NCBI RefSeq assembly: GCF_000430995.1 | Contig: NZ_HF952018.1 | Location: 421,938 to 485,937 of the forward strand | Source: Thermobrachium celere DSM 8682 | GTDB taxonomy: Bacteria; Bacillota; Clostridia; Clostridiales; Caloramatoraceae | Length of the DNA stretch: 64,000 nucleotides | Direction: 5' to 3' | In this document: positions 1 through 64,000 of the stretch, one piece after another | How the letters are laid out: each line of letters begins with the position of its first letter | Position numbering within the stretch: position 1 is the first letter of the stretch | Notes under the pieces: model-generated | Seen by the model: only the letters and a program-made list of their open reading frames with translations | Told to the model about the DNA's origin: nothing | Databases searched by the model: none | Made by a program: the position numbers and the translations under genes

Positions 1-541
1 GATTTTTCTTATTTAATACCCCATCCAATATAATGCTTACTGGAAGTTTTGTTGCTTGAGGTCTAAGGTTTAAATCCTCCTTGGTTACAGGTGATTTTTC
101 TGCTTTAGGAATAATGCTTAATTTTCCACTTGTTTCAAGTATTGCATATTCAATATCCGATATATCTAAGTACCCACTCATTCTAAGTTCTTCAATTAGG
201 TCATCTAAATTAAAGCGTTGGCGCCTTAATTCTTCTTCAGAAACCTTTCCATGTTTTATTAAAATATCAGGTGTACCACAGAAAACTTTTCTTAAAAACT
301 CTATTTTTAATGTTAAAAATGATATGAGAATTTCAAGGGACATCAATGTGAGAATAGGTATAATTCCATGTATTAGAGGAATAGCTGTATCCTGCATAGG
401 AAGTGTAGCTAGTTCAGATAACATTAGAGCAACCACAAGTTCAAAGGGTTGAAGTTCACCAATTTGCCTTTTCCCCATTAGCCTCATGGCTAAAGTTACA
501 AAAATGTATAGTATAATTGTTCTAACAAATACGATCATCAT
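1..541 (-). CDS. DUF421 (YetF/YdfR-type) membrane protein, 3' end cut by window edge
   Basis: The visible N-terminal 180 residues carry hydrophobic segments at about residues 3-18, 30-45 and 50-70, then a soluble part containing DDLIEELRMSGYLDISDIEYAILE, typical of the C-terminal domain of DUF421 proteins. The early MGKRQIGELQPFELV stretch is a family hallmark. DUF421 proteins are small membrane proteins common in spore formers (YetF, YrbG, YdfR); their biochemical role is not firmly known. A GGAGG site precedes two consecutive ATG codons; the second (at 538) has the better spacing, so the start is 541 or 538. The rest of the C-terminal domain lies outside the window. Family assignment is confident, function is not. 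Confidence 0.85.
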   Translation of the reverse strand, partial: MMIVFVRTIILYIFVTLAMRLMGKRQIGELQPFELVVALMLSELATLPMQDTAIPLIHGIIPILTLMSLEILISFLTLKIEFLRKVFCGTPDILIKHGKVSEEELRRQRFNLDDLIEELRMSGYLDISDIEYAILETSGKLSIIPKAEKSPVTKEDLNLRPQATKLPVSIILDGVLNKKN

Positions 542-631
542 TACACCTCCTTAGCAGTAGTATTTGAAGTTTAATTATTTTTAAACATATTAGATATAAT
601 GAAGCAATAAGTTTTATAAATTTTAAATTAC

Positions 632-660
632 TTGTAAATTTTTAGAATAATTAATATAAT
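632..660 (+). promoter_or_regulatory. Sigma-A type promoter for SUKH-TPR/gltX
   Basis: TTGTAA at 632-637, a 17-bp spacer and a perfect TATAAT at 655-660. It lies 35 bp before the SUKH-TPR start and has no competing gene between. Inferred from sequence only. Confidence 0.55.
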
Positions 661-694
661 TTAATTAGCACATTAAATAGAAAGGAATTAAGTT

Positions 695-1774
695 ATGATG
701 AAAAATAGATTAGAAAAGTTTGAAATGAAATATGGTTATTTCTTCCCGAAGGAGTATAAGGAGTTTATATATAAATTTGGCGGAGATAGTCAATTTGGAA
801 GCTGTCGTTTTGAGTATCCTGAAAATATTGCAGCAAATATATTAAGAATTCCAGGCAAAATGGATTTTAGGCTAGTTCCATTTGGTGATATAAGTAATGG
901 AGATTTATACTGTTTTTACAGATATGGACCAGAAATTGAAGACTACTTTATAGGTTTATATCTACATGAAACAGGAAATTTTGTAATTTTGGCTTCAAAT
1001 TTCAAATCCTTTATGTATAGATGTATGTTAGATGACTATTTTGCATCTATTAATGCAAATGAGGATCTTTCCTTTGAAGATAATATATCTGCCTCATTTG
1101 AATGCCTAGAAAGATGTGAGATATTATCTAAAGAGTTTGGATTTAACTTAGATGAAATAAAACAATATAGATCAGAGCTTGATTATCACAACCTAATGAT
1201 TAAAAAGGATGGAAAAGCTGTTCAGAGTTTGTGTTATCTTGGGAAATATTATTTAGAAAAAGAGGATTATAAAAAGGGATTTTATTATATTAATAAAGCA
1301 ATAAAAACTTATAACAATTACTTTGCACCCTACTATATATTAGGTAAACATCTACTTTTATCGGGAAAAATAGATGGATATACATATCTAAAAAGAGCAA
1401 TAAAACGTTCGCTAAGTTTAACAGGATATAGTTATTGGCAGGAGGATTTCATTGATATACCTGAGGATGCACATAGAGATGTAGCACTTTATTTAGAAGA
1501 TATGTTTGATTATGATGATCTATTAGAAAGAAAATTAATGAGGGGAGCTGACCCCTATGATATGAAGTTAAGGATGGCTATTGCAAAAGAGTATTATAAA
1601 ATTGGAAAATATAAGCATGCAATTGAGGAGTGCTGTAATGCTCTTTACTGCAGTAGAGGAAATTCAATAGAAGTTTTAGAATTTGCATTAGAAATATCTA
1701 AAGTATCGGGAGATTCATATATTACAAAGATAATAGAGAACGACATAAAAAATTTAAGTAGGAAGGTGTATTAA
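695..1774 (+). CDS. SUKH (SMI1/KNR4) domain protein with TPR-like repeats
   Basis: 359 residues. The first ~120 residues resemble the SMI1/KNR4 (SUKH) fold: a helix with FPKEYKEFIYKFGG, then PFGDISNGDLYCFYRY and a FVILASNFKSFM strand-helix end. The rest is helical; residues ~175-240 and ~285-340 look like tetratricopeptide repeats (LCYLGKYYLEKEDYKKGFYYINKAI; MAIAKEYYKIGKYKHAIEECCNAL). SUKH proteins are known mostly as immunity proteins of polymorphic toxins and as scaffolding proteins; TPRs bind partners. An AAAGGA site precedes ATGATG. The stop is one base before gltX, so both are surely co-transcribed. No toxin gene is visible beside it. A specific role cannot be given; immunity, chaperone or regulatory adaptor are all possible. 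Confidence 0.75.
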   Translation: MMKNRLEKFEMKYGYFFPKEYKEFIYKFGGDSQFGSCRFEYPENIAANILRIPGKMDFRLVPFGDISNGDLYCFYRYGPEIEDYFIGLYLHETGNFVILASNFKSFMYRCMLDDYFASINANEDLSFEDNISASFECLERCEILSKEFGFNLDEIKQYRSELDYHNLMIKKDGKAVQSLCYLGKYYLEKEDYKKGFYYINKAIKTYNNYFAPYYILGKHLLLSGKIDGYTYLKRAIKRSLSLTGYSYWQEDFIDIPEDAHRDVALYLEDMFDYDDLLERKLMRGADPYDMKLRMAIAKEYYKIGKYKHAIEECCNALYCSRGNSIEVLEFALEISKVSGDSYITKIIENDIKNLSRKVY

Positions 1775-1775
1775 A

Positions 1776-3239
1776 ATGGAGGTTAGGGTTAGGATAGCAC
1801 CAAGTCCAACTGGTAATTGCCATGTTGGAACAGCTAGAAATGCTCTCTACAATTATCTATTTGCTAAAAAAAATAATGGTAAATTCATATTAAGAATAGA
1901 TGATACAGATATGAAGCGCAATTCAAAGGAGTCAGAAGAAGGCATATATGAGGGATTAAGGTGGTTAGGAATAACTTGGGATGAGGGCCCAGATGTTGGT
2001 GGTCCATATGGACCATATAGACAATCAGAGAGATTGGATACCTATAATAAGTATATAGAAAAATTAATAGATGAGGGATATGCTTACTATTGTTTTTGTA
2101 GTGAAGAGGAGCTTGAGGAGGAAAGAAAAAGACAGTTAGAACAAAAGCTTGCTCCAAAATATTCAGGAAGGTGTAGAAGTTTAACCAAAGAAGAGATAGA
2201 AGAAAAATTAAATAAAGGTTTAAAACCTGTTGTAAGATTTAAAGTGCCTAATAAAGTTATAACCTTTAATGATGTAGTAAGGGGAGAACTAAAGTGGGAT
2301 GGCAGTCTAATGGGTGATTTTGTGATAAGAAAATCAGATGGAGTTCCTACATATAATTTTGCAACAGCAATAGATGATTACTTGATGAAAATTTCCCATG
2401 TATTAAGAAGCCAAGAACATATACCAAATACCTTTTGCCAAGTATTAATTTTAGAAGCCCTATCTGCAAGAGTCCCACAATATGTACATTTTCCTCTTCT
2501 ACTTAATGAGGATAGAAGTAAAATTTCAAAAAGGGATGGTGCTTTGTACATAGGTGAATATAAAGAGATGGGATATTTGAAGGAAGCAGTATTAAACTTT
2601 ATAGTACTTCTTGGATGGAATCCAAAGGATGGACAAGAATTTTTAACAGTTGAAGAGATGATTGATAAGTTTAGTTTAGACAATATTAATAATTCAAACG
2701 TTGTTTTTGATTTTAAAAAGCTTGAGTGGTATAATGGCCACTATATTAGAAAAAAGAGTTTAGATGAGTTATATGAACTTATTTTACCTTTTGTTGAGAA
2801 ACAAGATTATTTTGAAGGGACAGAGGAGGATTACGAAAAGCTAAAAAAGATTGTTGCAGTTGAACAGGAAAGATTAAAGAGACTTGATGAGGCAAAGGAT
2901 GCCTTTAGGATGTTTTACGAAAGACCAAAGGAGTATTCTTTAGAATTTATTATAGACTCAATAAAAAAGGTTGATAAAGAGGAAATAATACGACTTTTAG
3001 ATGAGTCAATTAACCATCTAGAAAAGATAGAAAACTGGGATAAGGTATATTTAGAAGAAGAGATGCGTAGGCTTTGTGAAAAAATAAATACAAAAACTAA
3101 AATACTATTTATGCTACTTAGAATTGCTGCAACAGGTTCAAAAGTTTCTCCACCTTTATTTGATGTATTTGAAATTATAGGTAAAGAGGAGACGCTATTT
3201 AGATTAAAAAAATGTAAAATGGATATAGAGATAAAATAA
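1776..3239 (+). CDS. gltX: Glutamate--tRNA ligase
   Basis: Charges tRNA-Glu (and, in many Clostridia, tRNA-Gln for later amidation) with glutamate in the cytoplasm. Class I synthetase signatures are clear: the HIGH-type motif HVGT at residues 16-19 inside PSPTGNCHVGT, and the KMSKS-type motif KISKR at residues 249-253. The length of 487 residues is normal for bacterial GltX, with the anticodon-binding helical part at the C-terminus. The ATG lies one base after the stop of the SUKH-TPR gene; the ribosome site AGGAAGGTG is inside that gene's last codons, implying translational coupling. A palindromic terminator follows directly. Confidence 0.96.
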   Translation: MEVRVRIAPSPTGNCHVGTARNALYNYLFAKKNNGKFILRIDDTDMKRNSKESEEGIYEGLRWLGITWDEGPDVGGPYGPYRQSERLDTYNKYIEKLIDEGYAYYCFCSEEELEEERKRQLEQKLAPKYSGRCRSLTKEEIEEKLNKGLKPVVRFKVPNKVITFNDVVRGELKWDGSLMGDFVIRKSDGVPTYNFATAIDDYLMKISHVLRSQEHIPNTFCQVLILEALSARVPQYVHFPLLLNEDRSKISKRDGALYIGEYKEMGYLKEAVLNFIVLLGWNPKDGQEFLTVEEMIDKFSLDNINNSNVVFDFKKLEWYNGHYIRKKSLDELYELILPFVEKQDYFEGTEEDYEKLKKIVAVEQERLKRLDEAKDAFRMFYERPKEYSLEFIIDSIKKVDKEEIIRLLDESINHLEKIENWDKVYLEEEMRRLCEKINTKTKILFMLLRIAATGSKVSPPLFDVFEIIGKEETLFRLKKCKMDIEIK

Positions 3240-3241
3240 AT

Positions 3242-3276
3242 AAAGTACTCTGAACAATAGTGTTCAGAGTACTTTT
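3242..3276. terminator. Bidirectional terminator between gltX and the YVTN gene
   Basis: Perfect stem AGTACTCTGAACA / TGTTCAGAGTACT with loop ATAG, flanked by A-run on the left and T-run on the right, so it can end both convergent transcripts. Confidence 0.9.
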
Positions 3277-3289
3277 AGCATTTAAACAA

Positions 3290-5203
3290 TTAGTTTTGAG
3301 GAATTAGTTTAAAAGTTTCAATAAAGTAAGTTCCAGCAGGAAGGTTTCCAAATTCAAAATAACCATCAGATTTTGTTTCGGCTATGGCAACAACATATTT
3401 CATATCTCCATCACGTCTATAAATTTCTACAAGGCATTTATCTACAGGTACACCATTATAGATAACTGTACCTGTAATTTTACCCTGTGGATTTGCAGGA
3501 TCTTTTGATAGTTTATTTGTTGAGGATATAACCATATAATCCTTATCAATAACAACTAGAAAATCCTGAGGAAGATATCCATTGGCTGCAAGTCTTAAGG
3601 TGTATATTCCATGAGGAAGATATGCTATTCTATATCTACCATTTATACTTGTGAAACTGTGAACATATAGTTGATCTGTTCCATCAACCTTTTTATAAAG
3701 ATTTGCACCACCATTGACTATTCCTTCAAGTGTACTTCCAAGGACTTCACCAAATATTACACCAAGTCTCGATACCATATTGTCATTTAATAGTAGGCTC
3801 AAATTCTTTTGCTCGTTACCTTCTAATATAAAGTCACCAACATAGGACAGATTGTAGTCTGGTGATATAACTATTATAGTGTATTTACCAGCAGGAAGTC
3901 TGCCACTGAAGAATCCTTTGCTATCTGTTATATCGTGGTATATTGTAAATCCATCGGTATTAATAATCTTTACTGATGCACTAACAATAGGATTATTATC
4001 GGGGTCAGTAATATTTCCATATATTAATCCTTCTGGACTTTGGTCAAGCTCAGGGGTAACAATTATATTAATATTAGCATTTTTAGTAAGTTCAATGTTG
4101 CTTGTTTCAGCTTTTAAAGCTCTGCACAAGAGTAAGGACGAAGGTGTTGGCACTTCTATTAAAGTACCGTGTAATGAAATAGGATAGGTTCCAGTTGGAA
4201 GTGCAGAAACTGGGTTTGCATGTTCAATGTCAACTCTTATTGCTATATTTAAAGTTTGGTTTGTAACATAGGCAATTTTAGATTCAGGTCTTATTTCAAT
4301 ATCTGTTAAAGAACCTCCAAGATAAACGGTTTTGTAGTTATCAAGATTGTTTATATCAAATATTGTTATACTTCCAGATGTTGAATTTAAAGTTATTAGC
4401 TTTTGACAGTTTGGAGTAATTTCGCATTTATATGGTACAGCAAATAGGAATTTTGTTTTTAATATTCTAAGAGGAGGTGTTGTAGAAAGCTGCATAATCA
4501 TTCCCGTTGATCTGCTTAATCCAGTAACAAATATATATTTACCATCCTCAGAGGTTGTTATAGCAGTTGGGTTAAATACACCAGATGTAAAGGTAATATA
4601 AGGTGTTAATAGTTCCATACTTTCAACAGATATCATTCCTATAAATGGTCTTTGATAACTTACAAAGTATACATATTTTCCGTCTTTACTCATTAGAAGG
4701 TCGGTTGGAGTGTAGGTTAGTGAAGTAGGAAGAGAAATTCTTTTTACTAAAGACATACTTTCAGTATCAATTACTGGTACATTTAGGGCGTTAATACATT
4801 GCACAAACAAGTACTTTCCATCAGGAGTTATAACCATTCTAACAGGTTTAAAGTTAAGAGGTATTGTGCTTACTATAGTTTGGGTTGCGATATTAATAAC
4901 AGCAATATATTCGCTGTCACGACAGGCAACATAAAGAGTAGAGTTATCTGGACTTATAACACCAGACATAGGGAATTGTCCAACTGTTATTGTTGACGAA
5001 ACTGTGTTTGTTGTTGTATTAATTATACTTATGGTTCCATCGCCAGAGTTTAAAGAAAATACATATCTCCCATCGTGGGTTGTAACAACATCATAGGGGT
5101 TACTACCTACAGGTATATTTGCTATAACTTTATCGGTTGTTGTATCAATACATGTTACACTTGAGGAGTTTAGATTTGCTGTATATATGGCAAATGTTTT
5201 CAT
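3290..5203 (-). CDS. YVTN beta-propeller protein with carboxypeptidase-regulatory-like repeats
   Basis: 637 residues. Residues 1 to about 345 are a run of ~42-residue YVTN/YncE-type propeller blades (SVTCIDTTTDKVIANIPVGSNP, TISIINTTTNTVSSTITVG, and so on). Residues ~390-470, ~480-560 and ~575-637 look like CarboxypepD_reg/Cna-B-like beta-sandwich repeats (LPAGKYTIIV, LPHGIYTLRL, LPAGTYFIET). There is no recognisable signal peptide, membrane segment, or sortase motif, although this mix is usual for surface proteins. The start is well set by AAAGGGGGGATAAT before ATG. It is a single gene, convergent with gltX and divergent from the uridine-kinase-like gene. A spore-coat or exosporium role, reached by mother-cell lysis and not secretion, is a possible explanation but unproven. 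Confidence 0.8.
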   Translation of the reverse strand: MKTFAIYTANLNSSSVTCIDTTTDKVIANIPVGSNPYDVVTTHDGRYVFSLNSGDGTISIINTTTNTVSSTITVGQFPMSGVISPDNSTLYVACRDSEYIAVINIATQTIVSTIPLNFKPVRMVITPDGKYLFVQCINALNVPVIDTESMSLVKRISLPTSLTYTPTDLLMSKDGKYVYFVSYQRPFIGMISVESMELLTPYITFTSGVFNPTAITTSEDGKYIFVTGLSRSTGMIMQLSTTPPLRILKTKFLFAVPYKCEITPNCQKLITLNSTSGSITIFDINNLDNYKTVYLGGSLTDIEIRPESKIAYVTNQTLNIAIRVDIEHANPVSALPTGTYPISLHGTLIEVPTPSSLLLCRALKAETSNIELTKNANINIIVTPELDQSPEGLIYGNITDPDNNPIVSASVKIINTDGFTIYHDITDSKGFFSGRLPAGKYTIIVISPDYNLSYVGDFILEGNEQKNLSLLLNDNMVSRLGVIFGEVLGSTLEGIVNGGANLYKKVDGTDQLYVHSFTSINGRYRIAYLPHGIYTLRLAANGYLPQDFLVVIDKDYMVISSTNKLSKDPANPQGKITGTVIYNGVPVDKCLVEIYRRDGDMKYVVAIAETKSDGYFEFGNLPAGTYFIETFKLIPQN

Positions 5204-5370
5204 ATTATCCCCCCTTTATTCTTTCAATACAGTATATGTATTATTATTACAGAATGTTAGATTACAGTAGAAATTTTTAAATAAATTTTGTAAAATGTAA
5301 TAAATTAATTATGTAACATTAATACAAATAATGCATATAATAAACTACACTCTATTAAAGGGGGATAATA

Positions 5371-7029
5371 ATGGAGAAACTTATTTCGGTAAAGAGACTA
5401 GATACAGGCGAGATTATAAAGGCTAATGTAGGAAGTAGTTTGCTTGACATATTAAAAACTGGGAAGGACATATTAGATCCTGTTGTGGCAATGGTGGATG
5501 GAGAAATTGAAGAGCTAACTAAAAAAATCCATTATGATGTAGAGGTTCTTCCAATTACCCTTAAAAGTCCCCTTGGAGTTAAGACATATCTTAGAAGTTT
5601 GACATTTGTTTTTATAAAGGCCGTTGAAGATTTATTCTCTGGTGCAGAGGTTACAATTGAGCATTCTCTAAACAAAGCTTTGTATGGGGAGATACATTAT
5701 GATAGAAAGATAGAAGAGAAGGATATTGAGCTTATTAAAAAGAGGATGCAGGAGATTATAAACTCAGATGAACCCTTTGAAAAAATAAAGGTTAAAAAAG
5801 AAGAGGCTGTAAAGATATTTCAAAATTATGGAATGAAGGATAAGTTAAGACTTCTAAAATATATTAATTTGCCATATATAAACCTTTATAGATGTGGATA
5901 CCTTTATGACTACTTCTATGGTCCAATGGTACCATCTGCAGGATATCTAAAACTATTTGATTTAAAATTTCATGATCCAGGTTTTTTACTACTTTATCCA
6001 CATGAAAGCAATCCAACAAAGCTTATTGAATTTAGAGATGTTCCAAAACTAGCTAAGATATTTAAAGAGACAGAAGAATGGGCAAAAATACTTGATGTAG
6101 CAGATGTTGGGGCACTTAATGATAAGGTTGTAAATAAAGAGATGAATGAGTTAATACTAGTTGCAGAGGGACTACATGAAAAGAAGATTGCACATATAGC
6201 GGATAAAATTTATGAAAATAAGGATAAGGTAAAGATCGTATTGATAGCAGGTCCTTCATCATCTGGTAAAACAACCTTTTCAAAAAGGCTTTCTATTCAA
6301 TTAAGGGTTCTTGGTCTAAAGCCCCATCCTATTTCGTTAGATGATTATTTTGTAGATAGAGAAAAAACTCCACTTGATGAAAATGGAGAATATGATTTTG
6401 AGTCAATTTATGCACTCGATCTAGAGCTTTTTAATAAACACCTTGCTGCTTTATTAGATGGCCAAGAAGTTGAGATACCAACCTTTAACTTTATAAAGGG
6501 AAGAAGAGAATGGAAGGGACATAAATATAAAATGGAACCTAATTCTATTCTTGTTATAGAAGGTATACATGGATTAAATGAAATATTAACTAATGCTATT
6601 CCAAGGGAAAATAAGTTTAAAATATATATAAGTGCCTTAACTCAATTAAATATAGATAATCACAACAGAATACCTACAACAGATGTAAGGTTACTAAGAA
6701 GAATTGTAAGGGATAATCGTTCAAGGGGAAGAAATGCAGAGGCTACTATCCTATCTTGGCCAAGTGTAAGAAGAGGGGAAGAGAAGAATATATTTCCATT
6801 CCAAGAGGATGCAGATGCAATGTTTAACTCAACTCTTGTTTATGAAATGAGTATACTCAAAAAGTATGCAGAGCCTCTTCTTCTTGAGATAAAAAAGGAT
6901 AGTCCAGCCTACATTGAGGCAAAAAGGCTCCTTTCATTCCTACAGTATTTTATATCAGTTGAGGATGAAGATATAATTCCTAAAAATTCAATTATTAGGG
7001 AATTTATAGGTGGAAGTTGTTTTGAATAA
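5371..7029 (+). CDS. TGS/SAD-uridine kinase fusion (nucleoside kinase)
   Basis: 552 residues. The C-terminal half is a P-loop kinase of the uridine kinase/phosphoribulokinase family: Walker A GPSSSGKT at 294-301 with K300, followed by HPISLDDYFVDR and VIEGIHGLNE. The N-terminal ~60 residues resemble a TGS domain (threonyl-tRNA synthetase/GTPase/SpoT) and residues ~60-220 resemble the second additional (editing-like) domain of threonyl-tRNA synthetase. This architecture is known in Clostridia as a putative nucleoside kinase; the substrate is probably uridine or a related nucleoside, with phosphorylation by NTP. The start follows AAAGGGGGATAATA. The gene is monocistronic, ended by a hairpin. 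What the tRNA-synthetase-like half senses is unknown. Confidence 0.85.
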   Translation: MEKLISVKRLDTGEIIKANVGSSLLDILKTGKDILDPVVAMVDGEIEELTKKIHYDVEVLPITLKSPLGVKTYLRSLTFVFIKAVEDLFSGAEVTIEHSLNKALYGEIHYDRKIEEKDIELIKKRMQEIINSDEPFEKIKVKKEEAVKIFQNYGMKDKLRLLKYINLPYINLYRCGYLYDYFYGPMVPSAGYLKLFDLKFHDPGFLLLYPHESNPTKLIEFRDVPKLAKIFKETEEWAKILDVADVGALNDKVVNKEMNELILVAEGLHEKKIAHIADKIYENKDKVKIVLIAGPSSSGKTTFSKRLSIQLRVLGLKPHPISLDDYFVDREKTPLDENGEYDFESIYALDLELFNKHLAALLDGQEVEIPTFNFIKGRREWKGHKYKMEPNSILVIEGIHGLNEILTNAIPRENKFKIYISALTQLNIDNHNRIPTTDVRLLRRIVRDNRSRGRNAEATILSWPSVRRGEEKNIFPFQEDADAMFNSTLVYEMSILKKYAEPLLLEIKKDSPAYIEAKRLLSFLQYFISVEDEDIIPKNSIIREFIGGSCFE

Positions 7030-7030
7030 T

Positions 7031-7057
7031 AAAAGGGCCAAGGCCCTTTTATTTTTT
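7031..7057 (+). terminator. Terminator after the uridine-kinase-like gene
   Basis: AAAAGGGCC/GGCCCTTTT hairpin with a tight loop followed by ATTTTTT, immediately after the stop codon. Confidence 0.9.
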
Positions 7058-7147
7058 ACCATTACAATTGAATTTAAATAATATAAATGTTAATATATAG
7101 GTATTACCTGTAAAATTTAGGATAATATAATAGTGGGAGGTGTAAAT

Positions 7148-8530
7148 ATGGTTGATAAATCAATATTACAGGAAGTTTTAAATGAGGCATTAAAAACTGG
7201 TGGAGATTTTGCAGAAATTTACATAGAGCAGAATGATTTAAATACCGCATATATGTCAGATGGTAGAGTTGAAAGCGTTCTTTCAGGAAAGGATTATGGA
7301 GCAGGAGTTAGAATTTTATCAGGTTTTAATTGTGTTTATGCCTATACAAATGATTTATCAAGGGAAGGGCTTTTAAAGATAGCAAGGGATGCGTCCTATG
7401 CATTAGCTGATGTTAAAAATAAAGAGAGTAGAGAGCTTATTAAACTTGATTATACAAATTCACATCCTATAGTTATAGTTCCAAGCACAGTTGATATTTC
7501 AAAAAAGGTTTCAAAGGTTAAAGAGGCTTATAGTGTTGCTAAAAACTATAGCAATGAAATAGTGCAGGTTTCAGTAAGATATATAGACAACGACAAGAAG
7601 GTTTTAATTGCAAATTCTGAAGGTTTACTTGCAGAAGATAGAAGGATAAGAACAAGGATGGCTATTGAGGCTGTTGCATCCGACGGAAATGAAAATCAAA
7701 CAGGATTTTTTGGTCCAGGAAGGCTTATGGGATTTGAGTTTTTCCAAAATGTTGACATAGAGTGGTATGCGAAAGAGGCAGCAAGAATGGCAGTTACCAT
7801 GCTTCATGCAGACCTTTGCCCATCTGGAGTTATGCCTGTTGTAATAGATAATGGTTTTGGTGGGGTTATATTCCACGAAGCCTGTGGTCATTCCCTTGAG
7901 GCTACATCAGTTGCAAAGGGCCATTCTGTATTTTCAGGAAAGCTTGGTCAAAAGATTGCTTCTGATGTAGTTACTGCCATAGATGATGGAACCATACCTA
8001 ATGCTTGGGGTTCATCAAATATTGATGATGAGGGACATCCAACACAGAGAAATGTGCTAATTGAAAATGGTATATTAAAGGGATATATGATAGATATGCT
8101 AAATGGTAGAAGAATGAATATGAAGGCAACAGGAAACAGCAGGCGTGAGAGCTATAAATATGCTCCAACTTCAAGAATGACAAATACGTTTATTGCACCA
8201 GGAGATAAAACACCAGAGGAGATTATAAAATCAACTGAATATGGATTGTATGCTAAGTATATGGGGGGAGGTTCTGTAAATCCTGTTACAGGCGATTTTA
8301 ACTTTGCTGTAAATGAAGCGTACTTAATAAAGGATGGAAAAATAGACAGACCAGTAAGAGGTGCTACGCTTATAGGAAAAGGCTCACAGGTCCTACTTGA
8401 TATTGATATGGTTGGTAATAATTTAGAATTAGGGCAAGGAATGTGTGGATCAATTAGTGGAAGTGTTCCTGCAAATGTTGGTCAGCCAATGATTAGGGTT
8501 AAAAAGATGACTGTTGGTGGAAGAAAGTAG
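7148..8530 (+). CDS. tldD: TldD family metalloprotease subunit
   Basis: 460 residues from the ATG at 7148, chosen because GGGAGGTGT lies 5 bases before it; an upstream in-frame GTG sits inside that ribosome site. The zinc-protease motif HEACGH (HExxxH) is at residues 243-248, followed by the family segment GHSLEATSVAKGHSVFSGK. TldD and TldE form a heterodimeric protease that degrades unfolded or matures modified peptides (microcin B17 and CcdA in E. coli); TldD carries the metal site. It lies 11 bases before tldE, so both are one operon. A TATAAT 16 bp after TTACCT (about 7105-7131) may be its promoter. Targets in this organism are unknown. Confidence 0.93.
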   Translation: MVDKSILQEVLNEALKTGGDFAEIYIEQNDLNTAYMSDGRVESVLSGKDYGAGVRILSGFNCVYAYTNDLSREGLLKIARDASYALADVKNKESRELIKLDYTNSHPIVIVPSTVDISKKVSKVKEAYSVAKNYSNEIVQVSVRYIDNDKKVLIANSEGLLAEDRRIRTRMAIEAVASDGNENQTGFFGPGRLMGFEFFQNVDIEWYAKEAARMAVTMLHADLCPSGVMPVVIDNGFGGVIFHEACGHSLEATSVAKGHSVFSGKLGQKIASDVVTAIDDGTIPNAWGSSNIDDEGHPTQRNVLIENGILKGYMIDMLNGRRMNMKATGNSRRESYKYAPTSRMTNTFIAPGDKTPEEIIKSTEYGLYAKYMGGGSVNPVTGDFNFAVNEAYLIKDGKIDRPVRGATLIGKGSQVLLDIDMVGNNLELGQGMCGSISGSVPANVGQPMIRVKKMTVGGRK

Positions 8531-8541
8531 GAGGTGATTTT

Positions 8542-9888
8542 ATGGAGCTTAATAAATTTATTGATGAGCTTTTTAAGAGGGGTAAAGAAGAAGGCTTTAG
8601 TGATATGGAGGTTTATTATATAGATTCAGATAGCTTTGAAGTAAACATATATAATCAAGAAGTAGATAAATATAATGTTAATAAGAATAAGGGATTATCC
8701 TTAAGAGCTATATATGAAGGAAGAATAGGATATGCATACACAGAGAAATTTGATGAAGAGGATATAGAATTTTTAATAAAAAATGCAAAAAATAACGCAC
8801 TAGAAACTCAAACAGATGTAATTCCTGAATTTTATTCTGGAGGCCAGTATAGAGAGCTTGAAATGGATATTAATGTAGATATTGATACAAAGAAGAAAAT
8901 AGAAGATGCAATGTATATGGAAAGAAGGGCAAAGGAGTATGATTCAAGAATTGATTCTGTAAATTACTGCTTAATAGATACTGGAAAGGGTAGAAGGAAA
9001 ATAGTAAATACTAGGGGATTAAACTTAGAAGAAGAGAGCGGTGTAAGTGTAGCATATATTGCAGTTGTTGCTAAGGATAAGGATGATGTTAAAAGTGGAA
9101 GCAGTTTTAAAGTAACAAGCAACTATAACAATATAGATTTTGAAAAGTTAGTAAAAGAAGCTTGTGATGAGGCTATTAATTCACTTGGTGCAGAAAGCAT
9201 ACCATCAGGTAAATATAAAGTCATTTTAAGACGTGATGCGGCAGCAACTTTGCTTGCAACCTTCTCTTCAATATTTTCAGGTGACGCAGTACAGAAGGGG
9301 TTTTCATTACTAAAGGGTAAGATTGGTAAAAAGATAGCATCGGATAAAATAACAATACTAGATGATCCTTTTTTAAAGGATGCTCCATCAAGCTGTTTCT
9401 TTGATGATGAAGGTGTAGAAACCTATACTAAGGAAGTTATTAAAGATGGAGTACTAAAAACATATTTGTATGATATAAAGAGTGCTAAAAAGGATGGAGT
9501 AAAATCAACAGGAAATGGGTTTAAAGCAAGCTATAAATCTCCTGTTGTTGTATCACCAACAAATATGTATATTGTAAAAGGAACATTAGATTATGAAGAG
9601 GCTATAAAAAGACAAGAGAGAGCTATTATAATTACAAGTTTACAGGGACTACATTCGGGAGCAAACCCAGTATCTGGTGATTTTTCTCTTGCAGCAGAAG
9701 GATATCTAGTTGAAAATGGAAGTATAACAAAACCAGTTGAACAAATAACAATAGCAGGTAACTTTTATAAACTACTAGAGGATGTTGAAGAGGTTCTTTC
9801 AGATTTTGAACTTGCACTGCCTAGTGGTATGGGAAGTTATGGAAGTCCAAGTATTATAATAAAGGAATTAAATGTTTCTGGAAAATAA
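8542..9888 (+). CDS. tldE: TldE/PmbA family protease partner
   Basis: 448 residues, paralogous to TldD along its length (for example the C-terminal GANPVSGDFSLAAEGYLVENG, compared with GSVNPVTGDFNFAVNEAYLI in TldD) but without HExxxH, as expected of the non-catalytic TldE/PmbA subunit. It completes the TldD/TldE heterodimer. AGGAGGTGATTTT precedes the ATG. It is followed by a long RNA-like hairpin instead of a standard terminator. Confidence 0.92.
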   Translation: MELNKFIDELFKRGKEEGFSDMEVYYIDSDSFEVNIYNQEVDKYNVNKNKGLSLRAIYEGRIGYAYTEKFDEEDIEFLIKNAKNNALETQTDVIPEFYSGGQYRELEMDINVDIDTKKKIEDAMYMERRAKEYDSRIDSVNYCLIDTGKGRRKIVNTRGLNLEEESGVSVAYIAVVAKDKDDVKSGSSFKVTSNYNNIDFEKLVKEACDEAINSLGAESIPSGKYKVILRRDAAATLLATFSSIFSGDAVQKGFSLLKGKIGKKIASDKITILDDPFLKDAPSSCFFDDEGVETYTKEVIKDGVLKTYLYDIKSAKKDGVKSTGNGFKASYKSPVVVSPTNMYIVKGTLDYEEAIKRQERAIIITSLQGLHSGANPVSGDFSLAAEGYLVENGSITKPVEQITIAGNFYKLLEDVEEVLSDFELALPSGMGSYGSPSIIIKELNVSGK

Positions 9889-9922
9889 AAGAGACATTGT
9901 TTATAAGAGAGAACATTTTGTT

Positions 9923-9987
9923 ATTGCCCCATTTTGGGTTTCATAGGCTTAAATTAAGATTGCCTATGAAACTTATAATGGGGCAAT
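9923..9987 (+). other. Long imperfect hairpin after tldE
   Basis: Arms 9923-9948 and 9962-9987 enclose a 13-base loop. Eleven outer and ten inner base pairs are perfect (outer ATTGCCCCATT/AATGGGGCAAT, inner TTTCATAGGC/GCCTATGAAA). The five middle positions, read as plus-strand RNA, give U-A, two G-U, G-C and one U-U mismatch, so about 25 of 26 positions pair. The minus-strand copy pairs worse. No T-run follows, so it is not a classic terminator; it may stabilise the tldE mRNA end or be a small RNA. Confidence 0.55.
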
Positions 9988-10037
9988 CATAGGTAATTTT
10001 AAAACTTTTTAGTCATATTAAAAATAATTGTGTAATA

Positions 10038-10301
10038 TTACTTTTGATATTGTAATGTAAGTCTTATAATTCGCCTTACTAATCTTCTTGCTACTGGATA
10101 TGGCATGTTATACATCTTGAGAAGTACAAAAATTTCTGGATTATTTTTTTCAATTTTGTTTAATATTCTATCAACTTCATTTACCATTCCCTTTTCAAAG
10201 TCATCTTTTTTCTGTCTTTCATCTTCAGTATCGTCAATATCCACAATAACAGGTACCATATTTGGCATAATCATAGTTGGAATCATATCGATGGGTTTCA
10301 T
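10038..10301 (-). CDS. Small hypothetical protein, 87 residues
   Basis: No family recognised. The N-terminal ~22 residues are rich in Met, Pro, Ile and Val (PTMIMPNMVPVIV), the middle (~22-50) is acidic and probably helical, and the end is basic and helical (ARRLVRRIIRLTLQYQK). There is no cysteine and no signal peptide. AGGAGG is 12 bases before the ATG, a little far but present. It is a single gene, convergent with tldE and divergent from sdaAB. The length, clean ribosome site and composition support a real gene; function is unknown. Confidence 0.6.
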   Translation of the reverse strand: MKPIDMIPTMIMPNMVPVIVDIDDTEDERQKKDDFEKGMVNEVDRILNKIEKNNPEIFVLLKMYNMPYPVARRLVRRIIRLTLQYQK

Positions 10302-10425
10302 ATTAAAGAATAACCTCCTATTAATGTTTACAATATATAATATTAATTAAGAGTATATAGTGTTAAAAATATTTTTGTGCAATTGTCCTTATCAACAAAA
10401 TCTCAAATAGAATTATAAATTTCTA

Positions 10426-10454
10426 TTGTTTAAAAATTAATAAAATGATAAAAT
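10426..10454 (+). promoter_or_regulatory. Promoter of the L-serine dehydratase operon
   Basis: TTGTTT at 10426-10431, 17-bp spacer, TAAAAT at 10449-10454, 37 bp before the chosen sdaAB start. Confidence 0.5.
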
Positions 10455-10491
10455 TAAAGTGAAAAAAATGTCGAATGGAGAGGAAGATGGT

Positions 10492-11163
10492 ATGAGTAAT
10501 TTAAGTGCTTTTGATATTATTGGACCTATAATGGTTGGGCCATCTAGTTCACACACAGCAGGAGCTGCAAGACTTGGGAAAGTTGCAATGTCAATTGCAG
10601 GTAAGAATTTTAATAAAGTTACATTTTATCTACATGGCTCATTTGCAAAGACATATAGGGGACATGGCACAGACAGAGCATTAGTTGCAGGTATTTTAGG
10701 CATGGAAACCTATGACGATAGATTAAAGTACTCTCTTGAAATTGCAAAGGAAAAAGGCATAGAGATTGAGTTTATTGAAGCAGATTTAGGAGATGTCCAT
10801 CCTAATACTGTGAAAATTGTTTTTCATAGAGAAGATGGAACAAAGTTTGAGGTTGTAGGTTCATCAATTGGTGGAGGAAATATAATAATTACAGAGATAA
10901 ATGGTGATAAAGTAGAATTTACAGGAGATTATCCAACCCTTATTGTAAAACAAAAGGATGTAAAGGGTATGATAAGTTCTGTAACAGCTATTTTAGCTAG
11001 TCAAAACATCAATATTGCAACTATGAGGGTGACTAGACGAGCTAAGGGTAAAGAAGCCCTAATGATAATAGAAACAGATGCTGAAATAAGTGATTATGTA
11101 TTAAAAGTGATTGAAAAGGTTGAAAATATACTATCAGCTAAAGCGATAAATCCTGTAAAGTAA
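10492..11163 (+). CDS. sdaAB: L-serine dehydratase, beta subunit (iron-sulfur type)
   Basis: 223 residues from the ATG at 10492, which follows GGAGAGGAAGATGGT; a GTG 33 bases upstream overlaps the predicted promoter and lacks a site. The start of the protein, DIIGPIMVGPSSSHTAGAARLG, is the SDH beta-domain signature. The C-terminal ~75 residues (LIVKQKDVKGMISSVTAIL) form an ACT domain, a usual serine-binding or regulatory module. Together with SdaAA it deaminates L-serine to pyruvate and ammonia, a fermentative use of amino acids in anaerobes. The next gene starts 14 bases later. Confidence 0.94.
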   Translation: MSNLSAFDIIGPIMVGPSSSHTAGAARLGKVAMSIAGKNFNKVTFYLHGSFAKTYRGHGTDRALVAGILGMETYDDRLKYSLEIAKEKGIEIEFIEADLGDVHPNTVKIVFHREDGTKFEVVGSSIGGGNIIITEINGDKVEFTGDYPTLIVKQKDVKGMISSVTAILASQNINIATMRVTRRAKGKEALMIIETDAEISDYVLKVIEKVENILSAKAINPVK

Positions 11164-11177
11164 TTGGAGGTTAGAAT

Positions 11178-12050
11178 ATGTACAATACAGGTTTAGAACT
11201 TATGGAAATTGCTAATTCTAAAAAATGCAAAATCTATGAAGTGGTTATAGATAATGAAGTAGAATCACAGGGAATAAGTAAGGAAGAAATAATATCAAAG
11301 ATGCAAAAGGCACTTGAGGTGATGAAATCATCAGCTCAAGAAGCACTAGAAAAGGAAGTAAAGTCAGTAAGTGGATTAATAGGTGGAGATGCTAAAAAGT
11401 TAGAGGACTACAGAAAAGCAGGAAATACGCTTTGTGGAGATACGGTTGTTAAGGCAATGGCTAGAGCACTTTCATGCTCTGAAGTAAATGCAGCAATGGG
11501 TAGGATTGTTGCAGCACCAACTGCAGGATCATGTGGTATTCTTCCAGCAGCATTAATTACTGCTGCAGAAAAGCTAAACAAGAGTGAGGAAGAATTAGTT
11601 AATGCCCTATTTACAGCTTCAGGTATAGGGCAAATAATAGCTAAAAATGCAACTGTATCAGGAGCAGAAGGTGGCTGTCAAGCAGAGTGTGGAGCAGCAG
11701 CTGCTATGGCAGCGGCAGCTATTGTTGAGATGGCAGGTGGAACTCCAGAAATGTGTCTGCATGCGGCAGCAATAGCATTAAAGAACATAATGGGACTTGT
11801 GTGTGACCCAATTGCTGGTCTTGTTGAGGCACCTTGTGCTAAAAGAAATGCCTCAGGTGTTGTTAACGCTCTAATATCAGCTGAACTTGCACTTGCTGGT
11901 ATAAAGAGTATTATTCCTTTTGATGAAGTTGTTGACGCAATGTATAAAGTTGGGAAGGCACTTCCAGAAGCATTGAGGGAAACAGCCCTTGGTGGAATTG
12001 CTGCTACACCAACAGGTATCAAATTAAGAAAACAAGTACTGGGAGAATAA
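11178..12050 (+). CDS. sdaAA: L-serine dehydratase, alpha subunit (iron-sulfur type)
   Basis: 290 residues, normal for the clostridial alpha subunit. Conserved cysteines that can hold the oxygen-sensitive [4Fe-4S] cluster are visible: C119 in AGSCGI, C167 and C171 in GGCQAECGAA, and C193 in MCLHAA. The glycine/alanine-rich active-site region AAPTAGSCGILPAAL is typical. It forms the catalytic unit with SdaAB encoded just upstream (TTGGAGG site, 14-base gap). A hairpin terminator follows. Confidence 0.95.
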   Translation: MYNTGLELMEIANSKKCKIYEVVIDNEVESQGISKEEIISKMQKALEVMKSSAQEALEKEVKSVSGLIGGDAKKLEDYRKAGNTLCGDTVVKAMARALSCSEVNAAMGRIVAAPTAGSCGILPAALITAAEKLNKSEEELVNALFTASGIGQIIAKNATVSGAEGGCQAECGAAAAMAAAAIVEMAGGTPEMCLHAAAIALKNIMGLVCDPIAGLVEAPCAKRNASGVVNALISAELALAGIKSIIPFDEVVDAMYKVGKALPEALRETALGGIAATPTGIKLRKQVLGE

Positions 12051-12073
12051 TTACAATTTAAAGATAATTATTA

Positions 12074-12102
12074 TTGACAAAAATTTTAATAACAATTAAA
12101 AT
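12074..12102 (+). promoter_or_regulatory. Promoter of the rubredoxin-like small gene
   Basis: Consensus TTGACA at 12074-12079, exactly 17 bp, then TAAAAT at 12097-12102. It sits between sdaAA and the 36-residue gene; transcription would begin near the following hairpin. Confidence 0.65.
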
Positions 12103-12105
12103 GAA

Positions 12106-12136
12106 TTTAAGAGTGGTATATCCACTCTTAAATTTT
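12106..12136 (+). terminator. Terminator of sdaAB-sdaAA
   Basis: Stem TTTAAGAGTGG/CCACTCTTAAA, loop TATAT, followed by ATTTT. Its left arm overlaps the expected start of the next transcript, so it may also shape the 5' leader of the small gene. Confidence 0.7.
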
Positions 12137-12155
12137 ACATAAGGTGGGTTTTAAT

Positions 12156-12266
12156 ATGGCAGTTTGGAAGTGTACTGTTTGTGGAGAAACAAAGGAAGGA
12201 AGATGTAGACCTCAAAAATGTCCAAAGTGTGGAGCTACAAAGGAAAATTTTGAAAAACAACAATAA
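12156..12266 (+). CDS. Rubredoxin-like zinc-ribbon protein, 36 residues
   Basis: The protein has two knuckles, CTVCG at residues 6-10 and CPKCG at 22-26, like the metal site of rubredoxins or the rubredoxin domain of rubrerythrins, but with only about 12 residues between. Very short RCKP-type rubredoxin-like proteins are known in anaerobes; the metal could be iron or zinc. AAGGTGGG precedes the ATG by 7 bases and a near-consensus promoter lies upstream. It faces the rubrerythrin operon across a shared palindromic terminator, consistent with oxygen or peroxide defence, but no direct link is shown. Confidence 0.85.
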   Translation: MAVWKCTVCGETKEGRCRPQKCPKCGATKENFEKQQ

Positions 12267-12304
12267 CAAAACATTAGGTGTTTTCCACCTAATGTTTTGT
12301 TATT
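12262..12304. terminator. Palindromic bidirectional terminator including a stop codon
   Basis: A perfect 19-bp stem (arms 12262-12280 and 12286-12304) with loop TTTTC. The rubredoxin-like gene's TAA (12264-12266) is inside the left arm; the minus-strand gene stops one base beyond the right arm. Each arm gives a T-rich end for its own direction. Confidence 0.9.
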
Positions 12305-12305
12305 A

Positions 12306-12485
12306 TTATTTATTTTTTGGTATTTGTTCATTAACAAATTCCTCATCGATCATTTCATATAAATTTAGTTTATATTGAATATCATCTTCGGTATTGTCTT
12401 CTCTCATAAATCTAATATTTTCAAATAAATCCTCTTCATCCTCAAAATAGCTAATTGGAACCCAAACAATCATGCAAGGATACAT
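12306..12485 (-). CDS. Small acidic hypothetical protein, 59 residues
   Basis: The protein begins MYPCMIVWVPISYFEDEEDLFENI and is rich in Asp and Glu; no family recognised. The ATG at 12485 follows AGAGGTG with good spacing; an in-frame GTG three codons earlier is part of that site. It starts 12 bases after the rubrerythrin stop, so it is the second gene of that operon. A role tied to rubrerythrin is guilt by association only. Confidence 0.65.
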   Translation of the reverse strand: MYPCMIVWVPISYFEDEEDLFENIRFMREDNTEDDIQYKLNLYEMIDEEFVNEQIPKNK

Positions 12486-12496
12486 TATATTCACCT

Positions 12497-13036
12497 CTAT
12501 TTATAGTTCTCGCAGTAGATTTCAAAGTAAGCCCTTGGAAAACCACATAGAGGACAAACTTCTGGAGCTTCAGTTCCCTCATGAACATATCCGCAGTTTA
12601 GACATTGCCACTTAACAACAGTATCCCTCTTGAATATCTTTCCAGATTTTAAGTTTTCAAGTATTTTTAAGAATCTTATTTTATGAAATTCCTCTGTTTC
12701 TGCAAGTTCTTTATAAAAATCTGCTATCTCTTCAAAGCCTTCTTCCTTTGCAACCTTTTCAAATTCTTTATATAATTTTTCAGATTCAAAGGCTTCAAGC
12801 ATTGCAGCTTCTAATAAATTTTCAGCAGTAGTTTTGTTTTCCTTAAGGAAATCATCAAATACTCTTCTAGCATGTGCCTTTTCATTATCAGATGTTATGT
12901 CAAATATTTTTGCTATAAATTCATACCCTTCTTTTCTTGCCTTTTCTGCGTAGAATGAATATCTGCTTCTTGCTCTTGATTCTCCGGCAAATGTTTTTAG
13001 TAGATTTTTTTCGGTTTTACTTCCTTTAAGATTCAT
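12497..13036 (-). CDS. rbr: Rubrerythrin
   Basis: 179 residues. The N-terminal four-helix ferritin-like domain has the di-iron ligands expected of rubrerythrins: E in FAGESRARSRYSFYA, E and H in DNEKAHARRVFDD, and E..H in ETEEFHKIRFL. The C-terminal rubredoxin domain has CLNCG and CPLCG near residues 146 and 164. It reduces hydrogen peroxide to water in anaerobes, using NAD(P)H-dependent electron donors. The ATG at 13036 follows AGGAGGATTGTA; an upstream 17-codon extension has no such site. A palindrome over the probable -10 region hints at repressor control. Confidence 0.94.
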   Translation of the reverse strand: MNLKGSKTEKNLLKTFAGESRARSRYSFYAEKARKEGYEFIAKIFDITSDNEKAHARRVFDDFLKENKTTAENLLEAAMLEAFESEKLYKEFEKVAKEEGFEEIADFYKELAETEEFHKIRFLKILENLKSGKIFKRDTVVKWQCLNCGYVHEGTEAPEVCPLCGFPRAYFEIYCENYK

Positions 13037-13068
13037 TACAATCCTCCTGATATATTTACTCACAGTTA

Positions 13069-13084
13069 TATAATATGAATTATA
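13069..13084 (-). promoter_or_regulatory. Palindrome over the rubrerythrin -10 region
   Basis: TATAATTCATATTATA on the minus strand: 6-bp arms and 4-base centre, with the first arm itself a TATAAT box. It lies 33 bp before the rbr start. It resembles but does not match the PerR 7-1-7 box. Confidence 0.3.
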
Positions 13085-13133
13085 CATAAAAAAATTTACA
13101 AAAAAATATTAGAGTATTTGTAGTGAATAATAC

Positions 13134-13177
13134 AAAAAGCCTCATGTGTGGATTATTTATCCATACATGAGGCTTTT
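13134..13177 (-). terminator. Terminator-like hairpin between rubrerythrin and pssA
   Basis: 19-bp stem (GCCTCATGTGTGGAT/ATCCATACATGAGGC core, one G-T pair) with a TATTT loop and a T-run on the minus-strand side. It ends pssA transcription before the rbr promoter. Confidence 0.9.
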
Positions 13178-13196
13178 AATGAAAACTTGTTTTTTA

Positions 13197-13703
13197 TTAA
13201 AACTTCTTTATCTTTATTTTACTTACCATAAGATAAGCAAAAACAATGAATATTATAGTTGAAATAATTGGATGAGGTTTATATAAACCTATAATATTAT
13301 CTAATGCTACAACTGAACCTGCAACTGTAATTGGAACTCCAGTGAATACGTTATTAAATTGAGTTACATTAAATCTAGCAAGTCTAAAGGCACCAGCTAT
13401 AGGGAATAGTAGTGTAATAATATAACCTATGATTCCAAAATTAATTAAAAATGATTGCCAACTTAAAATGGCTGGTGCAGCTCCAAAGGACACAAGGTCT
13501 GCAAGAGAATCAAGCTCTTTTCCTAGTTCACTAGATACTCCAATTTTTCTTGCTATTCTTCCATCATATCTATCAAGAAGTGCTGCAAGTATTATCATTA
13601 GTGCTGCAAGTCTTAAATTGTTGTTAAAAGTAAACATAATGGATATCATACCAAAGGATAGATTAGCAAATGTAAATAGATTAGGTATAAATTCTTTCTT
13701 CAA
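13197..13703 (-). CDS. pssA: CDP-diacylglycerol--serine O-phosphatidyltransferase
   Basis: 168 residues, hydrophobic. The CDP-alcohol phosphotransferase motif is complete: DRYDGRIAR, then G and D-x3-D in ELGKELDSLAD, at about residues 43-68. It makes phosphatidylserine from CDP-diacylglycerol and serine in the membrane, a precursor of phosphatidylethanolamine. I chose the TTG at 13703, because GGGGTG lies 6 bases before it; the GTG at 13712 is inside the ribosome site. No psd (decarboxylase) gene is adjacent. The gene stands alone, with a terminator downstream. Confidence 0.9.
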   Translation of the reverse strand: MKKEFIPNLFTFANLSFGMISIMFTFNNNLRLAALMIILAALLDRYDGRIARKIGVSSELGKELDSLADLVSFGAAPAILSWQSFLINFGIIGYIITLLFPIAGAFRLARFNVTQFNNVFTGVPITVAGSVVALDNIIGLYKPHPIISTIIFIVFAYLMVSKIKIKKF

Positions 13704-13866
13704 ATCAATCACCCCAATAAATTTAATTAATACTTAGTTGAATCAGTGCATAAGTTATTATAAAATTATAATTGACTTATTTTAAATTTTTAATTTACTA
13801 AATATATATTATAAACTAAAAGCAAATATTTTACAACAACAGGTAAAAAATTTTGAGGTGGTATAT

Positions 13867-14523
13867 TTGAATAAAAGAAATATAATAAAATGGTTTGTTA
13901 TATTGATTATTTTGTTTGCCATTTATATCATATTTAAAACAACTAAACTAACTTTGTTTTTTACGGGTATTAATATAAAGAAAATAGTAAGTTACATAAG
14001 AGGGTATGGGAAATTTTCTATATTAATTTTGTTGATTATATATGCAATTAAGCCATTTACTATTATTTTCCCAACATGGACATTAGGTGTTGCTTCAGGG
14101 GTATTATACGGATGGTTTTTAGGGTATATAATATCTCTAATTGGGTGTTTTATATCTGCAACTGTTGGTTATTATGTTGCTAAATTTTTAGGTAGAGATT
14201 TTGTATTAAAATTTACAAAAGGAAAGTTTGAAAAACTTGATAAGGTTTTAGAAAAGGATGGGTTTAAAATACTTTTTTTAATGAGGCTACCTGTGGTTTT
14301 TCCTTATGATGCATTAAGTTTAGCATGTGGTCTTACATCAATAAGATATAAAGATTTTATTTTAGCAAGTGTCTTGGGTGTAATGCCAGAAATGTTTGCA
14401 TATAATTACTTTGGAAATTCCTTTAGTACAAGTTGCTATAGAAGTATATTAGTACCAATAAGTATATTGGTAGTATTAGTTTTTATTTCTTTTAAATTAA
14501 AGAATATCGGAAATGTTGAGTAA
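13867..14523 (+). CDS. TVP38/TMEM64 (VTT domain) membrane protein
   Basis: 218 residues with about five to six membrane segments. The central GVASGVLYGWFLGYIISLIG and ATVGYYVAKFLGRDFV stretches are typical of the VTT/SNARE-associated (COG0398, YdjZ/YtxB type) family, and FLMRLPVVFPYDALSLACGLT is the second signature. These proteins are related to DedA and probably move lipids or ions, but this is not settled. The start is the TTG at 13867, preceded by GAGGTGG; the GTG nine bases upstream is within that site. The CBS-domain gene follows, across a hairpin that covers its ribosome site. Confidence 0.85.
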   Translation: MNKRNIIKWFVILIILFAIYIIFKTTKLTLFFTGINIKKIVSYIRGYGKFSILILLIIYAIKPFTIIFPTWTLGVASGVLYGWFLGYIISLIGCFISATVGYYVAKFLGRDFVLKFTKGKFEKLDKVLEKDGFKILFLMRLPVVFPYDALSLACGLTSIRYKDFILASVLGVMPEMFAYNYFGNSFSTSCYRSILVPISILVVLVFISFKLKNIGNVE

Positions 14524-14525
14524 AA

Positions 14526-14561
14526 AAACACCTCTTGGGAAAAATAATACTGGAGGTGTTT
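14526..14561 (+). promoter_or_regulatory. Hairpin covering the CBS-gene ribosome site
   Basis: AAACACCTC (14526-14534) pairs perfectly with GAGGTGTTT (14553-14561) across an 18-base loop. The right arm contains the GGAGGTG ribosome site of the CBS-domain gene, so in read-through transcripts its translation could be restrained. Confidence 0.45.
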
Positions 14562-14564
14562 AAA

Positions 14565-14993
14565 TTGAAGGTTAAAGATATAATGACAAGGGATGTAATA
14601 ACAGTTTCTCCCAATACACCTGTTAAAGAAGTTGCTGATTTAATGAGAAAATACAACATAGGTTCAGTTCCAGTTTGTGAAGGTAATAGGGTAGTTGGTA
14701 TTGTTACAGATAGGGATATAGTTATAAGAGAAGTGGCCTATGGTAAAAATCCTAATGAAGTTTTAGCTAGAGATGTAATGACAGCTTCTATTACTACCAT
14801 TAACTCAGAAAAGGATATTCATGATGCGGCTAGAATTATGGCAGAAAAACAGATAAGAAGATTGCCTGTAGTAGAAGATGGTAGACTTGTTGGAATGCTA
14901 GCCCTTGGTGATATTGCTGTTACAAATAGACTTCATGACGATGCAGGTGAAGCATTAAGTGATATATCAAAACCAAGTGGTACAATGTTTTAA
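14565..14993 (+). CDS. CBS-domain pair protein
   Basis: 142 residues from the TTG at 14565 (GGAGGTG 6 bases upstream). Two CBS domains: residues ~1-60 (VKDIMTRDVITVSPNTPVKEVADLM, VGIVTDRDIVIR) and ~70-130 (ARDVMTASITTINSEKDIHDAARIM, RRLPVVEDGRLVGML). Stand-alone CBS pairs bind adenosine nucleotides or NAD and act as energy sensors or regulators; no catalytic domain is present. The 10-residue upstream extension has no ribosome site. A hairpin terminator overlaps the stop codon. Confidence 0.93.
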   Translation: MKVKDIMTRDVITVSPNTPVKEVADLMRKYNIGSVPVCEGNRVVGIVTDRDIVIREVAYGKNPNEVLARDVMTASITTINSEKDIHDAARIMAEKQIRRLPVVEDGRLVGMLALGDIAVTNRLHDDAGEALSDISKPSGTMF

Positions 14994-15023
14994 TCCCTGC
15001 AGTTGCAGGGATTATATATTTTG
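14991..15023 (+). terminator. Terminator after the CBS gene
   Basis: TAATCCCTGCA/TGCAGGGATTA stem with a 2-base nominal loop, then ATATATTTT. The stop codon is in the left arm. Confidence 0.85.
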
Positions 15024-15053
15024 TGTATACTAATTAAGTTGGGGGGCGTTAGT

Positions 15054-15926
15054 ATGAAGAAGGCTAAGTTGATTTACAATCCTTATTCTGGAGATAGATC
15101 CTTTAGAAATAGACTAGATTCTGTTATAGATAAGCTTCAAAGTGCAGGTTATGAGGTTACACCTTATAGAACTATGTCTATAGAAGACATATATGAGAGT
15201 GTTAAAAGGTCAAAGGAATATGACGCTATTTTAATTTCGGGTGGGGATGGTACAATTAATCATGTTATAAATGCCATGGTTCAAAATAATATAGATGTGC
15301 CTGTTGGTATATTCCCTTATGGTACAGCAAATGATTTTGCATCCCATTTAGGTATACCAAGAAAGATAACTCAAGCTTGTGACATAATTGCAAAGGGAAA
15401 ACTTACGCAGTTTGATTTAGGTAAAATAAATGACAGGTATTTTATAAACGTTGCAGCTGGTGGTCTTTTAACTGATGTTTCACAAAAGATAGACATAAAT
15501 ATGAAAAATACGTTAGGTAAAGTAGCTTACTATTTAAAGGGAATAGAACAGCTTCCAAACTTTAGATCAATACCTATAAAAATTACTTGTGACGATAAAG
15601 TGATTGAAGAAAATATATACTTATTTGTAATCTTAAATGGTTCAAGTGCAGGTGGATTTAAATTAGCACCAGATGCAACTGCAAATGATGAGCTATTAAA
15701 TCTTATTGCTATTAAGCAGTGTAGTTTAGTAGATTTATTTAACTTGTTTATTAAAATGTTAAAAGGAGAACATCTAGAGAGCAATAATGTTATATATTTA
15801 AGAAGTAAAAATTTTAAAATAGAGTGCTATGAAAATATTGAAACAGACATCGATGGAGAGGTAGGACCTAATTTCCCATTAGATGTAAGCATATCGTCTA
15901 AAAAGATTAAAATTTTTACCCCATAG
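15054..15926 (+). CDS. Diacylglycerol/lipid kinase family protein (YegS/DgkB type)
   Basis: 290 residues. The DAGK catalytic signatures are present: N in LIYNPYSG near the start, GGDGTINHV at ~64-72, and GTANDFA at ~91-97. Such enzymes phosphorylate diacylglycerol or related lipids with ATP and recycle diacylglycerol into phosphatidate for membrane lipid synthesis. The ATG at 15054 has GGGGGGCG upstream; the in-frame GTG 51 bases earlier overlaps the preceding terminator. The exact lipid substrate cannot be read from sequence. Confidence 0.9.
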   Translation: MKKAKLIYNPYSGDRSFRNRLDSVIDKLQSAGYEVTPYRTMSIEDIYESVKRSKEYDAILISGGDGTINHVINAMVQNNIDVPVGIFPYGTANDFASHLGIPRKITQACDIIAKGKLTQFDLGKINDRYFINVAAGGLLTDVSQKIDINMKNTLGKVAYYLKGIEQLPNFRSIPIKITCDDKVIEENIYLFVILNGSSAGGFKLAPDATANDELLNLIAIKQCSLVDLFNLFIKMLKGEHLESNNVIYLRSKNFKIECYENIETDIDGEVGPNFPLDVSISSKKIKIFTP

Positions 15927-15987
15927 GTTATAAATTTATTTTAATTTTAATATTATAAATTAGTAGTAATCTATAAGGGGAATGGAT

Positions 15988-16620
15988 GTGGATATATTAA
16001 TATATTTAATTTTTATATGTTTTGTATTAAGTATATTTGACTCTTACCTATTATTAAAAAGAAAAAAGTGGTTAAACATATTATTGGCATTGGTATTTTT
16101 AATATCTTCAATTAGGTATATTTTAATTTACTTATTTTTATCTGTAAAAAAATTAAATTCATTGTATTACTTAGGAAAATTAACTATATTACCAATACTT
16201 TTGTTTTCTATAGGTGTATACTGTGTATATTTAATTAATAGAAAATCAAAAATATCCACACCAGATAAAATATTAGTATTTATTTTGTTAATTTTAGAAT
16301 CATATATGATTTATAAACTACCCAATAACTTTATAAAGTATTATGGCGGTTTTAGATATGTATGTACGGGCGACTATAAAAACTACTTACTTATTTTAAT
16401 GGCATTCTTTTCAATATTCTTTATATTCATTGCATCAAATTATTTTAAGAATATACAGTCATCATATATGAAGTTCATAAATACATTATATATTGCTTCA
16501 TATATTATTTTCTTAGTTCAAGTAATATTAATATATATGGGTGTAGAAATTAAGACTTTAACTCTAATTCCAGAAGCTATCATCCTTCTAACAATGTTTG
16601 GTGATATATATAAAAATTAA
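15988..16620 (+). CDS. Hypothetical multi-pass membrane protein
   Basis: About 210 residues with six or seven hydrophobic segments (N-terminal YLIFICFVLSIFDSYLLL through C-terminal IIFLVQVILIYMGV) and few charged loops. No family recognised. The GTG at 15988 is 7 bases after AAGGGG; the ATG six bases earlier is too close to that site. It stands between the lipid kinase and a convergent DedA gene, with a shared terminator. Confidence 0.65.
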   Translation: MDILIYLIFICFVLSIFDSYLLLKRKKWLNILLALVFLISSIRYILIYLFLSVKKLNSLYYLGKLTILPILLFSIGVYCVYLINRKSKISTPDKILVFILLILESYMIYKLPNNFIKYYGGFRYVCTGDYKNYLLILMAFFSIFFIFIASNYFKNIQSSYMKFINTLYIASYIIFLVQVILIYMGVEIKTLTLIPEAIILLTMFGDIYKN

Positions 16621-16624
16621 TCAA

Positions 16625-16659
16625 AAATCCCTAAGAAAGTAAAAATTTCTTAGGGATTT
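16625..16659. terminator. Bidirectional terminator
   Basis: AAATCCCTAAGAAA/TTTCTTAGGGATTT, 14 bp perfect, loop GTAAAAA. It serves the membrane protein gene and the convergent DedA gene. Confidence 0.88.
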
Positions 16660-16662
16660 AAT

Positions 16663-17283
16663 TTATGCTCTATTTTTTCTTAATTTTTTCTGTAATACCC
16701 AATAGATTGAAAATAAAATAGATATCATTACAACTATCAATCTGTAATATTCCTTTATAGAGGCTTTTATTATATCCATATTATCGCCAGTTATAGCACC
16801 AGCAGTAAAGAGCATTGTATTATGTAGTATATTTGCAATAAGTATAGATAGAAGAGCAGGTATAAATTGAAGTTTAAATATACCTGCTGCAATAAATGTA
16901 AGTGAACCAAGTCCAGGAATGAATTTATTTATTAAAATGAAAAATACACCATATTTTCTAAATAGATTTTCAAGTTTATGTATTTTATCTATATTAAATA
17001 ATCTAATTAAATATTTGTTGTTTAAAACATAGTCAGACTTTTTATAGCTAAAATAATAAAGAAACATACTACTTAAAAATGAGCCAAGTAGTGTACTAAG
17101 GAGCATAAAATATTTATTAAATCCCATTCTATAGGTTAGATACCCTTGAAAAATAGTAATTGTATCTCCAGGGTAAGGAGGAAAAAGTATCTGTAAGCAT
17201 GAATTAAAAAAGAAGAATATATATGTTGCAAAGTAGTTTTTATCAGCAATTGATTTAATAAATATTAGTATTTGCCTCTCCAT
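16663..17283 (-). CDS. DedA family membrane protein
   Basis: 206 residues with the DedA/SNARE-associated pattern: amphipathic ILFPPYPGDTITIFQGYL near residue 31, a GSFLSSMFLYYFSYKKSD segment, and RKYGVFFILINKFIPGLGSLTFIAAGI around 113-138. DedA proteins are linked to undecaprenyl-phosphate or phospholipid flipping. The glutamate usually found in the first signature (PxPGE) is replaced by D in PYPGD. It starts three bases after the YgiQ gene stop (TGA TAA ATG), so it is the second gene of that operon. Confidence 0.85.
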   Translation of the reverse strand: MERQILIFIKSIADKNYFATYIFFFFNSCLQILFPPYPGDTITIFQGYLTYRMGFNKYFMLLSTLLGSFLSSMFLYYFSYKKSDYVLNNKYLIRLFNIDKIHKLENLFRKYGVFFILINKFIPGLGSLTFIAAGIFKLQFIPALLSILIANILHNTMLFTAGAITGDNMDIIKASIKEYYRLIVVMISILFSIYWVLQKKLRKNRA

Positions 17284-17286
17284 TTA

Positions 17287-19101
17287 TCATCTACCTTTTT
17301 TAATTTTAGATTTTTTAGGAGGAATTAAACATTTTTTACCATAACCGATTAAATCTTGTCTTCCAGCTAATGTTAATGCCTTGTAAACCAATTCATAGTT
17401 TTTAGGATCTCTAAATTGAAGCAGCGCTCTTTGCATTTCTTTTTCTTCTCTTGTTTTTGGAACGTAAACCTTTTCGCCTGTTAATGGATTGATTTCAGTA
17501 TAGTACATTGTGGTTGATAAACTACCAGGAGTGGGATAAAAGTCTTGTACTTGCTCTGGATTATATCCCATATCCCTTATATATTCTGCAAGTTCTATGG
17601 CACTTTTAAGGGTACTTCCAGGATGACTGGACATAAGGTAAGGAACAAGATATTGGTTTAGTTTAAATTTTTTATTCTTTTCAAAGTACTTTTTAACAAA
17701 GGCATCATATACCCTTCTGTTTGGTTTTCCCATAAGGTATAAAACTTCATTACATATATGTTCTGGAGCAACCTTTAACTGACCACTTATATGATGTTTT
17801 ATAAGTTCATCAAAAAAGGCTTCATTTTTGTCAAGCATAAGGTAGTCGTATCTTATTCCAGATCTTATAAAGACCTTTTTAATTCCTTTTATTTTCCTTA
17901 TTTTTCTTAACAAACTTAAATATTCTGAATGATCAACTTCAAGGTTTTTACATGGAGTAGGGAAAAGGCATTGCCTGTTTTTACAAATACCATGTTCTAG
18001 CTGCTTTTTACATGAAGGTCTTCTAAAATTAGCTGTTGGACCACCTACATCGTGTATATATCCTTTAAAGTTAGGTAGTTTTGATAATGTTTCTGCTTCC
18101 TTTAATATTGATTCTTGGCTTCTTGCTTGAATAACTCTACCTTGATGAAAGTTTAATGCACAGAAAGAACAGCCACCAAAACATCCTCTATGGGAGGTTA
18201 TGCTAAACTCAACTTCTTTAAGAGCAGGTATTCCGCCTTGTGATTTATAAATAGGATGGTATGTACGAGTATATGGTAGTGAGTATATAAAATCCATTTC
18301 TTCTTGAGTTAATGGTAACGAAGGTGGATTTTGAACGATGTATTGATTTCCATGTTTTTGAATAAGCATCTTTCCCTTTACTGCGTCCTGCTCCTCATAT
18401 TGAATTTTAAATGCTTCAGCATATTTCTTTTTATCTTTGGACACATCTTCAAAACTAGGAAGAAGGATGTAGTCTTTAAGATTACTTATGTCTGAAGTTA
18501 AATAACATGTTCCACGTATATCTTTTATATCTTTAATATTTTTTCCAAACTGTATAAGGTTTAGAATTTCCATTATTGGTTTTTCGCCCATTCCATATAT
18601 AAGTAGGTCAGCACTGCTATCTACTAATATAGAGTTTCTAACTTTGTCGTCCCAATAGTCGTAGTGTGCAAATCTTCTAAGACTAGCTTCAATGCCCCCA
18701 ATAATTATTGGTACATCTTTATATGCTTCTCTTAACCTATTACAATATACAATGACTGCTCTATCTGGTCTATATCCAGACTTTCCACCTGGTGAATATG
18801 CATCGGTATTTCTCTTCTTTTTATGTGCAGTATAATGGTTTACCATAGAATCTATATTTCCTGACGAAACCAAAAAGGCTATTTTAGGTTTTCCAAGCCT
18901 CATGAAATCATCTTTACTTTTCCAATTTGGCTGAGGAATTATTCCAATTGTAAACCCCATACTTTCAATAAGCCTTGTTATTATTGCATGGCCAAAGGAA
19001 GGGTGATCCACATATGCATCACCAGATATGTATATAAAATCTAGTTGTTCTATTCCTCTTTTTTTCATATCCTCTTTACTGATAGGTAAAAAATCTGCCA
19101 T
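17287..19101 (-). CDS. YgiQ family radical SAM protein
   Basis: 604 residues, typical for the family. The radical SAM cluster motif CFGGCSFC gives C307, C311 and C314. The N-terminal ~200 residues ([45 protein letters not shown]) form the cobalamin-binding-like part, and the C-terminal [19 protein letters not shown] is diagnostic. YgiQ proteins are widespread, with unknown substrate. The start follows GAGGTGATAAT. It is cotranscribed with dedA downstream. Identity is sure, reaction is not. Confidence 0.93.
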
Positions 19102-19222
19102 ATTATCACCTCAGTTTGTATTGTTTAAGTATTATATCATAAAAATAAATATATAAAAAGAAATTAGATATAGTTTCAAAGTTATGCTAAAATAAATATG
19201 ATTTTAATAAGGTGGTGGTAAT

Positions 19223-20254
19223 TTGAGAAGATTAACTGTAATAGTTTCTATAATTTTATTATTTCTTTTTGGATACTACATATATGATGCTGAAATACAA
19301 GAAAAAAGTGAAAATATAATAGAAAATATAAAATGGTGTCCTGATAATAGCAAGGTTGCACTAAAATTCAATAATCAATACAAGATCATGGATTTAAAAG
19401 GAAAGGTTTTGTATACAATCGAAGAAAGTTTAATAAAATACAAAAACTATGCATGGATATTAAAAAATGATGATTGGTATTTTACAGAGTTTAAAGTTGA
19501 TGAACCTCCAAAGAGTTTAAAGCCTGTTGAAGGGAAAATAGATGGAACTTTGTATAATCCCATATATAATAGCTCAGGCAATATAATTTTAGATGATGAA
19601 ATTATTAATTCAAAATATTATATAATTGCGGTAGATAAAAAGACAGGAGAATATAATAAAATTATATATTTAGAAGATGCTTCTTCAATAGATTTGCTAT
19701 ACATTGATAAATATAAAACAGTTATAAAAGTCACAGAAAACAATATAGATAAACTTTATTTATTAGATATAAATAAGGGATATAATATTTATAGTTTGGA
19801 TAATCTAAATTTTTCACAAGCTTTAACTAAGTTGAGTTTTAAAGAAAATGGTATATCAATAATCAATAATTATAAATACAATAATATCTATGTAATTTAT
19901 TTAAATTTAAAAGAATTGAACATTATATACAAGGATTTACAGACTAACAATTACTATTTTATTGATTTAAATAATAAATTTAAAATAGAAGTTTCAGATA
20001 TTTATTTGGCTTTGGTTGATAAAAATATAATATATGCTGTCTCTAAAACAGGGGATACCTTTAGGATATATAAGATTGATACCAAGAAGAATGAATATAC
20101 AAATTTATATAAAAGCAATAACCTTATAGAGAATATAAGACTGGTAAATGGACAATTGTATTTTACTGAGCTTAATATATTAAACAATATTAGTGCTTAT
20201 AAGCTCTTTAAATACTATAATGGCAGTATTACAGAAGTTACGTTAAAAGATTAG
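19223..20254 (+). CDS. Hypothetical membrane-anchored protein
   Basis: 343 residues. The N-terminal RRLTVIVSIILLFLFGYYIYDA is a membrane anchor or uncleaved signal, with the rest outside. The remainder alternates short strands, with repeated D-x-K-x-G turns (VDKKTGEYNKIIYL, YKIDTKKNEYTNLYKSNN), suggesting a beta-propeller of the type seen in DUF5050/TolB-like proteins, but no family is certain. The start is TTG, preceded by AAGGTGGTGG. It stands alone before a terminator. Function unknown. Confidence 0.7.
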   Translation: MRRLTVIVSIILLFLFGYYIYDAEIQEKSENIIENIKWCPDNSKVALKFNNQYKIMDLKGKVLYTIEESLIKYKNYAWILKNDDWYFTEFKVDEPPKSLKPVEGKIDGTLYNPIYNSSGNIILDDEIINSKYYIIAVDKKTGEYNKIIYLEDASSIDLLYIDKYKTVIKVTENNIDKLYLLDINKGYNIYSLDNLNFSQALTKLSFKENGISIINNYKYNNIYVIYLNLKELNIIYKDLQTNNYYFIDLNNKFKIEVSDIYLALVDKNIIYAVSKTGDTFRIYKIDTKKNEYTNLYKSNNLIENIRLVNGQLYFTELNILNNISAYKLFKYYNGSITEVTLKD

Positions 20255-20281
20255 TGATATTATTTTTATTATAATGAGTTT

Positions 20282-20331
20282 TAAGCCCCATGAATGGACT
20301 AAAAGTTTTTTGGATCCATTCATGGGGTTTA
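20282..20331 (+). terminator. Terminator hairpin
   Basis: Arms around AAGCCCCATGAATGGA and TCCATTCATGGGGTTT with a 16-base loop, followed by AGTCTTTG. An alternative short pairing GACTAAA/TTTAGTC is also possible. Confidence 0.75.
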
Positions 20332-20439
20332 GTCTTTGTAAAAGTATATAAGTTTGAAAGAGTATGTTAATGTTCTTATAATTTTACTCATTTTTTTTAT
20401 TTAATTGGGAATAATAAGTTATCAGAGGAGGGATGTGCA

Positions 20440-21108
20440 TTGAAGAAGTTATTTTTAGTTTCATGGGTGGCATTTATGATTTATTTTGCATATTTTATTA
20501 CTACAAGTGTTATGGCACAAACATATTCCTATGGTTCTAAAGGAGATGTTGTAAGGGAAATTCAGACAAGACTAAAAAGATGGGGCTATTACACAGGAGC
20601 AGTTGATGGGATTTATGGATACCAAACCTATGTTGCAGTTAAAAACTTTCAAAGAAAAAATGGGCTATATCCAGATGGTGTTGCTGGTCCAAAGACATTA
20701 GCAGCACTTGGTATAAACGTTTCACAAAGTAAAACTCAGACTACATCTGGACCAGGTTCTCAAAATTTAGATCTTCTTACAAGGGTAATAAATGGAGAAG
20801 CAAGAGGAGAACCATATATTGGTCAAGTTGCTGTTGGAGGAGTCGTACTAAATAGAGTAAGGGATCCAAGATTTCCTTCAACAATACCAGGAGTAGTATA
20901 CCAACCTGGTGCCTTTACAGCTGTAGCAGATGGTCAAATTAATGCAGCAGTTGTAGATAGTTCAAGAAAAGCTGCAGTAGATGCTTTAAATGGCTGGGAT
21001 CCATCGGGCGGTGCGATATACTATTATAATCCAGAAAAGACAACAAATAAATGGATTTTATCAAGACCTGTTATAAAGGTCATAGGAAAACATATATTTT
21101 GTAAATAA
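20440..21108 (+). CDS. sleB: Spore cortex-lytic enzyme SleB
   Basis: 222 residues. A signal peptide covers residues ~1-25 (to VMA/QTY). Residues ~30-85 are a peptidoglycan-binding domain (GSKGDVVREIQTRLKRWGYY, DGIYGYQTYVAVKNFQ, DGVAGPKTLAALG). Residues ~110-222 are the hydrolase_2 catalytic domain, with the probable catalytic Glu in VINGEARGEP and the family features VVLNRVRDPRFPSTIPGVV. SleB breaks muramic-delta-lactam cortex in germinating spores. The TTG start has GAGGAGG 8 bases upstream. No ypeB partner is adjacent, which is common outside Bacillus. Confidence 0.92.
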   Translation: MKKLFLVSWVAFMIYFAYFITTSVMAQTYSYGSKGDVVREIQTRLKRWGYYTGAVDGIYGYQTYVAVKNFQRKNGLYPDGVAGPKTLAALGINVSQSKTQTTSGPGSQNLDLLTRVINGEARGEPYIGQVAVGGVVLNRVRDPRFPSTIPGVVYQPGAFTAVADGQINAAVVDSSRKAAVDALNGWDPSGGAIYYYNPEKTTNKWILSRPVIKVIGKHIFCK

Positions 21109-21137
21109 AAATACATAAAAAAATTTAAAAATATTTA

Positions 21138-21166
21138 TTGATTTTTTTATAACATTTGCATATAAT
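21138..21166 (+). promoter_or_regulatory. Promoter of the cysK-cysE operon
   Basis: TTGATT at 21138-21143, 17 bp, TATAAT at 21161-21166, directly before the T-box leader. Confidence 0.7.
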
Positions 21167-21183
21167 ATAATTAAGAAATCCGA

Positions 21184-21460
21184 GTAAATTAATAGGAATT
21201 AAACACTGTGAAGAGGGAAAGTAGATTATATGAGGCTTTACAGAGAGGAACTCCTAGGCTGAGAGAGTTCTAAGCTGAATATAATTGAAGTGCCCCTTGG
21301 AGTGTTAGGCCGAAATTAAAGTAGGCTGTTACGGGTTCTCCCGTTATAGAGATAGGGCATGTTGGTGCCTGAAGACGAGATGGGCTTTTTTGCCTAAGCA
21401 GAGTGGAACCGCGGAAGTATACCTTCTGCCTCTGTATATACAGAGGTAGAAGGTTTTTTT
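21184..21460 (+). promoter_or_regulatory. T-box leader (cysteine specifier)
   Basis: The invariant T-box sequence is seen at 21401-21414 (GAGTGGAACCGCGG). The terminator hairpin, with ACCTTCTGCCTCTG and its complement, fills 21421-21452 and is followed by a run of seven T. In the upstream stem I region the specifier is probably TGC at 21291-21293 (GAAGTGCCCC), a cysteine codon, in accord with cysK and cysE downstream. Uncharged tRNA-Cys would stabilise the antiterminator and allow transcription. The specifier was chosen partly from gene context. Confidence 0.93.
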
Positions 21461-21493
21461 ATTGCAATAATATAGATTTAGGAGGGATATAAC

Positions 21494-22411
21494 ATGATTT
21501 TAAATAGTATCTATGAAGCTATAGGAAAAACACCTATTGTAAAATTAAATAATATAGTTGATAAAGATAGCGCAGAAATTTATGTAAAGGTAGAATTTTT
21601 TAACCCAGGGGGAAGCGTTAAGGATAGGATAGCTTTAAATATGATTGAGGAAGCAGAAAAAGAGGGACTACTAAAAAAGGGAGACACAATCATAGAACCT
21701 ACGAGTGGAAATACAGGTATTGGACTTGCTATGGTTTGTGCAGCAAAGGGCTATAGATTAATTTTGGTTATGCCAGAGACTATGAGTATTGAAAGAAGAA
21801 GAATACTGAAGGCATATGGTGCTGAGCTGATTTTAACAGAAGGCTCTAAGGGAATGAAGGGAGCTGTTGAAAAGGCTATTCAGCTTGCAGAAGAAAAGGG
21901 CTACTTTATGCCTATGCAGTTTGAAAATATATATAATCCTAAAGCACACATGAAAACAACAGCACTTGAAATTTTAGATGATATGGAAGGAAAAATTGAT
22001 ATGTTTATAGCTGGGGTTGGAACAGGAGGTACAATAACAGGAGTTGGAGAGGTATTAAAGCAAAAAATAAAAGATATAAAAATTGTTGCGGTTGAACCCA
22101 AGGATTCAGCAGTATTATCTGGAGGAAGCCCAGGACCTCACAAAATTCAAGGAATTGGAGCTGGTTTTATACCTAAAATATTAAATAGAGATGTAATAGA
22201 TGAGATAGTTGCAGTTTCAAATGAGGACGCTATGGAATATGCTAGACTTTTGGCTAAAAAGGAGGGTATTTTAGTAGGAATTTCATCAGGAGCAGCCCTT
22301 TATGCCGCAGTATTAAAGGCAAAAGAGTTAGGAAAAGGAAAAAGAATAGTTGTAATACTACCAGATACAGGAGAAAGATATCTATCAACAGAATTATTTA
22401 GTGAGGAGTGA
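21494..22411 (+). CDS. cysK: Cysteine synthase (O-acetylserine sulfhydrylase)
   Basis: 305 residues, normal for CysK. PLP-binding lysine is K43 in GGSVKDR; the phosphate-binding [10 protein letters not shown] loop and [11 protein letters not shown] asparagine loop are present. It makes cysteine from O-acetylserine and sulfide. AGGAGGGATATAAC precedes the ATG. It is controlled by the cysteine T-box and overlaps cysE, which makes its substrate. Confidence 0.96.
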
Positions 22412-22416
22412 TGTCT

Positions 22417-22968
22417 ATGTTTAAAACCTTCTATAATGAAGTTAAAAATATAATGGAAAAGGATCCAGCAGCAAAAAATATGCTTGAAGTTATACTATGT
22501 TATCCTGGTCTTTATGCAGTTTTATTTTACAGATTAGCCCATAGATTATATAAAAGAAGGATGTTTGTTCTTGCACGTTTAATTTCTCAGATAGCAAGAA
22601 ATCTAACAGGAATAGAGATTCATCCAGGTGCAAAAATAGGAAGAGGACTATTTATTGATCATGGTATGGGTGTGGTAATTGGTGAAACTGCTGAAGTTGG
22701 AGATAATGTTACAATTTATCATGGAGTTACTTTAGGAGGAACAGGTAAGGATAAGGGAAAGAGACATCCGACTGTTGGGAATAACGTAGTAATAGGTGCA
22801 GGTGCCAAAGTTTTAGGACCTATTACAATTGGAGATAATGTTAAAATAGGGGCAAATGCAGTTGTTTTAAAAAATGTTCCTCCTAATGTAACAGTAGTTG
22901 GAATTCCAGCTAAAATAGTAAGAGCTAAAGATAATAACGTAGTTTATTTAGAGGACTATGTTATATAG
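22417..22968 (+). CDS. cysE: Serine O-acetyltransferase
   Basis: 183 residues, the short (EpsC/CysE) form usual in Gram-positives. The left-handed beta-helix hexapeptide repeats run from ~[25 protein letters not shown] through VTLGGTG and IGAGAKVLG; the active-site [10 protein letters not shown] is seen. It transfers acetyl from acetyl-CoA to serine. The ATG at 22417 is 8 bases after GAGGAG; an ATG six bases earlier is too near. It follows cysK, the reverse of the cysE-cysK order common in Bacillus. The 3' end overlaps the convergent DUF503 gene by 8 bases. Confidence 0.95.
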
Positions 22969-23242
22969 TATTTACAAAAATATCAACAATTTCTGCTCTT
23001 CCGTCCCTTTCTATGATATTTATTACAGAATTTATTTGAGTATCAACAATCTTTTTATCGTTAGATATAGTGGCAACTCCTATTTGAGCAAGTTGCCACT
23101 TATCATTTAATCCTACTTCAGCACAGGAAACATTCAAATTTGTTCTTATTTTACTTAAAATACTTTTTATTATTTGCCTTTTTTCCTTAAGGGATGAAGG
23201 TGAATAAAGCATTAGCGTTATTGTAGCATATCCTATAATCAT
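22961..23242 (-). CDS. DUF503 family (YlxP-like) protein
   Basis: 93 residues. The DUF503 pattern is clear: [50 protein letters not shown]. Small ferredoxin-like fold proteins of this family often sit beside infB/rbfA; here it is instead the last gene after queG and yvlD-like genes. AAAGGAG precedes the ATG. Function unknown, probably RNA- or ribosome-related. Confidence 0.88.
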
Positions 23243-23254
23243 ATTAACTCTCCT

Positions 23255-23599
23255 TTATTCTAAAAATAGGAAACTAAGAATGGCACTTACTACTGAAATA
23301 ATTATTGATGCAATTATAGCAGAACCTAAACCTGCAATGAAAAAGCCCTTTGTTATTGAAGCTACTATTAAAAGCATTAGTCCATTTATAACGAATGTAA
23401 AAAGTCCTAGAGTCATTAAATTTATAGGAAGAGAAAATAATAAAAATATAGGTCTAATTAGGGCATTAACAATTCCTAGAATTAAGGCAGCAACTAATGC
23501 GGTGATAAAATCTCTAATTTCTACGCCCTTAACAAAGGATGCAGTTAAATATATAGCAGCAGCGTTTAGAATAAGTTTAGTTAAAAAACCCTTTTTCAT
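23255..23599 (-). CDS. Phage holin family / YvlD-like membrane protein
   Basis: 114 residues with four hydrophobic segments, and the family signature GIVNALIRPIFLLFSLPINLMTLGLFTFVINGLML (COG1950, YvlD). Despite the family name, it is a chromosomal membrane protein; it has been tied to envelope stress in Bacillus. Its start overlaps the queG stop (ATGA), showing translational coupling. Confidence 0.88.
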   Translation of the reverse strand: MKKGFLTKLILNAAAIYLTASFVKGVEIRDFITALVAALILGIVNALIRPIFLLFSLPINLMTLGLFTFVINGLMLLIVASITKGFFIAGLGSAIIASIIISVVSAILSFLFLE

Positions 23600-24597
23600 T
23601 CTTCCCCCTCCAATTTTTTTAATGAGTTTTTTATGTATCCTTCAAAACTATTATCCATTGAGATATTTTTAAGTAGAGAAGTATATTTTTTATTTTTTGA
23701 ATTTCCCATAGCTATAATTAAGTTTCTTTGAAGAATTTTTTTACCCCTCCAACCTGAAGAAGTACTTCTAAAGGTTTTATTAAATTGGCTATTTGACATT
23801 TTTAAAAAATCCTCTTCATTAATATTAATATTCCATTCCTCAGGTAAAAAGTCTAATATATTTGATTTTTGTGCTTTTATATTAAATGGACATACATCTT
23901 GACAGGTATCACAACCGTAAATCCTAAGTCCCATTTTTTCTTGTTCTATAGCTGTTAAGTCTCCTTTTTTTTGTGTAATATAAGATAAACATTTATTAGA
24001 GTTTATAAAGTACTCCTCTTCTATAGCACCCATCGGGCATGATTTAATACATATTGTACAGCTTCCACAAAGCGATTTTTTAGGAGTGGATGGTTCTATA
24101 TATAGATCAGTTAATATTTCACCTAAAAATACAAAAGAACCATATTTTTCTGTTATTATTGTTGAATTTTTACCATAAAAACCTATACCACACATATAGG
24201 CTATTTCTCTATCATGAAATGGACCAGTATCAACAAATGAAATTGTTTTTGCGTTGTAATTATTTTGTAAAAACTCTTCAATAAGTTTTAACTTCTGTTT
24301 GAGTACAATATGATAATCTTTTCCTAGTGATGCCTTTGAAAAATAAGGTTTGGATTTATCAATTTCAATGGTTTTATAAGGCAATGCAATTGATATAAAT
24401 GTTTTAGCATCCTCCATGTAATCTTTAATATTAATTCTTTTTTCTATATCATTTATTTGGAATTCACAATTGTATTTCATTTTTAAATTATGGGATAATC
24501 TATTAATAAAATCGTTAGAAAAATTAGCACTGCAAAATCCAATATATTCAATTCCAATGGATCTAGCAAAGTCAATAATTTCTTCCTTTATTGACAA
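23596..24597 (-). CDS. queG: Epoxyqueuosine reductase
   Basis: 333 residues from the TTG at 24597 (AAGGATGGTG upstream; weak spacing, so the start is less sure; an upstream extension of seven codons exists). Two [4Fe-4S] motifs: CGSCTICIKSCP and, with the partner cysteine, CDTCQDVCPFN. The cobalamin region contains the DTGPFHDREIAY signature. It performs the last step in making queuosine in tRNA. The length is at the short side because the C-terminal HEAT repeat is abbreviated. It is the first gene of queG-yvlD-DUF503. Confidence 0.9.
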   Translation of the reverse strand: MSIKEEIIDFARSIGIEYIGFCSANFSNDFINRLSHNLKMKYNCEFQINDIEKRINIKDYMEDAKTFISIALPYKTIEIDKSKPYFSKASLGKDYHIVLKQKLKLIEEFLQNNYNAKTISFVDTGPFHDREIAYMCGIGFYGKNSTIITEKYGSFVFLGEILTDLYIEPSTPKKSLCGSCTICIKSCPMGAIEEEYFINSNKCLSYITQKKGDLTAIEQEKMGLRIYGCDTCQDVCPFNIKAQKSNILDFLPEEWNININEEDFLKMSNSQFNKTFRSTSSGWRGKKILQRNLIIAMGNSKNKKYTSLLKNISMDNSFEGYIKNSLKKLEGEE

Positions 24598-24624
24598 TTT
24601 ATACACCATCCTTAACAATGTTTA

Positions 24625-24652
24625 TTGAAAAATAAAGCTATTATGTTAAAAT
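24625..24652 (+). promoter_or_regulatory. Promoter of nth
   Basis: TTGAAA at 24625-24630, 16-bp spacer, TAAAAT at 24647-24652; 34 bp before the nth start. Confidence 0.5.
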
Positions 24653-24686
24653 GATTTTAGCTATAAATTTATTTTAGGTGATGTAT

Positions 24687-25331
24687 ATGGAAAAAACAAG
24701 GGTTAATAGGATTTTAGAGGTACTTGATAAATATTATGGTCATTTAGGTTGTGCACTAAATTTTAATACTCCCTTTGAGCTATTGGTTGCAACAATGCTT
24801 TCAGCCCAGACTACAGATATAACTGTAAACAAAGCAACAGAAGTTTTATTTAAAAGATACAACAAACCTCAAGATTTTGCAAATATGTCTCAGGAGGAAC
24901 TAGAGGGATACATAAAAAGTTGTGGATTTTATAAAAATAAGGCAAAAAATATAATTGCTGCAAGTAAAATGATAATTGAAAAGTATGGAGGAGAAGTACC
25001 TAATTCATTAGAGGAGTTAACTAAACTTCCAGGTGTTGGTAGAAAAACGGCAAATGTTGTTTTATCAAATGCCTTTGGAATGGATGCTATTGCAGTAGAT
25101 ACCCATGTATTCAGGGTATCAAACAGGATAGGGCTTGCAAAATCTGATGATGTATTAGATACAGAAGAACAGCTTATGGAGAATATTCCAAAAAAAATGT
25201 GGTCTAGAGCACATCACATGCTTATATGGCATGGTAGAAATATCTGCACTGCTAGAAATCCAAAATGTACAGAGTGTCCCATTAATAATCTGTGTGCTTT
25301 TTTCTTAGAAAATAATAGAAAAAATATTTAA
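24687..25331 (+). CDS. nth: Endonuclease III
   Basis: 214 residues from the ATG at 24687 (AGGTG six bases upstream). The helix-hairpin-helix LPGVGRKTANVVL holds the catalytic lysine, and the catalytic aspartate is in VDTHVFRV. The C-terminal [4Fe-4S] pattern C-x6-C-x2-C-x5-C is exact (CTARNPKCTECPINNLC). It removes oxidised pyrimidines and nicks abasic DNA. Confidence 0.96.
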   Translation: MEKTRVNRILEVLDKYYGHLGCALNFNTPFELLVATMLSAQTTDITVNKATEVLFKRYNKPQDFANMSQEELEGYIKSCGFYKNKAKNIIAASKMIIEKYGGEVPNSLEELTKLPGVGRKTANVVLSNAFGMDAIAVDTHVFRVSNRIGLAKSDDVLDTEEQLMENIPKKMWSRAHHMLIWHGRNICTARNPKCTECPINNLCAFFLENNRKNI

Positions 25332-25377
25332 ATATTTAGTTATAATGGTATAATGTATAAATAGAAGGAGTGATAGC

Positions 25378-26808
25378 GTGAATAGGGGAACAAAAAATGC
25401 AATTATATTTACTTTATCTCTATTTATCATTTTAGTCTTAACAACAGTTTTTGTCGTATTAAATAATACAAGTAAGGCGGCTGATAGAATATTTGAGGGC
25501 ATCTACATAAAGGATGAATATGTAGGTGGTATGACTAAAGATGAAGCAAAAAAATTTCTGGAGGAAAAGTTTGGTAATCTATCTAACAGAAAAATAGAAA
25601 TAGTTTATAACGACAAAAACTACATAATTGACTTTAAAAAGCTTAATGCACACTATGAAATTGATAAAGCAGTAGAAGAAGCATTCCAATATGGAAAAAC
25701 AGGAACTTTAATAGACAAAACAATAAAGAGAATGAGGTTGAAAAATAATCCTTATAAAATACCTTTAAACTTTGTAGCTGACACTTCAATAGTAGAAAAG
25801 GAAGTCAAGAAGATAGCAAAGGATATAAACATTGAACCTAAAGATGCAAAGATATCAAGAATAGGTGGCAAGTTTATAATAGCTAAAGAAGAATCAGGTT
25901 TAGCAGTTGATGAAGCCAAACTAATCCAGCTTATAAACGCTCAAGTTAAGCCTGAAGGAGAAATAGAAAAAATAAATGTTCCTGTAAATGTTGTAGAGGC
26001 AAAGATAAAGTCAGAAGCACTATCTAATATAACTACAAAGATATCATCCTTTACAACATCCTTTAAACCTTCTGATGTAAATAGAACAGGAAACATAAAA
26101 ATTGCCGCAAGCAGCATAACAGGAACAGTTGTTATGCCAGGTGAAATATTTTCAATGAATAAGACATTAGGACCAAGAACAGCAAGTAAGGGATACAAAG
26201 AGGCTCCTGTTATTATAAATGGAAGACTTGAACCAGGACTTGCAGGTGGTATATGTCAGGTGACAACTACAGTATATAATGCTGCTTTACTTGGAAACTT
26301 TGAAATAGTTAAAAGAAGGGCGCATGGGCTTGCAGTAGCCTATGTGGCACCTGGAAGAGATGCTACTATATCAGGAGACGTTATAGATTTTCAATTTAAA
26401 AACAACTACAACAATCCTATATTTATAGAGGCAGTTGTTGGAGCATCAACAATTACTGTGAATATATATGGTGCAAATGAAACACAAGGACAGTATGTTG
26501 AAATAGTATCAGAAGTTTATGAAAGAATAGAACCAAAGGTGGAATATATTAATGATCCAAATCTACCAGAAGGGCAAAAGGTGGTTGAAGTAAAACCTAT
26601 AGCGGGGATAAAGGCTAAAACATATAGAAAAGTATATCAAGATGGAAAACTGATTAAGACAGAAAAGCTAGGAGACGATTTCTATAAGCCACAAAATGGT
26701 AAGATAAGAGTGGGAACTAAAAAGGTAACACAAACAACTAAAGTACAAAATGATTCAACAAATGAACAGCCTCCAACTACTGAAGAGGTACAAGAAACTG
26801 CAAACTAA
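25378..26808 (+). CDS. VanW family protein with G5 domain
   Basis: 476 residues. One membrane segment near residues 10-30 anchors it outside. Residues ~40-210 are two peptidoglycan-binding-like (PG_binding_4/YoaR) repeats. The VanW core (~225-360) shows FSMNKTLGPRTASKGYKEAPVI and GGICQVTTTVYNAALL. The ~385-440 region (KVVEVKPIAGIKAKTYRKVYQDGKLIKTEK) is a G5-like domain, and the tail is Thr/Gln-rich. Probably a cell-wall protein with unknown activity. GTG start with GAAGGAGTGATAGC. Confidence 0.88.
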   Translation: MNRGTKNAIIFTLSLFIILVLTTVFVVLNNTSKAADRIFEGIYIKDEYVGGMTKDEAKKFLEEKFGNLSNRKIEIVYNDKNYIIDFKKLNAHYEIDKAVEEAFQYGKTGTLIDKTIKRMRLKNNPYKIPLNFVADTSIVEKEVKKIAKDINIEPKDAKISRIGGKFIIAKEESGLAVDEAKLIQLINAQVKPEGEIEKINVPVNVVEAKIKSEALSNITTKISSFTTSFKPSDVNRTGNIKIAASSITGTVVMPGEIFSMNKTLGPRTASKGYKEAPVIINGRLEPGLAGGICQVTTTVYNAALLGNFEIVKRRAHGLAVAYVAPGRDATISGDVIDFQFKNNYNNPIFIEAVVGASTITVNIYGANETQGQYVEIVSEVYERIEPKVEYINDPNLPEGQKVVEVKPIAGIKAKTYRKVYQDGKLIKTEKLGDDFYKPQNGKIRVGTKKVTQTTKVQNDSTNEQPPTTEEVQETAN

Positions 26809-26838
26809 GACCAAAGGCTTATGCCTTGGTCTTTTATT
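26807..26838 (+). terminator. Terminator after the VanW gene
   Basis: AAGACCAAAGGC/GCCTTGGTCTT stem with one bulged A and TTAT loop, then TTTATTT. Confidence 0.85.
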
Positions 26839-26895
26839 TAAATGTAAACAGTAAAAAATTTCAAATGATGTAAATAAAATTTAGGAGGAAGGGTT

Positions 26896-27843
26896 ATGGG
26901 CTATAGAGAAAAAATAAAGAAAATAATTGACAATATCAATGAGGTTATAGTGGGCAAAACAGAAGTTATAGAAAAGGTTATTATATGCTTGCTTGCAGGA
27001 GGTAACGCTTTAATTGAGGATGTGCCAGGTGTTGGTAAAACAATGCTTGTTAAAGCACTTGCTAAATCCATGGGATGTGATTTTAGCAGGATACAGTTTA
27101 CACCTGATCTTTTGCCTTCAGATATAACAGGTGTAAATATACTAAATCCTAAAACAGGAGAATTTCAATTTAAATTTGGACCAATAATGAGCAATATAGT
27201 TTTAGCAGATGAAATAAACAGAACATCTCCTAAGACACAATCAAGTTTACTTGAGGCTATGGAGGAAAAACAGATAACTGTAGATAATGTTACGTATAAG
27301 TTAGATGAACCATTTATTGTTCTTGCAACGCAAAATCCAATAGAATATGAAGGAACCTTCCCATTACCTGAAGCTCAGCTTGATAGATTTATGATGAGGA
27401 TAAGTATCGGGTATCCTAGTGAAGAAGAGGAAATAATGATGTTAAGGAGATTTAAAAATAAAAATCCTCTAGAAAGTATTAGAGAAGTTGTAACAAAGGA
27501 AGAAGTAGTTAAGATGCAGGAGGAGGTTAAGGAAGTTTTTGTAGATGAAAAGGTTGAAAAATATATTGTATCATTAATTGCTAAAACTAGAGAAAGAGAA
27601 GAAATATTAATTGGGGCAAGTCCTAGAGCAACTCTTCATCTTCTTAAGGCAAGTCAATCAAGGGCATATGTTTTAGGTAGGGACTTTGTTACTCCAGATG
27701 ATGTTAAGGATGTATTTGTTGAAGTTATATCCCACAGAATAGCGGTAAGGCCAGAGGTAAAAATAAAAGGACAAACAGAGACTAAACTATTAAGTGATAT
27801 ATTGGAAAAAACAGCTGTTTTAGGAGTAAAACTATATGTTTAA
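26896..27843 (+). CDS. MoxR-type AAA ATPase
   Basis: 315 residues. Walker A is DVPGVGKTML, Walker B is LADEINRTSPKTQ, and the sensor ATQNPIEYEGTFPLPEAQLDRF is typical of MoxR. MoxR ATPases are chaperones that act with vWA or DUF58 partners. TAGGAGGAAGGGTT precedes the ATG. The 3' end overlaps the DUF58 gene by eight bases, and a transglutaminase follows, the classic MoxR-DUF58-TGase triad. Confidence 0.94.
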   Translation: MGYREKIKKIIDNINEVIVGKTEVIEKVIICLLAGGNALIEDVPGVGKTMLVKALAKSMGCDFSRIQFTPDLLPSDITGVNILNPKTGEFQFKFGPIMSNIVLADEINRTSPKTQSSLLEAMEEKQITVDNVTYKLDEPFIVLATQNPIEYEGTFPLPEAQLDRFMMRISIGYPSEEEEIMMLRRFKNKNPLESIREVVTKEEVVKMQEEVKEVFVDEKVEKYIVSLIAKTREREEILIGASPRATLHLLKASQSRAYVLGRDFVTPDDVKDVFVEVISHRIAVRPEVKIKGQTETKLLSDILEKTAVLGVKLYV

Positions 27844-28966
27844 GATTAAAAAATCATCGTTTGTTTTACTTTTAGTTTCAATGCTTTTTGTCGCTTCTGT
27901 GGGAAGTGAGTTGTTTTATAAAATTTTTTATTTAATATTCTTTAGTATGCTTTTTTCTATTATTTGGTGTAAGGCATCATGTAGATTTTTATTTGCATAT
28001 CAAAATGTTGAAAAGGTTATATGTACTACTAAGGATGAGGTAAATATTAATACTGAGATTGTAAACAGTTCAGTACTCCCTATACCTTATGTTGAAGTTG
28101 ATAACATATTATCAGCAAAAGGAGATTTTAAAAGAGAATATTTCTCACTAATGCCATTAGAGAAAGTGTCATTAAACGATAAAATAAAATTTAACTACAG
28201 GGGAATATATAATTTAGGGCCTATTGAAGTTGTTCTTTGGGATGTGTTTGGGATAATCTGCTTTAAAAAGACTATAAAAATAGATAAAAGTATATTTGTT
28301 TATCCTAAATTACATCATATAGAAAAAATCACTTTACCAAATGTAAAGCCGCTTGGAATTCACAGGTCTAGAATATCAACAGATGAGGATTATACGAGTA
28401 TAAGAAATATTCGTAACTATATAGTTGGGGATAATCTAAAAAGAGTACATTGGAAACTAACAGCAAAACGTGGAGAAATACAGGTTAAAGAATATGATGC
28501 TTCAGCATCTAGTTCGGTGAATATCATATTAGATATGACAAATGTATATAAAAATTTAGATTTAGAGGAAACTGCAGCAGAGGTCTGTATATCAATTGTA
28601 GAGTATCTTTTAAGAAATAAAGTAGAAACAAATTTAATTATAGTATCTAAAAGATTACATTATGTTGATGGTAAAAATATAAATGACTTTTATAAGTTTA
28701 ACAATACAATAACAGGGGTTAAAGCTGAGGGGAGTATAGATTTAATTGATGCCGTAAAGGATAAATTAAGAATAAATAAGCAGAGCAGTGTTTTGATTAT
28801 TACTGGAGAATTATCAAAATATAAATATGAAAGGCTTATTGAAATAAAAAAGTATTTATCAAATTTATTTGTTATAAGCTGTAGTGAAACTCAAGAAGAG
28901 ATGGAAGGAGTACTATATATCAAAGATGCTAGTCAAATAAAAGGGGGGATATATTTTGAAAAATAG
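27836..28966 (+). CDS. DUF58 domain protein
   Basis: 376 residues. Two membrane segments at the N-terminus (~10-50) are followed by a soluble domain. The DUF58 signature is near residues 185-225: YTSIRNIRNYIVGDNLKRVHWKLTAKRGEIQVKEYDA. The C-terminal part looks like a degenerate vWA fold. It is expected to work with the overlapping upstream MoxR ATPase in assembly or control of an envelope complex. Confidence 0.9.
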   Translation: MFKIKKSSFVLLLVSMLFVASVGSELFYKIFYLIFFSMLFSIIWCKASCRFLFAYQNVEKVICTTKDEVNINTEIVNSSVLPIPYVEVDNILSAKGDFKREYFSLMPLEKVSLNDKIKFNYRGIYNLGPIEVVLWDVFGIICFKKTIKIDKSIFVYPKLHHIEKITLPNVKPLGIHRSRISTDEDYTSIRNIRNYIVGDNLKRVHWKLTAKRGEIQVKEYDASASSSVNIILDMTNVYKNLDLEETAAEVCISIVEYLLRNKVETNLIIVSKRLHYVDGKNINDFYKFNNTITGVKAEGSIDLIDAVKDKLRINKQSSVLIITGELSKYKYERLIEIKKYLSNLFVISCSETQEEMEGVLYIKDASQIKGGIYFEK

Positions 28967-31130
28967 GCCCCTACAATTTATATGGTATAATTTTATATTA
29001 ACAATGATATTTTTGATTATACTTTTTTCAATGCAGGATTTATATGGTATGACATTTATAAATAATGGTTTAGCAGTGCTTTATTCTTTTACAATATTAT
29101 GTTTATTTCTATCCGAATGGAATAAATATTTTTATTTGTTATTTTTATTTTTATGGTTCCACCCAGCTATTAGATGGAGATTTTTTGAGGCCTTAAGAGA
29201 CTTTGTTCCTTTAGTAATTAGTATGGTCATAAACCAAGGGTTGATAGAAGAATACAATAAAGCTTTTTTGAATATAGTTTTTATTTTATTTGTACCAACG
29301 TATTTAATCTTTTACTACAATATAAAAGTTAAAAAAAGAACTGTATTTTTGTTCATAATTGGTTTTATATTATTTTATACACAGTATTATTTTGGAAGTC
29401 TTAAAATAAATAGAGCTATACTGTATTTTACCTTTACATTAATTTTATATGGGTATAATAATTTTACCAAAAACGTTGAAAAGGCTAATATAAATTCAAA
29501 TCTTCAAAAGGGATATCTAATTAGATGGATTACATTGATAACTATTTTTGTTATGGGTACAAATCTTTTTATTAAATTGCTCCCCTTTAAAAATGAACCT
29601 TTAATAAAGGGTGGAGAAAATTTAAGCAATTATTTTAACTTTCAACCTAGATCCTTTTCTCTTTCAATGACAGGCTATCAAAGGGATGGAAGTAGGTTAG
29701 GTGGGCCAATAAAGGATGATTATTCAGTTGCAATGATTGTAACAACAAATGAGGATTTAGGAGAGATACATTTAAGGGGAAGCATAAAAACAGTATATAA
29801 TGGTTCAAAATGGGTTAAACTAGACAATCTTAAAGAGTACAAAATAACAAGTGAAGTAAATGATATAAGTGGGTTAAATAGAGCAAAAAAATTAAATATA
29901 AAATTAAGAAACATCTCATATGAAATTAAACCACAAAAAATAAATACAGAAACATTATTTTCATCTCTTTACTTAGATTATATTAAAATAGCATCTAATA
30001 AAGAAATATTTATGGATGAAGATGGGGAAATATATAGCAGTGAAAATTTGAATACAAATGATGTATATTATGTACAGAGCTTATATTATGATTATAATAA
30101 CCTTGAAGAATATATTAAAAAAGCTAGTAAAAACACTAGTCAAATGAATAAGGAAAAATATCTCCAAATACCTCCTAATGTTCCCGAAAGAGTTTTAAAT
30201 CTTTCAAAGGATTTAACAAAGCCTTATCAGGATAGAACTAATTTAGTAAAGGCTGCAGTAATTGAAAGATATTTAAAAAGCTCCTTTCCATATTCAAAAG
30301 ATGTTAGTATGCTTCCAAAGGATAGGGAATTTGTTGATTACTTTTTGTTTGAAGAAAAAAAAGGATACTGTAGCTATTTTGCAACAGCAATGGTAATACT
30401 GTGCAGAGCCTCAAATATACCAGCAAGATATGTAGAAGGATATGCTAAAAATATATATAAAGGAGTAAATAAAATAATTAATAAAGATGCACATGCTTGG
30501 GTAGAGGTATATACAGATGAATTAGGGTGGGTAACCTTTGATCCAACACCTGGACATATAAGTATATCAGACTATCTTCCTAATTACTTATTTAGTTTAG
30601 AAGAAAAAGATAAAGAGAATGAGGAGAAAAAGAAGGAAACTAAAACAGAAAAGGACAATATTGAAAAGAGACCAACACAAAGACCAACAGATATTAAGGA
30701 GGAGAAAAGAGTAATTGTTCCTAAGTATGTTTATTTGGCCTTTATAATTTTATTTATTTACTTATTATGTTATGGTGTATTTGTTGTTAAGGCTGATAAG
30801 GTTGCAAGAATAATGAATAAAATGATATATTATGGAAAGATTAATAGAGTAACTTATGACAGGAATATGACAATAAGGGAATATTTAGAAAAATTAGAGG
30901 GAGTTTTATCAGTTGATTTAAGTAAAGTAAAAGATATATTAGATTCTACTTTATATGGTAATAAACGTATATCTAATTATGAACTTAACATTTTAAATAG
31001 AAAACTAAAACTAATTAAACAAAAGACAAAGGAAAAAGCAAAAATAAAGTATTATTTTAAAAATATTCCATATATTGCATTAGAACCATTTTACTATTTA
31101 TTTGAATATTTAATAAAAAATGTAATATAA
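28956..31130 (+). CDS. Membrane transglutaminase-like protein (TgpA type)
   Basis: 724 residues. At least six membrane segments in residues 10-205, an outside domain at ~205-570, and a last membrane segment near 593-612. The transglutaminase core has the Cys in GYCSYFATAMVILCRASNIPARYVEGY, the His in DAHAWVEVYTDELGWVTFDPTPG, and the Asp in FDPTPG: the full triad. The TTG start follows GGGGGGATATATT and lies inside the end of DUF58. It is the third member of the MoxR-DUF58-TGase operon; its substrate is unknown. Confidence 0.92.
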   Translation: MKNRPLQFIWYNFILTMIFLIILFSMQDLYGMTFINNGLAVLYSFTILCLFLSEWNKYFYLLFLFLWFHPAIRWRFFEALRDFVPLVISMVINQGLIEEYNKAFLNIVFILFVPTYLIFYYNIKVKKRTVFLFIIGFILFYTQYYFGSLKINRAILYFTFTLILYGYNNFTKNVEKANINSNLQKGYLIRWITLITIFVMGTNLFIKLLPFKNEPLIKGGENLSNYFNFQPRSFSLSMTGYQRDGSRLGGPIKDDYSVAMIVTTNEDLGEIHLRGSIKTVYNGSKWVKLDNLKEYKITSEVNDISGLNRAKKLNIKLRNISYEIKPQKINTETLFSSLYLDYIKIASNKEIFMDEDGEIYSSENLNTNDVYYVQSLYYDYNNLEEYIKKASKNTSQMNKEKYLQIPPNVPERVLNLSKDLTKPYQDRTNLVKAAVIERYLKSSFPYSKDVSMLPKDREFVDYFLFEEKKGYCSYFATAMVILCRASNIPARYVEGYAKNIYKGVNKIINKDAHAWVEVYTDELGWVTFDPTPGHISISDYLPNYLFSLEEKDKENEEKKKETKTEKDNIEKRPTQRPTDIKEEKRVIVPKYVYLAFIILFIYLLCYGVFVVKADKVARIMNKMIYYGKINRVTYDRNMTIREYLEKLEGVLSVDLSKVKDILDSTLYGNKRISNYELNILNRKLKLIKQKTKEKAKIKYYFKNIPYIALEPFYYLFEYLIKNVI

Positions 31131-31140
31131 TAATAAAAAA

Positions 31141-31226
31141 GCGGGTGTGGCGAAATTGGTAGACGCACTGGATTCAGGTTCCAGCGTTTTTTGAACGTGC
31201 AGGTTCGAATCCTGTCACCCGCACCA
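31141..31226 (+). tRNA. tRNA-Leu (anticodon CAG)
   Basis: 86 bases including an encoded CCA. Acceptor GCGGGTG pairs with CACCCGC. The anticodon arm is CTGGA-TTCAGGT-TCCAG with CAG at the anticodon position. A long variable arm (CGTTTTTTGAACG) marks a class II tRNA, and the T arm CAGGTTCGAATCCTG is standard. Confidence 0.97.
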
Positions 31227-31232
31227 ATAGAG

Positions 31233-31274
31233 TTTAAAGGTGCCAAGGAGAATGTCCTTTGGCACTTAAATTTT
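31233..31274 (+). terminator. Terminator of tRNA-Leu
   Basis: GTGCCAAGGA/TCCTTTGGCAC with one bulge and outer TTTAA/TTAAA pairs, followed by TTTT, directly after the tRNA. Confidence 0.8.
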
Positions 31275-31356
31275 GTTAAGCCTTTGATAGAAAATACACA
31301 TATTAATAATTTTTTGATATAATAAAAGAACTAATAAAACTGCTTAGGAGGAAATT

Positions 31357-32013
31357 ATGAGGCTTAGAAAGAAACCATGGGCAAGACCAGAACTTGAAGC
31401 ATGTAGCTTTGTCGTAACAAATCCATATGATTATAAGGGAAAATGGAATGAATTTTTTAAGAATAATAATGATATTTACTTAGAATTAGGATGTGGAAGA
31501 GGAAAGTTTATAGCTGAAAATGCTATTAAGCATAGGGATAAAAACTATATTGGAATTGATATTAAAGATGAAGTCCTTGTTTATGCTAAAAGAAAGGTTG
31601 AAGAGGTTTTTAGAGAAAATAATAGAGAAGTAGACAATGTTGCATTGATACCTATGGAGATTGCCTTTATTGAAAATGTGTTTGATAAAGATGAGGTTTC
31701 AAGGATATTTTTAAATTTTTCAACTCCATGGCCTAAAAAAAGACATAATAAAAGAAGGCTTACATATGTCACTTTCTTAGAAAGATATAAAAGGTTTTTA
31801 AGAAAAGGTAGTGAGATATGGTTTAAAACAGACCATGAGGACTTTTTTAATGATTCTATTGAATATTTCAAAGAGGCAGGTTTTGATATTACATATATAA
31901 CCTATGATTTACACAATAGTGATTTTAAAGAAAACATAATGACAGAATATGAAACAAAGTTTTCATCTATGGGAATGAAAATAATGTTTTTAATTGCAAA
32001 ACTCGGGGTTTAG
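31357..32013 (+). CDS. trmB: tRNA (guanine-N7)-methyltransferase
   Basis: 218 residues. The SAM-binding motif [11 protein letters not shown] at ~residues 42-52 and the TrmB signatures [16 protein letters not shown] and EYETKF are present. It methylates G46 of tRNAs. TAGGAGGAAATT precedes the ATG. hprK begins 10 bases after its stop. Confidence 0.95.
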
Positions 32014-32023
32014 GAGGAATATT

Positions 32024-32944
32024 ATGTCTATAAGCATAAAAAAATTTATAGAGGATTTAAATCTTGAAGTAGTTGTCGAAGGGGATGAAAACAGACATAT
32101 AAATTGCAATGATATAATAAGGCCTGGTTTACAGTTTGTAGGCTACTATGACTATTTTGTTAACACAAGAATTCAAATAGTAGGCAATGCAGAGTGGCAT
32201 TATCTTAATAATCTTGAGCCTAATGTTAGAAGGCAAAGATTAGAAAAGTATTTTGAATATGATATGCCGTGTATTGTTTTTTCTAGAAATTTAAATCCAC
32301 ATCTAGAGTTTATAGAACTTGCAAGACAAAAACAAATATGGGTTTTAAGAAGTACAAGGGATACAACAAGACTTATAAATAAACTTGTAAACTATTTAGA
32401 TAGAGCTTTAGCTAAAACAACTACACTTCATGGGGTATTGGTAGATGTTTATGGTATAGGGATACTAATAACGGGTGAAAGTGGAATAGGAAAGAGTGAA
32501 GCAGCACTAGAGCTTATAAAAAGAGGACATATGCTTGTAAGTGATGATGCTGTTGAAATCAAATTAGTTGACGGAATTTTATATGGAAAAAGTCCTTATA
32601 TAACATCTGGTATGCTTGAAGTAAGAGGGCTTGGTATAATAAATATACAGTCTCTTTATGGGTTAAGTTCAATATTAGAGGAGAAGACTGTTGATTTAGT
32701 TATACATTTGGAAAAGTGGAAGGATGAAGATGATTTTGACAGAATAGGTACTCCAGAATATACTAATATACTTAATATTCCTGTAAGAAGAATAAGAATA
32801 CCCGTTAAACCAGGTAGGAATTTAGCAGTTATAATAGAGGCTGCAGCGGCTAACTTTAGGTATGGAAGAATGATGATGGAGGCACCAGTTGACACTATAA
32901 ATAGAAGAATTGATGAAGTAATGAGGGGAGAAATAGAGAGATGA
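32024..32944 (+). CDS. hprK: HPr kinase/phosphorylase
   Basis: 306 residues from the ATG at 32024 (TAGGAGGAATATT upstream). Walker A GESGIGKS is at 151-158. The HprK/P signature LEVRGLGIINIQSLYG and the C-terminal GRNLAVIIEAAAANFR are complete. It phosphorylates HPr on serine to set carbon catabolite repression in Gram-positives. Its stop lies in a palindrome shared with the convergent BON gene. Confidence 0.96.
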   Translation: MSISIKKFIEDLNLEVVVEGDENRHINCNDIIRPGLQFVGYYDYFVNTRIQIVGNAEWHYLNNLEPNVRRQRLEKYFEYDMPCIVFSRNLNPHLEFIELARQKQIWVLRSTRDTTRLINKLVNYLDRALAKTTTLHGVLVDVYGIGILITGESGIGKSEAALELIKRGHMLVSDDAVEIKLVDGILYGKSPYITSGMLEVRGLGIINIQSLYGLSSILEEKTVDLVIHLEKWKDEDDFDRIGTPEYTNILNIPVRRIRIPVKPGRNLAVIIEAAAANFRYGRMMMEAPVDTINRRIDEVMRGEIER

Positions 32945-32977
32945 ATAAAGGGGCAAATAGCCCCTTTATTCATCTCT
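32937..32977. terminator. Palindromic terminator across two stop codons
   Basis: An 18-bp perfect stem (arms 32937-32954, 32960-32977; core AATAAAGGGGC/GCCCCTTTATT, loop AAATA). The hprK TGA is in the left arm and the TAA of the convergent BON gene is in the right arm. Confidence 0.9.
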
Positions 32978-33616
32978 TCTTGTTTTAAGTAGATTTCTAA
33001 CCTTTCTTACACCCTCAATTTCTTCTATTATTTCTATTGCCATTTCCATTTCATGTCTTCCATTTACAAACCCAGAAAGCCTTACATATCCATCATCAAC
33101 AGAAATGTTTATGTCATTATTGCTTATGCCATGGTTTCTAAGTTCTTCTACTATCTTGTTAGTAAGTGTGATATCGTCAATTTTTCCAGCATCCTTAACC
33201 TGCATATTAGAGACTACATCTTTTATACCAAATGCTTCCTTTGCAGTTTCCATAGCTGTTCTTTTTACCTTTGCATTATCAACAGTTCCCATAAGTATGG
33301 CAGTTCCACCTTCTACCTTTACTCCAACAGAGTTTAGTTCAGGGTTTTTTCTAAGTTTATTGATAACTTCAAACTCTGCCTCCTTATCTGTAAAGGTTCC
33401 ATCGGTTGAAATAGTAAGGGAGTTTTCAATCTTTTTAACTCCATCAACTCTTCTTACAAGTTCTTCAATTTTACTCTTTTCAGAAAGAGTGTCAACAATA
33501 CCCGATATAGTAACGTGCCCATCAACACATCTAACCTTTATATCGTATGAAAGCTCCTGCAGTTCATCTTCAAGAAGGTTTCTAATTCTTTCAACAATTT
33601 CACTATCATTATACAT
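32966..33616 (-). CDS. Triple BON-domain protein
   Basis: 216 residues forming three BON domains: ~1-68 (IRNLLEDELQ...DGHVTISGIVDTLSEKSKIEELVRRVDGVKKIENSL), ~75-145, and ~150-216 (DDGYVRLSGFVNGRHEMEMAIEIIEEIEGVRKVRNLL). BON domains bind membranes or phospholipids; here there is no signal peptide or membrane segment, so it is probably cytoplasmic or spore-associated. AAGGGGTGATAGT precedes the ATG. Divergent from gerA by about 107 bp, which leaves room for a shared control region. Confidence 0.9.
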   Translation of the reverse strand: MYNDSEIVERIRNLLEDELQELSYDIKVRCVDGHVTISGIVDTLSEKSKIEELVRRVDGVKKIENSLTISTDGTFTDKEAEFEVINKLRKNPELNSVGVKVEGGTAILMGTVDNAKVKRTAMETAKEAFGIKDVVSNMQVKDAGKIDDITLTNKIVEELRNHGISNNDINISVDDGYVRLSGFVNGRHEMEMAIEIIEEIEGVRKVRNLLKTRRDE

Positions 33617-33722
33617 ACTATCACCCCTTTATAATATTTTTCGCACTGAGAAAATTTTAATTCGTGTTTTATATGGTATTATTTTCAAACATAATGGAAA
33701 AATAAAAATAGAGGTGGTGTAC

Positions 33723-35195
33723 ATGATTGAACAAGTACTAGTTCAGGATTATAATAAAAATCTTCAGCTTATTTCCAATTTTGTGGCCCAAAACAGCAAT
33801 TTCATAAAGAAGGAGATATTGATAAATGGTAAAATAAATGCCTATGTTCTTTTTATAGATGGACTTGCTAATAAAAGCTATGTTGAAGAATCTATAATAA
33901 AACCTCTAATGTATAAGGTTGATGAAGACATCACTAAAGATGAGGACATATATGAAATAGCAAAAAAATATTTAGTTGTAAGTAGCTTTAGATTAAATAA
34001 CAATGCAAAGGACATAGGAGCAGAGATATTAAGTGGAAAGACTGCAGTTATAATAGATGGAATAAAAACTGCAATGATTATAGATTCATTAAATGACAAG
34101 TATAGGGATATTCAGGAATCAACCTCAGAAAAATCAATATTAGGTACAAGAGAAAGTTTTACAGAAAATATAAATTTAAACCTTACCATAATTCAGAGAA
34201 AAATAAAAAGCCCTTCACTTAAAATAGAAAGATTTGTAGTAGGCGAAAAGACTAGAACTGAGGCTGCACTAGTATATGTTGAAGATATAATCGATAAAGA
34301 ACTTTTAAATACTATAAAATCAAGAGTACTTACAGTAAAAGCTCCAGCAATGCATACTACTGGTGTGTTTGAACAGTTTATAGAAAGGCGTCCTTTTAAT
34401 TTATTTCCTCAAGCAAAGAATACAGAAAGGCCAGATAAGGTGGTTTTTGACCTGTTAGAAGGGAAGGCAGCAATATTTTTTGCAGAATCATCATCAGCAC
34501 TAGTTGTTCCAGCAACATTCATTGAATTTTTTCAAGGATTTGAGGACTACTCTGAAAGGCTAGTTATAGCAAATTTTTCAAGAATAACACGTTTTATTGC
34601 TGTAATTTCTGTTTTAATTTTAGGGCCAATATATTTAACTCTTCTTTTATATAATGCAGAACTTTTACCCTACCAACTCATGATGGTTATTATAAACTCT
34701 AGAAAGGGTATACCACTACCTCCTTTTTTAGAAATACTTGCAATGGAAATTGCAATTGAAATATTAAGAGAAGGTGGAGTAAGGCTTCCAAACCCAGTTG
34801 GAACAACCCTTGCAATTGTAGGTGGTATTGTTATTGGAGATGCAGCAACTAGAGCAAACTTGGTAAGCCATGCAACATTGTTTATAGTAGCAATAACAGT
34901 TGTTTCTACATTCTTAATTCCAAACTATCAAATGGCTCTTTGTATTAGATTTTTAAGGTTCCCAATGTTAATTTTAGCTCAGATGTTTGGTTTTTATGGT
35001 ATACTTATAGGATTTTATATTTTGCTTGTAGCACTTGTAAAACTAGACTCCTTTGGAATACCATATTTTTCACCTATGGCACCATCGAGGTTTAAGGACT
35101 TTGGAGATGTTTTTGTTAGAGATCAAATAAAAAAGGTATTTAATGAGCCTGTAAGCCTAAAACCTAGTTTGGCTAGGAGGAACAAAGATGAATAA
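33723..35195 (+). CDS. Spore germination protein, GerA (A subunit) family
   Basis: 490 residues from the ATG at 33723 (GAGGTGGTGTAC upstream). An N-terminal soluble part (~1-290) is followed by a membrane part with the family segments VEGEKTR-like VVGEKTRTEAALVYVEDI, FPQAKNTERPDKVVFDLLEGKAAI, NPVGTTLAIVGGIVIGDAA and LKDFGDVF-like RFKDFGDVFVRDQ. GerA subunits form the pentameric germinant-gated ion channel of the spore inner membrane. The next subunit overlaps by 8 bases. An in-frame stretch further upstream is only the antisense of the BON gene. Confidence 0.94.
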   Translation: MIEQVLVQDYNKNLQLISNFVAQNSNFIKKEILINGKINAYVLFIDGLANKSYVEESIIKPLMYKVDEDITKDEDIYEIAKKYLVVSSFRLNNNAKDIGAEILSGKTAVIIDGIKTAMIIDSLNDKYRDIQESTSEKSILGTRESFTENINLNLTIIQRKIKSPSLKIERFVVGEKTRTEAALVYVEDIIDKELLNTIKSRVLTVKAPAMHTTGVFEQFIERRPFNLFPQAKNTERPDKVVFDLLEGKAAIFFAESSSALVVPATFIEFFQGFEDYSERLVIANFSRITRFIAVISVLILGPIYLTLLLYNAELLPYQLMMVIINSRKGIPLPPFLEILAMEIAIEILREGGVRLPNPVGTTLAIVGGIVIGDAATRANLVSHATLFIVAITVVSTFLIPNYQMALCIRFLRFPMLILAQMFGFYGILIGFYILLVALVKLDSFGIPYFSPMAPSRFKDFGDVFVRDQIKKVFNEPVSLKPSLARRNKDE

Positions 35196-36270
35196 AAATA
35201 ACACTATTACAAGGAATCAGTATTTTTTCGTAATTCAAAGTGCAATGATAGGGATAGGAATAATAACTTTGGCATCAGGAGTTACAAAAAAGGCTCAACA
35301 ATCAGGATGGATTGCTGTTATTCTAGCAGGAATTTATCCTATATTATGTGTACTTTTAAGTTATGAAATATATAAGGATTTAAACTTTGTTGAGTATACT
35401 CAGGCTAGTGAACAGATATATGGTAAGTTTTTAACTAAGATATTTACATTTTTGTTTTCTTTTAATTTTATATTTTTAGAGGCAGCTGTAGTTTCAGGTC
35501 TTGCCAATGAATTAACCTTTTCAACAACAAAATTTTTATCTCCTTATGTACTGATTTTTATAACATCTGCTCTTATATATTATAATACCGTAGATGGATT
35601 AAAGATAATTGCAAGGTTAAGTGAGTTGGTGTTCTATCTCACTATATTTATATTTTTAATTCCAATATATTTTATTAATAAAGGGGACATAACTAATGTT
35701 CTTCCAATAGTTAGTGATTATGGCTCAATTATAAAAGCAATCCCTACTACTTTTTTTGCATATTCAGGTGTCGAACTTTCTATTGCAATAATTCCTATGA
35801 TAACAAATAAAATGGGAACAAAGGGAGTAGGAATAGCAGCATGTATTTTTACAACTACACTTTATACATTTGTAACCTTTGTTACCATACTTTTTATAGG
35901 TTGGAAGTTAACATCGCAATTAAAATATCCTTTTTTATATCTAGTTGCAACTACAGAAATACCTGTAATTTCAAATTTTGAACCACTTTTTATATTCATC
36001 TGGGGCAACAAGATATTTCAAACAGCTGCATGTATGCATTTTGGAGCTACATATTATTTTTCAGAGGCAACCAAGATCCCATATAAAATATCCTGTGCAG
36101 TGACATGTATTTTAGCAGCTCTTTTAGGATTAATTTTAGTACCAGAGCATAATAGAGGCAGTATAACAGATAAGGTTATGCCTTTTTTAGTAGGGTATAT
36201 AATTTTATGGTTAATTACTGCATTTTTAATTAGCAAGTTTAAGAAGGTGAAGAAAAATGCAAAGGCTTAA
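35188..36270 (+). CDS. Spore germination permease, GerB (B subunit) family
   Basis: 360 residues with about ten membrane segments, amino-acid permease-like (RNQYFFVIQSAMIGIGIITLASGVTKKAQQSGWIAVILAGIYP is typical of GerB). It binds the germinant in the Ger receptor. AGGAGGAACAAAG precedes the ATG within the gerA end; the gerC start overlaps its 3' end by 14 bases. Confidence 0.93.
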   Translation: MNKNNTITRNQYFFVIQSAMIGIGIITLASGVTKKAQQSGWIAVILAGIYPILCVLLSYEIYKDLNFVEYTQASEQIYGKFLTKIFTFLFSFNFIFLEAAVVSGLANELTFSTTKFLSPYVLIFITSALIYYNTVDGLKIIARLSELVFYLTIFIFLIPIYFINKGDITNVLPIVSDYGSIIKAIPTTFFAYSGVELSIAIIPMITNKMGTKGVGIAACIFTTTLYTFVTFVTILFIGWKLTSQLKYPFLYLVATTEIPVISNFEPLFIFIWGNKIFQTAACMHFGATYYFSEATKIPYKISCAVTCILAALLGLILVPEHNRGSITDKVMPFLVGYIILWLITAFLISKFKKVKKNAKA

Positions 36271-37357
36271 ACTATTTTTTATAATTCTTTTATTTTTACT
36301 ATTTAGTAGCTGCTATAACAGAGTTTCTATTGAAAAGTTGTCGGTAATAACTGGAATAGGATTTGATATAGGGGAGGATAAAAGAAAAATAGAAAACGTG
36401 GCAGAGTATTTAATATTTAGGGGGCAAAATGAAATAGACAGGGGTGTAAGTTTAGAAATAGGAAAAACAATAAATGAAGCAAATGATTATAGGCAACTTA
36501 ATTTAAAAAAGAATTATCTTTTAGGTACAACTAGAGCCTATGTAATTAGTGAAGAGAGGGCAAAACTAGGTATAAAGGATATATTAGATATCTGCATAAG
36601 AGATCAGGAGAGAAACTTAAATACCATAATGGTTGTATCAAAAGGAAGCTGTAAAGAAATATTTGAGCAAAAGCCTAAGGAAGAAAATACAATGGCTGAT
36701 GAAATAAAGGAATTAATTGAAGCAGCCTACAGTGCCAACTTTTTTACTAATAATGCAGGAGTTAAGCATTTAGTTAATATGTATTATCAGGAGGGCAGAA
36801 ACATTATCATACCAGCAATTGAAAAGAAGGATTCAACAATAAGAATTGCTGGTATTGCTGTCTTTGATAAAGATAAACTAAAAAAGATAATTCCAATTGA
36901 AGAGGCTGTATATGTAAATCTTTTAAGAAACAGTGATGTTAAGGGGAATATTGCAATTGTAATGGGTGATTATAATAAAGCTGTTGATGTGGAATGCATT
37001 TCAAAAAGAAAGGTTAAAGTAGATAAGATAGGAGATAAATTAAAATATACAATTACACTAAATATACAAGGAGAAATTAAGCTTAATACCTATAGTTTTG
37101 AACAACAAAAGGATGAAAAAGAAATTATTGAAGAAATTAATTCACTACTAATAAAGAACTTATCTGAAAAACTTAAAGAGACAATAGAAAAGGCAAAGAA
37201 TGATTTTGAAATAGATGTATTTGATATACAAAAATATGCTGTGGCTAAATATGGGAGAACAGATGCAATTGTTGAAAAAATACAGGAGGGATTTAAAGAT
37301 TGTGAGATAGAAGTAGTAATAAACTCAAAAATAAGGTCAACAGGAAGATATAAATAA
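36257..37357 (+). CDS. Ger(x)C family germination lipoprotein
   Basis: 366 residues. A lipoprotein signal ends in LLFSSC with the lipidated C19. The body matches GerC: SIEKLSVITGIGFDIGEDKRKIENVAEYL near the N-terminus and the C-terminal VFDIQKYAVAKYGRTD segment. The lipoprotein is the third subunit of the spore germinant receptor. The operon order A-B-C is the standard one. Confidence 0.93.
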   Translation: MQRLKLFFIILLFLLFSSCYNRVSIEKLSVITGIGFDIGEDKRKIENVAEYLIFRGQNEIDRGVSLEIGKTINEANDYRQLNLKKNYLLGTTRAYVISEERAKLGIKDILDICIRDQERNLNTIMVVSKGSCKEIFEQKPKEENTMADEIKELIEAAYSANFFTNNAGVKHLVNMYYQEGRNIIIPAIEKKDSTIRIAGIAVFDKDKLKKIIPIEEAVYVNLLRNSDVKGNIAIVMGDYNKAVDVECISKRKVKVDKIGDKLKYTITLNIQGEIKLNTYSFEQQKDEKEIIEEINSLLIKNLSEKLKETIEKAKNDFEIDVFDIQKYAVAKYGRTDAIVEKIQEGFKDCEIEVVINSKIRSTGRYK

Positions 37358-37359
37358 AA

Positions 37360-37385
37360 AAGCGGCTAAAAAGCCGCTTAAATTA
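37360..37385 (+). terminator. Terminator of the ger operon
   Basis: AAGCGGCT/AGCCGCTT with loop AAAA, then AAATTATTT; the upstream A-run would serve the minus strand as well. Confidence 0.8.
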
Positions 37386-37390
37386 TTTAA

Positions 37391-37645
37391 TTATCTTAAG
37401 AAAGCACCTAAAACTTTTCTACAGTCGGTAATTATTTCGCAGATGCAGTGGATGTCAACAAATTTAACTGGGCAGCCGCATCCTGCGATTTCACATACTA
37501 AAATGTTATCGCAAACTGTTAAAACTCTTACACATTGAGCTCTGCCATTCTTTAATACTATAATGCAGTTTTGACCCTTTAGCATTTCAAGTATATTTTT
37601 AATTGAGCAGCATGGATTGTAGCTGAAATCACAGCAGTTATTCAT
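37391..37645 (-). CDS. Cysteine-rich small protein
   Basis: 84 residues from the ATG at 37645 (AGGTGG eight bases upstream). It has about 13 cysteines, in CC, CC, CGC and C-x-C arrangements, and a beta-rich middle (QNCIIVLKNGRAQCVRVLTVCDNILVCEIAG) resembling a small Sm/Hfq-like or spore-coat-like fold. No family is recognised with certainty. Close relatives of this type are found in Clostridia as hypothetical proteins, which is a recollection and not a check. Single gene, divergent from the patatin gene by about 200 bp. A disulfide-linked spore-coat role is a guess from composition and the nearby ger operon. Confidence 0.7.
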   Translation of the reverse strand: MNNCCDFSYNPCCSIKNILEMLKGQNCIIVLKNGRAQCVRVLTVCDNILVCEIAGCGCPVKFVDIHCICEIITDCRKVLGAFLR

Positions 37646-37849
37646 ACAGTTCACCACCTTTCTTAAAAATTATGTTCAACTTATATCATTGGTAGCCTAT
37701 ATCTTTTCCTAGTACATATTATTCTTTATGGTATTTTTTGATACAAAGTTCGACAATATTTTGTAAACAATTGGTTAATAATTTGTTTTATATGTCACTT
37801 ATTTTTTTAAAGTTGCTATAATATCTTTAGAAGGTTTGGGGGTGTTAAG

Positions 37850-38617
37850 ATGAGGTATGGTTTATGTTTAACTGGTGGAGGAGCAAAGGGAGCCTTTGAA
37901 GCAGGTATTTTAAAGTTTTTTAAGGAAAAGGGATTAAGTTTTAATGTTATAACAGGTACTTCAATTGGAGCTATTAATGGATATTTTATGTATAGGAACT
38001 CCTATGAAGATATGTATAGGTTTTGGCTTGAGATGGATTCAAATAAATATTTTGATTCGTTAAACATGGTTGTAGAAAATAAATTGGTTATAGAAGAATT
38101 AAAAAAATTAAAGGGATTTGATAATAGTATAGAATCATTTTATGTGAACTATGTTAAGGTAAGTGGTACAGCTATAGAAGAGGTTGTAGTTGATATAAAA
38201 GATTTAAGTGAAGAGGAGGCATTAGATGCAGTAAAGGCAAGTTCCCTTCTGCCATATAATTATGAAGGTGATCTAAAAAAAGTGAGTGCTAAAATTCTTT
38301 TTGAACAGTTTAAAAAAGATTTAGTAGAGGGCAAGTATGATGGGTACAAGTTAGATGGAGGAATATTAAATAACTGCCTATTAAGCCCATTAATTGAGGA
38401 TAAGGTAGATAAGATCTATATAATTGCACTTTCAAATGGTTTTATAGTACCAGAGTACATATATGATATATATAAAAAAGAAGACATTATTGTCCTAGAA
38501 CCCAATTTTGAAGTAAGACCAGAGGATACAGTAAACTTTAGTAATGATTTTTGCACAAGAATATTTAATCTAGGGTATGAATATGCAAAGGGATTAGAAG
38601 GGACTAAATTAATTTAG
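37850..38617 (+). CDS. Patatin-like phospholipase
   Basis: 255 residues. The oxyanion-hole GGGAKG is at 9-14, the nucleophile S38 is in GTSIGA, and the second catalytic residue D169 is in DGGILNN. These form a complete Ser-Asp dyad. A smaller member than the usual RssA/YlbK type. No signal peptide, so cytoplasmic or membrane-peripheral. GGGGGTG precedes the ATG. Its last codons form the left arm of a palindromic terminator shared with rsgI. Confidence 0.9.
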   Translation: MRYGLCLTGGGAKGAFEAGILKFFKEKGLSFNVITGTSIGAINGYFMYRNSYEDMYRFWLEMDSNKYFDSLNMVVENKLVIEELKKLKGFDNSIESFYVNYVKVSGTAIEEVVVDIKDLSEEEALDAVKASSLLPYNYEGDLKKVSAKILFEQFKKDLVEGKYDGYKLDGGILNNCLLSPLIEDKVDKIYIIALSNGFIVPEYIYDIYKKEDIIVLEPNFEVRPEDTVNFSNDFCTRIFNLGYEYAKGLEGTKLI

Positions 38618-38637
38618 TCCCTTCTAATCCCCTTTTT
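38590..38637. terminator. 42-bp perfect palindrome acting as bidirectional terminator
   Basis: Bases 38590-38610 and 38611-38631 are exact reverse complements with no spacer; then CCTTTTTATT on the right and AAAG on the left. Both stop codons (patatin TAG 38615-38617, rsgI TAA 38616-38614) are at the centre, so each arm codes for one protein end. Confidence 0.9.
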
Positions 38638-39429
38638 ATTTTTTATAGGAGTATCATTCTTTTCATATTGGTATTGGGATGTTTGCTTTTGATATTTTTC
38701 TTTGTTTTTATTATTTTGTATTTTATTATCGGGATTTTTATTAAATTCTTTTTTGGTATTATTTAAATCGTTGTTTTTTATTTTTTTGTTAGGTTTAATT
38801 TTATTTGAAGGTACTTCCTTTTCATTATTATCTTTAGGTATTGGTTTTGTTTTTTGTTTAATAAGTTCATCTTTTTGTTTATCCTGTGTATTTTGAACCT
38901 TATCATATACTTTTACAAAATTTATATTCTGTTTTTTTAGTTCAGATATAAATTTATTTAGTTTTATATCTTCTTTATCTATTTGAATATTTATTTTTTT
39001 AGATTTGTTATTATAATACTCATCAGTTATATACTTTTTTTCCTTTGCCTTATTTATAATTAAAATTAGTCCATCGTTGATATTTTTATTTTTTAGTTTA
39101 ATAGAACTTGTTATTTCTTCACCATCTTTATTTAATGGGATTATCTTTATTATTCTATTAAATTTGTTAATATCAATTTTAATTTTTGGATTAATTGTTA
39201 TAACTATTGAAGCATATACTTGGTTATATACTGTTAAAAATGATCCAAAAAGTATACAAATTATTAGTGAAGCTGCTATTAAAAAAGGTTTTAAATTTAT
39301 AGATGTATATGTGTATTCTTGGCCTATTTGTAATTTTTCTTTAGATTTAAATTTAATAAATTCCCCTGTTTGAGTAAATAGAACGGCTTCGTTATTATTA
39401 ACTTCTACAACTATACCTTTTTTAATCAT
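38614..39429 (-). CDS. rsgI: RsgI-like anti-sigma-I factor
   Basis: 271 residues. Residues 1-45 form the RsgI_N anti-sigma domain (KKGIVVEVNNNEAVLFTQTGEFIKFK), residues ~49-70 are one membrane segment, and ~70-165 form a periplasm-side domain of the RsgI type (SIVITINPKIKIDINKFNRII). The rest (~190-271) is a low-complexity Lys/Asn/Gln tail without any carbohydrate-binding domain, in contrast to the cellulosome-type RsgI of C. thermocellum. It should hold SigI at the membrane until a signal. It overlaps the sigI stop by 8 bases. Confidence 0.88.
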   Translation of the reverse strand: MIKKGIVVEVNNNEAVLFTQTGEFIKFKSKEKLQIGQEYTYTSINLKPFLIAASLIICILFGSFLTVYNQVYASIVITINPKIKIDINKFNRIIKIIPLNKDGEEITSSIKLKNKNINDGLILIINKAKEKKYITDEYYNNKSKKINIQIDKEDIKLNKFISELKKQNINFVKVYDKVQNTQDKQKDELIKQKTKPIPKDNNEKEVPSNKIKPNKKIKNNDLNNTKKEFNKNPDNKIQNNKNKEKYQKQTSQYQYEKNDTPIKNKKGIRRD

Positions 39430-40081
39430 TTATTTCACCTACCTTTATATTGAGGTATGATCTGATATATTTTAAATCTTCATCTGTCAAAATAAGTATT
39501 AGTGCTATTAGGTACCTTCTCCATTTTTCAATAAACTTTTCGTTTTTAGAGGCTAAAAGACATATTTGCTTTATGGGAAGCTGTTTAGTCCTAGTTAGTT
39601 TTTCAATAATTTGGCTTTCTTTAGAAACTAAAAATGCAACGTTTATTAATTCTTCTCTTGTATCTTTATGCTTTGGTGAATTTGATACCAAGTCAGAGAA
39701 ACTTATTCCATATTCTTTAAGTTTAAGTGAAAAAAGAGTAATTTCTTGAGCTCTTACTTTATTTTCTTCTTCTATTTCATATCTTTCGATTGAACTTCTA
39801 TGTTCAAAGCTTATAAGATCTTCATCATCAAGGGAGATGTTTAAGTTTTTTGTACTTTTCCTAAAGTAATCTATAAGTGAATTTTTAATTACCATTTTAG
39901 CATAGGAGAAGAAGTTACCTTTTTGTTTGTTATAGGTATCAATGGATTTATTAAAGGCAATTAGAGCAATACTTAATTCATCATCATTTTCCCAATTTAA
40001 TCTTCTTTTACATATGCTTGAAGCAACCTTATATATAAAATCTCTATTTGTTTCAATAAACTGTTCTCTATCAGTTATCAT
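39422..40081 (-). CDS. sigI: RNA polymerase sigma-I factor
   Basis: 219 residues. Sigma region 2 is at ~10-75 (NRDFIYKVASSICKRRLNWENDDELSIALIAFNKSIDTYNKQKGNFFSYAKMVIKNSLIDYFRK), the typical SigI N-terminus; the SigI-specific C-terminal region replaces a normal region 4 (KQICLLASKNEKFIEKWRRYLIALILILT). Heat or envelope stress and polysaccharide sensing are known SigI roles. GGGGGAAGAGG precedes the ATG. It is followed by rsgI and is divergent from the DUF5667 gene with a SigI-like promoter on each strand. Confidence 0.93.
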   Translation of the reverse strand: MITDREQFIETNRDFIYKVASSICKRRLNWENDDELSIALIAFNKSIDTYNKQKGNFFSYAKMVIKNSLIDYFRKSTKNLNISLDDEDLISFEHRSSIERYEIEEENKVRAQEITLFSLKLKEYGISFSDLVSNSPKHKDTREELINVAFLVSKESQIIEKLTRTKQLPIKQICLLASKNEKFIEKWRRYLIALILILTDEDLKYIRSYLNIKVGEIND

Positions 40082-40105
40082 CCTCTTCCCCCTTTCACTA
40101 TCTAA

Positions 40106-40133
40106 TACGTAAAATTTTAAAAATTTTATGGGG
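40106..40133 (-). promoter_or_regulatory. sigI: Candidate SigI-type promoter of sigI-rsgI
   Basis: On the minus strand, ACCCCA is followed by 19 bases and then CGTA (CCCC at 40133-40130, CGTA at 40109-40106). The C-rich -35 and CG-A/TA -10 are of the SigI type known in Bacillus subtilis. It lies 25 bp before the start codon. Confidence 0.5.
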
Positions 40134-40148
40134 TAAAAATTTCTTATT

Positions 40149-40177
40149 CCCCCCTTAAAAAATAATTTTTGTTCGTA
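40149..40177 (+). promoter_or_regulatory. Candidate SigI-type promoter of the DUF5667 gene
   Basis: CCCCCC at 40149-40154, 19 bases, CGTA at 40174-40177. The same architecture as on the opposite strand, 39 bp before the start codon. TCGTATAAT also contains a possible TATAAT, so a mixed promoter is possible. Confidence 0.5.
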
Positions 40178-40215
40178 TAATTAAGTGAAAACTAAATTAA
40201 GGGGAGGTAATAAAG

Positions 40216-41211
40216 ATGAAAAAATATTTATCAATTGTATTAGCTTTGGCGTTTTCTTTTAATATTACAATAGCAAAGGCGGACGTGCAAGGATCAGATG
40301 CTGGAATAACACCAGACAGCATACTATATCCTGTTGATAAGCTAATTGATGAAATAAAAATAGCTTTAACCTTTGAAGAGGAGAAAAAGGCAGAAGTTAC
40401 AGCAGATGTAGCAGAGGAGAGATTAGTAGAGGCACAGGTAATGGCTGAAGAAGGTAAAGAGGAACTTGTAAAACCTGCAGTAGATGAATATCAGCAGAAG
40501 ATGGATGCAGCACAACAAACAGTAGAAAAAATAGTTTCTCAAGAGAGTCAGGAAGATAAAAATCAGGAAGATGATCAAGATAAAGTTAATGAATTAAGAA
40601 ATAGAATAGAAAGTAGATATAAAAATTCAATAGAAATATTAAACAAAATACAGGAAAAGGTATCGGAAAATGCAAAGCCTACAATACAAAAAGTAATTGA
40701 ACTTCAAACTCAAAAAAGAGAAGTATTAATAAGTTTAATAGATAAGAAAAAGGAAATGTATGAAATTAGAAAACAGGTAGTAGAAGCAAGAAAAGCACTA
40801 GAGACAGCAAAGGAAGTAAAAAATGAAGAGGAGATTAAGAAGGCAGAAGAGGCATTAAAGTTGGCACAGTCATTATTAGATAATAAAAAAGAAGAGATGA
40901 AGAAAATAAGAGAACAAGCAAGAGAAACAATTAAAGTTAGAAATCAAATAAGAAAAGAAACTAGAGAGGTATTAAAACAAGAAGTAAAAAATGGAACAAT
41001 AACAAAAGAAGAGGCAAAGCAGGTTAAAAAGGAAATTAACAATAATTTTATAAACAAAAAGGATACAAATGAAATAAAGGTGGAATTAAAAAAGGAAATT
41101 AAAGAGAAAACTCAAGAAAAGCATCAAGAGAGAAAGAATAAAAAAGGTGTAAAGCAAGTTGAATCAGAACAAGCAAGTATAACAAATAATGTTGAAGAAA
41201 ATCAAGATTAG
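40216..41211 (+). CDS. Secreted coiled-coil DUF5667 protein
   Basis: 331 residues. The signal peptide ends near IAKA/DVQ (residue ~22). Next comes the DUF5667 core, GITPDSILYPVDKLIDEIKIALTFEEEKKAEV (~30-60). Residues ~60-310 are charged and helical with long heptad runs, probably a coiled coil rich in Lys and Glu. Exported; role unknown. AAGGGGAGG precedes the ATG. Divergent from sigI with like promoter signals, suggesting it is a SigI regulon member. Confidence 0.85.
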   Translation: MKKYLSIVLALAFSFNITIAKADVQGSDAGITPDSILYPVDKLIDEIKIALTFEEEKKAEVTADVAEERLVEAQVMAEEGKEELVKPAVDEYQQKMDAAQQTVEKIVSQESQEDKNQEDDQDKVNELRNRIESRYKNSIEILNKIQEKVSENAKPTIQKVIELQTQKREVLISLIDKKKEMYEIRKQVVEARKALETAKEVKNEEEIKKAEEALKLAQSLLDNKKEEMKKIREQARETIKVRNQIRKETREVLKQEVKNGTITKEEAKQVKKEINNNFINKKDTNEIKVELKKEIKEKTQEKHQERKNKKGVKQVESEQASITNNVEENQD

Positions 41212-41219
41212 TAGCATTT

Positions 41220-41256
41220 ACCCCCATGTAATATGTTCTTGCATGGGGGTTTTTTA
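41220..41256 (+). terminator. Terminator after the DUF5667 gene
   Basis: ACCCCCATG/CATGGGGGT stem, 13-base loop, then TTTTTT. Confidence 0.92.
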
Positions 41257-41371
41257 TAAAAACCTTAAAAGTATTGGTAGACAGAAGGATTTTAATATAT
41301 AATTTTATAGCTTTTTATTTAAGTTATGGTAAATACATGGATATTTTTATAAGAAAAAAATGAAAAATATA

Positions 41372-41400
41372 TTGACAAAACTTGCAATTGTTTATATAAT
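41372..41400 (+). promoter_or_regulatory. Promoter of the metNIQ operon
   Basis: Perfect TTGACA (41372-41377), 17 bp, perfect TATAAT (41395-41400), 24 bp before the first riboswitch. Confidence 0.85.
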
Positions 41401-41423
41401 CTAAATCAAGAATTAAATAACAA

Positions 41424-41552
41424 GCTCTTATCGAGAGAGGTGGAGGGACTGGCCCGATGAAGCCCGGCAACCTGCGAAAAGCAAGGTGCCAAATCCTGCA
41501 GCGAAAGCTGGGAGATGAGAGAGGATGCCTCTTTCATCAAAGAGGTTTTTTT
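41424..41552 (+). promoter_or_regulatory. SAM-I (S-box) riboswitch, first copy
   Basis: S-box core is clear: CTTATCGAGAGAGGTGGAGGG, then CTGGCCCGATGAAGCCCGGCAACC, GGTGCCAAATCCTGCAGC and GGGAGATGAGAG closing P1. The terminator GCCTCTTTCATCAAAGAGG with seven T ends it at 41552. Binding of S-adenosylmethionine favours termination and so blocks metNIQ. Confidence 0.96.
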
Positions 41553-41598
41553 ATTTGTATTACAGGTAAATAATATAATTTATTCAAATAAATAACAA

Positions 41599-41728
41599 GC
41601 TCTTATCGAGAGAGGTGGAGGGACTGGCCCGATGAAGCCCGGCAACCTGCGAAAAGCAAGGTGCCAAATCCTGCAGCGAAAGCTGGGAGATGAGAGAGGT
41701 AAGCCTCTTTCATCAAAGAGGTTTTTTT
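41599..41728 (+). promoter_or_regulatory. SAM-I (S-box) riboswitch, second copy
   Basis: Same aptamer sequence as the first copy at 175 bases distance, with its own complete terminator (CCTCTTTCATCAAAGAGG plus T-run at 41705-41728). Transcripts must pass both switches to reach metN. Confidence 0.96.
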
Positions 41729-41799
41729 ATTTGTATCACAGGTAAATAATATAATTTATTCAATAAAATAACAATAAATAATTTTAAAGGGGTGTCAGC

Positions 41800-42576
41800 A
41801 TGATAGAAATAAAAAATTTAAAAAAGAGCTATTTGGTAAACGGAAAAAATTCAGAGGCCTTAAAAGGAATTAATTTAAAAATTGAAAAGGGGCAAGTTTT
41901 TGGAATTATAGGTAAGAGTGGTGCAGGCAAATCAACACTTTTAAGGTGTTTAAATTTACTTGAAATTCCAGATGAAGGTCAAATAATAGTTGAAGGTGAG
42001 GATATAACAAAATTTAATAAAAGAGAGCTTAGAGAGTATAGAAAAAATGTAAGCATGATTTTTCAGCATTTTAATCTGCTTTCAAATTCTAATGTGTATA
42101 AGAATGTTGCATTTCCACTTGAGATAGCAGGATATAAAAGGGAATATATAGACAAAAGAGTTAAGGAACTTCTAGAGATTGTAGGACTAGAAGACAAAGA
42201 AAGAGAATATCCTTCAAATCTGTCAGGAGGCCAAAAACAGAGAGTTGCAATAGCAAGAGCACTTGCTAATAATCCTAAAATACTTCTTTGTGATGAGGCA
42301 ACCTCAGCCCTTGACCCTCTTACAACAAAACAGATTTTAGATTTATTACTCCATTTAAATAATAAATTTGGTTTAACGATAGTTTTAATTACTCATGAAA
42401 TGGATGTTGTTGAAAGAATATGTAGTCATGTTGCAGTTATGGAAAATGGTTTGATTGTAGAAGTGGGCAAAAAGGATGAGGTATTTAATAGTCCTAAGTC
42501 TAAGACATTAAAACAGTTTCTACGAAGCCAAAATGAAGGAGTAATATATTTAGACTTAAAAGAAAAGGCGATGTAA
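41800..42576 (+). CDS. metN: Methionine ABC transporter ATP-binding protein, short form
   Basis: 258 residues. Walker A GKSGAGKST is at 38-46, signature LSGGQ at 141-145, Walker B ILLCDEATSALDP, and the H-loop ITHEMDV. Powers import of methionine together with MetI and MetQ. The protein stops shortly after the nucleotide-binding domain (usual MetN ~340 residues), so the C-terminal NIL/ACT-like domain that mediates inhibition by intracellular methionine is absent. GGGGTGTCAGC precedes the ATG. Control by two tandem SAM-I riboswitches upstream. Confidence 0.95.
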   Translation: MIEIKNLKKSYLVNGKNSEALKGINLKIEKGQVFGIIGKSGAGKSTLLRCLNLLEIPDEGQIIVEGEDITKFNKRELREYRKNVSMIFQHFNLLSNSNVYKNVAFPLEIAGYKREYIDKRVKELLEIVGLEDKEREYPSNLSGGQKQRVAIARALANNPKILLCDEATSALDPLTTKQILDLLLHLNNKFGLTIVLITHEMDVVERICSHVAVMENGLIVEVGKKDEVFNSPKSKTLKQFLRSQNEGVIYLDLKEKAM

Positions 42577-42589
42577 GGAGGTTGAAAAT

Positions 42590-43240
42590 ATGAGTGAAAT
42601 TGTTGAATTAGTGGTACCTTCATTTTTAGATACTTTGTATATGGTTGTGTTTTCTACATTTTTTTCAATAATCTTAGGGGCTCCCCTTGGAGTGTTTTTA
42701 GTATTAACTGATGAAGAAGGGTTACTTAAAATGCCAAAGATTAATTCAGTAATAGGAACAATAATAAATATAACAAGATCAATACCATTTATTATTTTAA
42801 TAATAGTACTATTTCCCCTTTCAAGAGTTATTGTAGGCACAACAATAGGAAAAGAAGCTGCAGTGGTTCCATTATCCATTGCAGCAGCCCCCTTCGTTGC
42901 AAGGGTGGTAGAATCTGCTCTAAAGGAAGTAAATAAAGGTGTAGTAGAGGCAGCAGTATCATTAGGTGCTTCTATACCTCAAATAGTTTTAAAGGTTTTG
43001 ATAAAGGAAGCTCTTCCAGGTCTAATATTAGGTATTACTTTAACAATTGTAAATATAATAGGATATTCTGCAATGGCAGGAGTTATAGGGGGTGGTGGAA
43101 TAGGTGATTTAGCAGTAAGGTATGGGTACCAAAGATTTAGAACAGATATTTTAATAGTAACTGTTATAATTTTAGTACTCATTGTTGAAATAACACAAAG
43201 AACAGGAAATTATCTTGCAAAAAAAATTGACAGGAGGTAA
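42590..43240 (+). CDS. metI: Methionine ABC transporter permease
   Basis: 216 residues with five to six membrane segments. The EAA loop is ...EAAVSLGASIPQIVLKVLIKEALPGLILG. Typical MetI length and signatures (YSAMAGVIGGGGIGDLAVRYGYQRF). GGAGGTTGAAAAT precedes the ATG; 14 bases after metN. Confidence 0.95.
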   Translation: MSEIVELVVPSFLDTLYMVVFSTFFSIILGAPLGVFLVLTDEEGLLKMPKINSVIGTIINITRSIPFIILIIVLFPLSRVIVGTTIGKEAAVVPLSIAAAPFVARVVESALKEVNKGVVEAAVSLGASIPQIVLKVLIKEALPGLILGITLTIVNIIGYSAMAGVIGGGGIGDLAVRYGYQRFRTDILIVTVIILVLIVEITQRTGNYLAKKIDRR

Positions 43241-43245
43241 TAATT

Positions 43246-44052
43246 ATGAATTTAAGAAAATTTACTTCAGTAATAGTATGCGTTTCATTATTACTTACAG
43301 GAATTACAGGATGTCAAAAGAAAGAAACTAAGAGTGTGAAAAAGATTGTAGTTGGAGCTACTCCAGTTCCTCATGCAGAAATTTTAAACTACATAAAACC
43401 AAAACTTAAAGAAAAGGGAATAGAATTAGAAGTTAGAGAGTTTACAGACTATGTTACTCCAAATACAGCACTAAATGATAAGCAAATAGATGCAAATTTC
43501 TTTCAACATGTTCCATATCTTAATGAGTTTAATAAGGAAAAGGGATTAAATCTTGTTTCAGTTGCAAAGGTACATGTTGAGCCAATGGGGGCTTATTCAC
43601 AAAGGATAAAAAATAAAGAAGAGATAAAGGATGGAGCAGTAATAGCAATACCAAATGATGCAACAAATGAAGGAAGAGCACTTTTGCTTTTACAAAAGCA
43701 AGGTCTTATTAAACTTAAGGATAATAGTTTAACACAAACTCCAAAGGATATAGTTGAAAATCCTAAGAATATTCAGTTTAAAGAATTAGAAGCAGCTCAA
43801 CTTCCAAGGGTTTTAAAGGATGTTGATTTAGCAATTATAAATACTAACTATGCCCTTGAGGCAAAATTAAATCCTGTAAAGGATAGCCTATTTATTGAAG
43901 ATAAGGACTCACCATATGCAAATGTACTTGTAACAAGGGAGGACAATAAGGATAATGAATTAATTAAAGAACTTATAAATGTACTGCAATCAGAGGATGT
44001 TAGAAAGTTTATAGAAGAAAAGTATCAAGGAGCAGTAGTTCCAGCCTTTTAA
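43246..44052 (+). CDS. metQ: Methionine-binding lipoprotein
   Basis: 268 residues. Lipobox GITGC gives lipidated C23. The MetQ/NlpA pattern is clear: VVGATPVPHAEILNYIKPKLKEKGI, TDYVTPNTALNDKQIDANFFQHVPYL, KVHVEPMGAYS, and the C-terminal GAVVPAF. Extracellular methionine capture. AGGAGG precedes the ATG 6 bases after metI. Confidence 0.96.
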   Translation: MNLRKFTSVIVCVSLLLTGITGCQKKETKSVKKIVVGATPVPHAEILNYIKPKLKEKGIELEVREFTDYVTPNTALNDKQIDANFFQHVPYLNEFNKEKGLNLVSVAKVHVEPMGAYSQRIKNKEEIKDGAVIAIPNDATNEGRALLLLQKQGLIKLKDNSLTQTPKDIVENPKNIQFKELEAAQLPRVLKDVDLAIINTNYALEAKLNPVKDSLFIEDKDSPYANVLVTREDNKDNELIKELINVLQSEDVRKFIEEKYQGAVVPAF

Positions 44053-44072
44053 CTTAATATTTAACCTTTAAA

Positions 44073-44109
44073 AGCCCCATGAATTTTAAAATCATGGGGC
44101 TAATTTTAC
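44073..44109. terminator. Terminator between metQ and the DUF4153 gene
   Basis: AGCCCCATGA/TCATGGGGCT stem, A/T-rich loop, then AATTTTA; the left-side AAAA could serve the convergent transcript. Confidence 0.85.
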
Positions 44110-44114
44110 TAGAA

Positions 44115-45842
44115 TTATTTAATACTAAACATAATTATAAATTCGCATCCATCAATTGTAGGAGTTTGGTCTTCACCTTTTCTTCCTGAAACATTATTTA
44201 ATATTATTTTGATTTTAATATTTTGATTTTCATCTACATAGGTTAAAGCATCTACAGCGAGTTCAGTGTCCTTTTGAAGCATATTATATTTTTCATAAAT
44301 TCCCTTTAATATCTCATTAATATTTTTGCTATAGATTAATATATTGTTTTTAAAGATATATAAAGTTGCATTGGAATTGTTATATTTAAAGCTAAATTCC
44401 TTCATATTTGTAGTATCTATATTGTATGAGTTAATTTGAACAAAATAGTCATAACCTTTAATATCTATTAAACTGTTTTGCTTTATTCTGTAATAGAAAT
44501 ATTGAATACTATCTGGAGTGTAAAGAGCTTCATATTCAAAACCAAATACTTCTTTCATCTTTGATGAATTGAAATCAGAAGGAACAAACTTTAACTTATC
44601 TATTCCCTGCCTATATTCAAAGTATGAAATGATACTGCTTATCTGTTGTTTATCTTTTTTATCTATATTAGGATTTTTAATAATTTTCCCATCTTTTAAC
44701 ATGTTATTTCTTTTTAATATATTTTCAAAACGCTTATTTTGGCTATATCTTGATATACTAAAGCTAGATAAAGGAGTAAAAAGTGATATAAATATTGTTA
44801 TTGCTAAGGTAAATGGTATTAGTGTATTCTTAGTCTCTTTGGTTATATTCCAATATACGAAAACTAAGAGGACCCATATACCAGCTATAATTACATAATA
44901 TCTTGGTTCTGTGACTCCATAGGCATTAATTCTAATTCCCATTGAAGTAAACATCATTAAAATTAAAGGTATTATTGCCTTGGTAATAACTTTAGTAAAA
45001 TAATATGCTATTTTTACATCCTCTTTTATTGGGGCTAGGAAGAATACAACCAAAATTGTTATAAATGAATACCATAGAACAAGGTGAGAAACAAGTCCCT
45101 TAGGCCAGTTTTGTGTTATTAGTATTTTAAAGAAGTAGATGTATAGTATTATGGTATATGCAGTAAGTAGAGGCACCACTATATAATTTAAAAGTATATT
45201 GAAGGCTCTTGGAAATACGTCCTTTGTAAAGTTATCTTTAATTCTAGGAACCAAAGATAAAAAGTAATTTACTGCAAATATAAAAACACAAATAAAGAAT
45301 GTTTGTAAGTATGTTTCAGGGTTTATTTTTACTTCAAGTAGCCTGTCAATCGTAAAAAGAATGGCACTAAGTCCAAAATAGAGTACACCAGTGTATATTG
45401 AGGTTATAAATCCAGCTGTAAATATTTTTATGGAGTACATTTCAAAATTTTTTCTATCAATAAAATATGGGATAAGTAGGAATAGAAGATAAAATATTAT
45501 ATTTGATCCAACAATTCTTGATGTGCTTATATAGTCAAGCTTATTTAGATAGATGAAGTAGTATCCGATAATGAATACAAAGGAAACGGCGTAGTAAATT
45601 AAAAGCCTCGCATAGTCTTCCTGTCTTCTTTCCCATATTATCTTAGCAGTGAGTGTTACAGGTATTGATAATATTAATATCATTGCTAATCTTTGTAGAG
45701 TGGATGGAGGTGAAGTCCTATATTCCACAATTGATATCATTGTAATACATGCAGCCAATGAAAATAAAAAGGTAACAGGAAAGCGCTTTATGCTGTTTTC
45801 AAATGCTTTAGTTATCTTAAAGGTAAAGTTTGAGATATTCAT
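44115..45842 (-). CDS. DUF4153 family membrane protein
   Basis: 575 residues. About 10-11 membrane segments in residues 20-375 (FLFSLAACITMISIV, IFYLLFLLIPYFI, LVLWYSFITILVVFFLAPIKEDVKIAYYFTKVITKAIIPL), then a soluble C-terminal domain of about 200 residues that is beta-rich. The family has no settled function. AAGGGAGAATTAAT precedes the ATG. Single gene. Confidence 0.8.
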   Translation of the reverse strand: MNISNFTFKITKAFENSIKRFPVTFLFSLAACITMISIVEYRTSPPSTLQRLAMILILSIPVTLTAKIIWERRQEDYARLLIYYAVSFVFIIGYYFIYLNKLDYISTSRIVGSNIIFYLLFLLIPYFIDRKNFEMYSIKIFTAGFITSIYTGVLYFGLSAILFTIDRLLEVKINPETYLQTFFICVFIFAVNYFLSLVPRIKDNFTKDVFPRAFNILLNYIVVPLLTAYTIILYIYFFKILITQNWPKGLVSHLVLWYSFITILVVFFLAPIKEDVKIAYYFTKVITKAIIPLILMMFTSMGIRINAYGVTEPRYYVIIAGIWVLLVFVYWNITKETKNTLIPFTLAITIFISLFTPLSSFSISRYSQNKRFENILKRNNMLKDGKIIKNPNIDKKDKQQISSIISYFEYRQGIDKLKFVPSDFNSSKMKEVFGFEYEALYTPDSIQYFYYRIKQNSLIDIKGYDYFVQINSYNIDTTNMKEFSFKYNNSNATLYIFKNNILIYSKNINEILKGIYEKYNMLQKDTELAVDALTYVDENQNIKIKIILNNVSGRKGEDQTPTIDGCEFIIMFSIK

Positions 45843-46056
45843 ATTAATTCTCCCTTCATGGTTTATTATTAATATTATACTACAAATATTTCTATAAAAA
45901 TTAAAAAATAGTATAAAAAATTAAAATGCTATTTTAAATATTTCTTAATTTATTCATAATGCTTTTTATATAAAATTTATATGTATTGTATAAAGGATTT
46001 TATTTTTAGATGTTGAATAATAAAGGTATATATCTAGTGTCTGGAGGAATTATGTA

Positions 46057-46950
46057 ATGAAAAAAAGGTCTGTTTATATAATATTTTTTGTTTATATATC
46101 TGCTTTTATAATTGGACTAGCTATAGGTAAGTTTTATGCTGAAAACAATTCAGCTAAAGCAGAGATTAAAAGCCAAGCAAATATTAATGAAAAGGAAGAA
46201 AAAAGAATAGAAAATATAAGTAATAAGGATCATAAAAAACATTATGAACAAAAGTTGGACAATGAGGAAAATAAAAAACAAAAAGAAGATATAAGCGTTT
46301 CAAGTGACAAAAAGGATATTGATAGTATAAATAACAAAAAAGTTAATGAGATCATAAAAAAGAGCTCTAAAAAGATAGCGTATCTAACATTTGATGATGG
46401 TCCAAGTCAAGATGTAACTCCAAAGGTTTTAGAAGTGTTAAATAAAAATGGTATAAAAGGAACGTTTTTTGTTTTAGGCAGCATGGTTAAAGATCATCCT
46501 GAATTGTTAAAAAAAATACACGATGATGGACATGCTATTGCAAACCACACATATACACATATATATAGTAGAGTATATTCATCACCAGAGGTTATAATTG
46601 AAGAGATAAAGAATACAGAGAAGGTTATTAAATCTGTATTAGGAGATGATTATAACAATAAATTCTTCAGATTTCCAGGTGGAAGCTTTGGAAGACCAAA
46701 GGAAATAAAAGCTGCAGTGGTTTCAAGTGGATATAACTATATAGACTGGAACTGTTTAACTGGAGATGCAGAAGGAAAGATAGTTTCGGTTGAAAGGCAG
46801 TATCAAAGGTTTTTATCAACCTGTAAAAATAAAAAGACGTTAATAATATTAATGCACGATGGTAAGGGAAAATATACAACGCCAGAGGTTTTAGATAAGG
46901 TTATAAATTATCTAAAAGAACAGGGTTATGAATTTGAAGTTTTAAGGTAG
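46057..46950 (+). CDS. Polysaccharide deacetylase (NodB domain)
   Basis: 297 residues. A membrane anchor is at ~5-25, followed by a charged Lys/Glu-rich linker to ~105. The NodB domain has D113 and D114 in TFDDGPS, zinc ligands in NHTYTH, RFPGG, DWNC and LMHD, so all five catalytic motifs are present. Probably deacetylates peptidoglycan N-acetylglucosamine or N-acetylmuramic acid outside the cell. The response regulator starts 9 bases after its stop. Confidence 0.93.
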   Translation: MKKRSVYIIFFVYISAFIIGLAIGKFYAENNSAKAEIKSQANINEKEEKRIENISNKDHKKHYEQKLDNEENKKQKEDISVSSDKKDIDSINNKKVNEIIKKSSKKIAYLTFDDGPSQDVTPKVLEVLNKNGIKGTFFVLGSMVKDHPELLKKIHDDGHAIANHTYTHIYSRVYSSPEVIIEEIKNTEKVIKSVLGDDYNNKFFRFPGGSFGRPKEIKAAVVSSGYNYIDWNCLTGDAEGKIVSVERQYQRFLSTCKNKKTLIILMHDGKGKYTTPEVLDKVINYLKEQGYEFEVLR

Positions 46951-46959
46951 GTGGATGAT

Positions 46960-47649
46960 ATGGACAATTTAAAAGTTCTTGTTGTAGAGGATGAAGTAAG
47001 CATTAGAAAGTTTGTAAAAATAAACTTAGAGAGAAATAATTTTATTGTTTATGAAGCAGAAACAGGTGAGAAGGCATTAGATATTTTTGATAAAACTATA
47101 CCTGATGTTATTGTTTTGGACATTATGCTTCCTGGAATTGATGGGTTTGAGGTTTTAAGAAGAGTTAGAGAGAAGAATAATGAAGTTATAGTAATTATGC
47201 TCACTGCAAAATCTCAAGATATGGATAAAATAATGGGGCTTGAGCTTGGAGCAGATGACTATATGGTAAAGCCCTTTAATCCTTTAGAGTTGGTTGCAAG
47301 AATAAATACTATTTTTAGAAGAATAAAAAAGAATGAAAATAAAAGTGAGCTTACAGGAGGAGATATAAGGGTTGAACTAAATTCAATGAAGGTTTTTAAA
47401 GGTGATGAAGAAATATCATTAACACCAAAAGAGTTAGAGATATTAATATTCTTTTTGAAAAACAAAGGTAAAGTTTTAAGTAGAAATGAAATATTAGATT
47501 ATGTTTGGGGTAAAAACTATTTTGGTGAAGTGAAGACTGTGGATGTTCATATAAGAAGGCTTAGGGAAAAGATAGAAGATGATTCATCAAATCCTCAGTA
47601 TATAGAAACAGTTTGGGGATATGGATATAGATGGCGAAGGGAGAAATAA
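46960..47649 (+). CDS. OmpR/PhoB-type response regulator
   Basis: 229 residues from the ATG at 46960 (GGTAGGTGG upstream). Receiver domain: acidic ED near residues 10-11, D54 in VLDIMLPG as the phosphate site, T in LTA, and K in VKPF. C-terminal winged-helix (~125-229) ends with IETVWGYGYRWRR. It binds DNA when phosphorylated by the histidine kinase encoded next (1-base gap). Confidence 0.95.
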   Translation: MDNLKVLVVEDEVSIRKFVKINLERNNFIVYEAETGEKALDIFDKTIPDVIVLDIMLPGIDGFEVLRRVREKNNEVIVIMLTAKSQDMDKIMGLELGADDYMVKPFNPLELVARINTIFRRIKKNENKSELTGGDIRVELNSMKVFKGDEEISLTPKELEILIFFLKNKGKVLSRNEILDYVWGKNYFGEVKTVDVHIRRLREKIEDDSSNPQYIETVWGYGYRWRREK

Positions 47650-47650
47650 T

Positions 47651-49036
47651 ATGGGTAGTATAAGACGTAGGTTGCTTTTAAACTTCGTCATAATAATTGT
47701 TTTAACAGTTTCAACTTTGAATTTAATTATATATATTTCCTTTAAGAATATTTACTATAACAATATTGCAAACCTACTTATAAATCAGATTAAAATTTCA
47801 TCGGATTTATACAGTAAATATTTTTCAAGGGATAGCCTATATGAAAATGTTATAAACGGAGTTGATAGTTTTTTTAGAAACAATTTAGAGGTTCAGATAT
47901 TTGATAATACTGGAAAAATAATATACGATTCAATAGGTATTTTAGATAGGAGGATGTATTCGGATATTCAAGAGGCACTTTTGGGCAAATTAGGTAAGTG
48001 GATTGGACGAGTGGAGTATGATGATGAAAAGGTGTTAGCAGTATCACATCCTCTATATCAAAATGGTGAGATAATTGGAGGTATTAGGTTTGTTACAACC
48101 TTAAGAGAGGTAAATAGAGATTTAAATAATATATTGATTATACTAATAACATTAGGATTTGCTGTTACACTTCTTTTTGCTTTTTTAAGCATACTTTTAG
48201 CTGATTCAATTACGATACCTATTATAAAAATTACAGATGTGGCAAGAAAAATGGCTGATGGTGATTATAAACAAAGATGTGAAAATGCTAAGTTTGATGA
48301 AATAGAAAAACTTTCATCTACGCTAAATCATATGGCTGAAGAAATAATTAAAAGAGAGAGACTGAAGGATGAATTCATATCCTCAGTTTCACATGAACTT
48401 AGGACTCCTTTAACATCTATAAAGGGATGGGCAGTTACATTGAAACATTCAATTGATGATGAGGAATTATTAAATGATGGATTAAATATTATAGAAAACG
48501 AGTGTGATAGGCTTTCTCAAATGGTGGATGAGCTTTTAGATTTTTCAAAGCTTTCTTCAGGTAAAATTGATTTTAAATATTCTGAGGTGAGTTTAAACAA
48601 GTTTTTAAATGATATTAGAAAACAGGTAGAGTTAAGAGCTTTAAGAGAAAACAAAATATTTAAAGTTGATATGTTGAAGGATGATTTAATCTTATATACA
48701 GATATAAACAGATTGAAGCAGGTTTTTATAAACATATTAGACAACTCCTTTAACTTTACCAATGCAGGAGATGAAATATGCATAAAACTTAAAGAAGATG
48801 AATATAAAATAATGTTTGTTTTTGAGGATACTGGTATTGGAATTTCAAAGGAGGATCTGCCTCATGTGTTTGAAAAATTTTACAAAGGAAAAAGCAGCAG
48901 ATCTAAAAATGGAATTGGGCTAGCTGTTTGTAAGGACATAATTGAAAGATTAAATGGAAGTATATCAATTGAAAGTGAATTAAACAGAGGAACTAAAGTT
49001 TTAATAAGTCTTCCTAAAGATGGAGTGATCAAATGA
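47651..49036 (+). CDS. Sensor histidine kinase
   Basis: 461 residues from the ATG at 47651 (AAGGGAG upstream). Membrane segments at ~10-30 and ~160-185 enclose an extracellular sensor part of ~130 residues. HAMP at ~185-240, phosphoaccepting H248 in SHELRTPLTSIKG, N box NILDNSFNF, DTGIGI and GIGLAVC. Partner of the preceding response regulator. The ATGA overlap with the following lipoprotein gene shows coupling. Confidence 0.95.
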   Translation: MGSIRRRLLLNFVIIIVLTVSTLNLIIYISFKNIYYNNIANLLINQIKISSDLYSKYFSRDSLYENVINGVDSFFRNNLEVQIFDNTGKIIYDSIGILDRRMYSDIQEALLGKLGKWIGRVEYDDEKVLAVSHPLYQNGEIIGGIRFVTTLREVNRDLNNILIILITLGFAVTLLFAFLSILLADSITIPIIKITDVARKMADGDYKQRCENAKFDEIEKLSSTLNHMAEEIIKRERLKDEFISSVSHELRTPLTSIKGWAVTLKHSIDDEELLNDGLNIIENECDRLSQMVDELLDFSKLSSGKIDFKYSEVSLNKFLNDIRKQVELRALRENKIFKVDMLKDDLILYTDINRLKQVFINILDNSFNFTNAGDEICIKLKEDEYKIMFVFEDTGIGISKEDLPHVFEKFYKGKSSRSKNGIGLAVCKDIIERLNGSISIESELNRGTKVLISLPKDGVIK

Positions 49037-50427
49037 GAAGGTATATTATTCTTTTGTTGTTTTCATTTTTATTTATTCTAACAGGTTGTAATGATTTTAC
49101 AAATGCAGAAAAGGTAAAGGCACCTAAGAATAAGTTAATTCCAATTAAAGGTACATATAGGGTAGAGAGCTCTGATTACATCAAAGATGATTTGATGGGA
49201 AGAAGTTTTGTTTTTAAAGAGGATGAGTTTTGGGATGGTGTGGATAGGTTTAATAACATAACCTATAAAATAAAGCTTGTTGATATGTCGGAATATCTTT
49301 TATATGGATACAAAATACAAAACAATATAAATAAAGGAAGAGAAGTAGAGGTTGTGTCTGTCTTAAGTGGAGGTAATTTTTTGTATGATTTTATTAAAGT
49401 AGATAGCGAGAATATAATGGTGATATACAATAATAAGCTATATAGATTAAAAAAGACTAATGATGAAAGTTTCAATATTTCTTCTTGGAAGAGGAGTATA
49501 CCTAATTTAAAAAAATATGAACAAAACTTTAAAGATACAGCCCTATACTTAAGTATAAGGCATGAGGAGGAAGAAAAAACAGTATATAAAACATACTACA
49601 TAGGAGTATCAAATGGAGAAGTAAATGAAATTTATTGTACTAATGATATATTTCTACCAAGAAAAAGTGGTTTTTGGCGTATAAGTATGGATGATTACAA
49701 AATTAAAGTAGAAAACATATCAAAGGGGCAGGAGAAGGTTGAAAGCAGAAAAGAAAAAATAGAGACTATGTTTATAAATGAAATGAACAAAATAAAAATA
49801 GATTATGTGGGAAATGATTACATGGCGTTAGAAGAGAAGCAGGGTAATGTGGATGTTTTAAAAATTGTTCCAGTGGATAATCCAATGCAAAATAAGGGGG
49901 TAAATATTTCTGACTTGCTTGGGCAGGAATATAAAAGTCTATTTGAAGATGTAAGAAAAAAGATATTAAAGGATATAAGAGGTACAGTTTTAAGAGAAGA
50001 TTTAAAATATGAGAATATAGGTTTAATGAGAAAAAATGGAGGTTTTTGGATTAAAGGAAGGGTAAATTATCAAACTGATTATACCACTTCATATATAGAT
50101 TTTAATACAGGATTTATACCACCTAAAAAAATGGTTGCATATGATAATTTATGTGTTCAAATGAAGGATATAAAGGATAGGGTTCCTCAGGCAATAGATG
50201 CCTACACATCTCCAAATAAAGATATAGCAGTTATAGTACTTCCTAAAGCTGTTGAATTTTATAAAATAAAAAACCTAAGGCTTGTTGATAAGGTTGGTGA
50301 AATTAAATTACATAATCAAGATAAGATAATTATGGTAGAGTGGTCAACAGGAAATTATGCTAACCTATGGAGAGAAAGCTTTATTAAGAACAATTCTGTT
50401 GAGGTAATAAAAGAAGGTAAACAGTAA
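49033..50427 (+). CDS. Hypothetical lipoprotein coupled to the histidine kinase
   Basis: 464 residues. Lipoprotein signal with LTGC, lipidated C19. The rest is an extracytoplasmic domain of mixed strands and helices, with no family recognised. The start codon overlaps the kinase stop (ATGA), and the gene lies last in the deacetylase/two-component group, so it could be an accessory sensor or a target of the system. This is inference from context. Confidence 0.75.
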   Translation: MRRYIILLLFSFLFILTGCNDFTNAEKVKAPKNKLIPIKGTYRVESSDYIKDDLMGRSFVFKEDEFWDGVDRFNNITYKIKLVDMSEYLLYGYKIQNNINKGREVEVVSVLSGGNFLYDFIKVDSENIMVIYNNKLYRLKKTNDESFNISSWKRSIPNLKKYEQNFKDTALYLSIRHEEEEKTVYKTYYIGVSNGEVNEIYCTNDIFLPRKSGFWRISMDDYKIKVENISKGQEKVESRKEKIETMFINEMNKIKIDYVGNDYMALEEKQGNVDVLKIVPVDNPMQNKGVNISDLLGQEYKSLFEDVRKKILKDIRGTVLREDLKYENIGLMRKNGGFWIKGRVNYQTDYTTSYIDFNTGFIPPKKMVAYDNLCVQMKDIKDRVPQAIDAYTSPNKDIAVIVLPKAVEFYKIKNLRLVDKVGEIKLHNQDKIIMVEWSTGNYANLWRESFIKNNSVEVIKEGKQ

Positions 50428-50588
50428 TTAAATTTATTTAATTATCTAGAAAAAATCTGCAAAAAATGTTATAATTCAAAATAATAATTTACATAATAAA
50501 GAAAAATATTCAATATTAACAACACTTAGCAAATTTTATAATAGATTTAATGACATTTAAAAAGTAATTTAAATTAAGGGGTATAGGT

Positions 50589-52274
50589 ATGCAAGCTAGA
50601 AAAAGATTAGGAGAATTTTTAATAGAAGCAGGACTTATTACACAAGAACAGCTACAGAAGGCATTAAACATACAAAAGACTACAAACAAAAAATTAGGAG
50701 AAGTATTAGTTGAAAGTGGCTTTGTTACAGAGGACCAAATAATAGAAGTACTTGAATATCAGCTTGGTATACCTCATGTAAAGCTTGATAGATACCCAAT
50801 TGATCAAGAATGCACAAAAATGATTTCTGAAACATTAGCAAAGAGGCACACTGTACTTCCTATTAAAATGGAAAGGGACAAGCTAGTTATTGCAATGGCT
50901 GATCCTTTAAACATATTTGCCCTTGAGGATATACAAATATACACAGGAAAACAAGTACAGCCAGTTTTGGCAAAGGAAGAGGAGATAAAAAGATTTATAA
51001 ATAAATATTATGGTAAACAGGAAGCCCTTAAGGCTGCAGAGGAGTTTAAGAAGGAAAATAAGGCATTAAAACTTGATAGAAATAAAAACCCAAGAATAGC
51101 AGATGAGGATGTTCAGGGGCCAATAGTTAAGCTTGTAAATTCTATTTTTGAACAGGCTATAAATCAGAGGGCCAGCGACATACACATTGAACCCTTTGAG
51201 GAAGAGGTAAAGATTAAGTTTAGAATAGATGGAATACTATATGAGATAATGAAGGTTGAATATGAGCTTCATGCTCCACTTGTTGCAAGGATTAAAGTTA
51301 TAGGTAACATGGATATAGCTGAAAAGAGAATACCTCAGGATGGAAGAACGACATTTGAAATATATGATAGAGAATATGATATGAGAATTTCATCTCTTCC
51401 TACAGTATTTGGAGAGAAGATAGTTATAAGAATAGCAGACAAGAGGGAGTTTTTGAAGGATAAGAAAAACCTTGGTTTTTTAGAACATGACTTGAAACTT
51501 TATGAAAAATTGATATCTTCACCACATGGAATAATATTAGTTTCTGGTCCAACAGGAAGTGGTAAGTCAACAACCCTATATACAGCACTTAGAGAACTTA
51601 ATACTGGAGATAGGAATATAATAACAGTTGAAGATCCTGTTGAAAGTACAATATATGGGGTAAATCAGGTTGAGGTTAATGTTAAAGCAGGGCTTACTTT
51701 TGCAACAGCCTTAAGGTCAATTTTAAGACAGGACCCAGATATTATAATGATTGGTGAGATTAGAGATAAAGAAACAGCAGAAATTGCAGTTAGGGCGGCA
51801 ATAACGGGACACCTAGTTCTTTCAACAATACATACAAATGACGCACCAAGCTCTGTTACAAGATTAATTGATATGGGAGTTGAAAGCTTTTTAATAAGCT
51901 CATCATTAATTGGCGTTATAGCCCAAAGATTAGTAAGGCGTATATGTCCTTACTGTAAAGAAGAATATATTGCAGACATAAGTGAAATTAAGGCTATGGG
52001 CCTAGATGAAGAAAGAGAATATAAGCTCTATAGGGGAGCTGGGTGTTTGTACTGTGGACATAAAGGATATATAGGAAGAACAGGTATATATGAAATATTA
52101 GTTATAGATAAGGAATTAAGAGCTGCTATTACAAAGGGATACAGCAGTGATGAATTAAAGGATTTAGCAGTAAAAAAGGGAATGGTTACACTTAAAAATA
52201 GCTGTATTCAAAAGGTTTTAAATGGTGAAACAACAGTTGAAGAATATTTAAGAGTTACATATTCTATGGATTGA
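50589..52274 (+). CDS. pilB: Type IV pilus assembly ATPase PilB with N-terminal MshEN motif
   Basis: 561 residues. N-terminal MshEN-like region has two 24-residue repeats, 6-29 (RLGEFLIEAGLIT...) and 35-58 (KLGEVLVESGFVT...), separated by five residues. The secretion ATPase core has Walker A GPTGSGKS at 320-327, Asp box, Walker B DPDIIMIGEIRDKETAE, and the His-box HLVLSTIHTNDAPS. Two CxxC pairs (CPYCKEEY and CLYCGHKGYIGR) form the zinc knuckle of PilB/GspE. It drives pilus extension. AAGGGGTATAGGT precedes the ATG. First gene of the pilus operon; an upstream TTAACA-15-TATAAT at about 50517 may be its promoter. Confidence 0.95.
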   Translation: MQARKRLGEFLIEAGLITQEQLQKALNIQKTTNKKLGEVLVESGFVTEDQIIEVLEYQLGIPHVKLDRYPIDQECTKMISETLAKRHTVLPIKMERDKLVIAMADPLNIFALEDIQIYTGKQVQPVLAKEEEIKRFINKYYGKQEALKAAEEFKKENKALKLDRNKNPRIADEDVQGPIVKLVNSIFEQAINQRASDIHIEPFEEEVKIKFRIDGILYEIMKVEYELHAPLVARIKVIGNMDIAEKRIPQDGRTTFEIYDREYDMRISSLPTVFGEKIVIRIADKREFLKDKKNLGFLEHDLKLYEKLISSPHGIILVSGPTGSGKSTTLYTALRELNTGDRNIITVEDPVESTIYGVNQVEVNVKAGLTFATALRSILRQDPDIIMIGEIRDKETAEIAVRAAITGHLVLSTIHTNDAPSSVTRLIDMGVESFLISSSLIGVIAQRLVRRICPYCKEEYIADISEIKAMGLDEEREYKLYRGAGCLYCGHKGYIGRTGIYEILVIDKELRAAITKGYSSDELKDLAVKKGMVTLKNSCIQKVLNGETTVEEYLRVTYSMD

Positions 52275-52286
52275 TGAGGGGTGCTT

Positions 52287-53498
52287 ATGGCAAATTACGT
52301 ATATGAGGCTATAGATTCAAAGGGTAAAAAAATAAAGGGAAAAGTTGTAGCTGAGGATGAACAGGATGCTGTAAGACAGCTTAAGGATAAAAACCTTTAT
52401 GTTGTTGAAATTAATCAAGATAACCTTTTAAACAAAGAAATAGATGTAAAGTTTTTAAATAAGGTAAAGGCTAAGGATTTAGCTGTATTTTGTAAGCAGG
52501 TAGCAACACTCTTACAGTCGGGGCTTAATATATTAACCTGCCTTAATGTAATAAAAAATCAGATACCTAACAAAAAGCTAAAAAAGGCGGTTGAAACTCT
52601 TACAGAGGATGTTGAGAGGGGAACGGCGGTTTCAACTTCTATGAAGAAATTTCCTAATGTCTTTCCAGAAATACTTGTAAACATGGTAGAAGCAGGAGAG
52701 GTTGGAGGTTCCCTTGATAGTTCCTTTGATAAGATGGCGATACAATTTGAAAAGGAAATGAAGCTAAAGCAAAAGATAACAAACGCACTAATGTATCCTG
52801 CAATAGTTATATTAGTAGCTCTTGCTGTTTTAAATCTTCTTTTAGTATTTGTTGTTCCAACCTTTGTTGGAATGTTTAATGATTTAGGAGTTGAACTTCC
52901 AGCAACAACAAGGTTTATATTAAATACAAGTACATTTATGCAGAACAACTGGTTAATTCTTTTAGTTTTACTGGTGTTTATAATAATTTTACTAAATTAT
53001 TATATAAAGACTCCTTCAGGCGATATTGCTTTCTCAAAACTTAAACTTAAAATGCCTATTATAGGACAGATATCCTTATTTTCTTCAATAGCAAGGTTTA
53101 CTAGGACGCTTTCAACCTTAATAGGTGCAGGTGTTCCTTTAGTTACTGCTATTGAAACAACAAAAAAATTATTAAACAATGCCTACATAGAAAGCAAGTT
53201 TGAAGGAGTCGTAGAACAGGTTAGGGGGGGAGAAGGCCTAAGTAGACCAATAGGAGCTTTAGAGATTTTTCCAGAGCTTGTGCCAGTTATGATTAAAACA
53301 GGCGAAGAGAGTGGTACCCTTGAGGAGATGCTCTCAAAGCTTGCAGACCTCTATGAAAATGAGGTTGAAAACATGGTCACAAGACTTACAGCAGTATTTG
53401 AGCCTATAATGATAGTTTTCTTGGCTCTAATTGTAGGTTTCATGCTGGCATCAATTATTCTACCTATGTTTAAACTTTATGGAAACATGAATTTATAA
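52287..53498 (+). CDS. pilC: Type IV pilus platform protein PilC
   Basis: 403 residues from the ATG at 52287 (GAGGGG upstream). Two GspF domains (~65-190 and ~270-395) with GEVGGSLDSSFDKMA and GEESGTLEEMLSKLAD, and three membrane segments (VALAVLNLLLVFVVPTFVGM; NNWLILLVLLVFIIIL; FLALIVGFMLASIILPMF). It is the inner-membrane platform on which PilB acts. Confidence 0.95.
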   Translation: MANYVYEAIDSKGKKIKGKVVAEDEQDAVRQLKDKNLYVVEINQDNLLNKEIDVKFLNKVKAKDLAVFCKQVATLLQSGLNILTCLNVIKNQIPNKKLKKAVETLTEDVERGTAVSTSMKKFPNVFPEILVNMVEAGEVGGSLDSSFDKMAIQFEKEMKLKQKITNALMYPAIVILVALAVLNLLLVFVVPTFVGMFNDLGVELPATTRFILNTSTFMQNNWLILLVLLVFIIILLNYYIKTPSGDIAFSKLKLKMPIIGQISLFSSIARFTRTLSTLIGAGVPLVTAIETTKKLLNNAYIESKFEGVVEQVRGGEGLSRPIGALEIFPELVPVMIKTGEESGTLEEMLSKLADLYENEVENMVTRLTAVFEPIMIVFLALIVGFMLASIILPMFKLYGNMNL

Positions 53499-53517
53499 AA
53501 GATGGGGAGGTTTAACT

Positions 53518-54012
53518 ATGAACAAGAGAAATAAGAAAAAAGGTTTTACGTTGATTGAACTTATAGTTGTAATGGCAATAATTGCTATTTTAGTTGGTAT
53601 TGCAGTTCCACAAATTACAAAGCAAATAAATAATTCAAAGATAAGATCTGATGTTGCGACTGCTAAAACTATAGCAGGTGCATTACAACAATATATGGCA
53701 GAAGGAAATACTATAACTGCTTCAGGAAAGCAAAAGATTGAAGAAAATACAGTTGTAAGTAGTGATGGGAAAACTAAGATAGATCTAAAGAAGTATATTG
53801 ATAATGCAACAGCAATATTAAAACCAAAAGCAAATACATCCTATGATTTTTACTATGAATATGATCCTTCTAATAATACTTTAAAGATATTTGCTGGACC
53901 ATCAGCAAATAATGCGGAAGAATTATATCCTGTTTTAAGTGATAAATATACTGTTAATATAAAGCAAGATAATAACACTCAAAATAATAACGCTCAAAAT
54001 AATGACAAATAA
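53518..54012 (+). CDS. pilA: Type IV pilin, major subunit candidate
   Basis: 164 residues. Class III prepilin signal KKKG/FTLIELIVV, cleaved between G9 and F10, with Glu at mature position 5 (E14). Hydrophobic helix to ~30, then the globular domain; the end has a short Gln/Asn repeat (NTQNNNAQNN). GGGGAGG precedes the ATG. An internal hairpin follows, which could make this pilin more abundant than the minor pilins. The most likely major pilin by order and position. Confidence 0.93.
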   Translation: MNKRNKKKGFTLIELIVVMAIIAILVGIAVPQITKQINNSKIRSDVATAKTIAGALQQYMAEGNTITASGKQKIEENTVVSSDGKTKIDLKKYIDNATAILKPKANTSYDFYYEYDPSNNTLKIFAGPSANNAEELYPVLSDKYTVNIKQDNNTQNNNAQNNDK

Positions 54013-54016
54013 AATC

Positions 54017-54033
54017 GGGGCATCTTCTGCCCC
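54017..54033 (+). terminator. Weak internal hairpin after pilA
   Basis: GGGGCA/TGCCCC with TCTTC loop, six bp, without a clean T-run (CCCTATCTTTATATTT follows). Likely a partial terminator or mRNA stabiliser. Confidence 0.5.
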
Positions 54034-54060
54034 CCCTATCTTTATATTTAGGTGATAAAT

Positions 54061-54540
54061 ATGAAAAAAAAAGGTTTTACACTTATTGAGTTGGCAATTG
54101 TGGTTGCAATATTAGGTATACTTATTTCAATCGCTTATATGAATTTTACAAAGTCTCTTATAAGTTCAAGACTTGATTCTGCTGCCAATGAAATTGCATC
54201 AATGCTTAGGGATGTATATGAAAATGGAAACAAGTCAATGGACTTTGAAAGTTATTTTATAAGTATCAATGAAAATAATGGGACTTATATAGTAGAACTT
54301 GTTAACAAAAAAGAAGGAACTGAAAAGGTTGTAAGAAGCGTTGAGTATAGGGATTTAACTATTTATTATGGAGACAGCAAATTTCAGGGCGAAAATGTAA
54401 TTTACTTTACACCAGAGGGTGAAGTGTTAAATCAAGATGGACAAGAAATAAATCTTATACAAATTAAAAACAAATCCGAAAACAATACCAAAAAGGTTTA
54501 TATAGATAAAATACCAGCAGGAAATATAAGAGTTGAGTAG
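54061..54540 (+). CDS. Minor pseudopilin
   Basis: 159 residues from the ATG at 54061 (TAGGTGATAAAT upstream). Prepilin signal KKKG/FTLIELAIVV, cleaved after G5, Glu at +5 (E10). Short beta-rich body resembling GspH-type minor pilins. 48 bases after pilA. Confidence 0.9.
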   Translation: MKKKGFTLIELAIVVAILGILISIAYMNFTKSLISSRLDSAANEIASMLRDVYENGNKSMDFESYFISINENNGTYIVELVNKKEGTEKVVRSVEYRDLTIYYGDSKFQGENVIYFTPEGEVLNQDGQEINLIQIKNKSENNTKKVYIDKIPAGNIRVE

Positions 54541-54549
54541 GGGTTTTGT

Positions 54550-55107
54550 ATGAAGAAGAAGGGTTTTACTCTAGTTGAGCTTTTGGTAGTATCAGCTATA
54601 CTTTTAATTCTAATCGATGTAGGTTATAGATTTTTTAATAACAACTACAAAGTCCTTCAGGAAGAAAAAAAGAAGGCATACATAGAGTCACAGGTTAAAA
54701 GTTTTATGGACTATGTGATGCAGTCTTTGCAGATGGCATATCAAGAGGATATAGTTGTAAAAAAACATGATCGATATGATAGCAAGGATGAACTTGTTAT
54801 GTATGTTCCTAAGGGAAATGGCGATTTTATCTTGGACCAAGATAAAACTAATGCAGATATGATAGAAGTATATAGTTTAAGTGACGAGATACATATACAA
54901 AAAAATAATACAGAGAATATAATACTTGATGGAAACATAGAAGATTTTAGATTTGAAACTAAAACAGAGAAAACAATCATTCAAAAGCTGGATGGTACTT
55001 TTGAAGAGAAGGAAGTTTTAAAGTATATTGAGATAAAATTTACAGTTGATTATAAAATAAGAGGTATAAAAAGAGATTATTTAATTAAGTACAATATTAG
55101 AAGATGA
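54550..55107 (+). CDS. Minor pseudopilin
   Basis: 185 residues. Prepilin signal KKKG/FTLVELLVV with Glu at +5. The body has the helix-then-strands organisation of GspJ/PilW-like minor pilins (NNNYKVLQEEKKKAY). GTAGGGGTTTTGT precedes the ATG; its stop overlaps the pilM upstream region. Confidence 0.88.
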   Translation: MKKKGFTLVELLVVSAILLILIDVGYRFFNNNYKVLQEEKKKAYIESQVKSFMDYVMQSLQMAYQEDIVVKKHDRYDSKDELVMYVPKGNGDFILDQDKTNADMIEVYSLSDEIHIQKNNTENIILDGNIEDFRFETKTEKTIIQKLDGTFEEKEVLKYIEIKFTVDYKIRGIKRDYLIKYNIRR

Positions 55108-55118
55108 GGGGTAGTAGT

Positions 55119-56036
55119 ATGTTAGATAGTTTATTTAATAGTCTATGTATTGAACTTAACAGCAACTTTGTAAAGATAGTAGAAGGAAATAAGGGCAAAA
55201 AGATAAAGATATTGAAGGCTCAGGATATTAAAATAAATAGTAATAATGAAGTATTAGATGTATTAGATGAAAATTCTATCATTGAGGAATTAAACAAATT
55301 CTTTTTTGAAAATAAGGTATCTAAGAAGAATGTTAGTATAGTTTTATCTGGACTTACCAATCTTCTTGTTAGAGAGGTTACAATACCATATATACAAAGT
55401 GATAAGATATATACAATGCTAAAATATGAATCAGCACAATATTTCCCAGTAAATATAGATAAATATATATTAGATTACAAGATACTTGAGGTTTTAAAGG
55501 ATGGAAAGAATAAAAAATTAAGGCTTCTTGTTTTTGCAGTTCCTAAAAACATAATTGATCAAGTTATGGCAATAGTAAATAAATTGAATTTAAAAGTAGG
55601 CAAGATAGATATAGAACCAAATGTTTTAACAAAGCTAGCTAAAAAATTAGGATTAGGTAAAGAGGAAAGTGCAATGCTTTTAAACGTAGAGAGAAACTTT
55701 TTAACAGCTGTAATTGTAAGGGATGGTATTATACATCTTACAAAAACTTATCCCCACGATTTAAATATAAATGATGAAGGTTATTTAGACACAAATGAAT
55801 ACACTTTAAATGAGGTGTACGATAACATAACAAAGCTAATAGAATTCTATAAAATAAGAGAAAGACAAGAATTAACTAATGTTTTTATTACTGGTGAATT
55901 GGTAAATAAGATTAAGTTTGATGAGGTGTTACCAGCAAAGGCTGGTGTTAATGTAAATTATATTGTAAACCTTGATTTTGTAGAAACAGAGTTTGATAAA
56001 AATAAATTTATAATTCCAGTTTCAACATTTATATAG
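55119..56036 (+). CDS. pilM: Type IV pilus assembly protein PilM
   Basis: 305 residues from the ATG at 55119 (GAGGGG upstream). An actin-like ATPase fold: CIELNSNFVKIVEG at the start, TIPYIQSDKIYTMLKYESAQYFPVNIDKYILDYKIL, and the second half with IDIEPNVLTKLAKKL, SAMLLNVERN and FITGELV. PilM forms the cytoplasmic ring that binds PilN. Confidence 0.92.
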   Translation: MLDSLFNSLCIELNSNFVKIVEGNKGKKIKILKAQDIKINSNNEVLDVLDENSIIEELNKFFFENKVSKKNVSIVLSGLTNLLVREVTIPYIQSDKIYTMLKYESAQYFPVNIDKYILDYKILEVLKDGKNKKLRLLVFAVPKNIIDQVMAIVNKLNLKVGKIDIEPNVLTKLAKKLGLGKEESAMLLNVERNFLTAVIVRDGIIHLTKTYPHDLNINDEGYLDTNEYTLNEVYDNITKLIEFYKIRERQELTNVFITGELVNKIKFDEVLPAKAGVNVNYIVNLDFVETEFDKNKFIIPVSTFI

Positions 56037-56051
56037 TATAAGGGGGATAAT

Positions 56052-56603
56052 ATGTTAGATTTACAGTTAAATAGAGGGAAGGATATAAACCTACTTGAAG
56101 CATATAACAGGCAATACAAAAAAAATACAGAGAATAATAAAAAAATATTCATATTTTTAATATCAGAAATTGTAGTTTTTTTATTAATTACAATCATTTC
56201 TATAACTAAAATAATTTATTATAAGGTTCAAAATACAAAATTAACTCAAGAAATAAATAACTTGATTCCAATTGAAAATCAAGTTAAAGAATATACAAAG
56301 ATAAAAATGCTGTATGAAAGCAAAAAAACGATCTTTGATGCAGTATCTAAAGACAATGAAACATTGAATTTAGTTATAAAAAATCTTGAAGAGATAACTC
56401 CATCAGAGATGGCTATTGAGAATATGACTTTAAGTAAAGATAAGGTATCCTTTGTAATAAAGTCTTCAAAAGAGGAGAATATAGCACAATTTGTTTATAA
56501 TATGCAAAATTCATATATATTTAAAAATATAGTTTTTAATGGTATTTCCAATCAAGGAACTGAAAAAAGAACATCAATTACTGCTGAGATTGTGAGGAAG
56601 TGA
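56052..56603 (+). CDS. pilN: PilN-like assembly protein
   Basis: 183 residues. It begins with LDLQLNRGKDINLLE, the PilM-interacting type of motif, then a membrane segment (~38-58) and a coiled coil/ferredoxin-like domain. The sequence diverges from the canonical NLLP motif, but position between pilM and pilO supports the call. Confidence 0.85.
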   Translation: MLDLQLNRGKDINLLEAYNRQYKKNTENNKKIFIFLISEIVVFLLITIISITKIIYYKVQNTKLTQEINNLIPIENQVKEYTKIKMLYESKKTIFDAVSKDNETLNLVIKNLEEITPSEMAIENMTLSKDKVSFVIKSSKEENIAQFVYNMQNSYIFKNIVFNGISNQGTEKRTSITAEIVRK

Positions 56604-56608
56604 TGGGT

Positions 56609-57694
56609 ATGTTTAAGTTAACAGAAAAGGATAAAAAAATGCTTTTAATTCTTTTAATTTTTCTTATAGGTTTTGGGTTTTATCATGCTTATCAATCTAT
56701 GTCTTTAAAATTAAGTAACTTAAAGGAAGAAAACACTAAACTACTTGATAGAAAAGCAGAACTTGATAGAGCAGTTGAGGTATACAATAAAAATAAGGAT
56801 AAAATAGAAGAGACAAAATTAAATTACTATGAAATATCTCAAAAATTACCTAATAATTTAGATGAAAAGTTCTGTGTTGTAGATGCTTTAAATCTACTTA
56901 GAAAGTATGGGGCTGTTATAAACGATTTACCCATTGCACAAAAACAACAATTTCAATACAATGGCCAAAAAAAAGTAGATGGGGCATACTTTCATAGTAT
57001 AAAAATAACTACACAACTTACTTATGAAAATCTTAAAAGACTTTTTACAGAGACTAGTGACTTTAACACTTTATATTCAGTTGATAGTTTATCCCTTGTT
57101 CCATTAAATAACGGAGATATTATATCAGCTTCATTTGAACTTAAATTCTTTGGATTTGAAGATAATAATGCACCAGTTAGACAGTGGCAGGACTTTAATT
57201 TGGAAACAGGAAAGGATAAAATTTTCTCAAGTAGTACCTTAAAAACAACAATAGTGGACACAACATCAAAGGAATATATAGAACAAAATAAGGACTTTTT
57301 GGTAATGCTCTCAACTCTTAATTCTCCAGAGACAGCTGTACAAATTGTAAAAATAGGAGAAGATTTCAAAATTTATGGTAAAAACAAGCAAATTGAAAAG
57401 GCATACATAGAACTTAAACAAAATGGTGAAAAGCTTTTATATAGAATGTCAACAGAAGGAGATGCTCATCCAAAGGATGGAGGATTTAAGGAATTTAAAA
57501 TAAATTCAGAAAATATAATAATATATGTTTATTCAACGGAAAGAAAATATCAAGATGATAAAAATGTAATCCTTTTAAATGTAAAAAATGAAACAAGTAA
57601 AAAGGTAATGGTTTATGTTTTTAACGATGATAAGAATAAACCAAGGCTTAACTTAACAGCAATAGGCAACAATATTTTTGTTGAAAAGAGATGA
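56609..57694 (+). CDS. pilO: PilO-like assembly protein
   Basis: 361 residues from the ATG at 56609 (GAGGAAG ten bases upstream; an ATG at 56603 is also possible). One membrane segment at ~10-27, then a coiled coil (LKLSNLKEENTKLLDRKAELDRAVEVY) and a PilO-like domain of about 140 residues. Longer than common PilO because of an extra C-terminal ~150 residues of beta character (TVQIVKIGEDFKIYGKNKQ onward). Extra part function unknown. Confidence 0.85.
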   Translation: MFKLTEKDKKMLLILLIFLIGFGFYHAYQSMSLKLSNLKEENTKLLDRKAELDRAVEVYNKNKDKIEETKLNYYEISQKLPNNLDEKFCVVDALNLLRKYGAVINDLPIAQKQQFQYNGQKKVDGAYFHSIKITTQLTYENLKRLFTETSDFNTLYSVDSLSLVPLNNGDIISASFELKFFGFEDNNAPVRQWQDFNLETGKDKIFSSSTLKTTIVDTTSKEYIEQNKDFLVMLSTLNSPETAVQIVKIGEDFKIYGKNKQIEKAYIELKQNGEKLLYRMSTEGDAHPKDGGFKEFKINSENIIIYVYSTERKYQDDKNVILLNVKNETSKKVMVYVFNDDKNKPRLNLTAIGNNIFVEKR

Positions 57695-57698
57695 TGTT

Positions 57699-58559
57699 AT
57701 GAAGAAGATGAAGGGATATACGTTAGTTGAACTCTTAGTTGCATTTTCTATATTTGCTATCTTAATAGTTCCTGTTTCGGGAATGATAAATACTGCAATA
57801 AGAGGTAATAAATTTTCTAAAGAAAAATTAGAATTAGTAAATATATTTGACTATGCATATGAAAGTTATTTGAATGGGGATGTAAAATTAGAAAATAGTG
57901 ATTCAAAAGAAATTAAATATATGAATTCTGATTATAAAATCAGATTTAAGAAGGTAGGCCAAGTAGAATATCAAATGAAGGGAATAGATTATAGTAATTA
58001 CGATTTAGTATTAAAAGTTGAAGGAAATGAACTGCAGTTGTGGAAGAAAGACTGTAAAATAGCAGTAAGTCAATTAGAAAAAGAGAAAAAACCTGAAAAT
58101 AGAGAAAAGGTTAAAAATAGGGCGTTTATTAAAATAACATTGGAGAATAGTAATTCATTTAAATATGAAATAAAAATAAATAAAATAAGGGAAGAAAATG
58201 ACAACAAATTCAATAGTTTACCTGATGAGACATTTAGTGAAATAGTATTGAATCCTTCTGGAAAGCTTTTAATTGATGCAAATAATACAGATTATAATGT
58301 TAATTTTTTAATAGATGGTGTGTATAATAGTAATAATTTAATAGATAGAATTTTAACAGTTAATCTTAAAAATAAACCAAATGGAGATAATGTTAAGGTG
58401 GCATCTGTGTATCCTAATGTAGAGTTTATTTCAAAGGAAGATGTACAATTAAATAAAAATCAAAATATAGAATATGTAAAAATATCAATATTCAAAGAAA
58501 ATGATTTAAATAACCCATTAGATGAAAAAGTATATGAGTTTTCAAAAATACAAAAATGA
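57699..58559 (+). CDS. Minor pseudopilin
   Basis: 286 residues from the ATG at 57699. Prepilin signal MKG/YTLVELLVAFSIF with Glu at +5; the residue after the cleavage is Tyr, not Phe. Larger than the other minor pilins. No clear ribosome site besides GAGATG. Overlaps the next gene by 4 bases. Confidence 0.85.
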   Translation: MKKMKGYTLVELLVAFSIFAILIVPVSGMINTAIRGNKFSKEKLELVNIFDYAYESYLNGDVKLENSDSKEIKYMNSDYKIRFKKVGQVEYQMKGIDYSNYDLVLKVEGNELQLWKKDCKIAVSQLEKEKKPENREKVKNRAFIKITLENSNSFKYEIKINKIREENDNKFNSLPDETFSEIVLNPSGKLLIDANNTDYNVNFLIDGVYNSNNLIDRILTVNLKNKPNGDNVKVASVYPNVEFISKEDVQLNKNQNIEYVKISIFKENDLNNPLDEKVYEFSKIQK

Positions 58560-58570
58560 GAGTGATGTTT

Positions 58571-60925
58571 ATGAAGATCAAAAAAGGTTCTGCGATGATA
58601 TATGTTATTTTAATGTTAGCTGTATTATTTACTACAAGTGTTATAGCTATGCAGATTACATTGGCTTCTTTAAAGCAGAGTAGCAGCTTTTATCAAAAAA
58701 ATCAAGCATATTATTATGCTGATTCATCAACTGAGAAAATACTTTATTTTTTAGATGCTATAGCTGATGAAGCAAGAGGTTATGCAAATAGTTATTGCTA
58801 TACCCCTTCAGGTGCACCTAACTTAGATAATCCTGAAATTAAAACGATATACGAAAACTTTTTAAATGATAAAAATAAAGAAAATTATGAGACAGAAATT
58901 AGAAATATATTTAGAGAGAAATATGTGGAGTATTTGGATGAATTTTTTAACAATAACAGCAGTTATTCTATAAATAAACAAGTAAAATTAGGTGAAAATA
59001 GTTATACAATAAATGGTACTTGGGAAAACTGGAAGAATAACATTAAAAATATTTTAGTTAATTCTGATTTTGAAGTGGATTTTAAAATTGTTAGAGATTT
59101 AGAAGAAGATAGTGATGAATATAAAAGAATATTTAAGAATATATCAAAAAATAATTTGACTTCATATTTAAAAAGCAGATATCCATTAGAAACATTGTTA
59201 GTAAAAATTAAGCTTAAAAATAGCGATGTTCAAAGATATATGGTAACAACATTTGAATTTAATCCTTTTAGAGATAAAGCTTTTGCAACTGAAAATAAAA
59301 AAGTGTATAGAGGATATAATGGACTTTTAGATTATGCATTGATTTCAGGAAGGAATATAATTATTGCGAATGGAAATAGTACATTAACTATAAAGGGAGA
59401 TATATATGCAAAGGGAACTGGTAATAAAATAGAAGAAAATAAACCATATGAAAACTATGGAGGAGTTTTAGTAGGTATTGATTCTGATGCTATACAAAAC
59501 TTAAAATCAAATAAGGTAAGTGAAAATCCAACCAATATAGCAAGTATGGATACTTCAACTGGGAATTTGATAGTCGAAGGTAATATATATTCAGGATATG
59601 TTGATAAAAGCAAAAATTTTATAAGTGGATTTGTTAGAACCGTAACTCCAAATTCTAAAATAGAAGTTAAACAGAATCAAAATGGACAGGGTGGAGATGT
59701 TTGGTGCCACTCTATTATAACAGATGAAAAAGTAAATAGTTCAAATATAACAATTAAGAATGCATATATTGCAGATAATGTATCTTTATATGCAAAAAAT
59801 AGTAAAATTAATATCGATAATGAACTTATATCATATGAGGAAGCAAATAATAATACTAATTATAACAGTTCATCTTCTATTGTTATAAATGATACTACTT
59901 CAAAACTTAGAATAGGTGGAAGAGTGATTTTATTTGGAGTTGCCTTTGTTGATGAACTTGTTAAGGGAAATAATCCATTTAAAACATTAGAGACTACTGC
60001 TATAAATCCAAATTTTATTGTGTATAATTACAACAAAAAAAATTATGGAGAATATTTTTCAGATTATATACTCAAAGGCAATGAAGCATTTAATTTAAGT
60101 TTGTTTGAACCAATTCTAAGTGCACCTGTTAGTAAATCAATGGGCTTTCTTTTAGATTACCTTTATTATTCAAAATTAAATAACGAAAACTTTGATTATC
60201 AATATGACTTTGGAAATAGCATAGAATTTAATGAAACAAAAATATCAGAAAGTTATTTTCCATATTTTTTTATAGCTAATAATAAAATATATAAATTAGG
60301 TAGCGGAAACATAGAATCATTTAATGATTTAAATACTATAAAATCCAAGCTAACTGAACTTAAACAAGAAGATGGTTTAAGTGAAGATGCAGCAAAGGAT
60401 GAATCAAGAAAAAAGAAGGATGAGATATTAGAAAAAATATACTTTAAGGACAAAGGATTAGACTCGAATTCATTTTTAGATTATTTAGATTTAGATTTTT
60501 TAAATAGTCTTCCAGATAAAAAGATAGAAATAATAGGTAATAAAACATATGTATTAATACAAGATGGGGATATTGAAATACAAGATCTAAAAAATTATGA
60601 TGGATATAACGTCTTTTTGTATAGTACTGGGAATATAACATTAAATAGCAGTGGAGAGACAAAAGTATATGGTACAATTATTTCAATGGGAGACTTGATT
60701 GTTAAAGGGAAAAATATTACAATAGAAGCAAATAAAGAGAATTCAAAAAAGTTATTGAACTATTATAGTAATGAAGAAAAGGAAGACTGTCAAAAATTCT
60801 ATAGGTTTACAGCAAAGGGGATAACTGCAGATGATTACTATGAGCAGGAAATATATGCAGGACTTGAAGAGAAGGCAAAGACGAATATTTTAATTAAATC
60901 TAAAAGACAAGTTGTTACTAAATAG
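58571..60925 (+). CDS. PilX-like large pilus assembly protein
   Basis: 784 residues from the ATG at 58571 (GAGAGTG upstream). Prepilin-like N-terminus KKG/SAMIYVILMLAVLFTTSVI but no Glu at mature position 5 (Tyr there). This is as in GspK and PilX tip proteins, whose missing Glu5 fits a tip location. After a helical part (~30-230), a long region (~260-470 and ~640-740) has short strand repeats with polar turns, resembling a beta-helix/polymer-like fold (GNLIVEGNIYSGYV, GNITLNSSGETKVYGTIISMGDLIVKGKNITIEA). DUF7305-like families are possible. Large for this role. Confidence 0.75.
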   Translation: MKIKKGSAMIYVILMLAVLFTTSVIAMQITLASLKQSSSFYQKNQAYYYADSSTEKILYFLDAIADEARGYANSYCYTPSGAPNLDNPEIKTIYENFLNDKNKENYETEIRNIFREKYVEYLDEFFNNNSSYSINKQVKLGENSYTINGTWENWKNNIKNILVNSDFEVDFKIVRDLEEDSDEYKRIFKNISKNNLTSYLKSRYPLETLLVKIKLKNSDVQRYMVTTFEFNPFRDKAFATENKKVYRGYNGLLDYALISGRNIIIANGNSTLTIKGDIYAKGTGNKIEENKPYENYGGVLVGIDSDAIQNLKSNKVSENPTNIASMDTSTGNLIVEGNIYSGYVDKSKNFISGFVRTVTPNSKIEVKQNQNGQGGDVWCHSIITDEKVNSSNITIKNAYIADNVSLYAKNSKINIDNELISYEEANNNTNYNSSSSIVINDTTSKLRIGGRVILFGVAFVDELVKGNNPFKTLETTAINPNFIVYNYNKKNYGEYFSDYILKGNEAFNLSLFEPILSAPVSKSMGFLLDYLYYSKLNNENFDYQYDFGNSIEFNETKISESYFPYFFIANNKIYKLGSGNIESFNDLNTIKSKLTELKQEDGLSEDAAKDESRKKKDEILEKIYFKDKGLDSNSFLDYLDLDFLNSLPDKKIEIIGNKTYVLIQDGDIEIQDLKNYDGYNVFLYSTGNITLNSSGETKVYGTIISMGDLIVKGKNITIEANKENSKKLLNYYSNEEKEDCQKFYRFTAKGITADDYYEQEIYAGLEEKAKTNILIKSKRQVVTK

Positions 60926-60951
60926 CCTTGAAGGCTTTGGAGGTGAAAACC

Positions 60952-63240
60952 TTGAAGAAAAGAATAATTGCTTTAGTTTTAATTTTGGCAGTAACTTTAG
61001 GAGTTGGATTAATTAGAACTACAAAAGCATCAGAAGTAAAGGAATTTACTGCAAAAGTATTAACTAATAGTGAACTAATAAAAGTAGGGCAAGAGGTTGA
61101 ACTACAGTTTAGCTATGATATTTCTGGAAATGGAGAAAATATATCTAATATAGGTATAACTTATACTATACCAAGTAATCTTCAAGTAACAACTTTGCCA
61201 GATGATAAATGGAGTATAGTTGGTAATACATTGAAAGGAAATAATTTAAATTTTAATCCAAGAGGAAAAATTGAATTTGTAATTAAGCTAAAGGCCATAT
61301 CCACAGGTAAGATTGATAAGTTTGGTACAGCTCAATTAAAGTACAATTATAATAAAGGAAATGATAAAACAAAGGATGTTGTTGAAGAGATCTTAACTAA
61401 TGAAGTGCAGTTATTTAATAGACTAAGTAGTGCTCCACTAAATTCATTGATTATAGATCCAACAAACATTAATATTGAGGCAAATATAAAGAATAAAAGA
61501 ACAGATAACGGAAGAAGTTTTTTATATTTAGATGAACCATTAGAAGTCGAATACAAACTTACACCTCAGGGAGAAATAAATGTTGAGAGAAAACCAGTTG
61601 ACATTGTATTAGTTGTGGATACATCTGGTTCAATGCAACTAAAAAATACTTATAGAAAAGTTAATGAAATTGATTTTGAAGGAAGAATTACTAATGGCTT
61701 ATCTACAAATCATATATATAAATATTTAATTAGAGAATACAAATATAGTAAGATAACAGGGGATGTTTATAGTAAGGTTTATTTTACAGATTCTCAAAAT
61801 ATAAAAGACTATTATAATAATCGAGAAACAGCAGATTTTTTTTATAAGTATTATTACCAATCTTTTGATAATCAAGAATATTTCAATACAAAAATGTATA
61901 AAACAACATTGGCTGCTAAAAATCTATTAAATAAAATTTATGATGAAAGTATACAAAATATTAAAGATGATAAAGTTGCAGTTGTTGATTTTGATACAAG
62001 AGTTAACAATCCAAATGATTCTTTACTGAGTATTAATGTTACAAATAATAAGAATTATTTAATTCAACGTGTTGATAGAATGTATGGAAACGGTGGAACA
62101 AATATTCATGAAGGACTTTTGATAGCAGAAAAGTATTTAGATAGTGACAATAGAGATGTAGAAAAGCATATAATTGTTTTAACAGATGGAATGCCGACAT
62201 TCTATATTGAAGGATCTGCTAAGGAATCTTATAAAACCAAATATGGCGAGATTATAGATGTTTACGGAAAATATTTAGGTCCAGGATCGCAACCAAATGA
62301 TACAACTAAAAACATAACAAAAAATAAGGTAAGTGAGTTAAAATCAAAATATAAAGTACATTTTATCGCTTTAAATACTGAAGCTGGAGATATAGATGCT
62401 TCATTCTTTGATGAAATTAAAAAAATAGACGCTGGAATTTCTGAAATAATAAATAACGCTGATAATTTACAGAATCTATTTAATCAGATTTATAAATCAA
62501 TAACTAAATCTATAGTATATACTAATTTAAAATTTGAACAAACTATCCCATCGCAACTTCAGGTTGAAGAAGTTTATGTGGATGGAAATAAAATAGTTAA
62601 TTATCAATATGTTAATGGTAAATTAACAGTTAATTTAAGTGACATAGTTTTTGAGAATAAAAAAGGAACACCACCACCATTAACAATAAATGTAAAATAT
62701 AAATCCCTGGATACAGGAGTTGTAAGCTTAAATGATGCAATGATTAGTGGTGAGAAGTTAGTAGAAGGTTCAAAATATGATTATACAAATAGTTGTCGTG
62801 TAGAAAGCATTGAAATAAAACCAAGAGATTTTTATAATTATGTAAATTTCAATAATATTGAGGTTAATAGAAGCCTTGTACCAAATAATACTTTTGTTAC
62901 TGTAAATGTTGATATAACTAATAAACAACTATTTAATATGGATTCTAATGCAAGAGTAGAGTTAATTGTAACTCCATTAACTGATGGAGGAGTTGAAGTT
63001 ATAAAGGATACACAAGAGAATAAATTTATTTATAATGGTTTAACTCAAAGTATAAGTGATAGATTTAGATTGAGAATAACAAGTGAAAATGTAAAAGAAA
63101 AACAAGTTACTTATAGAGTAACTGCAATAAAGGTAATATATAAAGGAAATGAATACAATATTAATCAAGATATTGACAAATATTTTGGTAATAATATGCC
63201 TTCAATTACTGTAATGGTTAAAAAGTTTACATTGAGATAA
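60952..63240 (+). CDS. Secreted von Willebrand A domain protein, putative pilus-tip adhesin
   Basis: 762 residues from the TTG at 60952, with GGAGGTG upstream. A signal peptide or membrane anchor is at ~1-25 (ALVLILAVTLGVGLIRTTKASE). The vWA domain (~215-520) has a full MIDAS: D223, S225, S227 in DTSGS, T383 in GGTNIHEG, D412 in LTDGMP. The first 200 residues (TAKVLTNSELIKVGQEVELQFSYD) and last 240 residues look like surface beta-sandwich domains. No LPxTG motif and no C-terminal membrane segment. Last gene of the pilus operon; analogous in position to PilY1-type tip adhesins, which is inference. Confidence 0.85.
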   Translation: MKKRIIALVLILAVTLGVGLIRTTKASEVKEFTAKVLTNSELIKVGQEVELQFSYDISGNGENISNIGITYTIPSNLQVTTLPDDKWSIVGNTLKGNNLNFNPRGKIEFVIKLKAISTGKIDKFGTAQLKYNYNKGNDKTKDVVEEILTNEVQLFNRLSSAPLNSLIIDPTNINIEANIKNKRTDNGRSFLYLDEPLEVEYKLTPQGEINVERKPVDIVLVVDTSGSMQLKNTYRKVNEIDFEGRITNGLSTNHIYKYLIREYKYSKITGDVYSKVYFTDSQNIKDYYNNRETADFFYKYYYQSFDNQEYFNTKMYKTTLAAKNLLNKIYDESIQNIKDDKVAVVDFDTRVNNPNDSLLSINVTNNKNYLIQRVDRMYGNGGTNIHEGLLIAEKYLDSDNRDVEKHIIVLTDGMPTFYIEGSAKESYKTKYGEIIDVYGKYLGPGSQPNDTTKNITKNKVSELKSKYKVHFIALNTEAGDIDASFFDEIKKIDAGISEIINNADNLQNLFNQIYKSITKSIVYTNLKFEQTIPSQLQVEEVYVDGNKIVNYQYVNGKLTVNLSDIVFENKKGTPPPLTINVKYKSLDTGVVSLNDAMISGEKLVEGSKYDYTNSCRVESIEIKPRDFYNYVNFNNIEVNRSLVPNNTFVTVNVDITNKQLFNMDSNARVELIVTPLTDGGVEVIKDTQENKFIYNGLTQSISDRFRLRITSENVKEKQVTYRVTAIKVIYKGNEYNINQDIDKYFGNNMPSITVMVKKFTLR

Positions 63241-63244
63241 AATT

Positions 63245-63276
63245 ATAGTGGCATTTTGCCACTATTTCTTTTTTTC
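63245..63276 (+). terminator. Terminator of the pilus operon
   Basis: ATAGTGGCA/TGCCACTAT with loop TTT, then TTTCTTTTTTT. Confidence 0.92.
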
Positions 63277-63352
63277 TTTGTAACCAATTATTTACTCTTT
63301 AGTTTTAATTATTATATAAAATGTAATTGAAAATAGATTTGGGGTTGGGAAT

Positions 63353-63439
63353 ATGAAGAGAAAAATATATATTCTCCTTATTATCTTGTTATTTTCACTG
63401 CTTCTTATGATGTCACCTAAAATACAGATAGGATTTTAG
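63353..63439 (+). CDS. Short hydrophobic ORF, 28 residues
   Basis: A GGGGTTGGGA site precedes an ATG. The product is basic then hydrophobic (MKRKIYILLIILLFSLLLMM) and ends in SPKIQIGF, like a lone signal peptide or membrane peptide. It could be a small membrane peptide or the remnant of a longer gene cut by the nearby insertion. No further coding seen to the transposase. Confidence 0.4.
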   Translation: MKRKIYILLIILLFSLLLMMSPKIQIGF

Positions 63440-63681
63440 AATTTCTTGTATATAAGCCTCATAAATGATAAAATATATATCTATGAAAAAACTAGATTGT
63501 GTTAAGTAAATATGAAAAAATAGCGTAGCTAGATGTATAATTACTCAAAATTACTCAGGTTTTTATTAAATTCTAAAAAATAATTTTTAATAACTAGGGA
63601 ATTTATAAAAAATAGGCATGCCGAAGGCACCTACAAAAACTTAAAAATGTAGGTGTATGAAAAGATATGCTTTATTTTAAA
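63440..63681. other. Non-coding flank of the insertion sequence
   Basis: AT-rich, without an open frame of note. It holds a GGCATGCC palindrome at 63615-63622 and a hairpin CACCTACA/TGTAGGTG (63628-63655), both probably belonging to the insertion-sequence end or to the transposase terminator. The exact inverted repeat cannot be fixed, because the other end is outside the window. Confidence 0.45.
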
Positions 63682-64000
63682 TTAAGCAGATAGAAGCCAA
63701 TTATTCATTGCTTTTTCATCAACTAATATCCCAGCTACTTGTGCAGGGGTTAGATTGTTTAAAGAATAGTGAGGTCTTAAAAAATTATAATGGAAAATAA
63801 ACATTGCTATCAGAGTGTTTGCACTTTCAAATGATTTAAATCCTCGCTTGCGCTTATACCAATCTTTAAATGTATCATTAAAAGCTTCTATCAGGTTGTT
63901 AGAGATATCATCCTTAAATGATTGTACTTTGATATGCTTAGAATTATTAAAAATAGTTTTAGCTGCAAGATTATATGAGTCTAGTCTGTCGGTTACAATA
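63682..64000 (-). mobile_element. Insertion sequence transposase, C-terminal part (DDE/IS6-like)
   Basis: The last ~105 residues of a transposase: ...VTDRLDSYNLAAK, then NLIEAFNDTFKDWYKRKRGFKSFESANTLIAMFIFHYNFLRPHYSLNNLTPAQVAGI, ending at the TAA at 63682-63684. E in NNLIEAFN is the likely third catalytic residue of the DDE core; GFKSFESA and FLRPH..L are as in IS6-like and related rve-fold families. The 5' part, including the first catalytic residues, is outside the window, so intactness and exact family are not known. Confidence 0.85.

Follow-up and report, generated by a model that had tools for sequence, protein, structure and literature searches.

Tandem, near-identical SAM-I riboswitches before metNIQ in Thermobrachium celere: a predicted pair of serial termination gates and its probable history

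The metNIQ operon and its leader

The window, as the whole 64,000-nucleotide stretch of Thermobrachium celere DSM 8682 DNA analysed here is called, contains a methionine transport operon of three genes on the forward strand. The first gene, metN (41800..42576), encodes the ATPase of a methionine ABC transporter, a protein of 258 aa whose best NCBIfam match, TIGR02314, is covered over positions 1-246 of 343 and lies under the full-length cut-off. A Pfam search of this MetN found no NIL domain, so that the C-terminal NIL portion is lacking. Next are metI (42590..43240, + strand), encoding the permease, with PF00528 and a best NCBIfam match to NF008049 MetI (198.8 bits, with the cut-off at 212), and metQ (43246..44052, + strand), encoding an NlpA-type methionine-binding lipoprotein with PF03180 and with TIGR00363 above its cut-off. 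A pair of riboswitches stands before these methionine transport genes, a location that suits the SAM-I class. The only other SAM-I riboswitch of the genome precedes an open reading frame that reads as metK. Elsewhere in the window is a T-box leader (RF00230, 106.5 bits, 21199-21436).

Both riboswitches were found by cmscan as RF00162 matches on the + strand, at 41425-41521 and 41600-41696, with a start-to-start distance of 175 nt. Each scores 86.2 bits (E 5e-19), where the gathering score is 44.4, and is full length, extending over model positions 1-108, which places both in the SAM-I (S-box) family. The two aptamers are identical at 97 of 97 nucleotides. The sequence-only reading of this DNA had described two complete, near-identical S-box aptamers with their own terminators, 175 bases apart before metNIQ, and this description is borne out. 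Repeat alignment divides the leader into unit 1 (41415..41589, 175 nt) and unit 2 (41590..41765, 176 nt), both on the + strand and each composed of aptamer, expression platform, and linker. All differences between the copies lie outside the aptamers: the antiterminator loop is ATG in copy 1 and TAAG in copy 2, a single linker base differs (T/C), and one spot close to the linker end is rearranged, with 3 of 49 linker columns differing in total. Direct reading shows that the 9-nt word AAATAACAA opens both units, and a third copy directly after unit 2 (41766..41774, + strand) is possibly the footprint of a duplication junction.

A sigma-70-type promoter, TTGACA-17-TATAAT, lies at 41372..41400 on the + strand with 12 of 12 consensus bases, and matching sequence is found in three relatives (G001, G003, and G004, introduced below). 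It is the only + strand promoter of consensus quality directly before the leader, and a promoter scan of the leader found none on the + strand between the two units. The pair thus consists of same-ligand switches, as judged by their identical aptamers, in one leader, on one strand, and under one promoter, which is the arrangement termed pseudo-cooperative.

Two predicted termination gates

Each aptamer is followed by its own expression platform, and neither the antiterminator nor the terminator is shared between the units. In both units GATGAGAGAGG comprises the 3' strand of P1 and the next three bases, and its pairing with CCTCTTTCATC gives an antiterminator of 11 pairs. The antiterminator hairpin of copy 1 (41514..41538, + strand, loop ATG) has a folding energy of -14.4 kcal/mol at 37 C, and that of copy 2 (41689..41714, + strand, loop TAAG) has -15.3 kcal/mol. 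The hairpin scan located an intrinsic terminator at 41527..41552 in copy 1, with the form GCCTCTTT-CATC-AAAGAGGT and a T-tract, and another at 41703..41728 in copy 2, both on the + strand. The terminator reads CCTCTTT-CATC-AAAGAGG followed by a T-tract in both units. Three terminator-like hairpins with a T-tract occur in the scanned region against 0.5 expected from shuffles; one belongs to each unit and the remaining one to the upstream gene.

In the predicted folds of both units the antiterminator can coexist neither with P1 nor with the terminator. The ligand-free ON fold is favoured over the combination of aptamer and terminator by 2.4 kcal/mol in unit 1 and 2.8 kcal/mol in unit 2. As modelled, the design of each unit is that of the usual SAM-I OFF switch acting on transcription. 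The equilibrium fold of the whole 351-nt leader includes some predicted pairing between the copies. A functional inter-copy structure was considered and rejected: the inter-copy fold gains only about 5 kcal/mol over separate units in a total of 113, and such pairing is unlikely to be of consequence because folding is co-transcriptional.

The leader is, with high confidence, a tandem (“pseudo-cooperative”) SAM-I pair controlling metNIQ, for which we infer the predicted SAM binding, termination in vivo, and the dose response. The predicted folds most likely correspond to two SAM-dependent termination gates acting in series. Transcription would start from one promoter, and the polymerase would reach gate 1 first. 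At low SAM, GATGAGAGAGG, as the 3' strand of P1, would pair with CCTCTTTCATC to form the antiterminator, and the polymerase would go on; with SAM bound, P1 would be held, the terminator would form, and transcription would halt. Polymerases that pass gate 1 would then meet the near-identical gate 2. Expression would equal the read-through probability of gate 1 multiplied by that of gate 2, and shut-off of the transporter would for this reason be tighter and need less SAM, at the price of some maximal expression.

The effect of the second gate was modelled with independent gates whose single-gate read-through falls from 0.9 without SAM to 0.05. Under these settings the leak of the pair is 0.0025 against 0.05 for a single gate (the leak squared), and maximum read-through is 0.81 against 0.90. 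Half-response comes at 0.45 rather than 1.0 times the single-gate constant, an approximately two-fold lower SAM threshold. The effective Hill coefficient of the product-of-gates model is 1.16 at the 0.9/0.05 settings and 1.08-1.19 overall. The main gain predicted from a second gate is lower leak and earlier shut-off, and the predicted steepening is small. Of the two benefits put forward in the sequence-only reading, the lower leak follows if both gates work, and the steeper response to SAM holds in direction but is slight in size. With identical aptamers and slightly different antiterminator loops, the leader is a natural pair suited to measuring the contribution of a second gate.

Tandem SAM-I leaders in known systems and in relatives

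Tandem SAM-I riboswitches have been described before. Sherlock et al. (2022, PMC9481103) listed 164 double and one triple SAM-I riboswitches and called them likely pseudo-cooperative. These likewise combine two SAM-I switches in a single leader, each having an expression platform of its own, and there is no difference in kind from the present pair, whose copies lie at the most identical end of the 71-100% range of aptamer identity among the pairs examined here. Morales and Merino (2025, PMC12452182) found metN, metI, and metQ of Bacillota to be enriched for contiguous riboswitches, with 41-42% of these metNIQ cases being SAM-SAM and 2% SAM-SAM-SAM; riboswitch, arrangement, and operon are the same as in the window. 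That study takes metNIQ as metal-ion transport, from the COG name, and methionine uptake is more likely for a metN-metI-metQ operon under SAM riboswitches. Since these two papers describe tandem SAM-I riboswitches, the latter at metNIQ, the pair is a documented arrangement in its most typical place. Other tandem systems are more distant. The tandem TPP riboswitches of Bacillus anthracis, as presented in PMC2258182 from Welz and Breaker (2007), are two independent same-ligand gates with a more digital response; the serial gates are alike, and the ligand and class are different. Tandem glycine aptamers (PMC9481103) are also two related aptamers in tandem, but they share one expression platform, whereas in the window each aptamer has its own terminator. 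With two terminators present, the leader is not of the glycine-type cooperative kind.

The wider survey places tandem leaders repeatedly at methionine uptake. Of 17 leaders before methionine-uptake genes in the family, 6 are tandem, compared with none of the 22 other SAM-I leaders (p 0.004, with shared ancestry uncorrected); the leaders were counted by hand, and three of undetermined context were put among the “other” leaders. The order was scanned with two tandem patterns, the shorter-gap one of which misses the Caloramator spacing while the other has a longer second gap, and 10 of 218 genomes matched. A wider-spaced pair in G015 brings the number to 11. All 11 pairs precede metN, or an operon holding metQ or metN; the pair of G014 stands before an aminotransferase-metQ operon, and that of G015 before metN with one gene between. 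The view of the sequence-only reading that such a duplicate is uncommon in methionine uptake does not agree with these 11 pairs, with the 164 published doubles, or with the published enrichment at metNIQ. Across the class, the short-gap pattern, which does not reach the Caloramator spacing, gave 0 matches in 391 genomes. Outside the order, contig pattern scans found a pair in Brevibacillus before a gene reading as homoserine dehydrogenase, and tandem pairs in three Planococcus. The Planococcus pairs (L036, L037, L039) are old and diverged, 72-74% identical, and the gene behind them does not look like methionine uptake. Within-pair aptamer identity is 71-100% across the pairs examined, and the top of this range (97-100%) is taken by the three Caloramator pairs and Fonticella.

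Five Caloramator genomes form the genus set, in which G000 is the genome of the window. A comparison of the leader in relatives, proposed in the sequence-only reading, gave a mixed result: the pair is present before metN in three of the five, with a spacing of 175 nt in G000 and 176 nt in G001 and G003, and a single copy in the other two (G002 and G004). The sequence-only reading had also suggested that the repeat could recombine to one copy, and one copy is what these two genomes carry. The named carriers of the pair, found by pattern scan and corresponding to G001 and G003, are Caloramator proteoclasticus DSM 10124 and Caloramator MAG SKW144. The single copy of G002 comes from a fragmented, 64%-complete genome and could be a collapsed repeat. 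In G004 (L044), a SAM-I leader precedes a broken metN, cut approximately 84 nt (~28 codons) past its start by an apparent transposase insertion; the junction, on the reverse strand, lies approximately 280 nt beyond the start of the riboswitch and is followed by transposase-like open reading frames.

The relatives also bear on whether both gates are in use. In the G001 pair, 1 of 129 aptamer and terminator columns differs against 15 of 49 linker columns (p 9e-9); for the G003 pair the corresponding counts are 3 of 129 and 14 of 49 (p 1e-6). The same contrast is not significant in the window's own pair (p 0.35), whose copies are either too young or too strongly homogenised to show it. The case for gate conservation therefore comes from the relatives, where homogenisation could have had a share in it. 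Because the gates of G001 and G003 stayed intact while their surroundings drifted, the comparison speaks for both gates being in use, unless conversion by itself accounts for their likeness.

Probable age and possible homogenisation of the copies

The pair probably arose before the present species separated, an age read from its distribution: because two other Caloramator species have it in the same place, either the pair itself or at any rate a tendency to form it goes back further than these species. The metNIQ tree, ((G000,(G001,G003)),G002), is weakly supported (68 and 57) and agrees with a single duplication in the ancestor of G000, G001, and G003. Homogenisation or a second duplication, at a later time, probably explains the near-identity of the window's copies. 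The fresh duplication claimed in the sequence-only reading is possible for the window's genome, whose linkers are alike though they do differ at 3 of 49 columns, but the pair as such is common to two other Caloramator species.

Different parts of the unit appear to have different histories. Between G001 and G003, linkers follow position, with 9 differences between same-position copies and 14-17 otherwise, while the aptamers follow species, with three species-type sites, at which the two copies of one species match and are distinct from those of the other, and no position-type site. The ratio of species-type to position-type sites is 3:0 in the aptamer against 1:7 in the platform (p 0.024, on few sites). 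G193 and G195, of a second genus, have ratios of 3:3 against 1:14 when substitutions only are counted (p 0.053). The combined p over the two genera is approximately 0.01, from a post hoc test on few sites that was devised after seeing the data and in which gene conversion and parallel change in variable loops look alike. The Planococcus pairs have no species-type pattern, and their informative aptamer sites follow position. The G193 and G195 pairs (L065, L066) stand before metN and have clearly position-specific terminators; the aptamers of G195 are 90% alike within the pair, closer than to their orthologues, which makes this genus a second candidate for conversion limited to the aptamer.

These patterns tentatively suggest, at somewhat less than an even chance, that concerted evolution at metNIQ is limited to the aptamer: gene conversion would repeatedly equalise the sensors, while the linkers, and in the genus of G193 and G195 the terminators as well, would keep position-specific histories. 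If so, the gates would stay matched in SAM affinity yet be free to differ in termination behaviour. Should aptamer-limited homogenisation hold in more species, it would offer an explanation, open to test, for the continued match between tandem riboswitches. The possibly new point suggested by the comparison is an evolutionary one only, namely this aptamer-limited gene conversion. None of the terms duplication, gene conversion, and homologous recombination appears in the main text of PMC12452182, and a text search of the open literature found no paper on riboswitch concerted evolution or gene conversion of tandem riboswitches.

The window's own linkers are alike and fit either whole-unit conversion or a second duplication. 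A history of two separate duplications, the first in the ancestor shared by G001 and G003 and the second, later, in the window's lineage, with function as described for two serial gates, comes close to an even chance. The window's genome has 3 linker differences within the pair and 8 to 17 to other species, and the position signatures common to G001 and G003 are mostly missing in G000. However, one duplication with whole-unit conversion in G000 fits equally well, column 215, near the linker end, has a position signature in G000, G001, and G003, and the weak support of the metNIQ tree also stands against two events.

A recent neutral tandem duplication in the window's strain, by slippage at AAATAACAA words, of no benefit and bound for loss, is improbable. 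It would explain why AAATAACAA occurs at all three unit boundaries, why the single-copy genomes G002 and G004 have similar A-rich words flanking the unit on both sides, why the window's copies differ at few sites, and why their linkers resemble each other more than they do the linkers of relatives. It does not account for two other species with the pair in the same place, gates intact and 14-15 of 49 linker columns different, nor for the recurrence of tandem pairs at metN/metQ operons across several genera of the order. Assembly is error-prone at short repeats of near-identical sequence, and one real copy doubled by the assembler, a concern raised in the sequence-only reading, would be an error of this kind; it is very unlikely because the copies differ in antiterminator loop and linker and the same pair is present in the separate public assemblies of Caloramator proteoclasticus DSM 10124 and MAG SKW144. 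Least probable of all, and negligible, is a two-input gate in which unit 2 senses a ligand other than SAM, since both aptamers are identical in every base, even though SAM-I-like variants for another ligand exist (a spermidine class, according to PMC10853860).

Relatives such as G012 have a MetN with a C-terminal NIL domain, unlike that of the window. A MetN without NIL should lack the methionine feedback attributed to this domain. The idea that a second gate compensates for a NIL-less MetN was rejected because tandem pairs also stand at NIL-containing MetN operons (G012, G137, G153, G120, G193, and G195), and MetN of NIL-less length also follows single riboswitches (L016 and L018).
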